A stretch of DNA of 64,000 nt from Methylobacterium radiodurans (lineage in GTDB: Bacteria > Pseudomonadota > Alphaproteobacteria > Rhizobiales > Beijerinckiaceae): the NCBI RefSeq assembly GCF_003173735.1, contig NZ_CP029551.1:995001-1059000 (forward strand), read 5' to 3'. The notes below the pieces were generated by a model. That model did no database searches. It had not been told where the DNA came from and saw only the letters and a program-made list of their open reading frames with translations. The translations under genes were made by a program, and so were the position numbers. Every line of letters starts with the position of its first letter. Positions within the stretch are counted from its first letter, which is position 1. Positions 1 through 64,000 of this stretch are shown piece after piece.

Positions 1-264
1 AGATCTCACTACCTGGGACGCGGGGCTCTCCGCGTCTCAGGCTGGCGGCTCTTCGCCATTCGGAACCGCGCTCAGGTCCGGACCAGGCGGGTCCGAAGCC
101 CACCTCGCGATCCATCGCCCGGGATTGCCGTCGGTCCCGCCCGCGCGCGGCCGACCGCGACGTATCGTGACGCGATCGTTCCTCGGTCACGGGGCGCGCC
201 GCGCGGCCCCGGAGCGCGCACGTCGATGGAGCGCCTCACGCGTTCCGACGACGCTCTGGACCCG

Positions 265-3200
265 TCAGATCGCGGCCTCCGTGGCGGTATCCGATTTCGA
301 CGAGCCGTCGATGCCGACCACGAGGTTGGGGGGGGCGATCGGGGTATCGCGAGCGCCGACCTCGACGATCGAGCCGACCAGGGGCATGTGCACGAAGAGG
401 CCGGCGCAGGCGGCCTCCGTCACGGTCGCTACCGCCCGCGCGTAGGTCGCGAGCTGAGGCGCCGCTCCGATGGCCCTTCGCTCCCACAGGTCCGCGCGGC
501 CGGGAAAGCTCTTGTGATCGATGATCGCGAAGCCGTCGCCCCAATCCACGAGCAGATCGATGCGTCCGACGATCGCCTGTGAGCCGGCGGCGGCGTGGAC
601 CGGCACCTCTCGGCGCAGGCGGGCGCCGGGAAAGCGGAGCGCCAGGAAGGACCAGAGTCGATCGGCGGCTTCCAGCAGATCCCTCGGATCGAGATGGCCG
701 GCGACGCGCCATCGCTCCAGCACGCGCGCCGCCTGGGAGCGGCGATGTTCCGGCGAAACTTCCGCCCGATCGACGGCCAGGAAGGCGTGGACGGCCTGTC
801 CCAGAAGGTCCATTTCCGGCTCGCCCGAGAGCGGTAGACGCGCCCCGAGCGAGATGCTCGCGATCGCGGTGTTGATGGTCGGGTCGACGGATCCACTCGG
901 GCGAAGCCGAAGCGGACCACGCTCCGTTCGCGGGCGAGCGATCCCTAGGAACGTCGCGTCGCCTGGCTTCCCGGCGATCGGTTCTGTCGGAATGGCGAGG
1001 AGCTCGAAGCGGGCGGGATGCTCGACGCCACCGGCCACGACGGGACGGCCTTCGTGCATGGGCAGGATGATCCGGGGATCCTCCGACGTGTCCAAGACAC
1101 CGAGCCAAGCGGCGGTCTTCGCGTTTCGCGCGAGAACCAAGTGGTCGCGCGCGCGCGTCGCGCCGACATACAACAGGCGGACGGCCTCGTCGCGAGCCTC
1201 GCGGTGGGCGTGCCGTCCGATCGCGCTCGCCGCCGCCGCCGCGTCGAGGTGGACGCCCGCCGCCTGAGCTCCGTATGGCCAGGGCCAGAAGCGGATCCAG
1301 CGACCCGCCAAGGGGGTTCGCCAGTCGAGCGTTCCCTCCACCTCGACCACGGGGGCGAACAGGCGGGACCGCGGGCCGTTCTCGAGTTGAGCGAGAACGA
1401 CGACCGGCCACTCGAGACCTTTCGCCTTGTGGTAGGTCATCACCTGGACGGCGTCCTCGTCGCTGCGCGGGCACGGGACCTTCCGGTCTCGAAGCCACGC
1501 CACGAGGCCGCCGAGGGTGGCCGGTAGGCGCAGTCGCGCGCACTCTCCCTCGTAGGAGCAGGCGACGCCACGAAACGCCTCGAGAGCCTTCAGCCGGGCC
1601 GCCGCGTGTCCCCAGCGGCAGGCGAGATCCACCACGCCCGTCGACAGGATCACGGCATCGACGATCTCGCATGGGGTCATGCCGAGCTGACGCTCGCGCA
1701 GATCCGCGAGCGTCGACGCGAAGGGGAGCGCGGCTCGCAGCGCCGCGTCCGGATCGTCGGCGCCCAACGCCTCGAGCCAGCCACGCGGCTCGTCCTCCCC
1801 ACCCACGAGGCGAACGAGTTCGGCGAGGGAGAGGCGATCGCCCGGGTCGGCCGTCCAGCGCAACGCCGCCATCGCGAGTTCGACCTCCGGGGTCGCGAAC
1901 AGATCGCCGCGCTCGACCGCGACCCGGACCCCGCGCTCGGTGAGGGCGGAGGCGAGATCCTCCACGTCGGCGTTGCCGCGGCAGAGGACGGCGATGTCGG
2001 AGGCTCGCAGGTCGCGCGCGACACGGTCCGAACCCGAGCGAACCGGCCAGCGCGACGGGTCGGCCAAGGCCGCTGCGATGCCGCCGGCGAGGCTCGCGCT
2101 CCGATCCGCCTTTGTCTTTCCGTTCGCGTGCCAGACGGTCAGGGGCGGGCGCGACAGGTCGGCGGCGTCACCCACGCAGTCCGTGAACCGCGAGGCCTCC
2201 TCTGGAAGGCCCATGCGTTCGAACGCGGGGAGGAAGGCGTCGTTGACGAAGGCACAGATGCCCGGCCGGCTCCGCCACGACTTCGACAGAACGGTCGAGG
2301 AGCCGCCGGTGCCGGCCGCGATGCCGCGCGCGGCCGCGAGCGTGAGGTTCGCGTCGGTGTTACGGAATCCGTAGATCGCCTGCTTCGGATCGCCGACCCA
2401 GACGCTGTGCGTGGCGATGCGCGCGAGTTCCGAGAAGATGGCGACCTGCAGCGGGCTCGCGTCCTGCACCTCGTCGATCAGCACGACGGCGATGTTCTCG
2501 CGAAGCCGTTCCTGGGTTTCAGGGCGCCGCAGGATTTCCAGAGCGAGCGCTTCCTGATCGGTGAAGTCGAGAAGCCCGCGCTCGGCCTTGTAGGCTTGGA
2601 AGGCGGCGGTGGCTCGGGCGGCGCAGTCGAAGACGAGACGGATGAACTGGTCGAGGTCGCCCCGCAGGCGCGGATGACGCGGATGCGCCGCCGCCGCGCG
2701 CGCGACGTCGATGAAGAAGGGCGCGTCTGCCTTGGACGTGTTCGGCTTGCTCAGCTTGGCCCAGAGCGACCATGGCGGGAGTTCGCCCCGGTCGAACAGG
2801 CCGGCGGCGACCTTTACCGCGCTCGCGGCCTTGGCTCCCTCGCCTTTGAGAGACCGGCCGTCCAAGGCCTCTCGCGCCTCGCGAACGGCCTCGCGGAGAG
2901 CCGCGTCCAGGACCGCGTCCGACAGATCCGGATCCGCCTCCGGAAGAAGGGCGAGCAGACTGTCGCACGACCGATCCGCCGAGCGGTTCAGGTCCGTCGG
3001 GTCGATCCCGTTGGCGCGAGCCAGTTCGATGACGCGTCGAACGAGGACGCGCCAGTCCGTGTCCTGATCGGACAGGCCCAGGCGCTCTGCGAGCGCGTTC
3101 AGCGCCGGCGCGAAACGGGTCAGCGTGTCGTCGGCGGCGGTCGCGAAGAGCAGGGCAGCGCTGTCGTCGGGAACGACTTCGCCTCCGGGTGGGCGACCCA

Positions 3201-3489
3201 GGTCGAACGCGAAGTCCTCGACCAGGCGTCCGCAGACCGCGTTGACCGTGCCCATGCGCGCGCCGAGCAGCGCGATGGCATCCTCGCTCCGACCCTGATC
3301 GATCAGGTGCGCGCGCGCGCGCTCGACGAGTTCCTCGGCGGCCTTCTTCGTGAACGTCGTGGCGAGGATGCGGTCCGGCACGATGCCGGCGTCGAGGAAC
3401 CGCGTGAGCTGGCCGACCAGGGTCGTGGTCTTGCCGGTGCCGGCCGAGGCCAGAGTGGTATCGACGCGATTGAGGGGAAGCGCGCTCAT
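265..3489 (-). CDS. UvrD/AddA-like helicase-nuclease
   Basis: A 1074-residue superfamily 1 DNA helicase with a C-terminal RecB-type nuclease. The Walker A motif ASAGTGKTTTLV lies at about residues 14-25, the helicase motif VLIDEVQDAS and later UvrD motifs (VMTYHKAKGLEWPVV, LLYVGATRARDHLVLA) follow in order, and GRIDLLV...AIIDHKS near residues 976-994 supplies the PD-(D/E)XK nuclease residues. It is slightly shorter than typical AddA (about 1150-1200). The start lies 7 bases after the stop of the AddB-like gene, so the two form an operon and probably a complex that resects or degrades DNA ends. The operon is divergent from the Shango genes. Whether it is the cell's general AddAB or a defence-dedicated pair cannot be told from sequence; the location favours the latter. 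Confidence 0.85.
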   Translation of the reverse strand: MSALPLNRVDTTLASAGTGKTTTLVGQLTRFLDAGIVPDRILATTFTKKAAEELVERARAHLIDQGRSEDAIALLGARMGTVNAVCGRLVEDFAFDLGRPPGGEVVPDDSAALLFATAADDTLTRFAPALNALAERLGLSDQDTDWRVLVRRVIELARANGIDPTDLNRSADRSCDSLLALLPEADPDLSDAVLDAALREAVREAREALDGRSLKGEGAKAASAVKVAAGLFDRGELPPWSLWAKLSKPNTSKADAPFFIDVARAAAAHPRHPRLRGDLDQFIRLVFDCAARATAAFQAYKAERGLLDFTDQEALALEILRRPETQERLRENIAVVLIDEVQDASPLQVAIFSELARIATHSVWVGDPKQAIYGFRNTDANLTLAAARGIAAGTGGSSTVLSKSWRSRPGICAFVNDAFLPAFERMGLPEEASRFTDCVGDAADLSRPPLTVWHANGKTKADRSASLAGGIAAALADPSRWPVRSGSDRVARDLRASDIAVLCRGNADVEDLASALTERGVRVAVERGDLFATPEVELAMAALRWTADPGDRLSLAELVRLVGGEDEPRGWLEALGADDPDAALRAALPFASTLADLRERQLGMTPCEIVDAVILSTGVVDLACRWGHAAARLKALEAFRGVACSYEGECARLRLPATLGGLVAWLRDRKVPCPRSDEDAVQVMTYHKAKGLEWPVVVLAQLENGPRSRLFAPVVEVEGTLDWRTPLAGRWIRFWPWPYGAQAAGVHLDAAAAASAIGRHAHREARDEAVRLLYVGATRARDHLVLARNAKTAAWLGVLDTSEDPRIILPMHEGRPVVAGGVEHPARFELLAIPTEPIAGKPGDATFLGIARPRTERGPLRLRPSGSVDPTINTAIASISLGARLPLSGEPEMDLLGQAVHAFLAVDRAEVSPEHRRSQAARVLERWRVAGHLDPRDLLEAADRLWSFLALRFPGARLRREVPVHAAAGSQAIVGRIDLLVDWGDGFAIIDHKSFPGRADLWERRAIGAAPQLATYARAVATVTEAACAGLFVHMPLVGSIVEVGARDTPIAPPNLVVGIDGSSKSDTATEAAI

Positions 3490-3496
3490 GGGGGCC

Positions 3497-6220
3497 TTAT
3501 CCTACGGTCACGGAACGGCAGAGGCGGGTCATGTCGCAGTACGCGCAGACCCTGGGATTGGGCGCGAAGGCGAGATCCTCGGGGAGATGTTCGTCCGCGC
3601 CGGAGACGCCCGCCGCGATCCCACGTCCGGATCCGGCCAGCCGCGTGAGCCGGTCGCCGTCCCGCGCGATGGCGTCCCACGTATCCGCCAAGCCCCGCGA
3701 GACGGCGACTTCCTCGTGGGCGAGCGGTGAGCCTGCCTCGGCGAGCAGGCGCCGCTGGCGCAGCAGGAAGTACCCGGCCGCCGCCCCGGTCCCCGCAGGT
3801 TCGACGAGACGGCTGTACGTGGCGAGTTGGATCGCCCGCCCGTCCGCGAGTTTGGCGTGATGCGCGTTCGCTCCGTTCTCCGTCCATTTCAGATCGACGA
3901 TGGCTCGCTCGCCGTCCGGACCACGCACCACGAGATCGATCCGGCTGGCGACTTTCACGACACCGAAGTCGTGCTCGTGCTCGACTTCCAATCCATCGAC
4001 CGCGAAGCGTCCCCGCGCCAGGATGGCCGAGAGGCTCGCCAACGCGTCCGGCACCCGTTGGCGCGCGAAGGCCAACTCACGGGCGTACCCCGGAAGAAGC
4101 AGTGGCGCCGCGATCCGTGGCAGGAGATCGTCCAGCGCCGTCACCGCGCGGGTTCTCACGACTTCGGCGTCCGGGATCTCGCCGGGCCGGAAGGCGGCCT
4201 GCGCGACGGCGTGCGCGAGATTGCCGAAGAGGCGCTCGGGCTTCGGGATCTCGCGCCCGCCCGCGGCCTTCAGGCCCGCGACGTGACGCAGGACCCAGCG
4301 CAACTGGCAGGTGAGAAGATCCTCGAGAGACGTCGCGCTCTCGCGCCGCTCGACATCGCGGGCGCGCGTCGCGAGGCTGGGTGGCAGATCCCAGGCGGAT
4401 CGCGCCCGGGGAAGGTCGATGGTGACGTTCGACGCGCGCACCACCTCCCGTGCGGCCATGGGGACGCGCTCCTCGACGAAGAGACGCTCGGCGACGAACC
4501 GAACCGATGCCGCGTTCGACGGCTGATCGAACAGGGGGTGCAGTTGTTGGCTGAAGGGATGCGGCGGTGGCGCCGTCCCACGATCCGAAGCTGAGCGGAC
4601 GAGCACGAGGGAGCGCGCGTTCGACGCCGCAGCCCGCCAATGCGCCGCCTCCCGCCGGCTCGCCGCTTGGGGGCGCTCCGGACAGCAGTCGGCCGCAGTG
4701 AGCGCGCCGCGCTCTCGCTCGCTCCAGGGAAAGCGCTGCGCGGAGGACCCGGTGCCGTCGAACCCCCACCAGACCACCCGGTGCGCGGTGCCCCAGAGAG
4801 CGCCCGGGTTGGCGATGGCGCGTACCCGTCCCTCCTGCGCGTGGCAGCTCGGGTCCGGCAGGCCGTCCGCGACGGCTTGGTCGATCATCCGGTCGATCTG
4901 TAGCGCGGTGACCGGTGAGTGTCCGAGAGCGTCCAACGCGGTGATCAGCGCGCGGGCCGCGCCGACGACGCACAGCAGCAGGGGATCGCGTCGTCCGGCG
5001 TCGAGTTCCACCGCCCAGTCGAGAACGCGTCGGCAGAGCGCGATCGCGTCCGGCGCGGCCATGCCCGTCGTCCGATCGTACTGGCCGAGGCTCGTCCAGG
5101 CTCGCCAGCGTGCGAGTGTTCGATCGACCCGCGCCGCCGCGCGCCCTGGCGTGTCGTCGGCGTCCCGCGAGACTTCGTCACGCAGCCGCGCCTCGATGCG
5201 TTCCCAGGCGCGTCGCCAAGCGGACCCGCCGATGCCAGGTTCCTCGGCGAGCGCGCGCGCCAGTATTCGGGCCGCCCAACGGGGGATGGGCGGTCGAGGC
5301 AGAAGCAGGAGTTCGGACAGCTTGGCCGGATCCATCGGTGTCCAAGCCACTGCGAAGCTGAGCGACAGGACCTGGAGAGCTCCCCGGTAGGAGGACGATG
5401 GCGAGAGCCCCAGCCGAGGCAGGCCGCGCCGGACGAGCGCCTGATCGAGAAGCGCGCTGTCGCCATCGGGCACGATCACCACCGTGTCGCCCGGCGCGTC
5501 CGCCTCGATCTCGGAGGCCAGCCACTCGGCGACGCATTCGGCGGCGGAGGTGGCGGACGCCGCCGAGACGTCACAGACCGTTCCGTCTCCGGCCAGCGGC
5601 GTCCGTTGTCCCGTGAGCAGGAACAGGTGCAGTCGACCGATATCGGAGTCGACGTCGGCCGGCGCGGGCGTCGCCGCGGGTCGCGCGATCGTCCCGGCGC
5701 CCTCGAGGGTTCGGACGAGCCTGCGCCAGCCGGGCGCGAGCGCCTCGATATCCTCGACGCATTCGAGAAGATCGACGTCGACGGGGCCGCCCGTCTCGAT
5801 CGCCGTGATCACCTCGCGCAGGAGATCGGCCCGCCCGCCGGGGAGCTCGGGTCCGGCGCGCTCGGCGGCGGCGAGGTCGGCGAGGCGCGCGGGAGGATCG
5901 AAGAGGCGGTCGGGAGTCCAACCGGCCTCGATCAGCGCGTCCCGCCAGGACAGAAGCTGTCGGGCCGTCGCCCAGCCGTCCGCCGCGAGAGAAGCCGTCC
6001 AGAACCGTGGTGTGTCGCGAGCCGCGGCTTCCAACTTCCTTTGCCAGGTCGCGATGCGGACGACCGGGGGGATCTGCGGACCGCCGAGACCGAGGCGCGT
6101 CGCCAGAATGTCGAGAAGCCCGGCCGGTCCGACGACGGCCCCGTCGATACAACCCGTCGAGCCGCCGGGATGCTCGGGATAGGCACGACCGTCGGCGGTC
6201 GTCGCGAAGACGAGGTGCAT
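3497..6220 (-). CDS. AddB-like PD-(D/E)XK nuclease with Fe-S cysteines
   Basis: A 907-residue partner of the downstream UvrD/AddA-like gene. The C-terminal third carries a RecB-family nuclease core (SRIDLVV with D762; AIVDLK with D776 and K778). Four cysteines, C638 in TCQLRW and C892, C895 and C901 in VCAYCDMTRLC, match the 4Fe-4S staple that surrounds the nuclease in AddB proteins. The N-terminal two thirds are a weakly conserved, probably inactivated helicase-like region; I see no intact Walker A motif. It begins 264 bases from the start of the TerB-protein gene on the other strand, sharing a divergent promoter region. Annotated in databases usually just as PD-(D/E)XK nuclease family protein. 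Confidence 0.8.
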   Translation of the reverse strand: MHLVFATTADGRAYPEHPGGSTGCIDGAVVGPAGLLDILATRLGLGGPQIPPVVRIATWQRKLEAAARDTPRFWTASLAADGWATARQLLSWRDALIEAGWTPDRLFDPPARLADLAAAERAGPELPGGRADLLREVITAIETGGPVDVDLLECVEDIEALAPGWRRLVRTLEGAGTIARPAATPAPADVDSDIGRLHLFLLTGQRTPLAGDGTVCDVSAASATSAAECVAEWLASEIEADAPGDTVVIVPDGDSALLDQALVRRGLPRLGLSPSSSYRGALQVLSLSFAVAWTPMDPAKLSELLLLPRPPIPRWAARILARALAEEPGIGGSAWRRAWERIEARLRDEVSRDADDTPGRAAARVDRTLARWRAWTSLGQYDRTTGMAAPDAIALCRRVLDWAVELDAGRRDPLLLCVVGAARALITALDALGHSPVTALQIDRMIDQAVADGLPDPSCHAQEGRVRAIANPGALWGTAHRVVWWGFDGTGSSAQRFPWSERERGALTAADCCPERPQAASRREAAHWRAAASNARSLVLVRSASDRGTAPPPHPFSQQLHPLFDQPSNAASVRFVAERLFVEERVPMAAREVVRASNVTIDLPRARSAWDLPPSLATRARDVERRESATSLEDLLTCQLRWVLRHVAGLKAAGGREIPKPERLFGNLAHAVAQAAFRPGEIPDAEVVRTRAVTALDDLLPRIAAPLLLPGYARELAFARQRVPDALASLSAILARGRFAVDGLEVEHEHDFGVVKVASRIDLVVRGPDGERAIVDLKWTENGANAHHAKLADGRAIQLATYSRLVEPAGTGAAAGYFLLRQRRLLAEAGSPLAHEEVAVSRGLADTWDAIARDGDRLTRLAGSGRGIAAGVSGADEHLPEDLAFAPNPRVCAYCDMTRLCRSVTVG

Positions 6221-6384
6221 GCGCGCTCCATTCCCAGGGGGGCGACCTCAAATAGGGCACGCCAGGTGAGGGCACGGATCAGATGCAATCTACGGTTAAT
6301 GAAACGTTGCGCCTCGAGGCTTGTGCACAGCGAGCGTGATACGCGGACGGATACCGGAGGCCGGGGACCGGTACTCACTTCAGC

Positions 6385-6414
6385 TTGACGGTTGCCGCCA
6401 GCTGTCTGTTAACG
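6385..6414 (+). promoter_or_regulatory. Candidate sigma-70 promoter for the Shango operon
   Basis: TTGACG at 6385-6390 and TTAACG at 6409-6414 are separated by 18 bases, about 70 bases upstream of the first plus-strand start. The -35 box is good, the -10 box is weak. It lies in the 264-base region between two divergent operons and is the best promoter-like pair I can see there. Confidence 0.35.
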
Positions 6415-6484
6415 TCTGGTTGCGGTCAGGGGTGCTTCCCCCTCCGGGGCAACCGGACGCGATCGACGAGCTGCGGGGTGCCTC

Positions 6485-9046
6485 ATGGCGCGGCGGAAAG
6501 CGAAGGGCGGCACGGGCGCTTGGATCGTCCTCGCGGGGTTGACGATCCCGGCGCTCGGCGTCGGTGCTCATGCCGTCGGTGACGCTTGGCCATATGTGCT
6601 GATGGGACTGGGCGGTGTCGGATGCGTCTGGGGGCTCGCGCGACGGAAGGCCGAGGCTGCCTCGGCGGCGGTGTTGCCGCTTCAGAGCCCCCTGGCGCCA
6701 ATCGATCTGGAGACGATGCGCCGTTCCGCGAGTTTCGTCTCCAAGCCATCACAACCCGCGACGGTCGAGCGTGAGCCTGACTTCGGTGTGTTGAAAAGTG
6801 CCATGCCGGGCGCGGCGGCGAGCGCTGCGCCGACGGTGCCGCTCGCGCAGGAGCCGGAATTTCACATCACGGCCATCGTCGAACAGGCCTCCGTCGCTCC
6901 GCCTCGAACGGAGCGGCGCAAACCTGGCCCCTCTTACGGAACGGCTCGCTGGATCCCAACGGGCGAGCCCGTGACGATCCACGATCTGACGATCTCGTCC
7001 GGCCTCATCTACGTCGGGGCCAAGCTCGGCGACGATCCCTGGCGGTCGGAGAACTGCCTGATCGATCCGAGCCTTCCAGTCGCTCGCGCCGGAAAGGGTT
7101 CGACGGACGGCATGCCGTATTGGGCACGCTACGACGCCGTAACACCCGCGATCCGGCGCGCCTATCTCGATTGGCTCGCTGCGGACCGTACCGCTGCGGA
7201 CGTCCAGATCGGACTGGTCTTCCTCTTCTTCTATGGCCTCGAATATCGGCTGTTCAAGGAAGCCGTCCTGTCCGACGGGCCCCTGATCGTCGCCGAGGTG
7301 GAGCGTCTGCGCGCGCGACACGGAGAGAACTCGTCCTTCCAGGGCTATGCGAACCGCTTTCTGGAGGCGGCCCGCCTCGTCCTTCCGGGCGTGTCCGAGA
7401 CGCGCCCGGACATCGTACTCGATCAGCCTATCCGGAACTTCGAGTTGCCTCTCGACGTCCGGGTCTGGCTCGGTCGCAAGCTCGCCGCCGGCGAAACCCT
7501 GGATGCCGACGACGCGCTGCTGTGGCTGGCCACGCTGCCCGATCGCGGCTTCCGGACACCCGTCACGCGCTGCCCGGAAATCTTTCGCTCCCTCTGGCGC
7601 CTTCGGTTCGCCGAGCGGTATCCGGCCGGGCTCAAGGTCAATCCACCCAAAAGCCGCCTCAAGGCGACGTATCGCGCCGCGAGCGGCACCTTCGAGGTGC
7701 CGCTGCGGAGCGCGCACCCGGATCTGCCCGATATCGGATCCCTGACCGGCCCGGTCAGGAAGCTCCGTGACCTCGTCGAGGCCTGCACGGCGGAGCTCGA
7801 CGGATACAGTCGCTTCATCGGCAGGCGTCCCGACGCGCGATCCGGAATCGAGGCGGCTCTCCTCCTGCCGGACGATCTCGCCGTGGCGGGTACGGCTTGG
7901 GAGCTCGTGCGGGCGCGCGTCGACACCCTGATGGCGGACCGGGAAATCGCTTCCGTCCGGCTTTCCGAGCTCTTCACGATCGCGGGATTGTCGCTCCTGT
8001 CGGTCGGACGTGTGCCGCAAGCGCCGATGCTGCAACTCGCGCAGGTTCTCGATCGCATCGACGTCGCGTTCGAACCCGATCGCCGCTTCGGTGGTCCGCT
8101 CCCGGACGCCTCGTCGATCGTCTGCCTCTTCCGCGGCGCCAAGGGCGCGCCAGTCGACAGCGAGCGACCGGAATACCGGACGTATCGCGATCTGATCGAC
8201 ATCGCCTGTCTCGCCGCGGCAGCGGACGGAGCCGTCGAGCCGGCGGAAACCGAAACCGTGCTCGCGACCTTGCGCGCCTCGACGGCTCTGCTGCCGATGG
8301 AGCAGGCTCGCTTGGCGGCGTACGCGCTGTCGATCGCCCAGGATCCGCCGAAGTGGCAGGCCGTGCTGAAGCGAGCCGCCGCTCGCTCCGAGGCCGAGCG
8401 CCAGGGCTTCGCCGACGCGGCCCTGGCCGCGGTCATGGCCGACGGCCATGCGACACCTGCGGAGGTGAAGTTCCTGGAGCGGCTGCACAAGGCGCTCGAC
8501 CTACCGACGGACGCGATCTACGCCGGCATCCATCGAGGCGGCGGGCCGACTGCCGATACGGATAACGGCGCGACCGCGCGACCCCGAGCTTTCCCGAACG
8601 TCTCGCAGGCGCCGTCCGGCGCCGTCACGATCGACATCGCGCGTCTGGAGCGGATCCGACGCGAGACGCAGGCCGTATCGAGTCTCCTCTCGGACATCTT
8701 CATCGACGACACCTCATCCGTCGTACCCGCTCTCGCGCCGACGGACGCTTCGACGCCTGTCGTGCCTGACCCGGAAGACCATCTCTCGGCTCCCGGGACG
8801 TTCCAGGGCCTCGATCCCGCCCATGCGGAGCTTCTCGCCAACCTCCTGGTCCTGGCGGAGCCCATCGGCCGCGAGGTCTTCGAGCGAGAGGCGCGCCTCC
8901 GCCGGCTTTTGCCGGACGGTGCTATGGAGACCATCAACGAGTGGTCCTTCGACCGCTTCGGCGACGCTCTTCTCGAGGGCGAGGAAGACCTCTGCGTGGC
9001 CGCCCACTTACGCGATCAACTCATCGAACTCGAAGCCGCCGCCTGA
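6485..9046 (+). CDS. sngA: TerB-domain protein of Shango (SngA)
   Basis: An 853-residue protein. Residues about 12-30 and 36-52 are hydrophobic and look like two membrane helices, followed by a low-complexity linker. A TerB-N-like domain follows from about residue 135 (GTARWIPTGEPVTIHDLTIS and an aromatic FLFFYGLEYRLF segment). A TerB domain (DLIDIACLAAAADGAVEPAE ... AAVMADGHATPAEVKFLERL, two metal-binding-like acidic helical pairs) is near residues 560-690, and a TerB-C-like region ends the protein. This is the first of three tightly packed genes (3-base gap to the ATPase gene), matching the Shango anti-phage system: TerB protein, ATPase, helicase. TerB-family proteins are thought to act as membrane-associated sensors or scaffolds; the exact role in Shango is not settled. 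The start at 6485 has only a weak ribosome binding site. Confidence 0.85.
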   Translation: MARRKAKGGTGAWIVLAGLTIPALGVGAHAVGDAWPYVLMGLGGVGCVWGLARRKAEAASAAVLPLQSPLAPIDLETMRRSASFVSKPSQPATVEREPDFGVLKSAMPGAAASAAPTVPLAQEPEFHITAIVEQASVAPPRTERRKPGPSYGTARWIPTGEPVTIHDLTISSGLIYVGAKLGDDPWRSENCLIDPSLPVARAGKGSTDGMPYWARYDAVTPAIRRAYLDWLAADRTAADVQIGLVFLFFYGLEYRLFKEAVLSDGPLIVAEVERLRARHGENSSFQGYANRFLEAARLVLPGVSETRPDIVLDQPIRNFELPLDVRVWLGRKLAAGETLDADDALLWLATLPDRGFRTPVTRCPEIFRSLWRLRFAERYPAGLKVNPPKSRLKATYRAASGTFEVPLRSAHPDLPDIGSLTGPVRKLRDLVEACTAELDGYSRFIGRRPDARSGIEAALLLPDDLAVAGTAWELVRARVDTLMADREIASVRLSELFTIAGLSLLSVGRVPQAPMLQLAQVLDRIDVAFEPDRRFGGPLPDASSIVCLFRGAKGAPVDSERPEYRTYRDLIDIACLAAAADGAVEPAETETVLATLRASTALLPMEQARLAAYALSIAQDPPKWQAVLKRAAARSEAERQGFADAALAAVMADGHATPAEVKFLERLHKALDLPTDAIYAGIHRGGGPTADTDNGATARPRAFPNVSQAPSGAVTIDIARLERIRRETQAVSSLLSDIFIDDTSSVVPALAPTDASTPVVPDPEDHLSAPGTFQGLDPAHAELLANLLVLAEPIGREVFEREARLRRLLPDGAMETINEWSFDRFGDALLEGEEDLCVAAHLRDQLIELEAAA

Positions 9047-9049
9047 TCC

Positions 9050-10375
9050 ATGCCACCGACCCCCGTGATCCGACCTCGCGACCGCGACACCATCCTCCAG
9101 GCCCTGTCCGCCGGCGTCGTCCCGCGCTCGGGTCTGCGTCATATCCAGGTCGGACGCGCGGCCGAAATCGGAGCCCTGGTGCGTGATATCGATCGCATCG
9201 GCGACGCCGGCGCAGCGATCCGGTTCGTGATCGGCGAGTACGGCGCCGGGAAGACCTTCTTCCTCAACCTGGTCCGCCTCATCGCCCTCGAACGCAAGCT
9301 CGTGACGGTCCATGCGGATCTCGCTCCCGATCGACGCATCCACGCGACGAGCGGACAAGCGCGCGGCCTCTACGCCGAGGCCCTGCGTAACATGGCGACG
9401 CGGACCAAGCCGGATGGTGGCGCGCTCGGCAGCGTGGTCGAGCGCTTCGTGACCGACGCCGTAAAGGAAGCGCAGCAAGCGCGCGAAGCCGTCGAGCACG
9501 CTATCGACCGCCGGCTCGCGCCTCTGCAGGAAGAGGTCGGAGGCTACGACTACGCCGTCGTTCTCAAGGCCTATTGGCGAGGGAGCGAGGACGGCAACGA
9601 GGCCTTGAAGGCCGCCGCATTGCGCTGGCTTCGCGGGGAGTATTCGACCCGCACGGAGGCGCGACAAGCGCTCGGCGTTCGCACGATCATCGACGACGAC
9701 ACCGTCTACGACGCGCTCAAGTTGCTCGCGGCGTTCGTTCGATTGGCCGGCTACGGCGGTCTGTTCGTCGTCTTCGACGAGCTCGTCAACCTGTACAAGC
9801 TTCAGAGCGCGCAGGCGCGCAATCAGAATTTCGAGCAGATCCTGCGCATCCTGAACGACGTGCTCCAGGGCAACGTTCGCGGGCTCGGTTTCGCCCTCGG
9901 AGGCACACCCGAGTTTCTGCTCGACACCCGGCGTGGCCTCTACAGCTATCAGGCCCTCCAGAGTCGCCTCGCCGAGAACAGCTTCGCCAGAGGCGGGCTG
10001 GTCGACCTCTCGGGGCCGGTGATCCGGCTGCAGAATCTCACGCCGGAGGACATGCTGATCCTGCTGACGAATATCCGGACGGTGTTCGCTTCGGGTGACA
10101 CCGCGAAGCATCTCGTCCCCGACGAGGCGCTCGCCAGCTTCATGGAGCATTGCAACCGCCGCATCGGCGAGGCCTACTTCCGCACCCCGCGCAACACGAT
10201 CCGTGCCTTCGTGCAACTGCTCGCGGTGCTGGAGCAGAACCCGACAGCCGATTGGCGAAACCTGCTGGGTGAGGTCGAGGTCGGCGCGGACGGACCCGGC
10301 GATGCCGATGGGGGGGACGCCGCCCCCGATTCGACGACAGGCCGTGACGATGATCTCGTCGACCTCCGTCTCTGA
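9050..10375 (+). CDS. sngB: BrxD-like P-loop ATPase of Shango (SngB)
   Basis: A 441-residue ATPase with Walker A GEYGAGKT at residues 62-69 and Walker B LFVVFDEL at about 236-243. The family is the one used for BrxD in BREX systems (DUF2791-type P-loop ATPases), which has the same FVIGEYGAGKTFFL start and the later LGGTPEFL and RTPRNTIRAF segments, both visible here. No other BREX core gene (PglX, PglZ, BrxC) is nearby, so the Shango assignment fits better. The last 26 bases overlap the helicase start, which implies translational coupling. Predicted to be cytoplasmic and to power or gate the helicase. Confidence 0.85.
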   Translation: MPPTPVIRPRDRDTILQALSAGVVPRSGLRHIQVGRAAEIGALVRDIDRIGDAGAAIRFVIGEYGAGKTFFLNLVRLIALERKLVTVHADLAPDRRIHATSGQARGLYAEALRNMATRTKPDGGALGSVVERFVTDAVKEAQQAREAVEHAIDRRLAPLQEEVGGYDYAVVLKAYWRGSEDGNEALKAAALRWLRGEYSTRTEARQALGVRTIIDDDTVYDALKLLAAFVRLAGYGGLFVVFDELVNLYKLQSAQARNQNFEQILRILNDVLQGNVRGLGFALGGTPEFLLDTRRGLYSYQALQSRLAENSFARGGLVDLSGPVIRLQNLTPEDMLILLTNIRTVFASGDTAKHLVPDEALASFMEHCNRRIGEAYFRTPRNTIRAFVQLLAVLEQNPTADWRNLLGEVEVGADGPGDADGGDAAPDSTTGRDDDLVDLRL

Positions 10376-12650
10376 TACGCGGCCGCGGGACGCGTTCGAT
10401 CGCTTGGCCCCGGCCGTTCGCTCCTGGATCCGAGAGCAGGGGTGGGACGGGCTCCGGGACATCCAGACACAGGCGACCTTCGCCATATTGGACGAGGATC
10501 GGGACGTCCTGATCGCCGCAGCGACGGCCGCCGGCAAGACCGAGGCGGCCTTTCTGCCCGTCCTCACCAAGGTCGCCGGACGTGCCGAGCCTGGTCTGTC
10601 CGTCCTCTACGTCAGTCCGCTCAAGGCGCTGATCAACGATCAGCACCGGCGTTTGGACCAGCTCTGCGAGCGCATGGAGATCCCCCTCGTGCGCTGGCAC
10701 GGCGACGCTCCTGCGTCCGCCAAGGCGCGGATGCTGAAGCGACCCTCCGGGATCGCACTGATCACGCCGGAGTCGATCGAGGCGCTCTTCATCCGCAAAC
10801 CCGCCGAGGCCCGACGGCTCCTCGGTCGTCTCGACGCCATCTTGATCGACGAGTTGCACGCGTTCCTGGCCGGCGCGCGAGGTTTGCATCTCGCTTCGCT
10901 GCTGAAGCGCATCGATGCCATCGCCGGACGTCGCGCGCGCCGGATCGGACTATCGGCGACGATCGGCGATCCCGAGATGGCCGCGGCGTGGCTGTGCCCG
11001 CGCGAGCCCGCCCAGGTTCTCAGGCTTTCCTCGGACGCGACCGGAATGGACTTGCGTCTGCAGATCCGGGGTTATCTGGAGCCCTCGCGTCCAGCCGCCT
11101 CGGATCGGAGATCGAGCGCCACGGATGGCGAACTCGCACCCGCGCTCGCGGGGATCACCGACCATCTGTTCGAGACCCTGCGTGGCGAGAACAACCTCGT
11201 GTTCGGTGGCTCTCGGCAAACGGTCGAGACAGTGGCGGATCAGCTGCGGCTGAAGGCCGAGCGGGCTTGCGCGCCGAACGAGTTCTTCCCTCACCACGGC
11301 AATCTCTCGAAGGAGCTGCGCGAGGAACTGGAAGTGCGCCTGAAGGACGGAAGCCTTCCGACCACGGCCGTCTGCACGTCGACCTTGGAGCTCGGTATCG
11401 ACATCGGGTCCGTGCGATCCGTCGCGCTGATCGGGGCGCCGCGCTCTCTGGCGTCCCTACGTCAGAGGTTGGGACGCAGCGGCAGGCGGCGTGGCGTGCC
11501 GGCCATTCTTCGCGTGTATGTCCGGGAAGCCCCCGTGGAGAAGGCTAACAGCCTCCGAGACGTGTTGCGCCTCGACACCGTGCGATCGGTCGCGGCGATC
11601 CGCCTCCTCGGCGAACGCTTCGTGGAGCCACCGCCCGCGAGCGATCCCGCGTTGGCGACGGCGCTGCTCCATCAGACGCTCTCGATCATCGCGGAGCGCG
11701 GCGGCGCGCGCGCCGATACGATCTTCGGACTACTCGGAGGCTCTGGACCGTACGCCTCTGTCACGTCGGCGGACTTCGTCGAGCTGCTTCGTGGCGCCGC
11801 TCACGAGCGAGTCGGCCTCATCGAGCAGGCCCCCGATGGAACGCTGCTGTTGGGAGAGCGCGGCGAGCACCTGGTGCAATCGCGCGAGTTCTACGCGCTC
11901 TTCGAGAGCGAGGCGGAGTGGCGCCTGCTCCACGGAGGGCGGCCGCTGGGGACGATACCGCTCGGCAACGTCATCACCGTCGGCGGCCTCGTCGTTTTCG
12001 CCGGGCGCCGGTGGTCCGTCGAGGCGGTCGACGAGCGTGCCCGTGTCTTGCAGGTGGCTCCCCATAGCGGTGGCACGCTCCCGAAATTCGAAGGCGCCAG
12101 CGTGGAGCCGGCCCACGACCGGTTGGTGGCCGAAATGCGCCGCGTCCTCAAGACCGATGCCGCACCGCCACCCTATCTCGATCCGCACGCGGCCGCGTTC
12201 GTCACGGAGGGCCGGGACGCCTACAAGCGCCTCGGTTTGAATCGGATGCCCCTTCTCGACACCGGCCAGGACGTCCACCTGATGGCATGGCGTGGAGATA
12301 TCGCATGTGGTGTCCTCGCGGCGGCCTTCACGTCGCTCGGCTTCCAAGCCGAGCCGAACGATGTCGGCGTGACGCTGCTGAAAGCCGATTCGATGTCGGT
12401 CCGCTCGGGGCTGGCAAGGATCGCGCGGTTCGAAACGGCCGATCTGGAGCGTCTCGCCGCGCAAGTGCGGGATCCGCGCTCGGCGAAGCTCGATGCCTAC
12501 GTGCCGGAGGCGATCCTGCGACGGTTCTGGTGCCGCCGCCACGCCGCGGAAGTCGCCGATGTTCCGAGAATGGCCGCCCTCCTGGCGACCCACCGAGTCG
12601 CGGGCGCCCTACCGGAAGCATCCGCCTTGATCCCGGACGGGTATGCATAG
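10350..12650 (+). CDS. sngC: DEAD/DEAH-box helicase of Shango (SngC)
   Basis: A 766-residue superfamily 2 helicase of the BrxHI/Lhr-like type. Walker A is AATAAGKTE at residues 57-65, the DEAH-position box is DELH at 167-170, and motif III is GLSATIG near residue 200. The second RecA lobe has VCTSTLELGIDIGSV and LRQRLGRSGRR. The frame stays open upstream into sngB, but the family starts close to the ATG at 10350; a GTG at 10344 is the alternative. Only the ATG start gives a normal length and a short 26-base overlap with sngB. It completes the three-gene Shango set and ends just before a hairpin. Confidence 0.85.
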   Translation: MISSTSVSDTRPRDAFDRLAPAVRSWIREQGWDGLRDIQTQATFAILDEDRDVLIAAATAAGKTEAAFLPVLTKVAGRAEPGLSVLYVSPLKALINDQHRRLDQLCERMEIPLVRWHGDAPASAKARMLKRPSGIALITPESIEALFIRKPAEARRLLGRLDAILIDELHAFLAGARGLHLASLLKRIDAIAGRRARRIGLSATIGDPEMAAAWLCPREPAQVLRLSSDATGMDLRLQIRGYLEPSRPAASDRRSSATDGELAPALAGITDHLFETLRGENNLVFGGSRQTVETVADQLRLKAERACAPNEFFPHHGNLSKELREELEVRLKDGSLPTTAVCTSTLELGIDIGSVRSVALIGAPRSLASLRQRLGRSGRRRGVPAILRVYVREAPVEKANSLRDVLRLDTVRSVAAIRLLGERFVEPPPASDPALATALLHQTLSIIAERGGARADTIFGLLGGSGPYASVTSADFVELLRGAAHERVGLIEQAPDGTLLLGERGEHLVQSREFYALFESEAEWRLLHGGRPLGTIPLGNVITVGGLVVFAGRRWSVEAVDERARVLQVAPHSGGTLPKFEGASVEPAHDRLVAEMRRVLKTDAAPPPYLDPHAAAFVTEGRDAYKRLGLNRMPLLDTGQDVHLMAWRGDIACGVLAAAFTSLGFQAEPNDVGVTLLKADSMSVRSGLARIARFETADLERLAAQVRDPRSAKLDAYVPEAILRRFWCRRHAAEVADVPRMAALLATHRVAGALPEASALIPDGYA

Positions 12651-12661
12651 AGCTGTCGATG

Positions 12662-12692
12662 CCGCGGGATCCTGTCGCAACGCGTCCCGCGG
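12662..12692 (+). terminator. Hairpin after sngC
   Basis: CCGCGGGA at 12662-12669 pairs perfectly with TCCCGCGG at 12685-12692 across a 15-base loop, starting 11 bases after the sngC stop. There is no U-rich tail, so it may be a weak or Rho-assisted terminator rather than a strong intrinsic one. It would separate the Shango operon from the next gene pair. Confidence 0.4.
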
Positions 12693-12744
12693 ACTGTATG
12701 GTTGGTAACCGGCACCTTTCGGGTCGGTCGTCACGGCGAACAGG

Positions 12745-13626
12745 ATGATGCATCTCAGGCCAATCCCCTGTCCGAATCCCGAATGCGGGAAGTCCCTTTC
12801 CTTCGCCGCGACGACATGCGTCGAGTGCGGGCATCAGGCCGTGGGCTATCCGAACGTACGGTACGCGAACGATCCCGCGGAAGTGGCCGCGCTCGACACG
12901 CGTGTTCGGGAAGCGTTCGAGGAAGCCGATAGGGGCGGCAGCGCCGACCGGCTCGCGAGATTTCGGGAGGTCGCGAAGACGACCTGCGCCGTGACCGTCA
13001 TGAGCATCACGGATATGCGGATGCTCCTGAGTGAAAATCGATTGTGGGTGAGCTTCTACAAGCAAGTCAACGGAGCGGGAAGTCGTCAGTCCGAATGGAA
13101 CAAGTGGGACTTTTCGCGGGGAAGCAACGATCAGAAGGTAAATCCGCAGTACTCCGATCACATCAACTATGCGGCGTTGTCGCTCGGAGATTTCGGGGCC
13201 GGCTGGTATGGCGGATGCCATGCGAAGCTGGTCGGCGATCGGATATCGACGCGAGCCAGCGTGTTCTGGGAGAATCCGTTCGTGTTCCTGAAGAACACGC
13301 ACGTACCTCCCGACGCGTTGGTTCCGCCTGGTTACCGAGCCTCGTGGGAGCGCCGATCCGATTTGGCTGTCGCGAAGTTGCACCCGAAAATCGGTTCGAG
13401 CACTGCGGAGGCCGAGTTTCCAGGCATCGTGCTGGAGCATGATCCCAGCCGGGGCGATACCGACTTCATCGAGGTGCACATCTATGGAGCTGTCGGTCAG
13501 TCGGCGATTGCGCAGGTCAGCGTGGACACCTCGCGCATGGACGAGGATGACGCGCTGGAATGGTCGAGCCTGAAGCGCCGGCTGGATGCGGCCGGCATAC
13601 TGGTTAGGGATGTCGCCAATGCTTGA
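12745..13626 (+). CDS. Zinc-ribbon protein of unknown function
   Basis: A 293-residue protein I do not recognise. The N-terminus has two CxxxxC/CxxC-like knuckles (CPNPEC near residues 9-14 and CVEC near 26-29, then GH), a typical four-cysteine zinc ribbon. The rest is a mixed alpha/beta sequence rich in Trp, Tyr and Asp with no motif I can name. There is no signal peptide or membrane helix. Its last 8 bases overlap the start of the next gene, so the two are translationally coupled and likely work together. It sits 95 bases after the Shango helicase on the same strand. ATG at 12748 is an equally possible start. Confidence 0.7.
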
Positions 13627-15457
13627 GCGTAATCTCATATCCGGGCATCTCGGCTTGTTGGCTGCGCCCGAGGGCGACGGCGTGGCTCTCTACAAGGTCG
13701 ACGGATCCAAGGTTCCCGATGTCTCGACGCGGGAGGCGCTGAGGATCTTCCGGTCCGCCGACGACGTGATTGAGGCGCCGATCGGCGATTTGTCCGACAG
13801 TCTGAGGGTTCTGGCGTGCGAACATGCCAAGAAGCGCGCGCTCCGCATGGTCCTGCTGATCCTCGATAAGGACGAGGACACCCGAATCATGGATCGGGCC
13901 GCCCGGAGATTCGAGGAACTCGTCCAAAGCCCGGAAGTCTCCGTGTTCGTCAAGAACCGTCTGTATTCCCAGGTTCTGCCGAGCGATGCAGAGCATGAAC
14001 GCGTTCGAAGCGCCGTCCGGGATTTGCGAGCCGCCTCTCTCATCATCGACGCGGTGTTTCGGTCGCAAGATAGGATTCGCATTCATAGATCGGCGTTCGA
14101 TGCGGCGGTTGTCGATGCGCCTCCGGATATGGAGAACGCAACTCTCCGACGCGCGGTCGAGAAGGGCATCTTCCGCAAGCTCGTCGAAGAGGGGCGAGCG
14201 GCGTCGCGTCGTGTGCTTGACCAGTTTCGGCAGGAAAACTCAGACATCGCTAGTATTGACGTGACCTCCGACCGATGGTTCAGGAACATTGATGTGCTGG
14301 ATGTCGCCCTTCGTGGCCATCGGCGGATCGACGTTTCCGAGGCCGACGCGACAAGCGAAACCGAACTTCGACGCGGCCTGGAGGCTGGAGCCGGCACTTG
14401 GGCGGTGTCGATGCGGCAATTGCTGGAGGCCGGCGCGCACTTCGGAAAACGAGCTCACAGCTGGAATCCGAAGATGCAGCCTTACATCTTCGGCACCCGC
14501 AACGACATCCACATCATCGACCTGGCCCAGACGGCGCCTGCGATGCATCGGGCTCTCCAGGCCGTCAGCGACACCGTGGCCCGCGGCGGTCGCGTGCTGT
14601 TCGTCGGCACGAAGCGCCAAGCCGCCGACACGATCGCCGACGCCGCCAAGCGCTCGGCCCAGTACTACGTCAACTCCCGCTGGCTCGGCGGCATGCTGAC
14701 TAACTGGAAGACCATCTCGGGCTCGATCGCGCGCCTGCGCGAGGTCTCCGAGACGCTCGAGACCGGCGGCTCCGGCCTCACCGGGGAGGAGCGCCTGATG
14801 CTGTCCCGTGAGAAGGACAAGCTTGAGAAGGCGCTCGGCGGCATCAAGGACATGGGCGGCGTGCCGGACCTGCTGTTCGTGATCGACACCAACAAGGAGC
14901 GAGTGGCGATCAGGGAGGCGAACCGCCTCAACATTCCGGTGGCCGCTATCGTCGACACCAACTGCAACCCGGACGGCATCACCCACATCGTCCCGGCCAG
15001 CGCGAACGCTGGACGCGCCATCGCGCTCTACTGCGATCTCATCGCCCGCGCTGCGATCGACGGCATCTGGCGCGCCCAGGGCTGGTTGGGGAGCGACCCT
15101 GGCGCCTCCGAGGAGCCGATGGCCGAGGAGCTGCCGGCCAGCGAGGAGTTCCCAGTCACCTTCTCGTTCGACCGAGCCGGCAAAATGCTGCCTGCCCAGT
15201 CGACCGCGCGCTTCGAGCTGCTCGCCGCCCCACGCGGCGCGCCCGACGATCTGACCAAGATCGACGGCATCGGTCCGCAGATCGCGCGGAGGCTCAACGA
15301 CGCCGGCATCTACCACTACTGGCAGATCGCCGCGATGACCGAGGACGACGTCGCCGAGCTCGGTCACGACCTCGCCGGCCGCATGGCCCGCGACGATTGG
15401 GGCGAGGCTTCGAGGGGCCTGCTGCACGAATCCATACGCGGAGCGGCGACGGGCTGA
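13619..15457 (+). CDS. Unknown domain fused to a ribosomal protein S2-like domain
   Basis: A 612-residue protein in two parts. Residues 1 to about 260 are an unfamiliar mostly helical sequence (includes [20 protein letters not shown]). From residue 265 ([20 protein letters not shown]) to the end it is a ribosomal protein S2 of the long Methylobacterium type, including [54 protein letters not shown] and the C-terminal helix-hairpin-helix-like tail [16 protein letters not shown]. Ordinary S2 has HFGHxxHRWNP; here GH is replaced by GK and R by S. The usual partner gene tsf is not downstream. The start at 13619 overlaps the previous stop by 8 bases. The S2 part has much more housekeeping-like codon use than the N-terminal part, suggesting a recent in-frame acquisition of an rpsB copy. 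A separate S2-only product could start at the ATG at 14411. Confidence 0.75.
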
Positions 15458-15542
15458 GCGGGCGAACTCGGCGGAGTCGGCGGCATCGGCCGGTAATCCT
15501 CAAGGCGGCTTGGCATCGGTTCGCGACGATCCTGACCGACAA

Positions 15543-15582
15543 CGTCACGACGCCGCCTGCTTCAGCAGACGGCGTCGTGACG
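15543..15582. terminator. Strong 13-bp hairpin
   Basis: CGTCACGACGCCG at 15543-15555 pairs perfectly with 15570-15582, and the 14-base loop itself contains CTGCT/AGCAG that can pair. It lies 86 bases after the S2-fusion stop and exactly where homology to hydantoinase A breaks off on the other strand. It could terminate transcription from either side or be the scar of a rearrangement. Confidence 0.55.
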
Positions 15583-15584
15583 CT

Positions 15585-16039
15585 GTTGTTGACGATCTTG
15601 AGGATCCCGAGAGCGGCGTCCGTGACGCTGAGGCCGCGCGGTTTCGCGACCTTCTCCTCAATCGCCTTATGGGCGAGATCGGGGTCGAGCCTCAGGTCGC
15701 CGCCGAGCGCCAACTCCGGTCGAGCCGGCCCAGCACCACCTGCAGGTCCGGCACTGTTGGCTTCTCGCCTCCGCGGCCGTAGCAAGCCGGTTCCAGCGAC
15801 GAGCCGGCCGAGCGAGGACCGACGTGGATACCTCCCTCCGCGTCGATGTGGGTGACCGAGCCGCCGCCGGTGCCGATCGTCACAATTTCCACCTTGGCCC
15901 AGAGGGCCTGCATGCCCTCTACGACGCCAACCGACTGATTTCTCAACGTCGTCCAAGTCTTGCGATGGAAGACGCTCTTGCAGAATTCGAGCGTCAGTTC
16001 GGTACTTGTGGCGTCGATGTCATCGCGAATTTTAGCCAT
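15585..16039 (-). pseudogene. Hydantoinase/oxoprolinase subunit A remnant
   Basis: Two overlapping minus-strand frames together resemble the C-terminal half of HyuA. The upstream frame (16039 to about 15715) reads EIVTIGTGGGSVTHIDAEGG and VGPRSAGSSLEPACYGRGG followed by PTVPDLQVVLGRL, classic HyuA signatures. Homology then moves to another frame (DPDLAHKAIEEKVAKPRGLS, ALGILKIVNNS) and stops at the 15543-15582 hairpin. So there is a frameshift near 15715 and loss of both ends. In intact pathways the HyuA/HyuB enzyme is the ATP-dependent N-methylhydantoinase that feeds N-carbamoylsarcosine to the amidase encoded two genes upstream. The remnant implies that this step has been lost here or moved elsewhere. 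Confidence 0.75.
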
Positions 16040-16075
16040 ATCCGAAATTTCCTCCGCCCGATGGATCTAGCCTTC

Positions 16076-17443
16076 TCAAGCCTCCTGTATTGCGCCGTCG
16101 GTCGACAGGTCGGATCGGCGGCTCTCGGGCACAGGATCGGCATCCGCGTGAAAGAGACGGCCGGCGGTTTCGGGCGTCAGGAGTGCTACGATCAAGGCTA
16201 GGCCTGCCACTGCGGTGATGTAAATCGCCGGCGCCAAGCGGTCTCCGCTCGCCGCGATCAGCAGAGTCGCGACGAACGGAGCCGTTCCGCCGAAGACGGC
16301 GTAGGCGATGTTGTAGGTGATTGCCGAAGCCGTGTAGCGCACTCTGGTCGGGAATGCCTCGCAGAGCAGCACGGCCGTCACGACGTTTGCGGCGACGGCG
16401 CCGACGGATAGCAGGATCTGGGCGGAGAGCGCGGATCCGAGTGTGCCGTTCGAAGCGAGGATGTACGCGGGAACCGAGAGGCCGCCGAGCAGTAGCGCGG
16501 AGGCGACCATCGTCGGCCGGCGTCCGACCCGGTCGCAGATTCGGCCGAGGAATGGGGCCAGCGCGGCTGCGAATGTCAGTGCCAGGACGTTCGAGAGTAG
16601 GACTTGCGCAGGCTGCATTCCCACGACGGTTCTTAGGAACGTGGTCATATAAGTGGAGAAGATGTAGAAGGACAATGCCGTTAGGCTGATGTAGGCGCCC
16701 AAACGCAGCATGGGGACGCACTGCTCGCGCATGGTCTGGCGCAGAGGAGCGTGGGCGGTCGCCGGACCGTCGAGTACCTTCTGGAACAGCGGGCTCTCGT
16801 CCAGACGGCGGCGGATGTAGACCGCGACGAGGCCGAGCGGAGCCGCGAGCAGAAAGGGCACGCGCCAGCCCCAGGCGTTCATCTCCTCGTTCGACAAACC
16901 GACGGTCAGCAGGTAGGAGACGAGTCCGGCGAGGGCGAAGGAAGCGAACGTAGCCGCCGGCATCCAGCTCGAGTAACGCGAGCGCTGATCGTCAGGCGCG
17001 TGCTCGATGACGTACGTGACCGCGCCCGCGTACTCACCGCCAGCCGAGAAGCCCTGAAGACAGCGGGCGAGGGTGAGTAGGATCGGTGCCCAGATGCCGA
17101 TGGCATGGTAGTTGGGCAGGAGCCCGATCGCTGCAGTCGCGATCGACATCAGGAGTACGGTGAGCGCCAGCACCTTTTTGCGCCCCAGACGATCGCCCAT
17201 CACGCCGAAATAGGCGCCCCCGAAGGGACGAAGCGCGAAGGCGACCGCGAAGATCGCGAAGGTCTGGAGCAAGCCCGCGACGCGGTCGCCCTCGGGAAAG
17301 AACGTAACGGCGATGACTGGCGCCATGAAACCGTAGATCGCGAAATCGAACCATTCGATCACCGTTCCCGCGACCGCGGCCATCGTGATCTTGCGTAGGG
17401 TCGCGGGTTCTACCGCGGATGCATCCGTCGTGTGCTCTGACAT
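16076..17443 (-). CDS. MHS-family MFS transporter
   Basis: A 455-residue, 12-helix major facilitator of the metabolite:proton symporter branch (relatives of ShiA, KgtP, ProP). Visible signatures are TVIEWFDFAIYG in helix 1, RPFGGAYFGVMGDRLGRKKV in the helix 2-3 loop, and GFSAGGEYAGA. The gene lies between the N-carbamoylsarcosine amidase gene and the hydantoinase remnant on the same strand, so it probably imports a substrate of that route such as N-methylhydantoin, creatinine or sarcosine; the substrate is inference. The length and helices look complete. Confidence 0.85.
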   Translation of the reverse strand: MSEHTTDASAVEPATLRKITMAAVAGTVIEWFDFAIYGFMAPVIAVTFFPEGDRVAGLLQTFAIFAVAFALRPFGGAYFGVMGDRLGRKKVLALTVLLMSIATAAIGLLPNYHAIGIWAPILLTLARCLQGFSAGGEYAGAVTYVIEHAPDDQRSRYSSWMPAATFASFALAGLVSYLLTVGLSNEEMNAWGWRVPFLLAAPLGLVAVYIRRRLDESPLFQKVLDGPATAHAPLRQTMREQCVPMLRLGAYISLTALSFYIFSTYMTTFLRTVVGMQPAQVLLSNVLALTFAAALAPFLGRICDRVGRRPTMVASALLLGGLSVPAYILASNGTLGSALSAQILLSVGAVAANVVTAVLLCEAFPTRVRYTASAITYNIAYAVFGGTAPFVATLLIAASGDRLAPAIYITAVAGLALIVALLTPETAGRLFHADADPVPESRRSDLSTDGAIQEA

Positions 17444-17539
17444 TGGGGCGCTCCTCTTCCTAAGTGACCCGGCGCCTCTCTTGTCGGAGCGCTCTGGGAG
17501 ACGCGGAGCGGTGCGCCGCTCCGCGGAGATCGCTCGGGC

Positions 17540-18271
17540 CTACTCGGCCGCCTGGGCCATTCCGGCCGCCTTCGAGACCGAATTCAGGTAGGCGACGCAC
17601 TCGTCGACCGTATGGACGTCGCCGAACTTCGCGTCGATGTCGAACAGGTTCCACGCCACCGCGCCCGGCACGCGGTCGCCGATCGCCTCCTTGACCGCGA
17701 TGGTGCGGAAGCCGTCGGCCAGTCCGTCGCAGATCGTCTGCCGCACGCAGGCGCAGGCGGTAACCCCGGTGACGAGGATGGTGTCGACGTTGTTCGCCCG
17801 CAGGATGCCGGCGAGTTCCGTACCGTGGAACGAGGAAGCGCGCTTCTTCAGAAGCGTGTACTCACCCTCGACCGGTGCGATGCGACTGTCGATCGCCCAC
17901 AGATCCTTGTCGGCGAGATTGACGACGTCGACCGGGATCTTGTTGTGCCAGAGGCCCATGTCGGTGAAGGCCGCGTTGCGATCGGTGATCTCGTAGGCGG
18001 TGGTGACGTGAACCACCGGGTGCCCGTTCGCCCGGCAGGCGGCCAGGAGTTTCTGCATGCCCGGAATGATCTCGTTGTCCATCTTCTCCTGGTCGCAGGT
18101 GAAGGGATTGCCGGGACGCGTCCAGGCGTTGGCGAGGTCGACGCTGACCAGCGCCGGACGCTTGCCGAAGCCGACGCGGCGCTGGAAGCCGCGCTCTTGG
18201 TAGAGCTTGGTCGCCTCGGCGAACGCTTGATTCAGAAGCGAATCGAGTTCCTTGTTGGTCGCATCGGACAT
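17540..18271 (-). CDS. N-carbamoylsarcosine amidase (isochorismatase family)
   Basis: A 243-residue cysteine hydrolase. The isochorismatase-family triad is visible: D45 in LVSVDLANAW, K143 in LLKKRASSF and C175 in TGVTACACVRQT. The long N-terminal helix and ANAWTRPG motif are typical of N-carbamoylsarcosine amidohydrolase, which yields sarcosine, ammonia and CO2. The ATG at 18271 is preceded by AAGGGAGC at good spacing; the frame is open further upstream, but that part has no family similarity. Neighbours support the role: a hydantoinase remnant and transporter downstream and the sarcosine oxidase operon nearby. Maleamate amidase is a less likely alternative. Confidence 0.8.
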   Translation of the reverse strand: MSDATNKELDSLLNQAFAEATKLYQERGFQRRVGFGKRPALVSVDLANAWTRPGNPFTCDQEKMDNEIIPGMQKLLAACRANGHPVVHVTTAYEITDRNAAFTDMGLWHNKIPVDVVNLADKDLWAIDSRIAPVEGEYTLLKKRASSFHGTELAGILRANNVDTILVTGVTACACVRQTICDGLADGFRTIAVKEAIGDRVPGAVAWNLFDIDAKFGDVHTVDECVAYLNSVSKAAGMAQAAE

Positions 18272-18447
18272 GAGCTGCTCCCTTGCCGACGACCACGCGC
18301 CGGCCGCATCGCGGGTTGAAGGATCGGAGACGCTGCGGAACCGCACGCCCCGTTTCCCTGATGCCATCGTCGGTTGGAGCTATCCCGACTTGAATTGCCG
18401 ATCGCGCATCTATTATTGCGTCTTACGCATCGGCTAGACATGACGCG

Positions 18448-19380
18448 ATGAAGAACCCGGCAGGCCTCGATCTTCTCCATTCGTTCCTCGTGGTCGCCGA
18501 CGAGCTGAACTTCCGTCGCAGCGCCCAACGGCTCAACCTCGACCAGTCCGCCCTGACTCGACGCATACAGAAACTCGAGCAGACCGTTGGTTTCCGGCTG
18601 CTCGAGCGGACGACCCGTGAGGTTCTGCTGACCGCCGCGGGCAGGCGCTTCTATGACGACAACCTCCCGCTGCTGCGGCGTTATACGGAGTCTGTCGAGA
18701 CTGCTCGTGGCATTGCCGAGGGGCGGACAGGGATGGTACGCGTGGCCTACATGGCCTTCGCCGCGACCGAACTGATGCCGTGCGCCGTCGCGCGCTTCAG
18801 GCAATTGCACCCCCAGATCGAGATAAGACTGCAGTACATCCGGACACAGGGGCAAAAGCTCGCTCTGGCGGCGGACGAGATCGACGTCGGCTACATGATC
18901 GGTCCCTTCGATCATTCGGAGTACCATTCCGCCCGCCTCGCTCGTGATCCTCTTTATCTCGTCGCTCCCCGAAATCATGATCTCTTGCGTGGCGAAAGTC
19001 TTCGTCCGGCCGATCTCAAGGAGGCGCGCCTGATCCTCGGTGACATGTCCGAATGGGGCGAATACCGTTGGCGCTTGGCGGATCTGTTCCAAGGTGAGGG
19101 TGTCGTGCCGCAGATCCACTTGGAGGCATCGAACACACTTGCGCTCATCGGCCTCGTGGCCGCAGGTCTTGGCGTGACGATCTATCCCGAAAGCCTGATC
19201 GGCCTGCTCGGGTCGAACGTCGAGGTTCGCCCGATCGAGCATCCCGATTTTCACAGCGAAACCGTTCTCGTCTGGAAGCGTATCAACCGGTCGGGCCCGA
19301 CGCAGCGTTTCATCGAAGTCGCGACGAAGCAGCCGAGCCCGGACCAGCATGCGCACAGGCGGTCCTCAGACCGAGGGTGA
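18448..19380 (+). CDS. LysR-type transcriptional regulator
   Basis: A 310-residue LysR protein: winged HTH at residues about 7-66 (LNFRRSAQRLNLDQSALTRR, then FRLLERTTR) followed by a substrate-binding domain. It is divergent from the amidase gene with a 176-base gap, the classic LysR arrangement, so it most likely controls the amidase-transporter unit in response to a pathway intermediate. The gap contains AT-rich sequence (18400-18430) but no operator I can define with confidence. Confidence 0.85.
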   Translation: MKNPAGLDLLHSFLVVADELNFRRSAQRLNLDQSALTRRIQKLEQTVGFRLLERTTREVLLTAAGRRFYDDNLPLLRRYTESVETARGIAEGRTGMVRVAYMAFAATELMPCAVARFRQLHPQIEIRLQYIRTQGQKLALAADEIDVGYMIGPFDHSEYHSARLARDPLYLVAPRNHDLLRGESLRPADLKEARLILGDMSEWGEYRWRLADLFQGEGVVPQIHLEASNTLALIGLVAAGLGVTIYPESLIGLLGSNVEVRPIEHPDFHSETVLVWKRINRSGPTQRFIEVATKQPSPDQHAHRRSSDRG

Positions 19381-19738
19381 TAGGACGACTGGCGCCCGGT
19401 CCGAATCAATGCCGGAACCGCACGATGCGGAGATCAGATCCGTGCATCCTTAGCGGTCGGAGATCAGGATCGAATTTCGCCGGACCTGCAGTCAGGTTCC
19501 CAGGCGACATGGCCGCCCTCTGGAGTTGCCCCGAAGTGCGTGATCACTGTGGTAGACGATCTCGAAGGCATCGGGTCAGCTTACAGCTGCGGTGCCTTGG
19601 GTAGACGACCGACGCGGGACGCGAGGACAATGCCCCGGCGCTAGGATATGACCTCCGCGTCGGCCTGTGATCGAAAGGATGCGAATCCACCTAGCCACAT
19701 GATCGGATGACATTTAAGTTGGTGTACAAGCGCCTTCG
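19381..19738. other. No gene seen
   Basis: A 358-base stretch between the ends of the LysR gene and the ProX gene (convergent). Short open frames exist but none has recognisable similarity or a good ribosome binding site. Confidence 0.6.
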
Positions 19739-20248
19739 TCAAACCTCATCCGAATCTGGTAAGGCGAAAATTTCCGAAGAGCGACCGTCCGCGCGCAGGG
19801 CTGCCATCATATCTTCAGGTTTAATCTTAAGTGTCAGATTATTGGAGAGAGGATGGACGTCGATATGTTCTTCCAGAAGTAGTCTGTCCTGAACGAAGAT
19901 CTTTACGGCGCCCGGTGCGGAGTTCATGGCGGCGAACGGCGAGACGGCGCCGCTCTCCACGCCAAGGTGCTCCCGCAATGCCTCCGTACTGGCGAAGGAC
20001 AGTCCGCCGCGCGCCCCGAGGACGGAACGGAGCGCCTTGAGGTCGATCCGTGCGTCGTGACGGAGCGTAACGAGATAATGGGCCTTCTTGCCATCTCGCA
20101 GGAACAGGTTCTTGGTATGCGTTCCTCCGATGTCGCCGCAGGTGGCCATCATCTCGTCCACGGTCAGAACGGCCGGGTGCTCGAAGAGTTCGTATGCGAT
20201 GCCGCACTCGTTCAACCGGGCGATGAGCTCATTCGGATCCATCGGCAT
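19739..20248 (-). CDS. ProX/YbaK-type aminoacyl-tRNA deacylase
   Basis: A 169-residue YbaK/ProX-fold protein that hydrolyses mischarged tRNA, in the ProXp-ala group most similar to free-standing prolyl-tRNA editing proteins. Seen: ELFEHPAVLTVDEM near the start, the conserved GGTHTKNLFLRD segment, YLVTLRHDARIDLK, and GAVSPFAAMN near residue 100. The start has AGGAG eight bases upstream. It is the last gene of the minus-strand sarcosine/serine operon, 81 bases after sdaA. A role in clearing Ala- or Ser-mischarged tRNA when serine and pyruvate-alanine pools rise is plausible but inferred. Confidence 0.8.
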   Translation of the reverse strand: MPMDPNELIARLNECGIAYELFEHPAVLTVDEMMATCGDIGGTHTKNLFLRDGKKAHYLVTLRHDARIDLKALRSVLGARGGLSFASTEALREHLGVESGAVSPFAAMNSAPGAVKIFVQDRLLLEEHIDVHPLSNNLTLKIKPEDMMAALRADGRSSEIFALPDSDEV

Positions 20249-20329
20249 GGAACATTCTCCTGGCGTTCGTATCGACGGACCTCGAAGACCCGTGTTTCCA
20301 TCGGATTTCGACCCGTCCGTCCCTCGTTC

Positions 20330-21721
20330 TCAGCATTCCGGCAGGTTCACGGCGAGGCCGCCCAAACTGGTTTCCTTGAACTTCGCGCTCATCTCCTCGC
20401 CGGTCTGGCGCATCGCGGCGATGCAGTTGTCCAATGGCATGAAGTGCGTGCCGTCCCCCCGCAGGGCTAGCGAGGCGGCCGCCACCGCCTTGGTGGCACC
20501 GATGCCGTTGCGCTCGATGCAAGGTACCTGCACGAGGCCGGCGACTGGGTCGCAGGTCATGCCGAGATGATGCTCCAGGGCGATTTCGGCGGCGTTCTCG
20601 ACCTGGGCCGGTGTCCCGCCGAGCACGGCGCACAGGCCGGCGGCCGCCATCGCGCTGGCCGAGCCGACTTCTCCCTGGCAGCCCGCCTCCGCCCCGGAGA
20701 TGGAGGCGTTATGCTTGATCAGTCCGCCGATGGCGGCTGCGGTGAGCAGGAACTCGGGGATCCGGGCCGCGTCCGCACCGACGCAGTGGTCGAGGTAGTA
20801 CCGGGCGACTGCCGGCACCACGCCTGCGGCCCCGTTGGTCGGGGCGGTGACGACCCTGCCGCCGGCCGCGTTCTCCTCGTTGACCGCCATGGCATACACG
20901 TTGAGCCAGTCGGACATCACGTGCGGCTGCGCCGTGTTCGAGCCGTGCTCGCGCTCGAGCTGCTCGCGTATGCGCTTCGCACGCCGCTTCACGCGCAGTC
21001 CCCCAGGCAGTTCCCCGTCCCGCGAGAGCCCGCGCTCGACGCAGCCGTTCATGGTCCGCCAGATCCGGGCGATGCCGGCATCGACTTCGGCCTCCAGGCG
21101 GCCGACTGCCTCGTTCGCCCGTTTCATCGCGGCGATCGACAGACCGCTCTCGCGTGCCATCCGCAGCATGGCGGCCGAGCTTTCAAACGGATACGGCCAG
21201 AGGATCGGGTCGACCGCTACGGAGGAGGGCGGCTCGTCGGCCGCGCGCTGCGCCGCCGTGACCACGAAGCCGCCGCCGATCGAGTAGTAGGTCTCGGAGA
21301 GGACGGAGCCGCCGGCGGCGTCGAGTGCGGTGACGATCATCCCGTTGGCGTGCCCTGGAAGTGGCGGTCCGTAATCGAACACGACGTCGGCCGCCGGATC
21401 GAAGGCGATCTCCGGCAGCTCCGCCGGCCGCAGGGTCCGGCGCTTGGCCAGCTCCGCGAGGCCGCGCTCGGCCGCGTCCATCTCAATCTCGGCCGGCCGG
21501 AACCCGAGGAGCCCGAGCACCACCGCCCGGTCGGTTGCGTGCCCCCGGCCCGTGAAGGCGAGCGAGCCGTGCAGGCTCACCCGGATCGCGGCCGCGCGGC
21601 GGCCCGCCTCATGAGCGCGCAGGAGATCGAGGAAGTCGGCCGCCGCTGTCATCGGCCCCATCGTGTGGGACGAGGAGGGGCCGATCCCCGGTTTGAAGAC
21701 ATCGAATACGCTGAGAAACAT
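20330..21721 (-). CDS. sdaA: L-serine ammonia-lyase, Fe-S type
   Basis: A 463-residue single-chain L-serine dehydratase converting L-serine to pyruvate and ammonia. The N-terminal beta domain starts MFLSVFDVFKPGIGPSSSHT; the alpha domain has TAPTNGAAGVVPAV, IKHNASISGAEAGCQGEVGS and MTCDPVAGLVQVPC, which provide the three cysteines that bind the 4Fe-4S cluster. The frame is open 40 codons upstream of the ATG at 21721 but the family starts at MFLS. It follows glyA in the operon by 77 bases, so serine made from glycine and methylene-tetrahydrofolate is drained to pyruvate. Confidence 0.9.
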   Translation of the reverse strand: MFLSVFDVFKPGIGPSSSHTMGPMTAAADFLDLLRAHEAGRRAAAIRVSLHGSLAFTGRGHATDRAVVLGLLGFRPAEIEMDAAERGLAELAKRRTLRPAELPEIAFDPAADVVFDYGPPLPGHANGMIVTALDAAGGSVLSETYYSIGGGFVVTAAQRAADEPPSSVAVDPILWPYPFESSAAMLRMARESGLSIAAMKRANEAVGRLEAEVDAGIARIWRTMNGCVERGLSRDGELPGGLRVKRRAKRIREQLEREHGSNTAQPHVMSDWLNVYAMAVNEENAAGGRVVTAPTNGAAGVVPAVARYYLDHCVGADAARIPEFLLTAAAIGGLIKHNASISGAEAGCQGEVGSASAMAAAGLCAVLGGTPAQVENAAEIALEHHLGMTCDPVAGLVQVPCIERNGIGATKAVAAASLALRGDGTHFMPLDNCIAAMRQTGEEMSAKFKETSLGGLAVNLPEC

Positions 21722-21798
21722 CGCACACCGTTCGCCGCCGCGACGTGATCCGATCCTGGCCGGACACGGCCCTGTTCGTGAAGCCTCGGGCTGTCGGC

Positions 21799-23082
21799 TC
21801 AGAGGCCGGAACTCCGCCGGTAGATCGGGAAGCGACGGCAAAGGCCGCGCACTTCTTGGAGGACGTCGGCCTCGACGGCCGGATCGCCCTCCGATCCGGC
21901 CGAGGCAAGCGCGCGCACGACCTTCAGGACCAAGTCGCCGACCGCCGCGAATTCGGTCTCGCCGAAGCCGCGCGTCGTTCCGGCCGCGGTTCCGAGACGG
22001 ATGCCCGAGGTCACGGCAGGCTTCTCCGGGTCGAAGGGAATCGCGTTCTTGTTGCAGGTCAAGCCGGCCCGCTCAAGGGCACGCTCGGCGTCTCGTCCCG
22101 TTACGCCCAACGGTCTGAGATCGACCAGCACCATGTGACAGTCGGTGCCGCCCGAGACGATATCGAGGCCACCTGCCGTCAGCACGCGGCCGAGCCTTCG
22201 AGCATTGGCGATCACCGCTGCGGCGTAGGCACGAAATTCCGGTCGCAGGGCCTCGCCGAAGGCCACCGCCTTGGCGGCGATGACGTGCATTAGCGGGCCG
22301 CCTTGGTTGCCGGGGAAGACCGCGGAGTTGATCTTCTTGGCCAAAGCCGCGTCGTTCGTCAGGATCATGCCGCCGCGTGGTCCCCGCAGGGTCTTGTGGG
22401 TGGTGGTGGTGACGACGTGAGCGTGAGGCAGCGGATCGGGGTAGAGCTTGGTCGCGATCAGGCCGGCATAATGCGCCATGTCCACCATGAGGTGCGCGCC
22501 GACCTCATCGGCGATCTGGCGGAAGGCACGGAAGTCGATGCTGCGCGGATAGGCCGAGGCGCCGGCCACGATCAGCTTCGGTCGTGTCTCGCGCGCCCGC
22601 CGCCGCAGGACGTCGTAGTCGATCCGGTGGTCGGTCTCGCGCACGCCATAGCTCGCGACGTCGAACCACTTGCCCGACATGGTAACCGGCGAACCGTGGG
22701 TGAGATGGCCGCCATGGGCCAGCGACATGCCGAGGATGCGCTCGCTCGGCTGCAGCAGAGCTAAGAAGACCGCCTGATTGGCCTGCGCGCCCGAATGCGG
22801 CTGGACGTTGACGAAGCTCGCGCCGAACAGGGCCTTTGCCCGCTCGATCGCCAGGGTCTCGACGGTGTCGACATGTTCGCAGCCACCGTAGTAGCGCCGG
22901 CCCGGATAGCCCTCGGCGTACTTGTTGGTCAGCACCGAGCCCTGCGCGCGGAGCACGTCCGCCGAAACGATGTTTTCGGAAGCGATCAGCTCGATGCGTT
23001 CGGTCTGGCGCTCGAATTCCCGGCCGATCGCATTGGCGATCTCGGTATCGGCGAACGGGGTGTCGAAGTCGAAGCTGATCAC
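21799..23082 (-). CDS. glyA: Serine hydroxymethyltransferase
   Basis: A 427-residue PLP enzyme interconverting glycine plus 5,10-methylene-tetrahydrofolate and serine. The PLP lysine is K230 in [12 protein letters not shown], with D201 and H204 in [18 protein letters not shown] and [14 protein letters not shown] are standard. The start codon is GTG at 23082 with a poor ribosome binding site. The gene is embedded between soxG and sdaA; such catabolic copies accompany sarcosine oxidase, using both of its products. A housekeeping copy is expected elsewhere in the genome. Confidence 0.9.
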
Positions 23083-23159
23083 GGGAGCGTCCGGCGCGGT
23101 GCGGTTGTTCGGAAGTGACCCAGTCGACCGCTCCGATCGGAGGCGGGGCGGGGCCGCGG

Positions 23160-23714
23160 TCAGATGTCGAGTCCGATCTCTCGCGAGACTGCCGCGAGCA
23201 GGGTCCAGACATGGTCGGCGAAGGATTGCCAGACCTCAATGCGGTAGTGCTCCGCGTCGTGCTTGATCAGCACGGCCTGAGCCTTGTCGAGGATTGTGCG
23301 CGTGGCCGAGCCCGTCGGCATCGCGTCCAGGTCGAGCGCGCAAAGGGAGGACAGGGCGAGCGTCGCCGCAGGTCCCTCCACCGCGATGCCGACTTCCCTG
23401 TGACCGACGTCCACGAGGCTGAACGGGGCGCCAAGCGCCGCCGACAGGCGTTCGCCCGCGGTCCGGGCCACATCCTCGGGCAGCAGGAGGTACCACTCGT
23501 CCGGGCCGAGGCAGACGGCGAAGCTCTCGCTCGCCGCGTCCAGCCCGCCGATCCGCTCAGGCAGCGCGACGCCGAGAACGGTCTCGGCCGCCGCGCGGTC
23601 TCTGGGCCGCAGCCGCAGGACGAGACGGCCGCAGTCCGGCGCCAGCGTCACCGTGAGGCGGCCGGCCGCACCGGGGATCGCATTGCCGCGGAGGGTCTTC
23701 CATTCTTGGATCAT
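23160..23714 (-). CDS. soxG: Sarcosine oxidase gamma subunit
   Basis: A 184-residue subunit of heterotetrameric sarcosine oxidase. The [15 protein letters not shown] region, the [12 protein letters not shown] motif and [15 protein letters not shown] match SoxG, which resembles part of the folate-binding T-protein fold. It lies 8 bases after soxA and 77 bases before glyA. Confidence 0.85.
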
Positions 23715-23722
23715 GTTCGCGC

Positions 23723-26700
23723 CTATGCCGCCAGCCGCTGGCCTTCGGGGTCGAGGAACACCGTGCCGCCGATCGTCGCCGCGTGGACGGTGTCGGGCAT
23801 CGGCACGTAGATCGTTCGCCCCTGGAGGGACTTGCCGCCCTCGACCACCGCCATGGCGATCGACCGACCGAGCGCCTCGCTCCAGTAGGCGGAGGTGACG
23901 TGGCCGATCATCCGTCGCGGGATCGGCCCGTCGCGCTCGGCCACGATCTGCGCGCCCTCCTCAAGCACCACCTTCGGGTCTTCCGTCAGCAGGCCGACGA
24001 GGTGCTTGCGGTCGGGCTTCAGCATGTCGGGCCGGGTAAGCGAGCGCTTGCCGACGAAATCGGGCTTGGCCTTGCCGACTGCCCAGCAGAGACCTGCGTC
24101 GTCCGGCGTCAGGGTACCGTCCGTATCCTGGCCGATCACGATGTAGCCCTTCTCGGCGCGCAGGACGTGCATCGTCTCCGTGCCGTAGGGCACGATGCCG
24201 TAGGCCTGGCCCACCGCGTGAACCGCTTCCCAGACCGCCCGGCCGTAGCGGGCCGGAACGTTGATCTCGAAGCCGAGCTCGCCCGTGAAGCTGACGCGGA
24301 ACAGCCGGGTCGGCACCCCGCAGATCCGGCCCTCCGCCACCGCCATGTGGGGAAAGCGCTCGGGGGCGAGGTCGATGTCTTCGACGAGCGGCGCGATCAC
24401 CTTCCGGGCGTTCGGCCCCTGCACGGCGATCACCGACCACTGCTCGGTCGTCGAGGTCAGCCAGACGTCGAGGTCCGGCCACTCGGTCTGGAGGTAGTCC
24501 TCCATCATGTTGAGCACCCGCGCCGCGCCGCCCGTCGAGGTGGTGACGTGGAAGCGGTCGGGGGCCATGCGCCCGATCACGCCGTCGTCGCGGATGAAAC
24601 CGTCCTCGCCGAGCAGAAGGCCGTAGCGGCAACGCCCCGGCTCCAGCTTCGTCCAGGCGTTGGTGTACATCCGGTTCATGAAGGTCGCGGCGTCCGGGCC
24701 GACGACCTCGATCTTGCCGAGCGTCGAGGCGTCGAACATGCCGACGCTGGCCCGCGTCCCGCGGCACTCGCGAGCGACCGCCGCCTGCATGTCCTCCCCG
24801 GCCTGCGGGAAGTAGCGGGCACGCCGCCACAGCGACACCGGTTCCCAGACGGCGCCGTTGGCCTCGGCCCAGGCGTCGATCGGCGTGCGCCGGGTGACCT
24901 CGAACAGGCTGCCGCGGTTGTAGCCCGCGAAGGCACCGAAGGTGGTCGGGGTGTAGGGCGGCCGGAAGGTGGTCAGGCCGACGCTCGGCGCGGAGCGCTG
25001 GAGCGCGTTCGCGGCGATCTGCAGGCCGTTGATGTTCGAGGTCTTGCCCTGGTCGGTGGCCATGCCGTTGGTGGTATAGCGCTTGATGTGCTCCACTGAC
25101 CGGAATCCCTCGCGGACGGCGAGGCGGATGTCCTTGGCCAGCACGTCGTTCTGGAAGTCGACGAAGGCCTTGGCGAAGCCGGCGTCGCGGTCGGTCGGCA
25201 GGTCGCGACAGGCGGTGCCGGACATCGCCGCCTCGCCCCTGACCGCGTGGCGCCCGGCCACGGCCGGGAAGCCCGCGTCGCCCGCTGCCGCCGCACCGGC
25301 CGCGGCCCCGTCGGCGAGCGCCGCGTCGAGGCCAAAGCGGCCGGTTCCGGCGCCCGCGCAGCGGCAGGCCTCGGTCGCTTGGCCGGGGAGGAAAATCTGG
25401 TTCTCCTCGTCCCAGCTCAGCTTGCCACCGGTATGCGAGAACAGGTGCAGGCTCGGCGTCCAACCGCCCGACATCAGCAGCGCATCGCAGGCGACCCAGC
25501 GCCCGGTCCCGACCTTGCCCGACGCCTCGACCGGGTTAACCCGCACGGCCGAGACCCGCAGCCGCCCCTTCGTGTCCGTGACGGTACCGCCGCACAGGGT
25601 CTCGATTCGCAGAGACCCCGCCTCGGCGAGGAGGTCCGGGGACACGCTGCGACGCAGGTCGACGATCAGCGGCACGGTGCTGCCGGCGCGGACGAGGTCG
25701 AAGGCGGCCGCCCAGGCGGAGTCGTGCGAAGTCACGACCACGGCACGCTCGCCGACGCGCACGCCGTAGCGATTCAGGAAGCTGCGCGCGGCGCCGGCCA
25801 GCATCACGCCCGGCCGGTCGTTGCCCGCGAAGACCAGCGGCTTCTCGATCGCGCCCTGCGCCAGCACCACCTGGCTCGCCCGGACCTTCCACAGCCGCTC
25901 CCGCGGAGCCCCCTCCGGCACCTCGGCGAGGTGGTCGGTCAGGCGCTGGCACAGGCCGATGAAGTTCTGGTGGTAGTAGCCGATGGCGGTGGTGCGGGTG
26001 AGCAGGGTGACGTTCGGCATCGCCTGCAGGGTCTGCAGCGTCTCCGCGAGCCAGGTCCAGGCGGGGCGGCCATCGATCTCCACGGCCGGGTCCGACAGGA
26101 GCCAGCCCCCGGCCTCCGCCTGCTCGTCCACGAGGATCACCTTGGCGCCGCCGCGCGCGCCCGCGAGCGCCGCGGCGAGGCCGGCCGCGCCGGCACCGAC
26201 GACGAGGAGGTCGCAGTGGGCGTAGCGAGCGGCGTAGGTGTCGGGATCGCGCTCCGTCGGCGGCTTGCCGAGGCCGGCCGCGCCGCGGATGACCGGCTCG
26301 TAGACCTTGTTCCAGAAGGACTTCGGCCACATGAATGTCTTGTAGTAGAAGCCGGCCGATAACAGCATGTAGAGCCGGTCGTTGACCGCGCCGACATCGG
26401 TCCGGAGCGACGGCCAGCGGTTCTGGCTCGTGGAGCGGAAGCCCTCGAAGATCTCCGCGGTGGTAGCCCGGGTGTTGGGCTCGTAGCGCCCGTTGCCCCG
26501 ATCCGTGCCGACGAGGGCGTTCGGCTCCTCGCAGCCGGCCGATAGGATGCCGCGCGGGCGGTGGTACTTGAAGGAGCGGCCGACGAGATGGACGCCGTTG
26601 GCGAGCAGTGCCGCGGCCAAGGTGTCGCCGGCCCGTCCGATCAGGCCGCGGCCGTCGAAGCTGAAGCGCACCGGCGCGCCGACGGCGTTGCGGCCGCGGC

Positions 26701-26794
26701 CAGGCACGCGCAGGCTCTTCGAGGAAGGGTGGAAATCCGGAGCGGCGGAAGCGCGCGCGGTGTCGGCGGTGTCGATCACGCGGGAGCTGGTCAT
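23723..26794 (-). CDS. soxA: Sarcosine oxidase alpha subunit
   Basis: A 1023-residue alpha subunit. The N-terminus has a ferredoxin-like region (GRAGDTLAAALLANGVHLVG, SFKYHRPRGILSAG), then a NAD-binding Rossmann motif CDLLVVGAGAAGLAAALAGA near residue 195, and a C-terminal aminomethyltransferase-like half (GMFDASTLGKIEVVGPDA, RMAPDRFHVTTSTGGAARV) that takes the one-carbon unit onto tetrahydrofolate. The complex oxidises sarcosine to glycine, H2O2 and methylene-tetrahydrofolate. Its start overlaps the soxD stop (ATGA), and the length is normal (about 1000). Confidence 0.95.
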   Translation of the reverse strand: MTSSRVIDTADTARASAAPDFHPSSKSLRVPGRGRNAVGAPVRFSFDGRGLIGRAGDTLAAALLANGVHLVGRSFKYHRPRGILSAGCEEPNALVGTDRGNGRYEPNTRATTAEIFEGFRSTSQNRWPSLRTDVGAVNDRLYMLLSAGFYYKTFMWPKSFWNKVYEPVIRGAAGLGKPPTERDPDTYAARYAHCDLLVVGAGAAGLAAALAGARGGAKVILVDEQAEAGGWLLSDPAVEIDGRPAWTWLAETLQTLQAMPNVTLLTRTTAIGYYHQNFIGLCQRLTDHLAEVPEGAPRERLWKVRASQVVLAQGAIEKPLVFAGNDRPGVMLAGAARSFLNRYGVRVGERAVVVTSHDSAWAAAFDLVRAGSTVPLIVDLRRSVSPDLLAEAGSLRIETLCGGTVTDTKGRLRVSAVRVNPVEASGKVGTGRWVACDALLMSGGWTPSLHLFSHTGGKLSWDEENQIFLPGQATEACRCAGAGTGRFGLDAALADGAAAGAAAAGDAGFPAVAGRHAVRGEAAMSGTACRDLPTDRDAGFAKAFVDFQNDVLAKDIRLAVREGFRSVEHIKRYTTNGMATDQGKTSNINGLQIAANALQRSAPSVGLTTFRPPYTPTTFGAFAGYNRGSLFEVTRRTPIDAWAEANGAVWEPVSLWRRARYFPQAGEDMQAAVARECRGTRASVGMFDASTLGKIEVVGPDAATFMNRMYTNAWTKLEPGRCRYGLLLGEDGFIRDDGVIGRMAPDRFHVTTSTGGAARVLNMMEDYLQTEWPDLDVWLTSTTEQWSVIAVQGPNARKVIAPLVEDIDLAPERFPHMAVAEGRICGVPTRLFRVSFTGELGFEINVPARYGRAVWEAVHAVGQAYGIVPYGTETMHVLRAEKGYIVIGQDTDGTLTPDDAGLCWAVGKAKPDFVGKRSLTRPDMLKPDRKHLVGLLTEDPKVVLEEGAQIVAERDGPIPRRMIGHVTSAYWSEALGRSIAMAVVEGGKSLQGRTIYVPMPDTVHAATIGGTVFLDPEGQRLAA

Positions 26795-27093
26795 CGCTGG
26801 GCACCTTCGGGCTCAAGGGCGGAGGGGCGCGCTTCCCCGGCCTTGTAGGTCGTGGCGAACTTGTCCGTGACGGTGTCGCGGGCGGCGTTGAAGAAGCGCC
26901 CGCAGCCGTTGATGTGGCGCCAGCGCTCGTGGTGCAGCCCGCGGGTGTTGCTGCGGATGTAGAGGTGGTCGCGCCACGCCTCGTCGCCGAGGGCTGTGGG
27001 GTCGGCGGGCCGCGCTATGTGGGCCTCGCCCGCGTAGGCGAACTCGACCTCGGGGCGCGCGGCGGCGCAATAAGGGCAGGTGATGAGGAGCAT
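26791..27093 (-). CDS. soxD: Sarcosine oxidase delta subunit
   Basis: A 100-residue SoxD. CPYC at the N-terminus and the later HINGCGRFFNAARDTVT provide zinc-binding residues, and RDHLYIRSNTRGLHHERW is the family signature. It overlaps soxA by 4 bases and follows soxB by 45 bases. Confidence 0.95.
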   Translation of the reverse strand: MLLITCPYCAAARPEVEFAYAGEAHIARPADPTALGDEAWRDHLYIRSNTRGLHHERWRHINGCGRFFNAARDTVTDKFATTYKAGEARPSALEPEGAQR

Positions 27094-27138
27094 GGGGCGG
27101 GCCTCCGAGGATGCGGCTCTCGATGCGGCTCTTGGTGG

Positions 27139-28392
27139 CTAATGCGCGACCGCCGCGGCCGCGGCCTCGTCAATGAGGCGGCCGGTCGTGAAGCGCTCGA
27201 TCGTGAAGGGGGCGTTGATCGGGTGCGGCTCGTCGCGCGCGACCGTGTGGGCGAAGACGTTGGCCGCGCCCGGTGTCGCCTTGAAGCCGCCGGTGCCCCA
27301 GCCACAATTCACGTAGAGGCCCGGCACGGGAGTCTTGGCCACGATCGGCGAGCGGTCGGGCGTCACGTCGACGATACCGCCCCATTTGCGCAGCATCCGC
27401 ATGCGCGCGAAGATCGGGAAAACCTCGCAGATCGCGGCCAGGGTGTGCTCGATCAGCGGCAGCCCGCCGCGCTGGCTGTAGGAGACGTACTGGTCCGTGC
27501 CCGAGCCGATGACGAGTTCGCCCTTGTCGGACTGGCTCATGTAGGCGTGGACCGTGTTGGACATCACCACGCAGGGGAAGGCCGGCTTGACCGGCTCGGA
27601 GACCAGTGCCTGGAGCGGGTAGCTCTCCAGCGGCAGGCGCACCTCGGCGGTGCCCATCACCACCGAGGTGCTGCCGGCGGCCGAGACCGCGACCTTCTTC
27701 GCCTTGATGAAGCCGCGCGCCGTCTCGACCCCGCTGACGCGGCCGGAGGCGTCGCGCCGGATGCCGATCACCGGGCAATTCTGGATGATGTCGACGCCAC
27801 GCGCCGCCGCGCCGCGGGCGTAGCCCCAAGCCACCGCGTCGTGCCGGGCGACGCCACCGCGCCGCTGCAGCGCGGCGCCGACCACGGGGTAGCGCGCGTC
27901 GGGAGCGATGTTCAGGGCGGGACAGAATTCCTTGGCCTGCTCGGCGCTCAGCCACTCGTTGTCGATGCCGTTGAGGCGGTTCGAGTGAATGTGGCGGCGG
28001 AAGCTCTGCTCGTCATGGACCGTGTGCGCGAGCATCATCACGCCGCGCTGCGAGAACATGACGTTGTAGTTGAGTTCCTGACTGAGTCCCTCCCAGAGCT
28101 TCATCGCGTGCTCGTAGAAGCGCGCGCTCTCGTCGTAGAGGTAGTTCGATCGGATGATGGTGGTGTTGCGGCCGGTGTTGCCGCCACCGAGCCAGCCCTT
28201 GTCGATCACCGCGACATCGGTGATCCCGTGCTCGTTGGCGAGATAGTAGGCGGTGCCGAGACCGTGGCCGCCCGCGCCCACCACGACGACGTCGTACTCG
28301 GCCTTCGGTTCCGCGTCCGGCCATTGCGGCTCCCAGCCCTTGTTACCGGACATGGCCTTGCCAAGAAGGGAGAGGAAAGAGAAATGACTCAT
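27139..28392 (-). CDS. soxB: Sarcosine oxidase beta subunit
   Basis: A 417-residue flavoprotein, first gene of the minus-strand operon soxB-soxD-soxA-soxG-glyA-sdaA-proX. A Rossmann FAD motif [20 protein letters not shown] lies near residue 33, and [20 protein letters not shown] near the C-terminus is typical of SoxB. The start has GGAGGA seven bases upstream. It carries the active site where sarcosine is oxidised, with covalent FMN and FAD in the complex. The gene diverges from a GATase1-AraC regulator across 109 bases. Confidence 0.95.
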
Positions 28393-28501
28393 GGCGTCGT
28401 CCTCCGCCGGTTGCCCTATCGGTACTCCCGGGGCGATCGACGAGACAGAACGAACGCGCCAATCTAGGCTGACGTTTGCGACACTCTAGAAGAAGGCCGC
28501 C

Positions 28502-29509
28502 GTGCTCGTTGCCCGACGCTCAGTATCCGGCACAGCGTCTCGCGCCCGCCTGCGGGTCGGCTTCATACTTGCGCGGCGCTTCACCCTATGCGCCTTCGCG
28601 AATTTCGTGGACGTGCTTCGGCTCGCGGCCGACGAGGGCGACCGGAGCCGTCCCATCCTCTGCGAATGGTCGATCCTCTCCGATCGGATGGAGCCTGTGG
28701 CATCGAGCTGCGGCGTCGTCGTCCAGCCGGACGCGCGCTTCGGCGACCCGGCGCGTTTCGACTACGTCGTGGTGGTCGGTGGTCTGATCGATGAGATTCC
28801 GAACCTCAGTCCCCAGCTCATGGACTTTCTGAAGAGAGCCGCCGCAGCTCGAATCCCTCTTGTCGGAGTCTGCACCGGCGCGTTCATCCTGCATCGTGCC
28901 GGGTTGATGAACGGATACAGGTGCTGCGTGAGTTGGTTTCACCACGCCGATTTTCTGGAGCAGTTCGACGGTCTGACGCCCGTCTCCGATCAAGTCTTCA
29001 TCATCGACCGCGACCGTCTCACTTGTTCCGGCGGCGCGAGCTCGGCGCATCTCGCGGCGCAACTCGTCGAGAAGCATGTGGGAACTGCCCCCGCCCGCAA
29101 AAGCCTTCAGATCATGATCATGGATGGCGACGTGCGAGCGGAGAAGCCGCAGCCGGGCAGTCCTCTCGACCTCGTTTCGACCGACGATGCGGTGCGACGC
29201 TCCCTGCTCCACATGCGCCAGTCCATCGAAGTGCCTCTGACCATCGCGGAGATCGCGCGGCGGGTCGGTCTGGCCAAGCGCAGTCTCGAGCGGAGGTTCG
29301 AACGATCCCTGGGACGTTCCCCGAGCGAATGCTACATGTCCATGAGATTGGCCGAAGCCGACCTCCTCCTACGCAGTACGGATCAGACGATTACGGTTAT
29401 CGCCGCGGCGACGGGTTTCTGCGACGTCTCCCATTTCACGCGGACGTATCGGAGGTACCGGGGAACCCTGCCAGACCGAACGCGTCTTCGACCCATTGGA
29501 GAGGATTGA
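28502..29509 (+). CDS. GATase1-AraC regulator, SouR/GbdR type
   Basis: A 335-residue regulator with an N-terminal DJ-1/PfpI-like domain (VGFILARRFTLCAFANFVDV at residues 19-38, nucleophile-elbow motif VGVCTGAFILHRAGL) and a C-terminal AraC HTH pair (TIAEIARRVGLAKRSLERRF and ITVIAAATGFCDVSHFTRTY). In Pseudomonas, proteins of this architecture (GbdR, SouR, CdhR) activate genes for glycine betaine, sarcosine or carnitine breakdown. Divergent position 109 bases from soxB strongly suggests a sarcosine-responsive activator. The start is GTG, with an AAGAAGG-type ribosome binding site upstream. Confidence 0.85.
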   Translation: MLVARRSVSGTASRARLRVGFILARRFTLCAFANFVDVLRLAADEGDRSRPILCEWSILSDRMEPVASSCGVVVQPDARFGDPARFDYVVVVGGLIDEIPNLSPQLMDFLKRAAAARIPLVGVCTGAFILHRAGLMNGYRCCVSWFHHADFLEQFDGLTPVSDQVFIIDRDRLTCSGGASSAHLAAQLVEKHVGTAPARKSLQIMIMDGDVRAEKPQPGSPLDLVSTDDAVRRSLLHMRQSIEVPLTIAEIARRVGLAKRSLERRFERSLGRSPSECYMSMRLAEADLLLRSTDQTITVIAAATGFCDVSHFTRTYRRYRGTLPDRTRLRPIGED

Positions 29510-30297
29510 CGTCGTCCTCCGTAAACGATGAAGATGCTCAAACCGACAACCTGAAGTAGTTGCGTCGACACTTCGGTGCGAGGCCTACGCCGTTTGCCCT
29601 CCACGTTCCGCAACGGAGGGGTCCCTCGCCCTCAATGGTGCCCGAGAAGAAGTCCGGATGCATTCTTATCCGCGCTCTCGGCGCGCTCACGCCCGAGACA
29701 CCGGAACAACGCTTGGCTCTCGCGGTTCGCGCTGCCGATAGACCCGGCAGGTCTGCCCGCGATGGGCCATCACGGGCCGCCGGTGATGATCCGCGTCCAC
29801 GTTGCCGACGGCTCGCCGCTGGCCCTGGACGCCCGCGAGCGCCGGCTTGACCTCCCGATCCAGGCGATGCCGAAGGCCGTGGCCTTCCTGTCGGTCCAAG
29901 ACATGAGCTTCGGCAAGCACGCCGTCGTCGATCCCACGGGCATAGTGCGTGATGCGCCGCTCACCGAGGTAGGATGAGCGCGCAACTTGTAGCCACGGCG
30001 TCCCGATGGACGTCACGCTTGTGAGCGTGAGCATGAAGGGCGTGCGACCGCGACCCGGTATCCAGGTCGCGAATGACACAGGGCTCCGTGGCCAAAGGCT
30101 ACGGGCCGACTGCGTCCGTCAAGCCCCGGATTTGGCCTGCCGGCTATCGACGACGGCTGTCAGGCAGCAGCCTCTTGATCGGCCCAGTTCGGATTTCCGA
30201 TCGTGTCACCGGATGTTTGCCCGTTCCGTAGAACGCGGTCTCCGTTCGGAGAAGGAGTCTGGCGGGATGCTCCCGAAAAGCCGATAGTAGCAAAGGC
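29510..30297. other. No recognisable gene
   Basis: A 788-base stretch between the AraC-type and GntR-type regulator genes. Open frames of 96-133 codons cross 29560-30079 on both strands, but they look like GC-rich chance frames. A plus-strand segment near 29770-29977 has somewhat gene-like codon use and may be a decayed coding fragment that I cannot identify. Confidence 0.5.
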
Positions 30298-31065
30298 GTG
30301 ACGGTCCGCAGGCGAGGCGCGGTTCGCTACGGGTATGTGGTTCGTCCGGTGGCAGGTACGGAAAGGCGGTTGGTTGTGCTCTCGAACGACGCGCGGAGAA
30401 ACGAGGGCGCCATATCCCAGCCCGGCGAAACACAGTCTCAAATCGCTTATCGTCTGATCGAAGAGATGATCGTAACGCTGCGGGTCCCACCTGGTAGCCT
30501 CATCTCCGAGAAAGCTCTCAACCGGCAATTGGGCATCGGCCGTACTCCGATCCGTGAGGCACTCCAGCGTCTGGCGCTGGAGGGAACCGTTCGGATCGTT
30601 CCGAGAGCCGGCGTCATCGTATCCGATATCGACATGGTCGATCAGTTGAAGATGATCGAGGTGCGACGCGAGATCGAGAAAATTCTCGCCGGACGCGCCG
30701 CTCGTTTGGCCGACGGGCGGGCCTGTGCCGCGTTTCGGGACCTCGCCGCCGAGTTCGAGAAGGCAGCCGTTCGGAACGACGAAAAGATCTTTATCGCAAC
30801 AGATAGAGAGTTCAACGCGCTGATTTTGGTCAGCGCACAGAATAGTTACGCGGCACATGCGATTGTCCCTATCGAGGCGCAGACTCGACGCTTCTGGTAC
30901 CTGCACTTCAAGCAATTCGGAGACCTGGCCCGGGTCTGTGAACTTCACGCGCGCATCGCCCTGTTGATCGCGTCCAATGACGAGGCAGGCGCGAGACAGG
31001 CCTCCGACGAACTTCTCGATTACGTCGAGTGGTATACCAGGCGTACGTTGGAATCGCTCAAATGA
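30298..31065 (+). CDS. GntR-family regulator, FadR/FCD type
   Basis: A GntR regulator with winged HTH (SQIAYRLIEEMIVTLRVPPG, then LGIGRTPIREALQRLALEG) and a helical FCD-type effector domain (VRREIEKILAGRAARLA, DREFNALILVSAQN). Length is 255 residues from the GTG at 30298; the first 40 residues are not conserved and a GTG at 30376 (229 residues) with GGCGG upstream is at least as likely. It precedes an MFS transporter and two gamma-glutamyltransferase-family genes, so it probably controls that cluster. Confidence 0.8.
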   Translation: MTVRRRGAVRYGYVVRPVAGTERRLVVLSNDARRNEGAISQPGETQSQIAYRLIEEMIVTLRVPPGSLISEKALNRQLGIGRTPIREALQRLALEGTVRIVPRAGVIVSDIDMVDQLKMIEVRREIEKILAGRAARLADGRACAAFRDLAAEFEKAAVRNDEKIFIATDREFNALILVSAQNSYAAHAIVPIEAQTRRFWYLHFKQFGDLARVCELHARIALLIASNDEAGARQASDELLDYVEWYTRRTLESLK

Positions 31066-31424
31066 TCGGCGACATCGCCATGTCATTGCCATACGCTCTG
31101 CGGTGGGTTCTCGTCGTGTCGATGTAGTACTTCAATTAATATTTGTGCCATTCTCGACGGCTTGAAGTATAAGGCTGCTGGACCTGAGCAGCCGATCTGA
31201 TTCGGAATTAAAAACCGCTGATCGGCGCGCGGCGCCGTCTTTTGGCGAGGCTCCAAAGCAGCTCCCACCGCTGACGGACAGCTTGGCACGGCGCGCGCAG
31301 GATGTTCGCTGGCGACCATTGCGTTCTGCCGCGCGATCCGATCGCGGTTGCCGAACTTTTCAGAACGGCACTCTAGCGCATGGGTGACCCCGATCGGCAT
31401 TGCGGCGGCCGGCGAATCGTGTAC

Positions 31425-31443
31425 TATAATTCTGACATGTCAG
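31425..31443 (+). promoter_or_regulatory. Promoter -10 box with adjoining palindromic operator
   Basis: A consensus TATAAT at 31425-31430 is followed one base later by the perfect 12-base palindrome CTGACATGTCAG (31432-31443), and a near repeat GACACGTCAG follows at 31445-31454. TTGCGG at 31400-31405 could be the -35 box, although the 19-base spacing is long. The palindrome would cover the transcription start, as expected for a repressor; the GntR protein just upstream is the obvious candidate. Confidence 0.55.
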
Positions 31444-31509
31444 CGACACGTCAGAGGTCGGCATGTCGGTCCACGGGGCGCGTACCTACGCCGTTCTTGG
31501 GAGGATGCT

Positions 31510-32817
31510 TTGAACGCCAAACCCTCAAGCTTGCCGTCGGCTTCCACACGATGGAAGCAGCTCACGCTCGGGATGGTTGCCATGATGGCGATCTCAAGCC
31601 CGCAATACGTCTGGGCGCTGTTCACGGGCCCGTTGACGAAAGAATTCAATGCTACCTTGGCGGAAGTTCAGGTCGCCTTCTCGATACTCATAGTCCTGCA
31701 GACGTTCCTGTCGCCGCTACAAGGCTACCTGATCGATCGCTTCGGTCCCAAGTTGCTTCTGTCTGCAGGGGCCGTCCTGACGGGAGCGAGCTGGATCCTC
31801 GCGGCGAACGCGAGCAGCCTGATGGGGCTCTACCTCACGTACGGGGTGCTGGGAGGAATCGGCACCGGAATCATCTACGTCGGCGTCGTCGGCATGATGG
31901 TGCAGTGGTTTCCCGACAAGCGGGGCCTCGCCTCCGGATTGGTCGCGGCCGGATACGGCTTCGGGGCGATCCTCACGACGTTCCCGATCTCCCTGTCCGT
32001 CGAGGAGCGCGGGCTTTCTCGCACCCTGCTGATCTATGGCCTGATCATCGGTGTCGTCGGGGTTCTCGCGGCGCTCGGAATGCGGCGACCGCCGCGGGTC
32101 GAGGTCGTGGCTACCCTTACAGCGTCGGCGCCCGAGGAGAAGCGGAGTTACAGTCCTCGCGAGATGCTGCGCAGCCCGATCTTCTGGCTGATGTTCGCTA
32201 TGATGACGATGATGTCGACCTCCGGATTGATGGTCATCTCTCAAATGGGCGCCTTCGCACACGACTTCGGCGTCGCGGACGCGATGGTTTTCGGCTTGGC
32301 CGCGTTGCCGCTGGCTCTGTCGATCGACCGCTTCACGAACGGCCTCACGCGGCCCTTCTTCGGATGGGTCTCGGACCGGATCGGGCGCGAGAACACGATG
32401 TTCGTGGCGTTCGGCCTTGAGGGCTTGGCGATGCTCGTCTGGCTCTTCTACGCCCATAATCCGCTGATGTTCGTCCTGCTATCGGGTGTCGTCTTTTTCG
32501 GATGGGGTGAGATATTCTCGCTGTTCCCCTCGACGTTGACGGATACGTTCGGAACCAAGCACGCGACGACGAACTACGGCTTTCTGTACATGGCTCAAGG
32601 GGTCGGTTCCGTGCTGGGCGGTCCGCTCGCCGCTCTCCTTCACGACGCGACGCTCTCCTGGAACATCGTGTTCGGCGTCGTCGTCCTGATGAACATCCTC
32701 ACGGCCGCCCTCGCGTTGTTCGTCCTGAAGCCGATGCGGGATGCACATGGCAAAGCCAGGGATGCGGCGCTCTTTCCGGCTGTCGATGCCCTGTCGCTTC
32801 GGAAGCAGTCCGCCTGA
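31510..32817 (+). CDS. OxlT-type MFS transporter
   Basis: A 435-residue, 12-helix major facilitator of the oxalate:formate antiporter (OFA) branch. SPQYVWALFTGPLTKEFNAT in helix 1, GYLIDRFGPKLLL after helix 2, and YVGVVGMMVQWFPDKRGLAS after helix 4 are OFA signatures. The TTG at 31510 is preceded by GGGAGG five bases upstream and gives the correct N-terminal length before helix 1; the frame extends further upstream across the promoter and that part is not coding. Likely an antiporter for an organic acid linked to the downstream gamma-glutamyl hydrolases; the substrate is unknown. Confidence 0.8.
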   Translation: MNAKPSSLPSASTRWKQLTLGMVAMMAISSPQYVWALFTGPLTKEFNATLAEVQVAFSILIVLQTFLSPLQGYLIDRFGPKLLLSAGAVLTGASWILAANASSLMGLYLTYGVLGGIGTGIIYVGVVGMMVQWFPDKRGLASGLVAAGYGFGAILTTFPISLSVEERGLSRTLLIYGLIIGVVGVLAALGMRRPPRVEVVATLTASAPEEKRSYSPREMLRSPIFWLMFAMMTMMSTSGLMVISQMGAFAHDFGVADAMVFGLAALPLALSIDRFTNGLTRPFFGWVSDRIGRENTMFVAFGLEGLAMLVWLFYAHNPLMFVLLSGVVFFGWGEIFSLFPSTLTDTFGTKHATTNYGFLYMAQGVGSVLGGPLAALLHDATLSWNIVFGVVVLMNILTAALALFVLKPMRDAHGKARDAALFPAVDALSLRKQSA

Positions 32818-32824
32818 GGTTGCC

Positions 32825-32855
32825 TTTCGCCGGGGCGCTTGCTGCCCCGGCGAAA
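32825..32855 (+). terminator. Strong 12-bp hairpin between transporter and hydrolase genes
   Basis: TTTCGCCGGGGC at 32825-32836 pairs perfectly with 32844-32855 across a 7-base loop, directly after the transporter stop and 45 bases before the next start. Such a stem is not expected by chance at this position. It should terminate or attenuate read-through into the gamma-glutamyltransferase gene, or protect the transporter mRNA 3' end. Confidence 0.7.
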
Positions 32856-32899
32856 TCCTACCGAACACTCCCCTCGACGCCGACAGAAAGTCCGACAAG

Positions 32900-34495
32900 A
32901 TGTTCCAGACCGCTCAGTCGACGCGCGGCATGGCCGTGGCACCGCACGCGCTCGCGTCCCAAGCCGCCGTTTCCGTTCTGCGCGACGGCGGTGACGCCAT
33001 CGAAGCCATGATTGCGGCCGCGGCGACGATCGCCGTCGTTTACCCACACATGAACGGTATCGGAGGGGACGGCTTCTGGACGATCTCGTGTCCGGGCCGG
33101 CCGGTGACGGCTATCGAGGCGTGCGGACCCGCCGCGGCCGGTGTTTCGAGCGCCTACTACGGTGTCAGGGGGTGCGCGACCATTCCAGTCCGAGGACCGG
33201 ACTCGGCCAACACGGTGGCCGGCACGGTCGGCGGATGGGCCGAGGCGCTGGCCGTCAGTCGCTCCTGGGGTGGACGGCTTCCTCTCGAGCGGCTGCTTGA
33301 GGACGCGATCTTCTATGCCGAGGACGGAACGGCCGTCACGGCGTCCCAGATGACGAGCACGGTCAAAAAGCTGAACGAGCTGGCGCATCTCCCCGGTTTC
33401 GCCGAAACCTTTCTGACCGACGGAAAGGCGCCGGTGACCGGAAGCCGCTTCAGACAGCCGCAACTCGCCGCGACACTGCGGCTCCTGGCTTCCGAGGGGT
33501 TCGACGGCTTCTACCGCGGACGTCTCGCCTGTCGCATCGCGGCCGATCTCGCGTCGCTCGAATGCCCCGTCACGGCGGATGATCTCGCTTCGTATCGCGC
33601 GCGCATACGCGTTCCCCTGCGTTTGGAGCACAGCGCCGGCGAGCTGTACAACATGACCCCGCCGACCCAGGGTTTAGTCTCGTTGATCATCCTGGGCATC
33701 CTCGATCGTTTGGACATCCACCGCTACGAGCCGGACAGCGCCGAATACATCCATCTGGTTGTGGAGGCGACGAAGCAGGCGTTCGCCGTCCGCGACGAAT
33801 TCATCACGGATCCGGATCACATGAAGATCGATCCACAGAGTTGCCTATCGGACGGATTCCTGGGCGATCTGGCCGCGAAGGTTCGTCACGACGTCGCTCT
33901 ACCCTGGGGGAAGGGTAAGGGACCGGGCGACACCATCTGGATGGGCGTCATCGACTCGGCGGGGCGCGCCGTCTCGTTCATCCAAAGCATCTATCACGAG
34001 TTCGGCAGCGGTACGGTTCTTCCGGAGACAGGTATCGTCTGGCAGAACCGCGGTTGTTCGTTCTCGCTCGATCCCGAGCATCTCAACGCCCTGCGCCCCG
34101 GCAAACGACCGTTCCACACGCTCAACCCGGCTCTTGCCCGCCTGCGGGACGGACGCGTCATGGTCTACGGAACGATGGGTGGAGATGGGCAACCGCAGAC
34201 GCAAGCGGCTATCTTCACGCGCTATGCCGTGTTCGGTCGGGGCATTCAGCAGGCGATCACAGCGCCACGCTGGCTGCTCGGACGTACCTGGGGACAGGAC
34301 TCGGACACACTCAAACTGGAAAACCGCTTCGCGCCGGAGACGATCGAAACCCTCCGTCGTCTCGGCCACGAGATCGAACTGCTCGACGGCTTCGACGAGC
34401 AGGTCGGTCATGCCGGAGGCTTGGCCCGCCACCCTTCCGGCGTCATCGAAGGTGGTTTCGACCCACGCAGCGACGGCGGAGTCGCGGCTTTCTAG
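32900..34495 (+). CDS. Gamma-glutamyltransferase family protein, cytoplasmic
   Basis: A 531-residue Ntn-hydrolase of the gamma-glutamyltransferase family. The expected self-cleavage nucleophile is T345 in KGPGDTIWMGVID, and the substrate-pocket motifs MNGIGGDGFW and FHTLNPAL plus GTMGGDGQPQ are present. No signal peptide is seen, so it should be cytoplasmic, like the YwrD-type branch rather than periplasmic Ggt. The start ATG at 32900 begins at the family boundary; upstream the frame runs through the hairpin. A closely related paralogue with a Tat signal lies 526 bases downstream. Substrate unknown: gamma-glutamyl amides or acylated compounds are possible. Confidence 0.85.
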   Translation: MFQTAQSTRGMAVAPHALASQAAVSVLRDGGDAIEAMIAAAATIAVVYPHMNGIGGDGFWTISCPGRPVTAIEACGPAAAGVSSAYYGVRGCATIPVRGPDSANTVAGTVGGWAEALAVSRSWGGRLPLERLLEDAIFYAEDGTAVTASQMTSTVKKLNELAHLPGFAETFLTDGKAPVTGSRFRQPQLAATLRLLASEGFDGFYRGRLACRIAADLASLECPVTADDLASYRARIRVPLRLEHSAGELYNMTPPTQGLVSLIILGILDRLDIHRYEPDSAEYIHLVVEATKQAFAVRDEFITDPDHMKIDPQSCLSDGFLGDLAAKVRHDVALPWGKGKGPGDTIWMGVIDSAGRAVSFIQSIYHEFGSGTVLPETGIVWQNRGCSFSLDPEHLNALRPGKRPFHTLNPALARLRDGRVMVYGTMGGDGQPQTQAAIFTRYAVFGRGIQQAITAPRWLLGRTWGQDSDTLKLENRFAPETIETLRRLGHEIELLDGFDEQVGHAGGLARHPSGVIEGGFDPRSDGGVAAF

Positions 34496-35021
34496 AGCGT
34501 GGGCAGACCGTTTTCGGATGAGCGCGGACTGGCCGGGGCTCGAAAGAAGGGCGCGGGGCGACTGGTGCTCCATGGTTCTCGTAGCCGTCCCTCGCGCCCG
34601 ATCGTCGTAGTCTTCAGATCGGCCGTGCGCGGGGGCGATCGGGCGTCGCCGTCAGCGGCCGATCGATCGCTCCTGTCCGTGAGCCTCGAGAACCCGAAGC
34701 GCCACATCCTCGACACGGCACGTCGTCGAACGGATCGGGCCTCGGCGTCGCCAGCGACTTCGACGTCATCGCGCGCCCTCGACACGGGCGTGGCAGCCGC
34801 CGGTCCGAAACGGCGCGAGCGTCTCGGTCCACGCGCACGCCGAGGGCGCCGCCCTGATGACATTATTTGACTTCCGACAGTCGGGGTGCGGGCATGTCGG
34901 ATAGATAAGCTTGATCTTCCGATTATGGAAGTCGACAATGCTCTGCGTCCCGGTGCGGCGCACCAATGACTGTGCGCCGCAAAGTAAAATAGTCTATCAC
35001 AGAGAGGGACTCGGTTCGGCC
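34496..35021. other. No gene; palindrome-rich regulatory region
   Basis: The 526 bases between the two gamma-glutamyltransferase-family genes have no recognisable coding sequence. The 3' half is AT-richer and carries a series of inverted repeats: CCGACaGTCGG at 34874-34884, CTTCC/GGAAG at 34916-34931, and a 9-bp hairpin listed separately. This looks like a promoter and operator region for the second hydrolase and the amidohydrolase. Confidence 0.55.
34955..34980 (+). promoter_or_regulatory. Perfect 9-bp inverted repeat upstream of the Tat-exported hydrolase
   Basis: GCGGCGCAC at 34955-34963 and GTGCGCCGC at 34972-34980 flank an 8-base spacer, 41 bases before the ATG at 35022. It could be an operator or a leader hairpin. 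Confidence 0.4.
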
Positions 35022-36731
35022 ATGCTCGATGCAGAAGAAGTCCGCCAGCATGCGCGGGCGCTGTCCCGGCGTACTCTCTTGTTCTCTTCCGCTGCCGCCT
35101 TGAGCGGTGCCGCGCTGCCGACCCGGCTACATGCCGAAGCCGTTCCCGCGTCGGCCAAACTCGCACGCTCCGGACGCGGAATCGTGACGAGTCCACACGA
35201 ACTCGCCAGCCAAGCCGGACGGGAGGTGCTCCAGGCCGGAGGCAACGCCATTGAGGCGGCGATCGCGATCAATACGACCTTGTGCGTCACCTACCCGCAT
35301 TTTTGCGGATTGGGCGGCGACGCCTTCATGATCATCAGCGATCGCAAAGGCAACGGTATAACGCTGTCGGGCATCGGCCAGGCCGCCGCGAAGCCGTTGG
35401 ACTATGGCGGCGCCATTCCCGTCCGTGGACCCGGATCGGCGCTGACCGCTGCGGCGGCGGTGGACACCTGGGATCAGGCCTTCGAGTTCAGCCGCAGATC
35501 GTGGGGCGGTCGGCAAGCTTGGAAGGATCTGTTCAAGCATGCGATCCAGTATGCGTCGGACGGATTTCCATTGACCCCGTCGCAGAATTTCTGGTCGAAT
35601 TTCCGGGCGAAGGAGATCGGGAACTGGCCCGACGTCGTCCGCGCCTACACGTTCGACGGCCGGATCCCGGAGGTGGGCGAAACGTTCCGCCAGCCCGATC
35701 TCGCCCGCACGCTCACCATCCTCGCCGAGAACGGGGCCCGCGAGTTCTACGAAGGTGACCTGGCGCTGCGCATCGCGCGCGGCCTGCAGCAGGCCGGCTC
35801 GCCCTTGACCGTGAGCGATCTGGCGCGCTGCAGGGCGCGAAACGAGATGGCGCTTCGTGTTCCCTACCGGGGAGGGGAGCTCGTGAGCCTGCGACCTCCG
35901 ACGCAGGGCCTGACCACCCTGGAGATCATGGGAACCCTCGATCGATTCGACGTCGCATCGATCCCGGAGGGCAGCGCCGACTATTACCATCTCCTTGTCG
36001 AGGCGGTCAAAATAGCGTTCATCGACAGAAATCGGCACATAGCCGATCCCGATTTCGTGGATGTTCCTGTCAACCGACTTCTCTCCAAAGCCAATTTGGA
36101 CGCCCATGCCAAGAGCATCGACATGAGGCGGGCGATGCCGTGGCCACATGTGTTCAAGCAGGGCGATACGATCTTCATCGGAGCGGTCGACAAGGACGGC
36201 AATTGCGTCAGCATGCTCCAGACGGTCTATTTCGACTGGGGCAGCGGCGTCGTGGCTGGCGACACAGGTATCCTCTGGCACAATCGGGGCGCGTCTTTCA
36301 GCACCGATCCTCAGCACATCAATGTGCTTCGACCCGGAAAACGTCCCTTTCACACCCTCAATCCGGGGATGTATTTCTTGGATGGACGCCCGAGGCTTCT
36401 CTACGGCACTCAGGGCGCCGACGGGCAGCCGCAGACGCTCTCGGCGGTGCTCACGCGGTTGATCGATTACAAGATGGATCCCCTCACCGCGCTCACGCGT
36501 CCGAGGTTCCTCCTTGGGAAGACCTTCTCGGACAGCCGTGACAGCCTGAAGCTCGAACTCGACGCGGGCGAGGAGGTGTTCGCAGAACTCAAGGCGCGAG
36601 GGCACGAGATCAGTCCGATACCCGCGCAGAGTCCTCTGGCTGGCCACCCAGGTGCGATTCGCATCGAGGACGATGGCAGCCTCGTGGGCGCTCACGATCC
36701 GCGCAGCGACGGCTTGGCTCTGGGTCTGTAG
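35022..36731 (+). CDS. Gamma-glutamyltransferase family protein with Tat signal
   Basis: A 569-residue paralogue of the preceding hydrolase. The N-terminus has a twin-arginine signal (SRRTLLFSSAAALSGAAL at residues 15-32, then LHAEA as a possible cleavage site), so it is exported folded to the periplasm. The catalytic threonine is T383 in FKQGDTIFIGAVD; HFCGLGGDAF and FHTLNPGM are conserved. The frame is open upstream, but the ATG at 35022 places the Tat motif correctly. It is 63 bases from the next gene, which is also Tat-exported, suggesting joint periplasmic processing of one substrate. Confidence 0.85.
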   Translation: MLDAEEVRQHARALSRRTLLFSSAAALSGAALPTRLHAEAVPASAKLARSGRGIVTSPHELASQAGREVLQAGGNAIEAAIAINTTLCVTYPHFCGLGGDAFMIISDRKGNGITLSGIGQAAAKPLDYGGAIPVRGPGSALTAAAAVDTWDQAFEFSRRSWGGRQAWKDLFKHAIQYASDGFPLTPSQNFWSNFRAKEIGNWPDVVRAYTFDGRIPEVGETFRQPDLARTLTILAENGAREFYEGDLALRIARGLQQAGSPLTVSDLARCRARNEMALRVPYRGGELVSLRPPTQGLTTLEIMGTLDRFDVASIPEGSADYYHLLVEAVKIAFIDRNRHIADPDFVDVPVNRLLSKANLDAHAKSIDMRRAMPWPHVFKQGDTIFIGAVDKDGNCVSMLQTVYFDWGSGVVAGDTGILWHNRGASFSTDPQHINVLRPGKRPFHTLNPGMYFLDGRPRLLYGTQGADGQPQTLSAVLTRLIDYKMDPLTALTRPRFLLGKTFSDSRDSLKLELDAGEEVFAELKARGHEISPIPAQSPLAGHPGAIRIEDDGSLVGAHDPRSDGLALGL

Positions 36732-36794
36732 CGACGAGTCAGCTTGCTGGTCATTCCGCCGGACAAACCGAAGCGTCGGAACAGGAGAGACGAG

Positions 36795-38192
36795 ATGCTC
36801 AAGGTACGCTGCACCTGCGGATGTCCGGGCATCAGCCGACGCTCCTTTCTTCGCGGTGCCTCGTCGGTCGCGCTGGGGCTCGCAGCCGTGAGCGTCTCGC
36901 CCTCATCCGCTCCTGTGGCGCAAGTGAGCGATGCCCCGGGGGGAGGGGTCGAGCTTCTTGTCAGGAACGTCCGCGTCGCCGACGACAAGCCGGCAATGGA
37001 CTTGGCGATCGCAAATGGCCGGTTCACGGCCGTGCGGCCCGATATCGCGGTCGATGCCACCCGTGTGATCGAAGCCGGCGGCCGAGCCGCGTTGGGCGGA
37101 TTTTTGGAGCCCCACATCCATCTCGACAAGGCTCTGCTCGAACAGCGAATGCCGAATCGGTCCGGCACCTTGAGCGAAGCGATTCGGATTACGGGGACGT
37201 TGAAGGCGCGGCAGCAGCGCGAGGATGTCCTGGACCGCTCGCGCCAAGTCCTCGACATGGCGATCCGCAATGGCGTGGTGGCCTTGAGAGCGCAACCCGA
37301 CGTGGATCCGATTCAAGGATTGATCGGCGTCGAGACCGCTCTCGTCTTGGCCGACGAATATAGGAACGCATTGGATCTCCAGATCGTCGCCTTTCCCCAG
37401 GAGGGGATACTCAAGGCGCCGGGAACGCTGGCGATGATGGAACGGGCGCTCGCCATGGGAGCGCACGTGGTCGGAGGCTGCCCGTACAACGAACGCACCT
37501 GGGAGGATACGCAAAGTCACGTCGACGAGTGTTTTAGGCTGGCACAGCGGTACGACCGTCCCATCGACCTTCACGCGGACTTCGCCGACGACACCTCGGA
37601 TCGGCGGTTCGCGGCCGCGGCCTACATCGCGCAGAAGACGATCGACACCGGCTATCAGGGCCGTGTCACCCTGGGCCACATGACCAGCCTTGGAGCACTG
37701 CCGCCCGACCAGGCGGGACCGGTAATAGATCTGCTCCGACGTGCCGAGGTGAACATCGTCACCATTCCGGCAACGGACACCTACCTCGGGGGACGAAAGG
37801 ATCCGAGCAGCCCGAGACGGGGCCTGACACCGGTGGCGGCGCTCAGGAATGCCGGCGTGAACGTAACCTACGCATCGAACAACATTCGCAACGCGTTCAC
37901 GCCGTTCGGAAAGGTCGATCCGTTGCAGATCGGCAACCTGCTTGCCCACGTCGCGCAACTCGGATCGCCCGACGATCAGGCCTATGTTCTGCGCATGGCG
38001 ACCGTCAACGCCGCCCGTGCAATGGGAATCGCCGATCGGTACGGTCTTGAGGCCGGAAAGCAGGCCGATCTCGTGATCCTCGATACGGACAGGGTAGCGA
38101 ACGCGCTCCTAGACCTCCCTCCACGTCTCTGGGTCGTTAAACGCGGGAAGGTCGTCTTCGAAGCAAAGTACGAGGCCAAGATCTACAAATAG
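36795..38192 (+). CDS. Tat-exported CodA-like amidohydrolase
   Basis: A 465-residue amidohydrolase of the cytosine-deaminase-like branch. The Tat motif is SRRSFLRG at residues 15-22. Metal ligands appear as PHIHLDK (HxH), the next histidine in DLHADFADD and LGHMTSL. The position that is usually aspartate (GHDDV/SDN in CodA and AtzC relatives) reads ASNNIRNAFTPFG here, with Asn in place of Asp, as in a subset of uncharacterised relatives, so the reaction may differ from deamination. The start at 36795 has AGGAGA upstream. Two genes downstream of hydrolases with N-terminal-nucleophile chemistry, it may cleave a cyclic amide or hydantoin-like ring; this is inference. Confidence 0.75.
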   Translation: MLKVRCTCGCPGISRRSFLRGASSVALGLAAVSVSPSSAPVAQVSDAPGGGVELLVRNVRVADDKPAMDLAIANGRFTAVRPDIAVDATRVIEAGGRAALGGFLEPHIHLDKALLEQRMPNRSGTLSEAIRITGTLKARQQREDVLDRSRQVLDMAIRNGVVALRAQPDVDPIQGLIGVETALVLADEYRNALDLQIVAFPQEGILKAPGTLAMMERALAMGAHVVGGCPYNERTWEDTQSHVDECFRLAQRYDRPIDLHADFADDTSDRRFAAAAYIAQKTIDTGYQGRVTLGHMTSLGALPPDQAGPVIDLLRRAEVNIVTIPATDTYLGGRKDPSSPRRGLTPVAALRNAGVNVTYASNNIRNAFTPFGKVDPLQIGNLLAHVAQLGSPDDQAYVLRMATVNAARAMGIADRYGLEAGKQADLVILDTDRVANALLDLPPRLWVVKRGKVVFEAKYEAKIYK

Positions 38193-38589
38193 CATCCCGC
38201 GTGTCGGTGGGGCGTTGATATGGCGGGAGTTCATGCTTTCCTAAGCGTGGGGTCGCGTGGCCGACTGGACGTTTCGGGGTCGGGCGATCCAGAAACTCAC
38301 AGGTGGAGATTCGCGGGCTGTTCGCGGACGGGAACCGTTGTATCTCGCGCCCTATCCGCGCCGTGCGCCACCGGGCGCCTCTACCCCGATGCGTTCGAAT
38401 GCCATCACCTCAGCATGCCGATAGTCGTACGGTGATCGGCGACCCGAAGTCCGGGAGAGGTATCCCGATCGCCGGAAGCGCGCGGAAGAGCGGAATTCGG
38501 CGACACCTGTTAGCCGATGACGGTGGTAAAGGCGCCCGGATCGACCAGCCTTCGGGTCGGACCGCGGCCGGGCCTCCTCGGATACGACG
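38193..38589. other. No gene seen
   Basis: A 397-base stretch between the 3' ends of the amidohydrolase and the lipoprotein genes (convergent). Only short frames without recognisable similarity. No strong terminator hairpin found. Confidence 0.6.
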
Positions 38590-39903
38590 CTACGGTCCGA
38601 CGACCGTAACGAGGTTCTGCGCCGGGAAATTCTTGACCGAACTCTGGAGCGCGATGAGATCGGTTAGGAGTTGCAGGACCCGGCTCGAGCCGTTGCGGTT
38701 CCCGCTCGGATCCACCGCGACGTTGAAGGTCTGCCCCCTGTGCGTCACCACGTATCCGGCATCCGTCGTACCCAGCTCGAGTCTGAATAGTTCGTAGCCA
38801 GGGTCCGGTTTGGGCCACCCGAAGTAGGTGAGCCGCCTCGGAGTGCCGTCCGCCATACCGAGTTCGAGGCGTGAGATCTTCCCGAGATACTGGAACATGC
38901 CTTGAACGGAGCGTGTGCGGAACCTGACCCTCGTGTCGAGCGTACGGTCGAGTTGGACCTCGCGCCGAGCGCCGCAGACGTCGCCGGGTCTGGGCACGAT
39001 CACGAGATCACGGACGGCGCTTGGAGCGGCAGGACCGGACGGTTCGTACGCGAGAGGGATCGGCTTCAGAAACGGATTCAAGGGAACCGAACGGTAACGG
39101 ACCGGGCCGCCTACCCTCATGTCCGATGACGCCCTCGCGAGATCGAAACAGAGGCGCGAAACGCCGCCACGCTTCGTCAGTTGGAACAGGCCGGTCCTTT
39201 CGTCTTTCTTGAGCGACGGTGCATCTGTCGCCGTCGACGTGACGATCGATCCGAGCAGTTCCCGGGCCGCGGCCGGCTGGAGCGCGGGGCCGATCTTGGT
39301 GTCGGGCCCCGATTCCTCCGCGCTGAGGCCGCCACTCACGAGCTGATCGAGGGCGAAAATGAATCCCGTATGCTGATCGACCGACGAGGCGTCGTTCTTC
39401 AGCAGCATCCTCCGTGAACCGCTCTGGATTTCGATCTCGTCCACTGCCAGGGCCAGGAGCACGACAGGGTCGTAACCCGTGCGGAGGAACGCGGCCAACT
39501 GCGGCACCCCGATCGGTGCGAGCAGCCCGTTGTAGAATTCCTGCGTGTTCAGATTGTTGAGGTTGAACTGGTTGGCGCCTTGGCTGCTCAGGTTCGGGTT
39601 TAGGCCGAGGAACTGTTGCGGAAGCGCGGTGAGAAGGCCGCCTCTCGTGGGCACGCTCGCGGTGGCGGCCAAGCTGCCGGTCACGGAAGACGTGCCTTGC
39701 GCGGTGGAAATGTCGGTGAACTGCAGTGGCTCGGAATAAGTCGCGCGGACGATATTGAGGAGGACGGACTCCGTTTTCACCTCCGCGGCCTGCTCATTGA
39801 AGCCGACGGCGCGCGACGAGAATCGATCGATCGCGATGCAGCCGGTCAGGCTGTTGACGGAGGCCGCAGCGGCCACGGCTGCGAGACCGAACCATCGCCG
39901 CAT
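38590..39903 (-). CDS. Predicted lipoprotein of unknown function
   Basis: A 437-residue protein with a lipoprotein signal peptide: positive RR start, hydrophobic stretch, and lipobox SLTGC with the cysteine at about residue 22. After it, NEQAAEVKTESVLLNIVRA is a conserved-looking segment, followed by Asn/Gln-rich and then mixed alpha/beta sequence. I do not recognise a domain. GAGGAG lies six bases before the start. It is divergent from a small unknown gene across a perfect palindrome, so the two may be co-regulated. Probably anchored to the outer membrane. Confidence 0.75.
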   Translation of the reverse strand: MRRWFGLAAVAAAASVNSLTGCIAIDRFSSRAVGFNEQAAEVKTESVLLNIVRATYSEPLQFTDISTAQGTSSVTGSLAATASVPTRGGLLTALPQQFLGLNPNLSSQGANQFNLNNLNTQEFYNGLLAPIGVPQLAAFLRTGYDPVVLLALAVDEIEIQSGSRRMLLKNDASSVDQHTGFIFALDQLVSGGLSAEESGPDTKIGPALQPAAARELLGSIVTSTATDAPSLKKDERTGLFQLTKRGGVSRLCFDLARASSDMRVGGPVRYRSVPLNPFLKPIPLAYEPSGPAAPSAVRDLVIVPRPGDVCGARREVQLDRTLDTRVRFRTRSVQGMFQYLGKISRLELGMADGTPRRLTYFGWPKPDPGYELFRLELGTTDAGYVVTHRGQTFNVAVDPSGNRNGSSRVLQLLTDLIALQSSVKNFPAQNLVTVVGP

Positions 39904-39949
39904 GATCGGCTCCTCGTTCAGCGATATCGAACACTTTGACGCCGATTCA

Positions 39950-39964
39950 TTGATAAGTTATCAA
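39950..39964. promoter_or_regulatory. Perfect 15-base palindrome in divergent promoter region
   Basis: TTGATAAGTTATCAA is perfectly symmetric around its central G, lies in an AT-rich patch 47 bases upstream of the lipoprotein start and 53 bases upstream of the divergent small gene. Shape and position fit an operator for a dimeric repressor; the regulator is unknown. Confidence 0.45.
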
Positions 39965-40016
39965 TCCGGATCTGATTTGATGTGATACAGCTCCCTCGGA
40001 AATGCAGGAGTCGTTG

Positions 40017-40451
40017 ATGGCGCGTCCGACAGGTAGGCCAGCGCGCGTCACGGAAAGGCGGTTCTCGGCGGCGCGGATGTTCGATGAGATCGAAGGCGGT
40101 CCGCCGCGCATACTGACCGGCGTCGTGACGAGACATGCGGACGACGCGCCGGTCATCCGATTTTGCAAGCCGGTTCCAGGTTCGCAGTGGCTCGACATTC
40201 CAGAGACCGCGGTACTCGATTATCGGCACCTCGGACATGTTCCGCATGAGGGTGTTTCCCTCCCCTTGGTCGAACTCCATCTGCGGCCTCCCGAGAGTCC
40301 GATCGAAATCGCATTCCTGCAGGCTGCGGAAGGCTCGCTCGCCCGGGTTCTCGTTCCGGACGTTCCGCAACCGAGCCCGTCGGGAACGTACTCCAACAGC
40401 AAGGGGCCGTGCATTCCGCTCGGTAACGGCCAGTGGTGGTGTCCCTCCTGA
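40017..40451 (+). CDS. Small protein of unknown function
   Basis: A 144-residue protein not recognised. The start at 40017 has AGGAG six bases upstream; an ATG at 40002 is in frame but lacks a site. Contents: a basic N-terminus, a beta-rich middle, and a Pro/Ser-rich tail that ends in GNGQWWCPS. It is divergent from the lipoprotein gene and followed after 145 bases by an SDR gene. Confidence 0.55.
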   Translation: MARPTGRPARVTERRFSAARMFDEIEGGPPRILTGVVTRHADDAPVIRFCKPVPGSQWLDIPETAVLDYRHLGHVPHEGVSLPLVELHLRPPESPIEIAFLQAAEGSLARVLVPDVPQPSPSGTYSNSKGPCIPLGNGQWWCPS

Positions 40452-40596
40452 GTGCTTCCGTCTTTCGCGTGACGCTCTCGGCAAAATCGGAAGCGGAGAG
40501 CGACGCGAGCGAGTCGTTCGACGCGATTGTTCGAGTGGGTCGTACCCGTGCCGACGCGGTCCCCCGATCGAGAGGACGAAATCCTATGATTTTCCG

Positions 40597-41310
40597 ATGA
40601 GCGCTGCCGTGATCGTCGGCGCCTCGGGCGGGATCGGCCGTGCCCTCGTCGCGGCGATCGCCGCGGGGGACCTGCACGATTCCGTGTTCGCCCTGTCTCG
40701 CTCGTCCGTCTCTCAGCTTCGATCCGTACGCTCGCTTCCCGTAGAGGTGAGGGACGAGGCCTCCATAGCGGAGGCGGCTCGGACGGTGGGAGCTTCCGGA
40801 CCGGTCGGATTGCTCATCGTCGCCAGCGGCATACTCCACGGGCCCGACATCTCACCGGAGAAGGCTGTCCGTAGCCTGGATCCGGCTGCGATGGCGGCAG
40901 TTTTCGCGGTCAACACCATCGGCCCGGCGCTTGTCGCCAAGCACTTCCTTCCGTTGATGCCCCGGCGCGAGCGTTGCGTGTTTGCTGCCCTTTCGGCACG
41001 CGTCGGGTCGATCGGCGACAATCGCCTCGGCGGGTGGTACGCCTACCGAGCCTCGAAGGCGGCGCTCAACCAAGTCCTCCGTACGCTCTCCGTCGAGGCG
41101 GCGCGAACGCATCCGGAGCTGATCGTGGTCGGGCTGCATCCCGGAACCGTGCAAACGGCGTTGTCGCGCCCTTTCCGTCCTCAGGCTGAAGTGCCCGGCG
41201 TGTTCACACCCGAGGAGAGCGCCGCCCACCTGCTGCGTGTCGTGGACGGGCTGACGATCGGGGACACCGGGCGAACGTTCGCGTGGGACGGCCAGCCGAT
41301 TCCAAACTGA
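40597..41310 (+). CDS. SDR-family oxidoreductase, CsgA-like
   Basis: A 237-residue short-chain dehydrogenase/reductase. NAD(P)-binding VIVGASGGIGRALV is near residue 5, the substrate serine lies in FAALSARVGS, and the catalytic Tyr-Lys pair is YAYRASKAALNQ. LIVVGLHPGTVQTALSRPF is typical of the group related to Myxococcus CsgA and many marine reductases. Convergent with bhcR; only 21 bases separate their ends. The substrate is unknown and a link to the Bhc enzymes is unproven. Confidence 0.8.
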   Translation: MSAAVIVGASGGIGRALVAAIAAGDLHDSVFALSRSSVSQLRSVRSLPVEVRDEASIAEAARTVGASGPVGLLIVASGILHGPDISPEKAVRSLDPAAMAAVFAVNTIGPALVAKHFLPLMPRRERCVFAALSARVGSIGDNRLGGWYAYRASKAALNQVLRTLSVEAARTHPELIVVGLHPGTVQTALSRPFRPQAEVPGVFTPEESAAHLLRVVDGLTIGDTGRTFAWDGQPIPN

Positions 41311-41331
41311 CGCCCGGACCGTCCGCTCGGC

Positions 41332-42222
41332 TCAGGTGATGGCAGGGCACGAACCAACGAAGGTCCGACCCCCAGAAGCGTCCGACGCCCCGAGCCGCAT
41401 CGAAATCTCCCGCGCGGCTTCCGACACGAGGCCGCCGATCTCGCGGATCTTCGGATCGGGCATTCTCGACGTCGGCCCGGAAACCGAAATGCCGGCCAAC
41501 GGCTCGCCATGGACGTTGAGAATGGAGGCGGCCACGCAACGCATGCCGGCGGTCCTCTCCTCATCGTCCAGGGCGTAACCACACTGACGGGTTCGAGCGA
41601 CCGCATCCCGCAGCGCCCCGGCATTCGAGAGGGTCTTGTCGGTGAAGACCGTGAAGCTCGCGGATGCGATGAACGCTTCGATCGCGGCATCGTCGTGGGA
41701 ACTCAGGAGCGCCTTCCCGATCCCGGAGGCGTGGAGCGGGGATTTCGTGCCGGGCGGGAAGAATGCCCGGATCGTCTCGTGAGTTTCGACCTGACTGATG
41801 AACAGAACCTCCCCATCGCGTTCTATTCCCAGGTTCGACGTTTCGCCTGTTCGACTCATCAGGTCGCGCATGACGGAGCGGCTACGCTCGACGATGTTGG
41901 TGTTTCGCATGAACGAAGAGCCGAGCCGGAACGTTTCCGGGCCGACGAACCATGTCTGACGCCGGGGGTCGATTTCGACGTAGCGCCGCTCGTCGAGGGT
42001 CGACAACACCCGATGCATCGTCGCCGTCGATTGTCCGAGATGTCCTGCGAGCTCCGTCAACGTCAGACCGTCGTGGGCCGCTAGGGCTTCGAGTACGTCC
42101 AGTGCGCGACTCAGAGCCTGGATGCCGGTGGGTTGACGCACCGCTGCGGTCTTGGGCCGGCCACGCCGGCGGATCTGCTTCTGCATCTCGATCGAGTCGT
42201 CCGCATCCGAGGGCAAAATCAT
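41332..42222 (-). CDS. bhcR: IclR-family regulator BhcR
   Basis: A 296-residue IclR regulator: N-terminal winged HTH (SRALDVLEALAAHDGLTLTE, LGQSTATMHRVLSTL) and a C-terminal effector domain (GSSFMRNTNIVERSR, ASGIGKALLSS, GYALDDEERTAGMRCVAA). It is divergent from bhcBCD, the position of BhcR in beta-hydroxyaspartate cycle clusters, where BhcR binds glyoxylate and controls the operon. The ATG at 42222 is chosen; the frame continues to a TTG at 42246. Confidence 0.85.
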   Translation of the reverse strand: MILPSDADDSIEMQKQIRRRGRPKTAAVRQPTGIQALSRALDVLEALAAHDGLTLTELAGHLGQSTATMHRVLSTLDERRYVEIDPRRQTWFVGPETFRLGSSFMRNTNIVERSRSVMRDLMSRTGETSNLGIERDGEVLFISQVETHETIRAFFPPGTKSPLHASGIGKALLSSHDDAAIEAFIASASFTVFTDKTLSNAGALRDAVARTRQCGYALDDEERTAGMRCVAASILNVHGEPLAGISVSGPTSRMPDPKIREIGGLVSEAAREISMRLGASDASGGRTFVGSCPAIT

Positions 42223-42298
42223 GGATGTAAATCCCGTTCCGCACAATGAAAAAATCTAACCTTCTGTTTGGTATACGTTAAATGTCGTCCTGCAAAAA

Positions 42299-42317
42299 TT
42301 TGAAAATCGATTTCAAA
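42299..42317. promoter_or_regulatory. Candidate BhcR operator
   Basis: TTTGAAA, five bases (ATCGA), then TTTCAAA: a perfect 7-bp inverted repeat in the AT-rich region 77 bases upstream of bhcR. IclR proteins bind palindromes of this size. GGTATAC at 42270-42276 nearby is another small palindromic element. Assignment to BhcR rests on position. Confidence 0.45.
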
Positions 42318-42754
42318 AAAATTTACGCTCTGGTTCGAGCGTGCTAACCGTTCTCGGGAAGGGATGCGAATGCGTGCGGACCGCGAGCCCTACCCGTTGC
42401 CGCGATTGATCGGCTACTCGAAGGCGCAGCGCGCGCCGGCCGGGTACGAGCGCGGCGATCGGCGTTCGTGGTCTCGGGCCTCGTTCCGGCGGTGACGGAG
42501 GAGGCCGATGGCTCGTCGACGCCGGGATCGTGGTCCTCTCATCGACGCAGCCCTCGGGGAGGCCCGATCGCACGGGAAACGTCGTCGCGTAAGATGGCAG
42601 GGGCACGCGCCGCTACCGGCGATCGAAGAGGGGGGACGCTTGCGGAACTCCGCTCCAGTCGTCGTCGCCGTGATCCACGCGGTGGCGATGAGCAGCCGTT
42701 CACGTATTGATCCCGTGCCAAACGGCTGTCGGTTCTTTGAATGGAGGAAGATCC
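42318..42754. other. Long leader without bhcA
   Basis: 437 bases between the operator-like region and bhcB. In known clusters bhcA (aspartate-glyoxylate aminotransferase, about 1.2 kb) starts here. I find no aminotransferase signature in any frame; remaining frames are short and have no similarity I can see. Confidence 0.6.
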
Positions 42755-43702
42755 ATGTACATCCCGAACTTGGACGACATGTCGATCGCGCGTGATCGTA
42801 TCGCGCCTTACATTCATCGAACTCCTATTTTGACCTCGCGTATCCTTGACGAGATTGCCGGCGCCGAATTGTTCTTCAAATGCGAGAATTTCCAGAAGGC
42901 TGGCGCGTTCAAGGCCCGAGGCGCTTCCAACGCCGTGTTCGGGCTCTCCGTCGCTGAGGCCGAAAGGGGCGTGGCGACCCACTCCAGTGGCAATCACGGC
43001 AGCTGCCTTTCGTACGCTGCCAGCCGGAGGGGAGTGCCCTGCACCGTGGTGATGCCACGGACGGCGCCGCAGGCGAAGAAGGACGCCGTCAGGGGCTACG
43101 GGGCGCGGGTGGTCGAGTGCGAGCCCTCCACCACGAGCCGGGAGACCGTCTTCGCCGAGGTGGTGGCCGAGACCGGGGCCGAGTTCGTGCATCCCTACAA
43201 CGATCATCGGGTGATCGCCGGCCAGGCGACCTGCTCGGCCGAGATGATCGAGCAGGTCGAGGGGCTCTCCGCCGTCGTCGCGCCCATCGGCGGCGGTGGC
43301 ATGATCTCCGGCACCTGCCTGACGCTATCGAACCTGGCGCCCGACATCGAGATCTTCGCGGCCGAGCCGGAGCAGGCCGACGACGCCTACAGAAGCTTCA
43401 AGGCCGGGCGCATCATCGCCGACGATGCGCCGAGCACCGTCGCGGACGGCCTCAAGGTGCCGCTGAAGGATCTGACGTGGCACTTCGTCCGCAAACACGT
43501 CACCGACATCCAGACCGCCTCCGAGCAGGAGATCGTCTCGGCGATGCGGCTGATCTGGAAGAACCTCAAGATCGTGATGGAGCCGTCGAGCGCCGTGGCG
43601 CTGGCCACGATCCTGAAACACCCGGACGTGTTCGCCGGCAGGCGCATCGGCGTCATCATCACCGGCGGAAACGTCGATCTCGACAAGCTGCCCTGGAATT
43701 GA
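42755..43702 (+). CDS. bhcB: Beta-hydroxyaspartate dehydratase BhcB
   Basis: A 315-residue fold-type II PLP enzyme. The PLP lysine is in FKCENFQKAGAFKARGA (Lys of FKARG), SSGNHG is the phosphate and substrate loop, and the glycine-rich PIGGGGMISG motif is present. Family: threonine/serine dehydratase-like; in the beta-hydroxyaspartate cycle it converts (2R,3S)-beta-hydroxyaspartate to iminosuccinate. GGAGG lies seven bases before the ATG. Assignment comes from context: bhcR divergent, aldolase and iminosuccinate reductase genes downstream. Codon use changes after about 300 bases, from relaxed to strongly GC-biased. Confidence 0.85.
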   Translation: MYIPNLDDMSIARDRIAPYIHRTPILTSRILDEIAGAELFFKCENFQKAGAFKARGASNAVFGLSVAEAERGVATHSSGNHGSCLSYAASRRGVPCTVVMPRTAPQAKKDAVRGYGARVVECEPSTTSRETVFAEVVAETGAEFVHPYNDHRVIAGQATCSAEMIEQVEGLSAVVAPIGGGGMISGTCLTLSNLAPDIEIFAAEPEQADDAYRSFKAGRIIADDAPSTVADGLKVPLKDLTWHFVRKHVTDIQTASEQEIVSAMRLIWKNLKIVMEPSSAVALATILKHPDVFAGRRIGVIITGGNVDLDKLPWN

Positions 43703-43712
43703 GGAGGTCGCG

Positions 43713-44876
43713 ATGAACGCGAGTGTCAATCTCGATGATCTCGAAGTCGGCTTCGATGTTCCCGCCCTGCCGGGAATGCGCGTGGACGACATCCAGACCC
43801 CGTGCCTGATCCTCGATCTGGACGCCCTGGAGCGCAACATCAGGAAGATGGGCGACTACGCCAGGGCTCACGGCATGCGCCACCGCGCGCACGGCAAGAT
43901 GCACAAGTCCGTCGACGTGCTGAAGCTCCAGATGGAGCTCGGGGGGGCGGTCGGCGTCTGCTGCCAGAAGATCTCCGAGGCCGAGGTCTTCGCGCGGGCC
44001 GGCATCAGGGACATCCTCGTGTCGAACCAGGTCCGCGACCCGGCCAAGATCGATCGCCTCGCGCGGCTTCCCCGATACGGGGCTCGGGTGATCGTCTGCG
44101 TCGACGATCCCGCCAACGTCGCGGACCTGTCGGATGCCGCCCGGCGGCACGGTACGACGATCGCGTGCTTCGTCGAGATCGATTGCGGGGCCGGCCGTTG
44201 CGGGGTCAGGACGACCGAGGCCGTGATCGAGATCGCGCGGGCTGTCGACGGCGCGCCAGGGCTGAGATTCGCCGGGCTGCAGGCCTATCAGGGCGCGATG
44301 CAGCACATCGCCGGGTTCGCGGATCGCAAGGTCAAGCTCGAGGCGGCCATCGCGCAGGTCGGCGAGGCGGTCGACGCCCTGAAGGCGATCGGCCTCACTC
44401 CCGAGCTGGTGTCCGGCGGCGGTACCGGATCGTACTATTTCGAGGCCGGCTCAGGGGTCTACAACGAACTCCAGTGCGGATCCTACGCCTTCATGGATGC
44501 CGATTACGGGCGCATCCACGACAAGGACGGCAGGCGCATCGATCAGGGCGAGTGGGAGAACGCGCTGTTCATCCTGACATCCGTGATGAGCCACGCCAAG
44601 CCGCATCTGGCCATCGTCGATGCCGGTCTCAAGGCCCAGTCGGTCGATAGCGGACTGCCCGTCGTGTTCGGCCGCGACGACGTCACGTACATCAAATGCT
44701 CGGACGAGCACGGCGTCGTCGAAGATCTCGGCGGCGTCCTGAAGATCAACGAGAAGCTCCGCCTCGTCCCCGGCCACTGCGATCCGACCTGCAACGTCCA
44801 CGATTGGTACGTCGGCGTGCGGAACGGAACGGTCGAGACGCTGTGGCCGGTTTCGGCTCGCGGCAAAGCCTACTGA
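43713..44876 (+). CDS. bhcC: Beta-hydroxyaspartate aldolase BhcC
   Basis: A 387-residue PLP-dependent DSD1/D-threonine-aldolase-type protein (alanine-racemase-like barrel). The PLP lysine is in HRAHGKMHKSVDV; FVEIDCGAGRCGV and the metal-binding HCDPTCNVHDWYV at the C-terminus are diagnostic. In the cycle it condenses glycine and glyoxylate to beta-hydroxyaspartate. AGGAGG is 5 bases upstream; the gap to bhcB is 10 bases. Confidence 0.88.
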   Translation: MNASVNLDDLEVGFDVPALPGMRVDDIQTPCLILDLDALERNIRKMGDYARAHGMRHRAHGKMHKSVDVLKLQMELGGAVGVCCQKISEAEVFARAGIRDILVSNQVRDPAKIDRLARLPRYGARVIVCVDDPANVADLSDAARRHGTTIACFVEIDCGAGRCGVRTTEAVIEIARAVDGAPGLRFAGLQAYQGAMQHIAGFADRKVKLEAAIAQVGEAVDALKAIGLTPELVSGGGTGSYYFEAGSGVYNELQCGSYAFMDADYGRIHDKDGRRIDQGEWENALFILTSVMSHAKPHLAIVDAGLKAQSVDSGLPVVFGRDDVTYIKCSDEHGVVEDLGGVLKINEKLRLVPGHCDPTCNVHDWYVGVRNGTVETLWPVSARGKAY

Positions 44877-44923
44877 TCCGCCGGCCGGAACAGGGTTCCC
44901 CGTAGGACGAAAGAGGAAACATC

Positions 44924-45889
44924 ATGATCATCGTTCCGGAGCGGGAGATCGCAGATCTCGTGTCGGCCGCGGATTGCTTTGTCGCGATCGAACGGGTCTT
45001 CGCCTCCATGGCGAGCAAGTCGGCCTATAACTTTCCTGTCGTTAGGGAAGCGATTGGCCACGCCGATGCCCTATATGGTTTCAAGTCGGGGTTCGATCGC
45101 GAGAGTCTGGCGCTCGGCTTGAAGTCGGGCGGCTTCTGGCCGCGCAACGGCGAGCGAGGCCTGACCAACCACCAGTCGACGGTCTTCCTCTTCGATGCCG
45201 ACTCCGGCCGGTGTCGGGCAGTCGTCGGCGGCAACCTCCTGACCGCGTTGCGGACCGCCGCGGCATCCGCCATCTCGATCAAGTATCTGGCTCGGTCCGA
45301 CGCGAAGATTCTCGGCATGATCGGCGCAGGCCATCAATCGACCTTCCAGCTCAAGGCCGCTCTGGACCAGCGCGCGTTCGAGAAGGTGGTCGGATGGAAC
45401 ATCGATCCCGGCGCCTTAGGCCGTCTGGCGGCGGTCGCTGCCGAAAGGGGCATCCCGTTCGAGGCGGTCGACCTCGATCGGCTGGGAGCCGAGGCGGACG
45501 TCATCATCACGATCACGTCGTCGTTCGCGCCGATCCTGAAGGCTTCGCAGGTCCGCCCTGGCACGCATCTGGCGTGCATGGGAACGGATACCAGGGGCAA
45601 GCAAGAGGTCGAGACCGAGCTCGTCGCGGCCGCGACGGTCTTCACCGACGAGATCGCTCAATCGGTGGAGATCGGTGAGGCACAGCACGCTCGCGCGGCC
45701 GGCCTTCTGTCCGCATCGGACATCACCGAGATCGGTTCCGTCATAAACGGGTCACATCCGGGTCGGAGGACCGCCGACGAGGTCACCCTGTTCGACGGGA
45801 CCGGCGTCGGGTTGCAGGATCTGGCCGTCGCGTCGGTAGCGGTGGAGCTCGCGGTCTCCAAGGGTGTCGCGATCGACGTTAATTTCTGA
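44924..45889 (+). CDS. bhcD: Iminosuccinate reductase BhcD
   Basis: A 321-residue protein of the ornithine cyclodeaminase/mu-crystallin family. The NAD(P)-binding region LGMIGAGHQSTFQLKAAL and the conserved GGNLLTALRTAAASAISIKYL segment are intact. In the beta-hydroxyaspartate cycle this enzyme reduces iminosuccinate to L-aspartate. GAGGAA precedes the start, 47 bases after bhcC. Confidence 0.88.
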   Translation: MIIVPEREIADLVSAADCFVAIERVFASMASKSAYNFPVVREAIGHADALYGFKSGFDRESLALGLKSGGFWPRNGERGLTNHQSTVFLFDADSGRCRAVVGGNLLTALRTAAASAISIKYLARSDAKILGMIGAGHQSTFQLKAALDQRAFEKVVGWNIDPGALGRLAAVAAERGIPFEAVDLDRLGAEADVIITITSSFAPILKASQVRPGTHLACMGTDTRGKQEVETELVAAATVFTDEIAQSVEIGEAQHARAAGLLSASDITEIGSVINGSHPGRRTADEVTLFDGTGVGLQDLAVASVAVELAVSKGVAIDVNF

Positions 45890-45894
45890 CATCG

Positions 45895-45909
45895 GGCGAG
45901 GAGCTCGCC
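45895..45909 (+). terminator. Small hairpin after bhcD
   Basis: GGCGAG and CTCGCC flank a 3-base loop six bases after the bhcD stop. Stem of 6 pairs, no U-tract; a weak terminator at best. Confidence 0.3.
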
Positions 45910-45938
45910 ACGGAACGAACCGGATTCAAGGATTTTCG

Positions 45939-46259
45939 ATGATCGCTATCTCCGAGCGTTGGCTGGAGGTGACGCCGAGCGACTTTCTGCGAAAGACGGT
46001 CGCGCGGACGAGCCTCGTGCAGAAGGAATTGATCTGCGGACGGAATGCGCATCTCTTCCTGCTCCGCGTCGTCTTACGCGAACGGTTCGATTTGAAATCC
46101 GGTGGAGGCGGCGAGAGAGATCCGCTGTTCGTTCACGACTATCGGTTCGGGCATTCCAGGATCTTGTGCGAGGCGGATGAGGTCGTCATCGAGCGAGCCG
46201 ATGGCGTCCGCTATCTGGTCGATCGGGCGAAATCGCCTTGGACGGCGCTGACGATGTGA
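45939..46259 (+). CDS. Small protein of unknown function
   Basis: A 106-residue protein, not recognised. AAGGA stands six bases before the ATG at 45939, 49 bases after bhcD on the same strand, so it may be transcribed with bhcBCD. Contents: an aromatic, basic N-terminus (SERWLEVTPSDFLRKTVART), then beta-strand-like sequence with DEVVIERADGVRYLVDRAKS. No membrane helix. Confidence 0.5.
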   Translation: MIAISERWLEVTPSDFLRKTVARTSLVQKELICGRNAHLFLLRVVLRERFDLKSGGGGERDPLFVHDYRFGHSRILCEADEVVIERADGVRYLVDRAKSPWTALTM

Positions 46260-46664
46260 GTCGAGCGACGTTCGGTGGACGTTCGCGTGTCGGAAGCGAC
46301 GATTTCGCCGCCGATCAGAGGCTGCGCGAGGCCGGCCTTGTGGTGCGCTCCGCCCTTGAGACGATGCTCGTCGAAGTCGGGGCGCGTCACCCACTCCGCG
46401 CATCCTGCCGGAGCTGTCACCGAAAAAAGTGAGACGGGCAGCCGTCGAGGCGCAAGTGCGCTCTCGCCCAGGCGAGGACCGTACCGCCGCTTCCCAGCTT
46501 CACATTGATGCAATCCCGCACCCCCGGCGCCGGCTGAACCTTCGGGAACTCGCCCAGAATACGAATGACTCGGGCCGCCTCGGATCGTCAGGAACGACGT
46601 CCAAGCCGCGAACGTGACGGCCGGCGCCACAATCGAGGCGGTTCGTACGACCCTGGCAGCACGA
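46260..46664. other. No clear gene
   Basis: 405 bases without a supported gene. A minus-strand frame ending at 46417 has about 50 codons with gene-like composition but no start codon, possibly a decayed fragment. Confidence 0.5.
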
Positions 46665-46757
46665 TCAAACACGAAAAATCGAAACCAGCGCTAATAGGGC
46701 CGTCACGAATATGGCGAGGTAGAACATAAGGCGTATGGATCGTTCGGGAACGCCCAT
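46665..46757 (-). CDS. Possible 30-residue membrane peptide
   Basis: An ATG at 46757 opens a 30-codon frame: a short charged N-terminus then one hydrophobic helix (LMFYLAIFVTALLALVSIF). The ribosome binding site is weak. The single-helix layout is typical of small membrane proteins, but the evidence is only composition. Confidence 0.3.
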   Translation of the reverse strand: MGVPERSIRLMFYLAIFVTALLALVSIFRV

Positions 46758-46911
46758 CCGACCTGTTCGTGATCGGTTGTGGCCCGGTCGAGAGCCAAAG
46801 TTCATCCTGTAGTTTCTGTCGTTCATCGGAAAAACTCGCAATCTCGGCTTCCCATTCGAGGGAGTTCTACTTTGCGTCGAGCATGCCGGCCGAGCCAATT
46901 GCTCCGGGTGC

Positions 46912-47451
46912 TCACGAAAGCCGGCAGAGCTTGGCGCGGCGATCCTCCTTGTCGTGGAAATCGCTCGCGGCCGCTGGCCAACGCTCCTCGACGAGGATCG
47001 AAAAAATCGCGACCGCGTCGTGAGCCGTTCGGATGGCTTCCCGGACGGATCTGCTCCGAAGCCGACGGGCGACACAGGCCATGGCGCGCAGTAGCGTGGA
47101 TGGCTCGTCGGTGGGTGCGAGCACGAGTGTCACGATCTGGACGAACTCACCGTCCGCCGCGCCGAACGCGATAGGCTCTTTGAGGCGTGCCAGGAACGCC
47201 GCCGGTCTTCGCGGGACGTCCACGCCGACGTGCAGCATCGCGACGCCACGCGCTGGCCCGAACGTCGGCTGCCCTGGCTGATGTGCCAGCGTGGTCAAGA
47301 TGGTTTTGGCTTCCAAGCCGAGATCGCAAGCTGCCGCGCCGACCAAGGCACGCGTGACTTGATGCCGTGCGTTGCCGGGAAGCCTCGAAAGAATCCGCTC
47401 TGGCGATATGAGGCGCGTCAGCGACAGCTCGCGCTTCGGCATCTGGATCAT
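46912..47451 (-). CDS. EIIA-Ntr/PtsN-like PTS protein
   Basis: A 179-residue protein resembling nitrogen-PTS EIIA. The active-site histidine is H74 in ARGVAMLHVGVD, and KEPIAFGAADGEFVQIVTLV followed by LLRAMACVARRLR matches the later EIIA core. The family usually has an IPH motif at the histidine; here it is MLH. It stands alone, without HPr kinase, HPr or an rpoN operon, and would act as a phosphorylation-dependent regulator. Likely a second copy beside a chromosomal ptsN. Confidence 0.65.
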   Translation of the reverse strand: MIQMPKRELSLTRLISPERILSRLPGNARHQVTRALVGAAACDLGLEAKTILTTLAHQPGQPTFGPARGVAMLHVGVDVPRRPAAFLARLKEPIAFGAADGEFVQIVTLVLAPTDEPSTLLRAMACVARRLRSRSVREAIRTAHDAVAIFSILVEERWPAAASDFHDKEDRRAKLCRLS

Positions 47452-47838
47452 GGATCAACTCACGCGTGGTCAAGCCGAGACAGCAGCCCGTTCGACGCGT
47501 CGCGCGTCGCCGGGCTTACATGCCTGCTTTGGTTTGTCCCGCGTGGTAGAGCCGATACTTTTTCATGATGAGAGATGCGTAGGATAAATTCCGTCCGCTT
47601 TCAACTCGATCCGTCTTTTCATAATACCTTCTTTCCAGTTTCGTATCCGCACTAAGGACCTCAGCCGTTCGATCGGTGTTCTTGAGGGCTGCTCGGCGCG
47701 ACGGGGATGGTGTTCGATTTTCGTGGATCACGTCAGGGAATGATCTGTCTCAGCCGTGTGAGCGGTCGCTTGACGTGATTGGCGCGTTATCTGCTTGAGA
47801 AGTGATGGAGCCCCCGCACCCGGTCCCGACGCGGTAAG
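47452..47838. other. No gene seen
   Basis: 387 bases between the EIIA-like and HemD-like genes, AT-richer than the surroundings around 47560-47650. Short frames only. Confidence 0.55.
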
Positions 47839-48594
47839 TCAGGTCGCCGCGCCGGGACGTCCCAGGATTGTGAGCAACGCGGGCCTATCCGGCGTGCGAG
47901 CGACCCTCAGCGCGCCGAAGTCCAGGGGGCGAAGCGCATCACCGATCGGTTGGCTGAGTACGACAGCCGTGAGTGGTCTGCAGGCTGCCTCGAGACGAGC
48001 GGCTCTGACCAGGCTGGAGAAGGCGCGCGCTGTCCTTACCGACAGGAACAGAGCCGCAGCGAGTTCGCCCGTCATGATGGCCCTGGTCGCCGCCTCTGGT
48101 AGGACGCGAGCTTGGCGGGCCTCGTAGACGATCTCGCGTCTTACCTCGAAACCCAACGGCGCGAGCAGGGAGCCGAGGTCGCGTGAAATTACCTCGCCGC
48201 TCAGGTAAGCCAGCGGACCGTCGCGTGGAGCGAGCGCGACGCTGACAGTGTGGGCTAGGCCCAGAGCTGTCCCGTTTGACCAGTGAACCGACGTGAAGCC
48301 GGCGTCGAGGAGCGGTTCCGCCGTGGCGCGGCCAACGCAATGTACGGGGACCGAACGATTGGAGAGGGGCGACCGAGCCAACTCCCGCGCTGCGTTTCGT
48401 GACGTGAGGAGGATGGCTTGCGCACCCCCGAGAACCTCGTGGCGCCAGCGGCGGGGGTGGATCTCCAGCAGTGGCGCGAGAACCGAGCGCCATCCCCGTT
48501 CTGAGACTTCCTCGGTCAGCGGCGCCGCCTGTTCGAGTGGGCGGGTCAGAAGCACACCCGTCGGGGCAGCCGATCCGCCGGATCGAACTTTCAT
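47839..48594 (-). CDS. Uroporphyrinogen-III synthase family protein
   Basis: A 251-residue HemD-fold protein, starting at the ATG at 48594; an in-frame ATG at 48660 overlaps potC. VLLTRPLEQAAPLTEEV near the N-terminus, LLTSRNAARELA, CVGRATAEPLLDAGF in the middle and the ALFLSVRTARAFSSLV segment of the second half are family signatures. It would close hydroxymethylbilane to uroporphyrinogen III. No other haem gene is nearby and it follows the ABC transporter genes by 52 bases on the same strand, so it may be a divergent extra copy. Confidence 0.7.
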   Translation of the reverse strand: MKVRSGGSAAPTGVLLTRPLEQAAPLTEEVSERGWRSVLAPLLEIHPRRWRHEVLGGAQAILLTSRNAARELARSPLSNRSVPVHCVGRATAEPLLDAGFTSVHWSNGTALGLAHTVSVALAPRDGPLAYLSGEVISRDLGSLLAPLGFEVRREIVYEARQARVLPEAATRAIMTGELAAALFLSVRTARAFSSLVRAARLEAACRPLTAVVLSQPIGDALRPLDFGALRVARTPDRPALLTILGRPGAAT

Positions 48595-48646
48595 CGCCGC
48601 CCCCGGAACTTTGTATATCCGGGCCGCGCGGGAGGCGGGGCGCGGA

Positions 48647-49420
48647 TTAGCTTTTCCCATGGCTGTCCAGGAGGCGCGAAGCAGTCAAAGCCACCATGCC
48701 GACCAATACGATCAACAGCGTCGAGGCGGCGTTGATCTCGGGATTTACGCCTAGGCGGATCTGACTGTAGATCCGCATCGGCAGGGTCGTCGCGCCAGGG
48801 CCCGAGACGAAGCTCGCGATCACGAGGTCGTCGAGCGAGAGTGTGAAGGCGAGAAGGAAACCCGCGATAATTGCCGGCGCGAGCAAAGGCAGGGTCACGG
48901 TGAGGAAGACCCGCGCCGGTCCCGCTCCGAGATCGGCGGCCGCCTCCTCGAGCGTTCCATCCAAGACCTTCAGGCGGGCGCCGACGACCACGGCGACGAA
49001 ACCGATGCCGAAGGTGGTATGCGCGATGACGATCGTCACGATGCCCCTATCCAATCCGATGCCCACGAAGAGAAGCAGCAGGGACAGGCCGGTGATTACC
49101 TCCGGCATCACCATCGGCGCGAAGACGAGAGCGGTGAAGAGGGCGCGTCCCCTGAAGCGGCCATGACGTCCGAGGGCGAGCGCCGCCAGGGTCCCCAGGG
49201 CGGTGGCGATTACGCCGGCGAGGAAGGCGACCCGAAAGCTCACCCAGGCGGCCTCAAGCAAGGGTCGATCGCTCAGCAGGACACTGTACCAGCGCGCCGA
49301 GAAGCCTCCCCAGACCGTGACGAGCGAGGAGGCATTGAAGGAGTACACGACCAGCACGAGGATCGGAGCGTAGAGGAAGGCAAGACCGAGGATGAGAGCG
49401 GCGCGGTTCAGGAGCGTCAT
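48647..49420 (-). CDS. Polyamine-type ABC transporter permease (PotC-like)
   Basis: A 257-residue inner-membrane permease. Six predicted helices and the EAA loop EEAAADLGAGPARVFLTVTLPLLAP that contacts the ATPase. LSLDDLVIASFVSGPGATTL is typical of PotC. The start at 49420 overlaps the PotB-like stop by 4 bases (ATGA). Confidence 0.85.
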   Translation of the reverse strand: MTLLNRAALILGLAFLYAPILVLVVYSFNASSLVTVWGGFSARWYSVLLSDRPLLEAAWVSFRVAFLAGVIATALGTLAALALGRHGRFRGRALFTALVFAPMVMPEVITGLSLLLLFVGIGLDRGIVTIVIAHTTFGIGFVAVVVGARLKVLDGTLEEAAADLGAGPARVFLTVTLPLLAPAIIAGFLLAFTLSLDDLVIASFVSGPGATTLPMRIYSQIRLGVNPEINAASTLLIVLVGMVALTASRLLDSHGKS

Positions 49421-50358
49421 GGCGAAACCGCCTCTCGCCGACTTTCCGCCTGACGCAGAAGCACCACAGGACCGACCAGGATCAGGACGAGCAGGACGGC
49501 CACGGCCGAGGCGAACGGCCAATCGCGATTGGAGAAGAACTCGCTCCACAACGCGCGCCCAAGCATCAGCGTGTCGGATCCGCCGAGGAGGTCCGGGATA
49601 ACGAACTCACCCATCATCGGGATGAAGCAGAGCAGGGCGCCCGCGAATAGTCCGGGCGCGGATAAGGGAAGCGATACCGTCCAAAAGACCCGTGTGGGTC
49701 CCGCCCCGAGGTCGGCGGCGGCCTCGTGGAGCGTGGGATCGAGGCGGCTCATCACCGCGTAGAGGGGCAGCACCATGAAGGGTAGGTAGGCGTAGACCAG
49801 GCCGATCAGCACGGCGGTTGGCGTGTTCAGGATCTCGAGGGGCTGCCCGATCAGGCCGAGGCGGATCAGCCCCGCGTTGAGCAGCCCCTCGGGCTTCAGG
49901 ATCGCGATCCAGGCGTAAACCCGCACGAGGAAGCTCGTCCAAAACGGCACGATCATGAGAGCGACGAGGAGCGACCGCCAGCGCGCGGGCGCGCGTGTCA
50001 GCGCGTGGGCGAGCGGGATGCCGAGGCAGACCAGCAGTGTCGTCCCGCCGAACGCGAGGGAGATCGAGCTTAATGCGGCGTTCCAGTAGTATGGGTCGGC
50101 CGCCAGCATTTCGTAGTTGGAGAGACCGAGTGCTCCAAGAAAGTCTGGCAGGCCTTGGACCCCGCTTCTCCAGTCGAACGTCGGCCGATAGGGTGGTATC
50201 GCCGTCGCGGGTTCGGAAAGGCTGATCTTGAGTGTGATTAGGAAGGGTACGAGGAAGAAGGCTACGAGCCAGAGCAACGCGGGGAGACGCGCTAGGCGAG
50301 GGTGAAGCGTGCGCGAGGCTGGTTTTGGAGCGCCCCGGGGGGGCGAGAGGCTGATCAT
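49417..50358 (-). CDS. Polyamine-type ABC transporter permease (PotB-like)
   Basis: A 313-residue permease. LPALLWLVAFFLVPFLITLK is helix 1; YLPFMVLPLYAVMSRLD and the EAA loop HEAAADLGAGPTRVFWTV follow. MGEFVIPDLLGGSDTLMLG is a PotB signature. It is 20 bases after the ATPase gene. The frame is open upstream of the ATG at 50358, overlapping the ATPase gene, and that part is not coding. Confidence 0.85.
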   Translation of the reverse strand: MISLSPPRGAPKPASRTLHPRLARLPALLWLVAFFLVPFLITLKISLSEPATAIPPYRPTFDWRSGVQGLPDFLGALGLSNYEMLAADPYYWNAALSSISLAFGGTTLLVCLGIPLAHALTRAPARWRSLLVALMIVPFWTSFLVRVYAWIAILKPEGLLNAGLIRLGLIGQPLEILNTPTAVLIGLVYAYLPFMVLPLYAVMSRLDPTLHEAAADLGAGPTRVFWTVSLPLSAPGLFAGALLCFIPMMGEFVIPDLLGGSDTLMLGRALWSEFFSNRDWPFASAVAVLLVLILVGPVVLLRQAESRREAVSP

Positions 50359-50378
50359 CGACTCTCTTTCGCAGGGGC

Positions 50379-51596
50379 TTACGGTGCCAGCACGGTCGCG
50401 GCGTTCGGCGGGATTCCGATACCGACGACCGTCCCGCTGTCGAAACGTGGATCGAGCGTGACCGGCGTGCTGACGCGCAGGAGCGAGCCATCCGACATCC
50501 AAACCTGCCGCTGGATGCGATCACCCAGGAAGGTCGCTTCCAGGATCTTTCCCTCCGACTCGCCGGGTCCGCCGGACGGCGGACGGAGCGCGATCCGCTC
50601 CGGTCGGATCGCCACGACGACCCGGTCGCCTGGCGACAGCGGTGCGTCCGGGAGCGTCGCGTGGATCGGGCCGAAGCTCGCCTCGACCGTGACATGACCG
50701 TTACCAGTGGGCGTGCCCAGACGACCCTCGATAAGATTGACGTCGCCCAGGAGCCCGGCGACGAAGGGGCTCGCCGGCCTCTCGTAGAGCTCCGCCGCGG
50801 AGCCCGTCTGCACCAGGCGGCCTCTATCCATCACACCAACGCGATTCGACAGCCGCAACGCCTCGTCGGGATCATGGGTAACGACGATGAAGGTGGTGGA
50901 TAGCCGCCGCTGCAGGCTGCGCAGCTCTTCCTGTGTCTCCTCCCGCAAGGCTCGGTCGAGGGCTCCGAGTGGTTCGTCTAGGAGAAGGACCCGCGGCTCG
51001 CGCGCCAGGGCTCGCGCGAGCGCCACGCGCTGCTTCTGCCCACCGGAGAGTTGGTGGGGGCGGCGCTCGGCATGCCCCTGCAGGCGCACCAGGCTCAGCA
51101 ACGACGCGACACGCCTGGAGATCTCGGCGCGACCAAAGCCGAGCCCATGCAGTCCATAAGCGATATTCCGTGCGACGCTCATATGAGGAAATAGCGCGTA
51201 GGACTGGAACATCATGTTGACCGGGCGGCGATGCGCCGGCCGGTCGGTGACGTCGACACCGTCGATCAGAATCCGACCCTTGTCAGGCGTCTCGAAACCG
51301 GCCAGCATGCGCAGCAGCGTACTCTTGCCGCAGCCCGACGGCCCCAGCAGGCAGAAAAAGGAAGCGGGGTCGAGATCGAGACTAACCCCGTTCACCGCCA
51401 CATGCTCGCCGAAGGTTTTGCTGACGTCGGCGATCCGAACTTGAGGGAATGACCCGTTCGTATTCGCCGGCCGGGTCCAATCCTCGCTGCCAGCAGCCAT
51501 GGGACGGTTGGATTTCGCGATGATCCAGCCTAGACGCTCGCGCGCCCGCTCGGCGCCGCCATTCGCCGCAACCATGGCCGGCGTGTTTCCCGACAT
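50379..51596 (-). CDS. Polyamine-type ABC transporter ATPase (PotA-like)
   Basis: A 405-residue ABC ATPase. Walker A GPSGCGKST, Q-loop FQSYALFPHMSV, signature LSGGQKQRVALARAL and Walker B VLLLDEPLGALD are intact, followed by a TOBE domain. The ATG at 51596 has GAGGG eight bases upstream; this gives about 50 extra N-terminal residues over typical PotA, and the ATG at 51500 is an alternative. Order ATPase, PotB-like, PotC-like, HemD-like. No PotD/PotF periplasmic binding protein gene is adjacent. A spermidine/putrescine or homospermidine substrate is likely by family. Confidence 0.85.
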   Translation of the reverse strand: MSGNTPAMVAANGGAERARERLGWIIAKSNRPMAAGSEDWTRPANTNGSFPQVRIADVSKTFGEHVAVNGVSLDLDPASFFCLLGPSGCGKSTLLRMLAGFETPDKGRILIDGVDVTDRPAHRRPVNMMFQSYALFPHMSVARNIAYGLHGLGFGRAEISRRVASLLSLVRLQGHAERRPHQLSGGQKQRVALARALAREPRVLLLDEPLGALDRALREETQEELRSLQRRLSTTFIVVTHDPDEALRLSNRVGVMDRGRLVQTGSAAELYERPASPFVAGLLGDVNLIEGRLGTPTGNGHVTVEASFGPIHATLPDAPLSPGDRVVVAIRPERIALRPPSGGPGESEGKILEATFLGDRIQRQVWMSDGSLLRVSTPVTLDPRFDSGTVVGIGIPPNAATVLAP

Positions 51597-51689
51597 CCGC
51601 ATATCCCTCGTCAACTCTCACGCTCTCCCGGTGTCGAGCGATCGCCGCGATTCACGCCGAACCGTCACGTCTGATCCTGACCCGAGCGC

Positions 51690-52310
51690 CTAGGCCTGTT
51701 GCTCGCGCGGTGGGAACGAGGCGGCGTCCGTTTCTGGTAGACGCACGGTGGCGGTGGCCTGGGCGGCGAGACCCTCGGCGCGACCGACGAAGCCGAGCTT
51801 CTCCGTGGTCGTCGCCTTGATCGAGACGCTGGTGAGCGGCACGCCCGCGATCTCGGCGATGCGCGCCCGGATCGCCTCCCGGTGCTGGCCGATGCGCGGC
51901 GCCTCGGCCAGCACCGTGATGTCGAGGTGGTCGATGCGCCCGCCCCGCGCCCGCACCAGCGAGACCGCGTGGGCCAGGAACTGGTCGGAGGCGGCCCCGC
52001 GCCAGCGCTCGTCGGAGGGCGGGAAATGGGTGCCGATATCGCCGTCCGCGATGGCGCCGAGCAGCGCGTCGGTGAGCGCGTGCAGGGCTACGTCGCCGTC
52101 CGAGTGCGCGATCACGCCGCGGTCGGCCGGGATCCTCACGCCGCCCAACCAGATGAAGTTGCCCACCGCATAGGCGTGGACGTCGAAGCCGGTGCCGACG
52201 CGCGTAACGTACTGAGCCAAGATGTCACTCTCATCGATGCGGAGACGACTTTCCGTCGACGCCGATTTCGCGGGGTGGCGGGGTCGCGTGTGCCATGTGA
52301 ATCGTTCCAA
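51690..52310 (-). CDS. ispF: 2-C-methyl-D-erythritol 2,4-cyclodiphosphate synthase, IspF only
   Basis: Up to 206 residues (TTG start at 52310; TTG at 52220 would give 176). RVGTGFDVHAY, LGGVRIPADRGVIAHSDGDV and DIGTHFPPSDERW provide the metal ligands and KATTTEKLGFVGRAEG the nucleotide part of IspF, which makes the cyclodiphosphate of the MEP isoprenoid pathway. In Methylobacterium and relatives the enzyme is usually an IspD-IspF fusion; here no IspD sequence precedes. There is no in-frame ATG, so the N-terminus looks like a truncated end of such a fusion. May be a second, possibly non-functional copy. Confidence 0.8.
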   Translation of the reverse strand: MERFTWHTRPRHPAKSASTESRLRIDESDILAQYVTRVGTGFDVHAYAVGNFIWLGGVRIPADRGVIAHSDGDVALHALTDALLGAIADGDIGTHFPPSDERWRGAASDQFLAHAVSLVRARGGRIDHLDITVLAEAPRIGQHREAIRARIAEIAGVPLTSVSIKATTTEKLGFVGRAEGLAAQATATVRLPETDAASFPPREQQA

Positions 52311-52352
52311 GGAGGCATCAAACCACTGACGCCCCTCGTGGGAAGGTTCGCG

Positions 52353-53177
52353 TCAGGTTCTCGGAAGATGTGCCGTTGCGGTATTGCCAGCGGCCCGCCA
52401 ATCGCCAGCGACCGACAATCTCTCAGCCTCTGTGAGAAGGCGGAATTCGCCTTTTCGAATATCGCCGAGTGGAAGGCCGCCCACCGCGACGCGCACGAGC
52501 CGAAGCACGTTCGCTCCTTGTTGAGCCATCAGACGTCGGATCTGTCTGTTCTTGCCCTCGCTCAAAACGACTTCGAGCCATGCGTTGCGTTCGCCGGACC
52601 GCAGTAGCCTCGCCGATTTCGCGACCAATTCCTCGCCCTCGTCGATCACCCCATCCTGAAGCCGCGCGAGCATCCCTTCGTCGGGTAGGCGGTCGATGCG
52701 CACATGGTAGACCTTGTCAATATTCGAGGTTGGGTCGAGCAGATGTTGAGACCAGCGCGTATCGTTCGTCAGCAGCAGCAGCCCCTCGCTCGCCCTATCC
52801 AACCTCCCAACAGGCCCCAGGAACGGCAAGCCATGTCCGGCGAGGCAGTCGTAGACCGTCCCGCGGTTCAAGGGGTCGTCACAGGTGGTGAGCAAGCCGC
52901 GCGGCTTGTTCAACATGAGGTAGACCTTTGCCTCCGGCTTGACCGGTCGGCCGTCGACACGGATCGCGGAACGCTGGGGATCCACGCGTCGGTCAGCGTC
53001 TCGAACGACATGTCCGTCGACTTGCACGCGTCCAGCCTGGATCATCCCCTCCGCCGCGCCGCGCGAGCAGAAGCCGAATTTCGAAAGCACGCGAGACAGG
53101 GAAACGGGGGGAGGGCCCGAGCGAGTTTGGAGTTTTCCCCTCATCCGGTTCCGGAAGCTGGGTATCGAGACCGACAT
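52353..53177 (-). CDS. RsuA/RluB-family pseudouridine synthase
   Basis: A 274-residue enzyme. The S4 RNA-binding domain (LSRVLSKFGFCSRGAAEGMI) is followed by the catalytic domain with GRLDRASEGLLLLTND, whose aspartate is the nucleophile, and LSEGKNRQIRRLMAQQG. Acts on rRNA; target base not assignable. It starts 10 bases after the glutamate dehydrogenase stop on the same strand. Confidence 0.85.
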   Translation of the reverse strand: MSVSIPSFRNRMRGKLQTRSGPPPVSLSRVLSKFGFCSRGAAEGMIQAGRVQVDGHVVRDADRRVDPQRSAIRVDGRPVKPEAKVYLMLNKPRGLLTTCDDPLNRGTVYDCLAGHGLPFLGPVGRLDRASEGLLLLTNDTRWSQHLLDPTSNIDKVYHVRIDRLPDEGMLARLQDGVIDEGEELVAKSARLLRSGERNAWLEVVLSEGKNRQIRRLMAQQGANVLRLVRVAVGGLPLGDIRKGEFRLLTEAERLSVAGDWRAAGNTATAHLPRT

Positions 53178-53187
53178 GGCTTGCCGC

Positions 53188-54435
53188 TCAGCTGGTGAAG
53201 AATTGTTGCGTTCCGTGCGCCTCGATCGCGTTCGCGAGCCTGGCGAGCGCGTGGACGTAGGCGGCACTACGGAGCGTCAGCCCACGCTCTTTGGAGAGAT
53301 GCCAGATGGCATCGCCCTCGCGTTCCATTGTCGCCCGCAGGCGGGCGTGCACGTCATCGACAGGCCAGTAGTAGCCCTGTCTGTTCTGCACCCACTCGAA
53401 ATACGAGACGGTCACACCGCCGGCGTTCGCCAGAATGTCGGGAAGTACGGTAACGCCACGACGACTGAGAATGGCGTCCGCCTCAGGGGTCAGCGGGCCG
53501 TTCGCGAGCTCGAGGACCACGCGCGCTCTGATTTCGGAGGCATTGCCCTCGTGTATCATGTCCTCCAAGGCCGCAGGCACGAAAAGATCGCACTCCGTCG
53601 CGACGATCTCGTCGGGGAGCAAGGAATGGATACCGTCGGGACCCGCGATGCTCGCGAGATCGCCAGACTGCTTCGCCCGCATGGCGCGGTGAAGATCGAT
53701 GCCGGAAGAACAGTATATGGCGCTGCGGGAATCTGAGATTGCGACGATCCTATGTCCGTCCTCGGCGAGGAGACGCGCGATGTGCTGACCGGCGTTCCCG
53801 AAGCCCTGAACCGCGACGCGCGCGGAGGCGGGTAGTCCGAGTCGACTCGTGAGATGCCGCGTCAGGTAATAGCCACCTCGCGCCGTGGCATCCTCACGTC
53901 CGAGCGAGCCGCCGAGCGCCATGGGTTTGCCGGTAATTACGGCTGGGGCGGGCTCGCCGACGATCGAGGCGTATTCATCGGCCATCCACCCCATGATCAT
54001 GGAATTCGTGTAGACGTCGGGCGCCGGGATGTCGCGATCCGGACCGATGACTTTTGCGAACGCCTGAATGTAGGCCCGCGACAGACGCTCCAGCTCCGAC
54101 TTCGAGAGCGTCCGGGGATCGACGCGCACGGCTCCCTTTCCGCCGCCATAGGGCAGATCCATGACCGCGCACTTGAACGTCATCCAGAACGCGAGCGTTT
54201 CCACCTCCTCGGCGGTTGCATCCGGATGGAAACGAATGCCGCCCTTCGTCGGACCCCGGGTGTCGTCATAGCGACAACGCCACGCCATGAACGACTTGCG
54301 CGATCCGTCATCCATGCGGATCATCAGGCGAACCTTGGTCGTTTCGCGAGGGTATTTCAGCTTTTCCAAAACATCGGCGTCGAGATCGAGATGTTTTGCC
54401 GCTTCGTCCAGGCGAACGAGCGCCTGCTCGAACAT
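53188..54435 (-). CDS. Glu/Leu/Phe/Val dehydrogenase (glutamate dehydrogenase type)
   Basis: A 415-residue NAD(P)-dependent amino acid dehydrogenase. GPTKGGIRFHPD and the catalytic lysine in LPYGGGKGAVRVDP are intact, with the dinucleotide fold VAVQGFGNAGQHIARLLAEDG. GdhA-type enzymes reversibly make 2-oxoglutarate and ammonia from glutamate. AGGA precedes the ATG at 54435. The frame stays open upstream for 451 codons through serC, but that part is antisense-like noise, not a fusion. Confidence 0.85.
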   Translation of the reverse strand: MFEQALVRLDEAAKHLDLDADVLEKLKYPRETTKVRLMIRMDDGSRKSFMAWRCRYDDTRGPTKGGIRFHPDATAEEVETLAFWMTFKCAVMDLPYGGGKGAVRVDPRTLSKSELERLSRAYIQAFAKVIGPDRDIPAPDVYTNSMIMGWMADEYASIVGEPAPAVITGKPMALGGSLGREDATARGGYYLTRHLTSRLGLPASARVAVQGFGNAGQHIARLLAEDGHRIVAISDSRSAIYCSSGIDLHRAMRAKQSGDLASIAGPDGIHSLLPDEIVATECDLFVPAALEDMIHEGNASEIRARVVLELANGPLTPEADAILSRRGVTVLPDILANAGGVTVSYFEWVQNRQGYYWPVDDVHARLRATMEREGDAIWHLSKERGLTLRSAAYVHALARLANAIEAHGTQQFFTS

Positions 54436-54503
54436 CTTCTTATCCTGCAATATCGGGGTACTCCTGTGTTTCGCAGGCTCGGCGGGTGCGACGGCGGTGT
54501 GGC

Positions 54504-55751
54504 TTAGACCGGCTTTCGCGAGTTGCCCGTGATGTTCGCGAAGGCCCAGTCGAGCCAAGGGAACAGCGCCTCGAGGTCGGCGGTCTCGACGGTGGCGCCG
54601 CACCAGAGACGCAGGCCCGCGGGCGCATCGCGGTAGGCGCCGATATCGAGGGCGACGCCCTCGCGCTCGAGGGTCTCGACGATGCCGGAGGCCACGGCCG
54701 CCACCGCCGCGTCGCCCTTCGCCAGCACGTCCGGATCGGCGATCACGAGGCAGACGCCCGTGTTCGAGTAGGTCGCGGGATCGACCGCGAGGTGGCCGAT
54801 CCAGGGCGTGCGCGCCACCCAGGCATGGACCGCGGCGGCGTTGGCGTCGGCCCGGGCGTGGAGCGCGTCGAGGCCGCCGATCGACTCGGCCCAGCGGAGC
54901 GTATCGATGTAGTCCTCGACCGCGAGCATTGAGGGCGTGTTGATGGTATCGCCCCGGAAGATGCCCTCGATGAGCTTGCCGCCCTTGGTGAGGCGGAACA
55001 CCTTCGGCACCGGCCAGGCGGGCGTGTGGCTCTCGAGCCGCGCGACGGCGCGGGGCGAGAGGACGAGCATGCCGTGCGCGGCCTCGCCGCCCATCACCTT
55101 CTGCCAGGAGAAGGTGAGCACGTCGATCTTGTCCCAGGCGAGCGGCTGCGCGAAGGCCGCCGAGGTCGCGTCGCAGATCGTGATCCCCTCGCGGTCGGCC
55201 GCGATCCAGTCGCCGTTCGGAACCTTCACGCCCGCGGCGGTGCCGTTCCACGTGAAGACGACGTCGTTGTGCTTCGTGTCGATCGCCGAGAGGTCGGGCA
55301 GCGTGCCGTAGGGCGCCTTGTGGACCCGCGGCTCGATCTTCAGCTCGGAGAGCGCGTCGGTGACCCATTCGAGACCGAACGCCTCCCAGGCCGCGACCTC
55401 GACGGTGCGCTCGCCCAGCATGGTCCACATCGCCATCTCGACGGCGCCGGTGTCGGAGGCGGGCACGATGCCGATACGGTAATCGGCCGGCACGCGCAGC
55501 ACCGTGCGGGTCAGATCGATCGCCTGCTTGAGCTTGGCCTTGCCGAGGCTCGAGCGGTGCGAGCGGCCGAGCGCGGCGTCCGAGAGGGCCTGGAGATTCC
55601 AGCCGGGGCGCTTGGCGCAGGGACCGGACGAGAAGTTCGGCACGCGCGGACGGGCGGCGGGACGGTCGGCCGCCGCCAATTCCATGCCGCGGGGAAGATC
55701 GCGGATCGGCTCGGTCATCACGTCCTGAGTGGGGCGAATGCGCAAATTCAT
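54504..55751 (-). CDS. serC: Phosphoserine transaminase, alphaproteobacterial type
   Basis: A 415-residue class V PLP aminotransferase making phosphoserine from 3-phosphohydroxypyruvate. [27 protein letters not shown] and [17 protein letters not shown] (PLP lysine in SWQK) are diagnostic. The ATG at 55751 overlaps the hpnE stop (ATGA); ATGs at 55718 and 55685 are alternatives. Codon use is strongly GC-biased compared with hpnE and the glutamate dehydrogenase around it. Confidence 0.88.
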
Positions 55752-57010
55752 CGGCTTGCCTCGATGGCGACTCTAGATGCCGCGTCACCGGATCGGATCG
55801 CGCCCTCGATACAGGCGGGAAGGCCCGTATCGGTCCAGTCGCCGGCGACGAGGAGGTTTCGGAACTCCGTGCGGGTTCGGGAACGGCGGCGCGCTGCGGC
55901 CGGCGTCGCGGCGAACGTCGCCCGCCTCTCGCGAACGACCTGCCAGGGCGGAGGCTCGTTCGGGGAAGTCGCCAGATCGAACCCGACGACCTGCTCTACT
56001 TCGGACCAGATGCGATACGCGAGATCTCGGCGGCCCATATGGCTCAGATCCGTCCCGCTGACGGTTACGGAGATCCGGTCCGGATAGACGAAGATCCAGT
56101 CGGCCAGCCCGTTCACAACGCCGACGACGCGTGGACCGCCGACCGGACGGTCCACGCGAAAGTGGATGTTCGCGATGCCTCGGTGCTCGACCGGAGCGTC
56201 GAGCGCCGGAACCAGATCCGTGGCGGGTTTCGGTGGAACCGCGAGGATGACCTGATCCTTCGGCCCCAAAGGCGTCACGTCGCCGTCGAAAACCAAGCCC
56301 GCGACACGGTTCTCCTCATATGCGAGACGATGCAGACGCCTGTTGAACCGGACGACCCCACCGCGCTCGCCGAGATACTTGAGCGCCGGATCGACGAAGG
56401 CCTTCGAGAGGCCGCCCTCGGCCACGACCGGTTTGCAGGCGCCTCCTCCGAGACCGAAGGTCTCCCGCAGAACCCGCGCGGCCATGGCCGCGTCGGCCTC
56501 CTTGGGATCGATGTTCAGCGCGGCCAGAAGGATCGGTCGCCAGAGGCGCTCGTAGAGCGGTCCTTCACAGCGTAGGACGTCCGATACCTTCGCGTCCCGT
56601 CTCGCCGACAGGAGCCGGAGGATCGCGGGATAGTCGACGATGCGGCTGTCTGGGACGCGTCGCCGAGGGACGAGCAGCCACCATGGCAAGCGTCCCTGGT
56701 TGATGTGCAGCGTCCAGCGCGTGCCGGCGGCGATGTCGATGAACGGGAACTCCGCGCTCGCGTGCTCGACGACGGCCGACCGGCCGCCGACGAGGTCCAG
56801 GTAGGCGAGCGCGGCGCCATTACCCGACAACGCGAGATGATTCCCGTTGTCGACGGTCATACCGAGCTGCGGATCACGGTAGGATCGGCATCGACCACCG
56901 GCATGGCCGGAGGCTTCGTGGACGATCACGGGGCGCCCGGCCTCCACGAGGCGCGCGGCCGCGGCGAGGCCGGACAACCCCGCGCCCACGATGTGAACGG
57001 CGCCTTGCAT
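55748..57010 (-). CDS. hpnE: Hydroxysqualene dehydroxylase HpnE
   Basis: A 420-residue FAD-dependent amine-oxidase-like protein. [21 protein letters not shown] binds FAD, and [17 protein letters not shown] and [20 protein letters not shown] match HpnE. It reduces hydroxysqualene to squalene in hopanoid synthesis. The partners hpnC and hpnD are not in the window; instead it is coupled to serC downstream and lies 14 bases after the homospermidine synthase gene. Confidence 0.8.
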
Positions 57011-57024
57011 CGCGTTCGTTCCCG

Positions 57025-58461
57025 CTACCGGACGAGCACGTTGCGGAACTGCCAGGGATCCTTGGTGTCGATGTCCTCCGGGAACAGGCCCGGACGGTCG
57101 GCGAGCGGGGTCCAGTCGGTGTAGACGCCGACCACGGGCCCGAGATACGGCGTCTGGACCTCCAGGCAGCGGCGGAAATCCATCTCGTCGGCCTCGACGA
57201 TGCCAGCCTCCGGATTCTCCAGCGCCCAGACCATACCGGCCAGCACCGCGCTCGTCACCTGAAGGCCGGTGGCGTTCTGGTAGGGGGCGATGCGGCGGGT
57301 CTCCTCAATGGAGAGCTGCGAGCCGTACCAGTAGGCGTTCTTCTTGTGGCCGTAGACGAGCACGCCGAGTTCGTCGATGCCGTCCACGATCTCGTTCTCG
57401 TCGAGGATGTGGTGGCGCTCCTGCACCTTGCCCGCGTTGCCGAACATCTCGTGGAGCGAGAGCACGGCGTCGTCGGCCGGGTGGTAGGCGTAGTGGCAGG
57501 TCGGGCGGAAGACGGGCCGATCGCCCTCGCGCACCGTGTAGTAGTCGGCGATGGAGATCGCCTCGTTGTGGGTCACCAGGAAGCCGAACTGGGCGCCCAC
57601 CGTCGGCACCCAGGTGCGCACGCGGGTGTCGGCGCCGGGCTGGAGCAGGTAGATCGCGCAACGCGAGCCGGTCTCCTGCTCGCGGGCGTTGTCGGGCTTC
57701 CAGGTCTCGTGGGTGCCCCAGCCGAGCTCGGCCGGCTGGTTGCCCTCGGAGACGAAGCCCTCGACCGACCAGGTGTTGACGAAGACGCCGCGCGGCTTCG
57801 GGTTCCTGGCGCGCTGGGTGTCGCGCTCGGCGATGTGGACGCCCTTGACGCCGAGATCCCGCATCAGCGCGGCCCACTCGGCGCGCGACTTCGGCTCCGG
57901 CCGCTCCAGGCCGGTGTCCGCAGCGATGTTGAGGAGCGCCTGCTTCACGAACCACGAGACCATGCCGGGATTGGCGCCGCAGCAGGACACCGCCGTGGTG
58001 CCGCCGGGGCTCTGGGCGCGGGCGTCGAGGATGCGGCCTCTGAGCGCGTAGTTCGTACGTTCCGCCTGGCTGGCCTGAGCATCGAAGTAGAAGCCTGGCC
58101 AGGGCTCGGCCACGGTGTCGATGTAGAGCGCGCCGAGCTCGCGGCAGAGCTCCATGATCGCGCGGGAGGAGGTGTCGACCGAGAGGTTGACGCAGAAGCC
58201 CTGGCCGCCGCCCTCGGTGAGGAGCGGGGTCAGCACATCGCGGTAGTTCTCGGGGGTGAGCGCGACCGTCTCGAAGCGCAGGCCGTGCTTCTCGGCCAGA
58301 GCCTTGTGGGTGTCGACCGGGTCGATCACCGTGAAGCGGGCGCGGTCATACTCGAAGTGGCGCTCGATGAGCGGCAGGGTGCCCCGGCCGATCGAGCCGA
58401 AGCCGATCATCACGATGGGACCGCTGATGCGGCCGTGCATGGGCCAGCGCTGTTCTGTCAT
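57025..58461 (-). CDS. hss: Homospermidine synthase
   Basis: A 478-residue saccharopine-dehydrogenase-family protein. IVMIGFGSIGRGTLPLIERH is the NAD-binding start, and FCVNLSVDTSSRAIMELC, YIDTVAEPWPGFY and CCGANPGMVSWFVKQALL are homospermidine synthase signatures. It makes sym-homospermidine from putrescine, the main polyamine of many alphaproteobacteria. GGAA is eight bases before the start. A polyamine-type ABC transporter is encoded 7 kb further on the same strand. Length is normal. Confidence 0.92.
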   Translation of the reverse strand: MTEQRWPMHGRISGPIVMIGFGSIGRGTLPLIERHFEYDRARFTVIDPVDTHKALAEKHGLRFETVALTPENYRDVLTPLLTEGGGQGFCVNLSVDTSSRAIMELCRELGALYIDTVAEPWPGFYFDAQASQAERTNYALRGRILDARAQSPGGTTAVSCCGANPGMVSWFVKQALLNIAADTGLERPEPKSRAEWAALMRDLGVKGVHIAERDTQRARNPKPRGVFVNTWSVEGFVSEGNQPAELGWGTHETWKPDNAREQETGSRCAIYLLQPGADTRVRTWVPTVGAQFGFLVTHNEAISIADYYTVREGDRPVFRPTCHYAYHPADDAVLSLHEMFGNAGKVQERHHILDENEIVDGIDELGVLVYGHKKNAYWYGSQLSIEETRRIAPYQNATGLQVTSAVLAGMVWALENPEAGIVEADEMDFRRCLEVQTPYLGPVVGVYTDWTPLADRPGLFPEDIDTKDPWQFRNVLVR

Positions 58462-58569
58462 CTGTCTGTTCCAGTTTTAGAATGATCAGGCGCCGAAGCG
58501 CCGATTACGGGCGCGCGGCGGCTCCCGCTCCAGGCAAACCAGGCGAAGTGGGGGGAGTCTGGGGTGTGA

Positions 58570-59004
58570 TCAGGGGCCGAGGATGATCTCGGTTAACCCC
58601 TGACAGTGGCGCGGACCGACGCCATCGACGTGGACGAGGCGTTCGATACCGATCGACGGATCGTGAAACGGCATGCTGTCGCCGATACCGAGTCCTAGAA
58701 GGGCGACTCCGAGCGAGCTGGCGGCAGAAAGTTCCTTATCCGGGTCGACCAAATCTCTGGGATGAACGAGGAAGTCCTCACGCGATACTGGTTCTTCGTC
58801 GAGCCTGTAGCGAACCAATCGGTTCAGGGAGACGACCCGCCCGGGCAGTTCTGGCGCCGCGCACAAAGTGGCGCGTTGCAGCTCCGACAACAGGAAGCCG
58901 ATCTCCGGATCGTCATGACTCCCGGCCGCAAGGCCGAACGCCACCAACTGATCGAAATCGCGATTGGACACGGTAATTGGCGGTAAATCCCGAACCGCGC
59001 TCAT
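58570..59004 (-). CDS. Rnk-type (GreA/GreB C-terminal) protein 1
   Basis: A 144-residue protein of the nucleoside diphosphate kinase regulator / GreA-GreB family. PPITVSNRDFDQLVAFGL and LLSELQRATLC form the N-terminal part; LLGLGIGDSMPF is the C-terminal Gre-fold signature; most of the central TLVYP element of the other two copies is changed here (DLVDPDKELSAASSLG). These bind RNA polymerase secondary channel or affect nucleotide levels; which applies is unknown. Divergent from the next two copies, with a hairpin just upstream. Confidence 0.7.
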   Translation of the reverse strand: MSAVRDLPPITVSNRDFDQLVAFGLAAGSHDDPEIGFLLSELQRATLCAAPELPGRVVSLNRLVRYRLDEEPVSREDFLVHPRDLVDPDKELSAASSLGVALLGLGIGDSMPFHDPSIGIERLVHVDGVGPRHCQGLTEIILGP

Positions 59005-59030
59005 CCTGACACCTCACAGCATGACCGCTC

Positions 59031-59049
59031 CGCTCGGCACGGCCGAGCG
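59031..59049. promoter_or_regulatory. Hairpin upstream of the first Rnk-type gene
   Basis: CGCTCGGC and GCCGAGCG pair perfectly over a 3-base loop, 27 bases upstream of the minus-strand ATG. Could be a leader hairpin or operator. Confidence 0.4.
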
Positions 59050-59635
59050 AAGTGGCTCCGCGCGCTTCCCTCGGAAGCCACGTGACGGAAAAAAGATGTG
59101 CTGGAGTTTTCACCCCTGGAGCAGGCCACGCCCGGGGAGGGCTGGCAGGGCACCAGGGCTTAAGTGCCTGCTTGCAGGCTGCCCGCACGCCCCAGGAGGC
59201 GTATGCTTTGAGCGCGGTTCGACATGATCGCACCGAGGATAGGCTAAGCCGTACGGGAGTCAAGCAAGGGCTACCCGGCCGCTCGTTCGACCTCGTTTTG
59301 GGACGACAGCCGAAGCGAATTGACAATGGCCTCCACTTCGCCAATGCTTGGCGTGTCATGTGCTCGCCGCTGCCCCATAATCGTGACCTGCTGCGCGCAG
59401 GTAGCCTGATCGCGGGCAAGTAGCCCCGAGCCACTGCGCGCGAACGCGCCCGGCTCGGGGATCGCGGAACATCGTGTGCCGTGGCGCCTGGTGGCAATCT
59501 CGGCGACATCCGATCTCGATCGAGACTATCGAAGTGTTCGCCGGCGTGTGGAGAAGGTTTTCCACTCGCTGGCGAACCCGCGTCGCGTCCACGTCCCCGC
59601 ATATGCGGCGGTCGTGCGATGAGGGAGTGTAGTCC
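59050..59635. other. No gene seen
   Basis: 586 bases between divergent genes. Short frames on both strands without similarity. Probably the shared promoter region; no clear -35/-10 pair stands out. Confidence 0.5.
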
Positions 59636-59857
59636 GTGAATAGGACCGAAAACGAGCGAGCGTCCCACCCCGCCAGGGATGCCGGCGAACGCGCTTCTCA
59701 AGAAAACGATGCGCGCGCTTCACGGAACGTGGTGCCGTTCACGCGCGCCGTGATCCCGTTTCCGCGAAAGAACTACTCATACATGCCGGCTGCGGCTCCG
59801 GAGGAGGACGTCGTCGGCGCGTCGCACGACGACGACCCGGGGCCGAGTGCGGCCTGA
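59636..59857 (+). CDS. Small hydrophilic protein
   Basis: A 73-residue protein starting at GTG 59636 with GAGGGAG eight bases upstream, 25 bases before the second Rnk-type gene. Rich in Arg, Glu and Ala, with a VVPFTRAVIPFPRKNYSYMP stretch and an acidic tail. Unknown function; spacing suggests an operon with the Rnk-type gene. Confidence 0.5.
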   Translation: MNRTENERASHPARDAGERASQENDARASRNVVPFTRAVIPFPRKNYSYMPAAAPEEDVVGASHDDDPGPSAA

Positions 59858-59882
59858 ACCAGACGACTCGACGGAGGATGGT

Positions 59883-60299
59883 ATGTTGCAAAAGAAACCG
59901 CGCCCAGCCGCTAGACCGAGAATCAAGATGACCTCGGAGGATCACGCGCGCCTGTCGCGCTTGGCTGCGGTCGCCATGGATCGAATGCCCGGAGTTGCAT
60001 CGTTTCTATCCGACGAGATCGATCGGGCGCAAATCATAAGCGGCGGTAGATCCGGCGGGGAATTTGCGAAAATGGGCTGCCAAGTCGAGTTTCGCGACAA
60101 CTCGACTGGTAAGTCCCAGACCGTGACGCTCGTCTACCCTGGGGAAGCCGACATCGAGCGAGGAAGAGTGTCTGTGCTGACGCCTATCGGAGCCGCCCTG
60201 ATCGGTCTTAGCGTCGGTCAGTCGATCGATTGGGAAACGCGTAATGGCAGCGTCAAACGCCTGACCGTGCTTGAGGTAAGGGAACCAGCGACCGTCTGA
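59883..60299 (+). CDS. Rnk-type (GreA/GreB C-terminal) protein 2
   Basis: A 138-residue Rnk-family protein. IKMTSEDHARLSRLAAVAM opens a coiled N-terminal part, and VTLVYPGEADIERGRVSVLT then PIGAALIGLSVGQSIDW is the complete Gre C-terminal signature. GGAGG stands five bases before the ATG. Followed after 96 bases by a third member. Confidence 0.8.
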   Translation: MLQKKPRPAARPRIKMTSEDHARLSRLAAVAMDRMPGVASFLSDEIDRAQIISGGRSGGEFAKMGCQVEFRDNSTGKSQTVTLVYPGEADIERGRVSVLTPIGAALIGLSVGQSIDWETRNGSVKRLTVLEVREPATV

Positions 60300-60395
60300 A
60301 TCCTGTCGCCCCCATCCCCGCTCTGACGCGCGCGAGCTCTGTCCCTCGCGTGCGACGACACCTGCTTGTGGCCTTGACGAACGAGGGTTTCAGCA

Positions 60396-60845
60396 ATGAT
60401 GAGCAATGCCGCCTCCGAACATCTGCCGCCGCTGATCATCCCGATGCCCGACTTCCGGACCCTCCGGCTGGTCGCGTCCGGTGTGCGCGATACGTGCGCG
60501 CAAGCCACCACGGCGACCTGGCTGGCGGCGGAACTCGATCGCGCGGCCGTCGTGACATCGGATGTGGTGCCGGCCGATGTCGTCACCATGCATGCCCGTG
60601 TGGAGTACCGTGACGATGTCACGGAACAGATTGGGCGCATGACCCTGGTGTATCCCGGGGAGGATCACTGGGACGAGCGGTGCGTGTCCGTTCTCTCTCC
60701 GCTCGGGGCGGCGGTGCTCGGGCTGTCGGAGGGACAATCCATCCGATGGCGGACTCCCTCCGGGGGCATGCGCGGCGTGACGGTTCTGCGTGTTCTGTTC
60801 CAACCGTATCGGGCCACGGCCGAGTTGATAAGGCGGGACTACTGA
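60396..60845 (+). CDS. Rnk-type (GreA/GreB C-terminal) protein 3
   Basis: A 149-residue paralogue of the preceding gene. PLIIPMPDFRTLRLVASGV, MTLVYPGEDHWDERCVSVLS and LGAAVLGLSEGQSIRWRTP match Rnk. The start at 60396 has GAGGG eight bases upstream. A strong hairpin follows the stop at once, so genes 59636-60845 form a three-gene unit. Confidence 0.8.
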   Translation: MMSNAASEHLPPLIIPMPDFRTLRLVASGVRDTCAQATTATWLAAELDRAAVVTSDVVPADVVTMHARVEYRDDVTEQIGRMTLVYPGEDHWDERCVSVLSPLGAAVLGLSEGQSIRWRTPSGGMRGVTVLRVLFQPYRATAELIRRDY

Positions 60846-60860
60846 GAGGGCGCCCATCCG

Positions 60861-60890
60861 CGATCCGCCGCAGCGAAGCGCGGCGGATCG
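60861..60890 (+). terminator. Strong 11-bp hairpin after the Rnk-type genes
   Basis: CGATCCGCCGC at 60861-60871 pairs perfectly with 60880-60890 around an 8-base loop, 15 bases after the third Rnk-type stop. No U-tract, but the stem length and position fit a terminator. Confidence 0.7.
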
Positions 60891-61031
60891 TCAGTGCTCA
60901 GAAAACAGCGCCTCCGAGCCGTTTTGAAACACGCCGAAGCTGGAATCGACCGGAAATGCTTTCGTGTCGCGCGAGCTCGCGCGTCCTTGTGTCGGACCGA
61001 ACAGCGTGTCCGACCATTGAGGAGATTGACC

Positions 61032-61067
61032 ATGGCAAAACCCTCGGCGCCGCCGCCGCGAGGTTAG
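61032..61067 (+). CDS. Possible 11-residue leader peptide before tfuA-like gene
   Basis: ATG at 61032 with GGAG seven bases upstream opens MAKPSAPPPRG and stops at 61067, 50 bases before the TfuA-like start. Upstream are a 16-base palindrome (60968-60983) and an inverted repeat GTCGGAC/GTCCGAC (60991-61014). The proline run could stall ribosomes and act as a leader. Only the ribosome binding site supports it. Confidence 0.25.
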   Translation: MAKPSAPPPRG

Positions 61068-61117
61068 GCGAGATCGCGTCCGCCAGTTCTCTTTTTCATT
61101 TTGGTCGCGAGCGTCGC

Positions 61118-61897
61118 ATGGTGGGCCATATATTGGGTGGTGGTCTAGGGGCATCGCCGACACGAAAGTGGAGGCGGGCGTTCGGCGACCGCGCCGCTCG
61201 GCTCCGGAACGGGCGCCGACAGCGCGCGAGTGAGCGCGCCGAAATCGTTATCTTCGCTGGCTTGAGCCTCCGTCACGACGAAATTCGTGACTTGCCGAAC
61301 GTCGATGCGCGTTCACCCGTACGATCCGGCGATCTCGATGCACTCACGGCGGGGCTTGAAGTCGCGATCATCGATGGGGTCCTCGACGGGGACGCGCTCA
61401 TATCGATGGGGGAGATCCGAGGCGCGTTGGCTCGTGGAGTGCGTGTCAGCGGCGCGGCCAGCGTCGGCGCGTGGCGCGCGGCGGAACTCGCCCGCTTCGG
61501 CATGCGGGGTCATGGATGGGTTCATCAGGCCTATCGGAGTGGTCGGATCGCCGGAACCGACGAGATCGCCCTCCTGTACGATCCCGTGTGTATGCGGCCA
61601 CTCACGGTCCCCCTCGTCAATGTCCGCTACGGGCTTGAGCGCTTGGTCTCGAATGCTCGAGTGAAGCATGAATCGGCCCGCGCCGCGTTCATCGCGATAC
61701 GCGATCTCGCCCCCGCGAGCCGGGACGCCGTCTCTGTCGGCAACGTCCTGCGCCGATATCTTGGCACGACCGAAGCTACCGCGATCGTGGGCTCTAGCAC
61801 GCGGCCTGGCCTGGACATCAAGGCCGCAGACGCACGTGCTCTGGTCCGTCGATTGAAGCGGCAATCGTGGAGGCTCTCGACGGGACAAGGCGCATGA
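61118..61897 (+). CDS. TfuA-like protein
   Basis: A 259-residue protein from the ATG at 61118. The TfuA core is clear: EIVIFAGLSLRHDEI, then AIIDGVLDGDALISMGEIRG, GVRVSGAASVGAWRAAELA and RFGMRGHGWVHQAYRSGRI with DEIALLY. TfuA proteins assist YcaO enzymes in thioamide formation on peptides, where TfuA helps deliver sulphur. No YcaO gene is in this window. The upstream frame is open for 146 further codons through the Rnk terminator and is not coding. Confidence 0.75.
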   Translation: MVGHILGGGLGASPTRKWRRAFGDRAARLRNGRRQRASERAEIVIFAGLSLRHDEIRDLPNVDARSPVRSGDLDALTAGLEVAIIDGVLDGDALISMGEIRGALARGVRVSGAASVGAWRAAELARFGMRGHGWVHQAYRSGRIAGTDEIALLYDPVCMRPLTVPLVNVRYGLERLVSNARVKHESARAAFIAIRDLAPASRDAVSVGNVLRRYLGTTEATAIVGSSTRPGLDIKAADARALVRRLKRQSWRLSTGQGA

Positions 61898-61949
61898 GCA
61901 TCGCGGTCCCAAATGGGGATGTCGATTCGATGACTGAACGTCGAAATGC

Positions 61950-62195
61950 CTATTCGGCTTTCAATGCGGCTCGCGCGGACAGCTCAAGCAATTCCTGTGT
62001 CGATAGATCGAGAAAGCCGCCGGATCGTAGATTGCGCACGCGGGCCATGCTGATACCGAGCTCGCGCGCCACGTTGTTGGGGGACCTACGTCGCGCCCAG
62101 CGACGCAGGTTGGCTAACAGGTCGTTTCTGAGAATGTCCTCGGTCGCGGAGTCCGCGTCGATACGACTCGCCGTGATGTCCGACACATCGTTCAT
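61950..62195 (-). CDS. Small helix-turn-helix protein
   Basis: An 81-residue protein. NDLLANLRRWARRRSPNNVA then RELGISMARVRNLRSGGFLD looks like a phage-type (Xre-like) HTH. GAGG lies eight bases before the ATG at 62195. Convergent with the TfuA-like gene; probably a DNA-binding regulator of neighbours, or an antitoxin-type protein without its partner. Confidence 0.6.
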   Translation of the reverse strand: MNDVSDITASRIDADSATEDILRNDLLANLRRWARRRSPNNVARELGISMARVRNLRSGGFLDLSTQELLELSARAALKAE

Positions 62196-62647
62196 TTTTC
62201 CATCCTCAAGTGTTGTTGCCGGGCCGAGCTTCGCACTGCGATACGGTTCGCCCTTCACGCCCGTTGAGCGCTGTCCAGATCTGCGCGTGGTTGAGAACCC
62301 TGACTTCGGCTCGCGCCCGTTGGGGCTACCGAGAGCCAGGGTCACATGCCGATTTTGAAACTGCCCGAGCGGACGAGAAAGCGAGGGCGCGGGGATGAGG
62401 CTGGCATAATGTACGCCAACTTATGCGAAATGCGAGGATTCGCAAGCTACTTCTGCTGGTTGTCGAGGTATGGCCTGGATGTCGCGACCGAGGGATTTCC
62501 ACCGTGACATGGCTGCCAGAGGAGATCACGAGCTCGCCCTGCACCGAAGAGCGGCCGGCGTTCCTAGCGCATGAGCGGGCGGTCGCGCCCCTGTCGTCGC
62601 CATCGTCGCAACGCTGTCGCAATTCGGTGGAGGCTTCCGGAGCGGCT

Positions 62648-63187
62648 GTGGCCGATACGCTCCTTCTCGCGGAAAGCGACACGATTGCCCGTGTGCGTAT
62701 GGCCTCGGAACTTTCCGCGCGAGGATACCGTGTATCGTCAGCGTCCACCCTAGAGGAGGCTCTACCGCTCATCGTGGCTGAAAACCCGCTGCGTGCGGTC
62801 GTGGATTACCAGTTGCCGGATGGTACCGGGCTTGATCTCCTATCTCGAATCGTCGCACGGACGAGAGGGGCGCGCGTCGTCATACTTTCGCGCTGCGCCT
62901 CCCTTCGCGGCGCCGTATCGGCGATCAGGATAGGCGCCGCGGACTTTCTAGCCAAGCCGGCAACCGTCAGTGAGATCGATGCGATTCTGCGCGATCTCGC
63001 GGTCGAGTGTCGCCTCGCGGCGGCTCCCGCGCCGTCCCTTCGCGATGTGGACCAGTGGCACGCTGAAGAGATCCTTCGCAGCATGAATTCGAACGTGCCG
63101 GCGACGGCCAGGGTGCTAGGCGTGGAAGCGAGAACGCTACGAAGGATACTCGCGTGGCGAGCGTCCGGGGCGGGAGCCGAATCCTAG
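62648..63187 (+). CDS. RegA/ActR-type response regulator
   Basis: A 179-residue single-domain receiver plus Fis-type HTH, the RegA/PrrA/ActR architecture. The phosphoacceptor is D53 in AVVDYQLPDG, with S81 and K103 as the conserved switch residues. The C-terminal helix-turn-helix is SNVPATARVLGVEARTLRRI. The start is a GTG with GGAG upstream; the frame extends further but without similarity. No histidine kinase (RegB/ActS) is nearby. RegA proteins control redox and carbon metabolism; as a second copy its role is open. Its stop overlaps that of the next gene on the other strand. Confidence 0.75.
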   Translation: MADTLLLAESDTIARVRMASELSARGYRVSSASTLEEALPLIVAENPLRAVVDYQLPDGTGLDLLSRIVARTRGARVVILSRCASLRGAVSAIRIGAADFLAKPATVSEIDAILRDLAVECRLAAAPAPSLRDVDQWHAEEILRSMNSNVPATARVLGVEARTLRRILAWRASGAGAES

Positions 63188-63360
63188 GACGCGTCGCCGT
63201 CGGTGGTCCGCGGCGGGCGACTCGCATCGTCGGCGCTCCCATCGCCGCTCGGATGGGGATCGCGTTTCACCTCGGTTCTTTTGCGTCTCTCGACCTCGGC
63301 GAGCAGTTTCTCCCATTCTTCGCTCGTGATATCGAAGGGTAAATCGTCGTCCTCACTCAA
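63184..63360 (-). CDS. Small acidic protein of unknown function
   Basis: A 58-residue frame: acidic start (SEDDDLPFDITSEEWEKLLA), basic central helix (EVERRKRTEVKRD), polar tail. TTG start with GGAG upstream. The composition is unlike chance GC-rich frames and there is no overlap with a longer gene except the last three bases. Confidence 0.5.
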   Translation of the reverse strand: MSEDDDLPFDITSEEWEKLLAEVERRKRTEVKRDPHPSGDGSADDASRPPRTTDGDAS

Positions 63361-64000
63361 GTCCGGTTCTCCGTGATACGCTTCGGCTCGATGGAGAGGG
63401 CGTATGATCCGTGTCCGAGGATTGGCAAGAAAAGCGGTTCACTTGTCGTGAACTGCGCCTCGGATGCCGGATCCGCTCCATTTTGACTCGTCCGCTGTCG
63501 ACGTTGGCCCAGGACCAAGCGTTCGCTGGATGCGTCGTGCCCAGGGGGCATGCCTTCGGCGATGCGAATGCCAGCATCCTTCCAGATAGGCCGCGCATCT
63601 CCAGGGGCGCGCCCTTCGGCAGCCTCGCTAGTTCGCGCTCGTGAGGCGGCCGTGCGCCGACAAATCGCGGGTAATGTCTCGAAGGGGACTGTGAGCCTCC
63701 CTGGGTCCAGCTCTCATCCAGCGGGAGAGCCAGGCGCCAGGGTCACGTGCCTGCCACGATGCTGCCAGATCGGCTCAAATTACGAGTGTTTCTCGCACGG
63801 CTCGGCATGATGGCGTCGATGCTAGTTCGAACTAGAAAAATTGCAAGAACTCCGCCGCCCGAGTGTGGGCTGCGTCTGTGCGCCGCCGGATTGGCTCTTG
63901 TGGTCTACAGCTGCGGTCCAGGGAGGCGGACGCGGGCTTCGGCGGCGGGTAGGGGCCGAACGGCTCATCCGGGAAGTCGGTCGAATCCAACGGACCATTG
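63361..64000. other. No supported gene at the right edge
   Basis: 640 bases with no gene I can support. CTAGTTCGAACTAG at 63822-63835 is a perfect 14-base palindrome. A minus-strand frame runs from the window edge to a stop at 63832 (about 56 codons, includes DFPDEPFGPYPPPKP) and may be the C-terminus of a gene that starts outside. Confidence 0.45.

Follow-up and report, generated by a model that had tools for sequence, protein, structure and literature searches.

A ribosomal protein S2 domain fused to the partner of a predicted ADP-ribosyltransferase in Methylobacterium radiodurans and on a Rhizobium leguminosarum plasmid

In the DarTG system the mark is reversed by DarG, a macrodomain protein, and effector ADP-ribosyltransferases (ARTs) of the SopF and OspC-CopC type act in eukaryotic cells. 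Plant NLR receptors can contain integrated decoys, in which an immune regulator has incorporated a copy of one of the cell's own proteins. In CmdTAC, an ART toxin is held by an antitoxin and is freed by a phage protein (PMC11618068). The locus analyzed here lies in a stretch of 64,000 nucleotides (the window) and consists of two overlapping genes: the first encodes a predicted ART, and the second a fusion of an N-terminal domain (N-domain) to a whole ribosomal protein S2. In its proposed mode of action (ART toxin, regulator, phage trigger and translation stop) it would resemble CmdTAC, whereas CmdTAC has three genes, a SecB-like chaperone and a CmdT of the diphtheria-toxin type (PMC11618068), and here two genes are seen and the predicted fold is SopF/DarT-like. 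DarTG has a macrodomain antitoxin; by contrast, the partner here combines an unrelated, mostly helical N-domain with TPR repeats or S2, and the ART carries a zinc ribbon. Among the matches listed from Pfam scans of the two S2-type and 23 other partners there was no macrodomain; the families were S2, HHH or of TPR type, and some partners had none. The first gene has no detectable sequence relation to the SopF and OspC-CopC effectors (0 PDB sequences at E ≤ 10). Like uS2 (rpsB), the fusion has a full S2 domain and a long C-terminal extension, but here S2 is fused, departs from residues that all 71 native rows share, and is followed by minus-strand genes. The likeness to plant NLR decoys is the copy of a cellular protein within a regulator, whereas this one is bacterial, involves no NLR and has a decoy role that is only proposed.

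Features of the locus and of its upstream neighbours (window coordinates)
Feature	Position	Strand	Evidence
SngA (Shango), neighbour, outside the pair	6485..9046	+	PADLOC SngA, E 3e-82
SngB (Shango), neighbour	9050..10375	+	PADLOC SngB, E 3.9e-176
Frame holding SngC, match from residue 99, neighbour	10095..12650	+	PADLOC SngC, E 2.1e-238
First gene of the pair: zinc-ribbon protein (~292 aa) of predicted ADP-ribosyltransferase fold	12748..13626	+	predicted fold
Partner N-domain (residues 1 to ~235), also present in TPR-type partners	13619..14323	+	HMMs, AF2 pLDDT 89.8
Linker, about 27 residues, low model confidence	14324..14404	+	pLDDT 37-56
Mosaic ribosomal protein S2 domain with changes in its zinc pocket and S1-docking segment	14405..15157	+	PF00318, tree, codon analysis, residue changes
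Long-type S2 C-terminal extension, HHH-like stretch	15158..15454	+	Pfam, NF008966, DNA alignment

The second gene (13619-15457, +) is one uninterrupted open frame of 612 codons that ends in TGA. An earlier, sequence-only reading had described it as an S2 domain joined without a stop to an unfamiliar N-terminal domain, and this description holds: residues 268-482 match Pfam Ribosomal_S2 (PF00318; E 5.2e-86, 287.8 bits against a cut-off of 26.1), and residues 263-604 match the NCBIfam long-form S2 model NF008966 (571 bits against a cut-off of 526). An HHH-type Pfam match at residues 543-582 (1.1e-5) falls slightly below its cut-off. We regard this anatomy as firm. The extent of the parts needed adjustment: residues 1 to ~230 do form a separate domain in HMM comparisons and in the AF2 model, and S2 homology, which covers residues ~264-603, begins at ~14408-14411, at about S2 codon 5. 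The N-domain was modeled with confidence as a small beta part followed by helices, without a PDB match or a recognised fold, and the residues that join it to S2 (231-262) have block-mean pLDDT values of 37-56. What had been missed is that this domain usually carries TPR repeats in its relatives.

S2 is an essential ribosomal protein, and the genome keeps a normal rpsB elsewhere (C1:1671610-1672638, −) as its single further S2 gene. The fused S2 is 81% identical to it in protein and 88% in DNA (881/1004), with DNA similarity running from the ATG of 'SMRQ' (window 14411) to 15405 and the C-terminal extension differing from the native one at its end. The nucleotide comparison confirmed that the fused S2 is not a plain copy, since 12% of the aligned bases differ; the proposed change in the GHxxHRW segment is also present (FGKRAHSW, compared with FGHQSHRW in the genome's own rpsB). 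Because the assembly is a single contig of 5.54 Mb and the two copies differ to this degree, the fused copy is not an assembly chimera of native rpsB. A very recent duplication of the native gene is ruled out by a dS of 0.22.

The zinc-ribbon gene in front, which the sequence-only reading had taken to be coupled to the fusion, is indeed so: its end overlaps the start of the fusion by 8 nt, and the same pair recurs on a plasmid (below). That reading had passed over its predicted fold, which on comparison of the structural model is SopF/DarT-like and points to an ART. As to possible catalytic residues, E243 (in FIEV), R170, R198 and K211 are conserved in the alignment of these proteins, and R125 is nearly so.

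The second locus with this architecture (L070) lies on the 901-kb plasmid pRL9b4 of Rhizobium leguminosarum bv. trifolii 9B. Here the ART gene occupies positions 7977-8834 and its partner, of 510 aa, positions 8821-10353, so that the partner starts within the end of the ART gene with an overlap of 14 nt. A tblastn search with the window fusion matched residues 3 to 503 (E 9e-113), and pRL9b4 was the sole record among 59 plasmid records with at least 80% coverage of the fusion. An N-domain HMM built from 20 relatives, with the window and L070 excluded, recovered both frames (1.6e-32 for the window and 7.3e-22 for L070) and had no further match among 860 frames from the window, L070, L002 and L071. 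The record annotates only 9610-10353, beginning inside the longer frame, as rpsB; such fusions are thus hidden by annotation under a plain 'rpsB' label. Considering that the same N-domain–S2 protein follows a homologous ART on the plasmid of an unrelated bacterium, the fusion appears to be a device that recurs and not the product of an accident. The extra tethered S2 that had been noticed in the window is therefore found in two genera, a chance fusion by duplication is disfavoured, and the junction is not unique to this genome. It is also extremely improbable that the frame reflects a private rearrangement or a sequencing or assembly error at about 14400, given the locus in another genus and the 12% DNA difference between the copies.

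Among the matches listed, no further N-domain–S2 fusion appeared in 101 genomes of the order or in 394 Rhizobiaceae genomes; S2 itself was matched in 388 of the latter, the best listed match (481.6 bits) covering residues 257-496 only. All 111 genomes of the genus had an S2 match, and among the matches listed, which take in the hits of S2 size, only this genome had two, the second matches of the others being C-terminal HHH pieces. The N-domain was found in two of the 111, namely this genome and, weakly (25%, E 5.7e-4), G027. As a separate observation, the 130-kb conjugative plasmid pAtS4b of Allorhizobium ampelinum (NC_011991.1, L071) carries at ~5980-6920 an unfused open rpsB with a long C-terminal tail and GHQTGRW in place of GHQTHRW; rpsB is absent from the PLSDB gene table for this plasmid.

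Relatives of the pair were collected by scanning 84,980 species genomes with a pattern (21 loci), from viral contigs (two loci) and from plasmids (one record among 72,556). A family sample of 199 genomes had the ART in five, including this genome, and so added four; an order sample of 397 genomes gave two, both known already. In a class sample of 327 there were, apart from this genome, two weak matches confined to the zinc ribbon. First-look candidates were scored less densely in the order and class samples (6 and 7 per genome) than in the family sample (12), so ARTs may have been missed there. We examined 28 loci, of which 27 are distinct since L048 and L064 are the same pair; L067 was left out. 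Wherever the partner could be read, in 26 of 26 distinct related loci, it had the N-domain, at 48.6 to 197.4 bits in leave-one-out HMM searches (114 bits for the window); the contig of L042 stops ahead of the partner. By Pfam, TPR repeats follow the N-domain in 20 of the 27 loci, with complete partners in 16 (L037-L041, L044-L046, L053, L055, L056, L063-L065, L068 and L069) and contig-cut ones in four (L043, L047, L052 and L054, the last with TPR matches below the Pfam cut-offs). Three (L049-L051) have no Pfam domain after the N-domain, and S2 follows it in one, on pRL9b4; the TPR count lacks L042, L057, whose ART frame is broken, and L066, whose partner runs off the contig. By domain homology, these comparisons place the S2 fusion second in a two-gene module, made up of a predicted ART and its partner, that occurs in many bacteria, and show that the C-terminal module of the partner is an array of TPR repeats in most relatives and a whole S2 in one lineage.

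Record titles place the family loci in Pseudomonadota, Acidobacteriota, Nitrospirota, Bacteroidota, Ignavibacteriota, Planctomycetota and Zixiibacteriota. The searches of PADLOC 2023, Pfam and NCBIfam gave only weak zinc-ribbon, LmuB or TPR matches and none to a model of ART or N-domain type, and no description of the module was found in the literature searched, a search that most subscription papers lie outside. The finding points to a two-gene family of predicted ARTs, spread over several phyla, that went unmatched by ART-type or N-domain models in these searches. In L050 (9814-10935) and L051 (898-2184), the C-terminal part of the partners (373 and 428 aa) has no Pfam match and is possibly a third kind of sensor module.

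The trees of the three parts differ. In the N-domain tree (24 rows) the window and L070 fusions are sisters (support 100/99), and in the ART tree (56 rows) the window, L070 and P0003-P0010 form one clade (100/98), within which L070 sits on a long branch and is not the nearest neighbour of the window. P0003-P0010 and P0011 are known from the ART gene alone, so that the S2-type members read number two. The S2 tree comprised 75 rows (73 native or plasmid rpsB genes, including 30 of the 111 genus genes, and the two fused copies). Here the window S2 falls inside the genus (100/96) and the R. leguminosarum fused S2 groups with the Rhizobiaceae rpsB genes L105 and L106 (99/88); the starred branches require two origins, and the fused S2s come together in 0% of 200 bootstrap trees. 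As judged from this tree, each fused S2 was shown to resemble the rpsB of its own host's family. Apart from these groupings, we observed that the five aligned ARTs of the S2 clade (window, L070, P0003, P0006 and P0008) have WYG[GS]CH and VFW.NP in common, whereas six other aligned ARTs mostly have YG without CH, and VFE.N. The two motifs together are a possible signature for further S2-type loci.

Codon analysis revealed that both fused S2s are mosaics, with a synonymously old 5′ end and a younger body. Between the window S2 and the genome's own rpsB, synonymous differences amounted to 15.5 of 30 sites in codons 1-45 and 11.0 of 112 in codons 46-195 (Fisher p 9.9e-7); for the R. leguminosarum S2 and L105 the figures were 13.3 of 28 and 16.5 of 108 (p 0.0012). 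The resulting 5′/body ratio of 5.34 for the window exceeds the maximum of 3.91 among 432 native pairs of the genus (432 of 435, those with pS above 0.03 in codons 46-195), and that of 3.09 for R. leguminosarum exceeds the maximum of 2.54 among 66 Rhizobiaceae pairs, although a p value below 1e-3 was also reached by one native pair of each set. The simplest account is that the fusion arose once, long ago, and that in each lineage a resident rpsB afterwards overwrote its S2 body; alternatively, S2 may have been captured twice at the same joint. The dN/dS of the window S2 was 0.25, 0.23, 0.18 and 0.27 against its four nearest natives (0.27 being the genome's own rpsB) and 0.14-0.27 over the 12 native rows listed, while that of the R. 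leguminosarum S2 was 0.16-0.17 against its two nearest natives and 0.10-0.23 over 12 rows listed. The native pairs listed gave 0.04-0.10 and 0.02-0.13. By these ratios, constraint on the fused S2 is looser, yet present.

Ninety-eight positions are invariant in the 71 native S2 rows. The window S2 keeps 89 of them and alters nine (H18K, Q19R, R22S, V47A, K131G, K132E, N203S, D204A and D205N, E. coli numbering), whereas the R. leguminosarum S2 alters three (Q19S, H21K and R22H). Two changed positions are common to both (hypergeometric p 0.022). With the threshold at 95% conservation, the two copies change 10 and 6 of 131 positions and have three of these in common, namely 19, 22 and 37 (p 0.0058); at 90% they change 12 and 7 of 150 and again have three in common (p 0.012). 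When native rows were left out one at a time, one row departed from 6 positions that the others keep invariant (mean 0.31); many changes are therefore not in themselves peculiar to the fusions. In E. coli S2, H18, D188, D204 and D205 bind zinc and, with N203, contact S1 (PMC4288201, PMC10123108); PMC10123108 also gives His18 as conserved in all 68,244 Pfam sequences. At H18, D188, N203, D204 and D205 the window has K, D, S, A and N, with four of the five replaced, whereas the R. leguminosarum fused S2 retains all five. Both keep M6, R7, H15, F16, F32 and R208, among them the main S1 dock. As Byrgazov et al. report (PMC4288201), S1 binds mainly by stacking on S2 Phe32, the salt bridges being minor, and in E. 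coli charge reversal on the S1 side of these bridges has a minor effect on S1 binding. Since the main dock is kept and charge reversal has so little effect, we do not claim a loss of S1 binding.

A link of the pair to translation is the likeliest theme. We give a probability of roughly 40% to a reading in which the ART is a toxin and the partner its regulator; the S2 part of the partner, a mimic of the host protein, would act as bait or pseudosubstrate with a tie to the ribosome or S1. The ART would ADP-ribosylate a translation component; the N-domain would bind and restrain it, which is guesswork since this domain has no recognised fold; and the S2 domain, as long as it resembles the host's S2, would make the ART's state depend on the S2/S1/30S surface. 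A phage attack on that surface, or the loss of a labile partner, might then free the ART and stop translation in an abortive defence, and in the TPR-type relatives the TPR array would be the sensor for another ligand. Several observations are consistent with this reading: the architecture and the gene overlap recur (8 nt in the window, 14 nt on pRL9b4); the N-domain is common to TPR partners and the ART fold is predicted; one lineage by N-domain (100/99) and ART (100/98) carries two host-matched S2 bodies; neither frame has a stop, and dN/dS against the nearest natives lies above most native pairs listed (0.02-0.13) and below 1; the nearly invariant positions 19, 22 and 37 are altered in both (p 0.006-0.022, depending on the threshold); the settings are mobile or defensive (Shango, the phage tail genes at L068, a large plasmid); and CmdTAC (PMC11618068) is a precedent. 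However, it depends on two S2-type members, the host-matching may have no adaptive meaning and come from passive gene conversion of paralogues that are 88% identical, relaxed constraint would also explain the raised dN/dS, which overlaps the native range when more distant natives are compared, and defence-gene neighbours elsewhere are sparse (1 of 10 proteins from six loci). If it is true, a bacterial conflict system has taken a core ribosomal protein into service for recognition and draws fresh sequence for it from the host gene, which would be a bacterial counterpart to the decoy domains of plant immunity. It is possible, if doubtful, that the S2 domain is a living decoy, repeatedly refreshed from host rpsB and so always like the local ribosome, with a few residues around the S1-docking segment kept different, which senses or blocks an attack on that surface while remaining unmodified and is not built into ribosomes.

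Other roles for S2 share part of this evidence. If S2 were a pseudosubstrate antitoxin in the strict sense, which is a special case of the bait or pseudosubstrate reading and overlaps it in probability, the ART would target residues 18-22 of native S2 (GHQ-HR), and the altered fused S2, being unmodifiable, would block the active site and so have to follow the host's S2 elsewhere. Q19 and R22 are fixed in 71 of 71 native rows and are replaced in the fusions (Q19R/S, R22S/H), R22 being the alphaproteobacterial residue at E. coli Y22, and enzymes among the nearest ART folds of the first gene modify Gln or Arg side chains. We nevertheless consider it unlikely: there are two fusions only, p is 0.022 at the fully invariant positions, and the changes at residues 18-22 may reflect more time, since the segment belongs to the synonymously old part. 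Instead of restraining the ART, S2 might aim it, docking on S1 or on S2-free 30S and carrying the enzyme to mRNA, S1 or the 30S platform. This proposal, which we hold to be somewhat unlikely, is favoured by the ~27-residue linker of low confidence ahead of S2 and by the retention of M6, R7, H15, F16, F32 and R208, with Phe32 stacking the main contribution to S1 binding and salt bridges a minor one (PMC4288201, as cited above); the window copy, however, is without H18, N203, D204 and D205 of the S1-facing pocket, and retention of the dock is weak evidence for an adaptor because most invariant positions are kept anyway (89/98 in the window). Finally, a captured rpsB could have replaced the TPR part and now be drifting, passively homogenised by the native gene, with S2 having no role. 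The raised dN/dS and the rarity of the fusion (1 of 111 genus genomes and 0 of 394 sampled Rhizobiaceae genomes, among the matches listed) fit such a by-product, but two lineages keep long open frames, the gene overlap and an open ART with conserved motifs, dN/dS is well below 1 and a distinct ART sub-clade accompanies S2, which makes it improbable.

The pair lies next to Shango (SngA, SngB and SngC), a system of TerB-like, ATPase and helicase genes (PMC10250203). This position had suggested a functional tie; yet none of 21 related loci has a SngA, SngB or SngC relative in its flanking DNA (up to 9 kb, less on short contigs), and the idea that the pair is a Shango component was rejected on this count. 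Upstream of Shango and divergent from it, 265-6220 (−) holds two large frames, a 1074-aa UvrD/AddA-like helicase with GajB-type helicase matches and a 907-aa frame that is AddB-like by eye and has no PADLOC match. Long coding-looking frames lie on the minus strand 3′ of 15457, for example one of 455 aa at 16076-17443. At the other loci, a defence candidate was found for one of the 10 neighbour proteins scanned at six loci, a match to the candidate defence family HEC-05 (E 7.5e-45) at 6731-8866 of L040, upstream of a TPR-type pair. In L068, a contig from a viral collection (IMGVR_UViG_3300048927_000734), a TPR-type pair at 4735-8055 adjoins phage tail genes (tape measure and tail protein) and is located on a prophage-like element.
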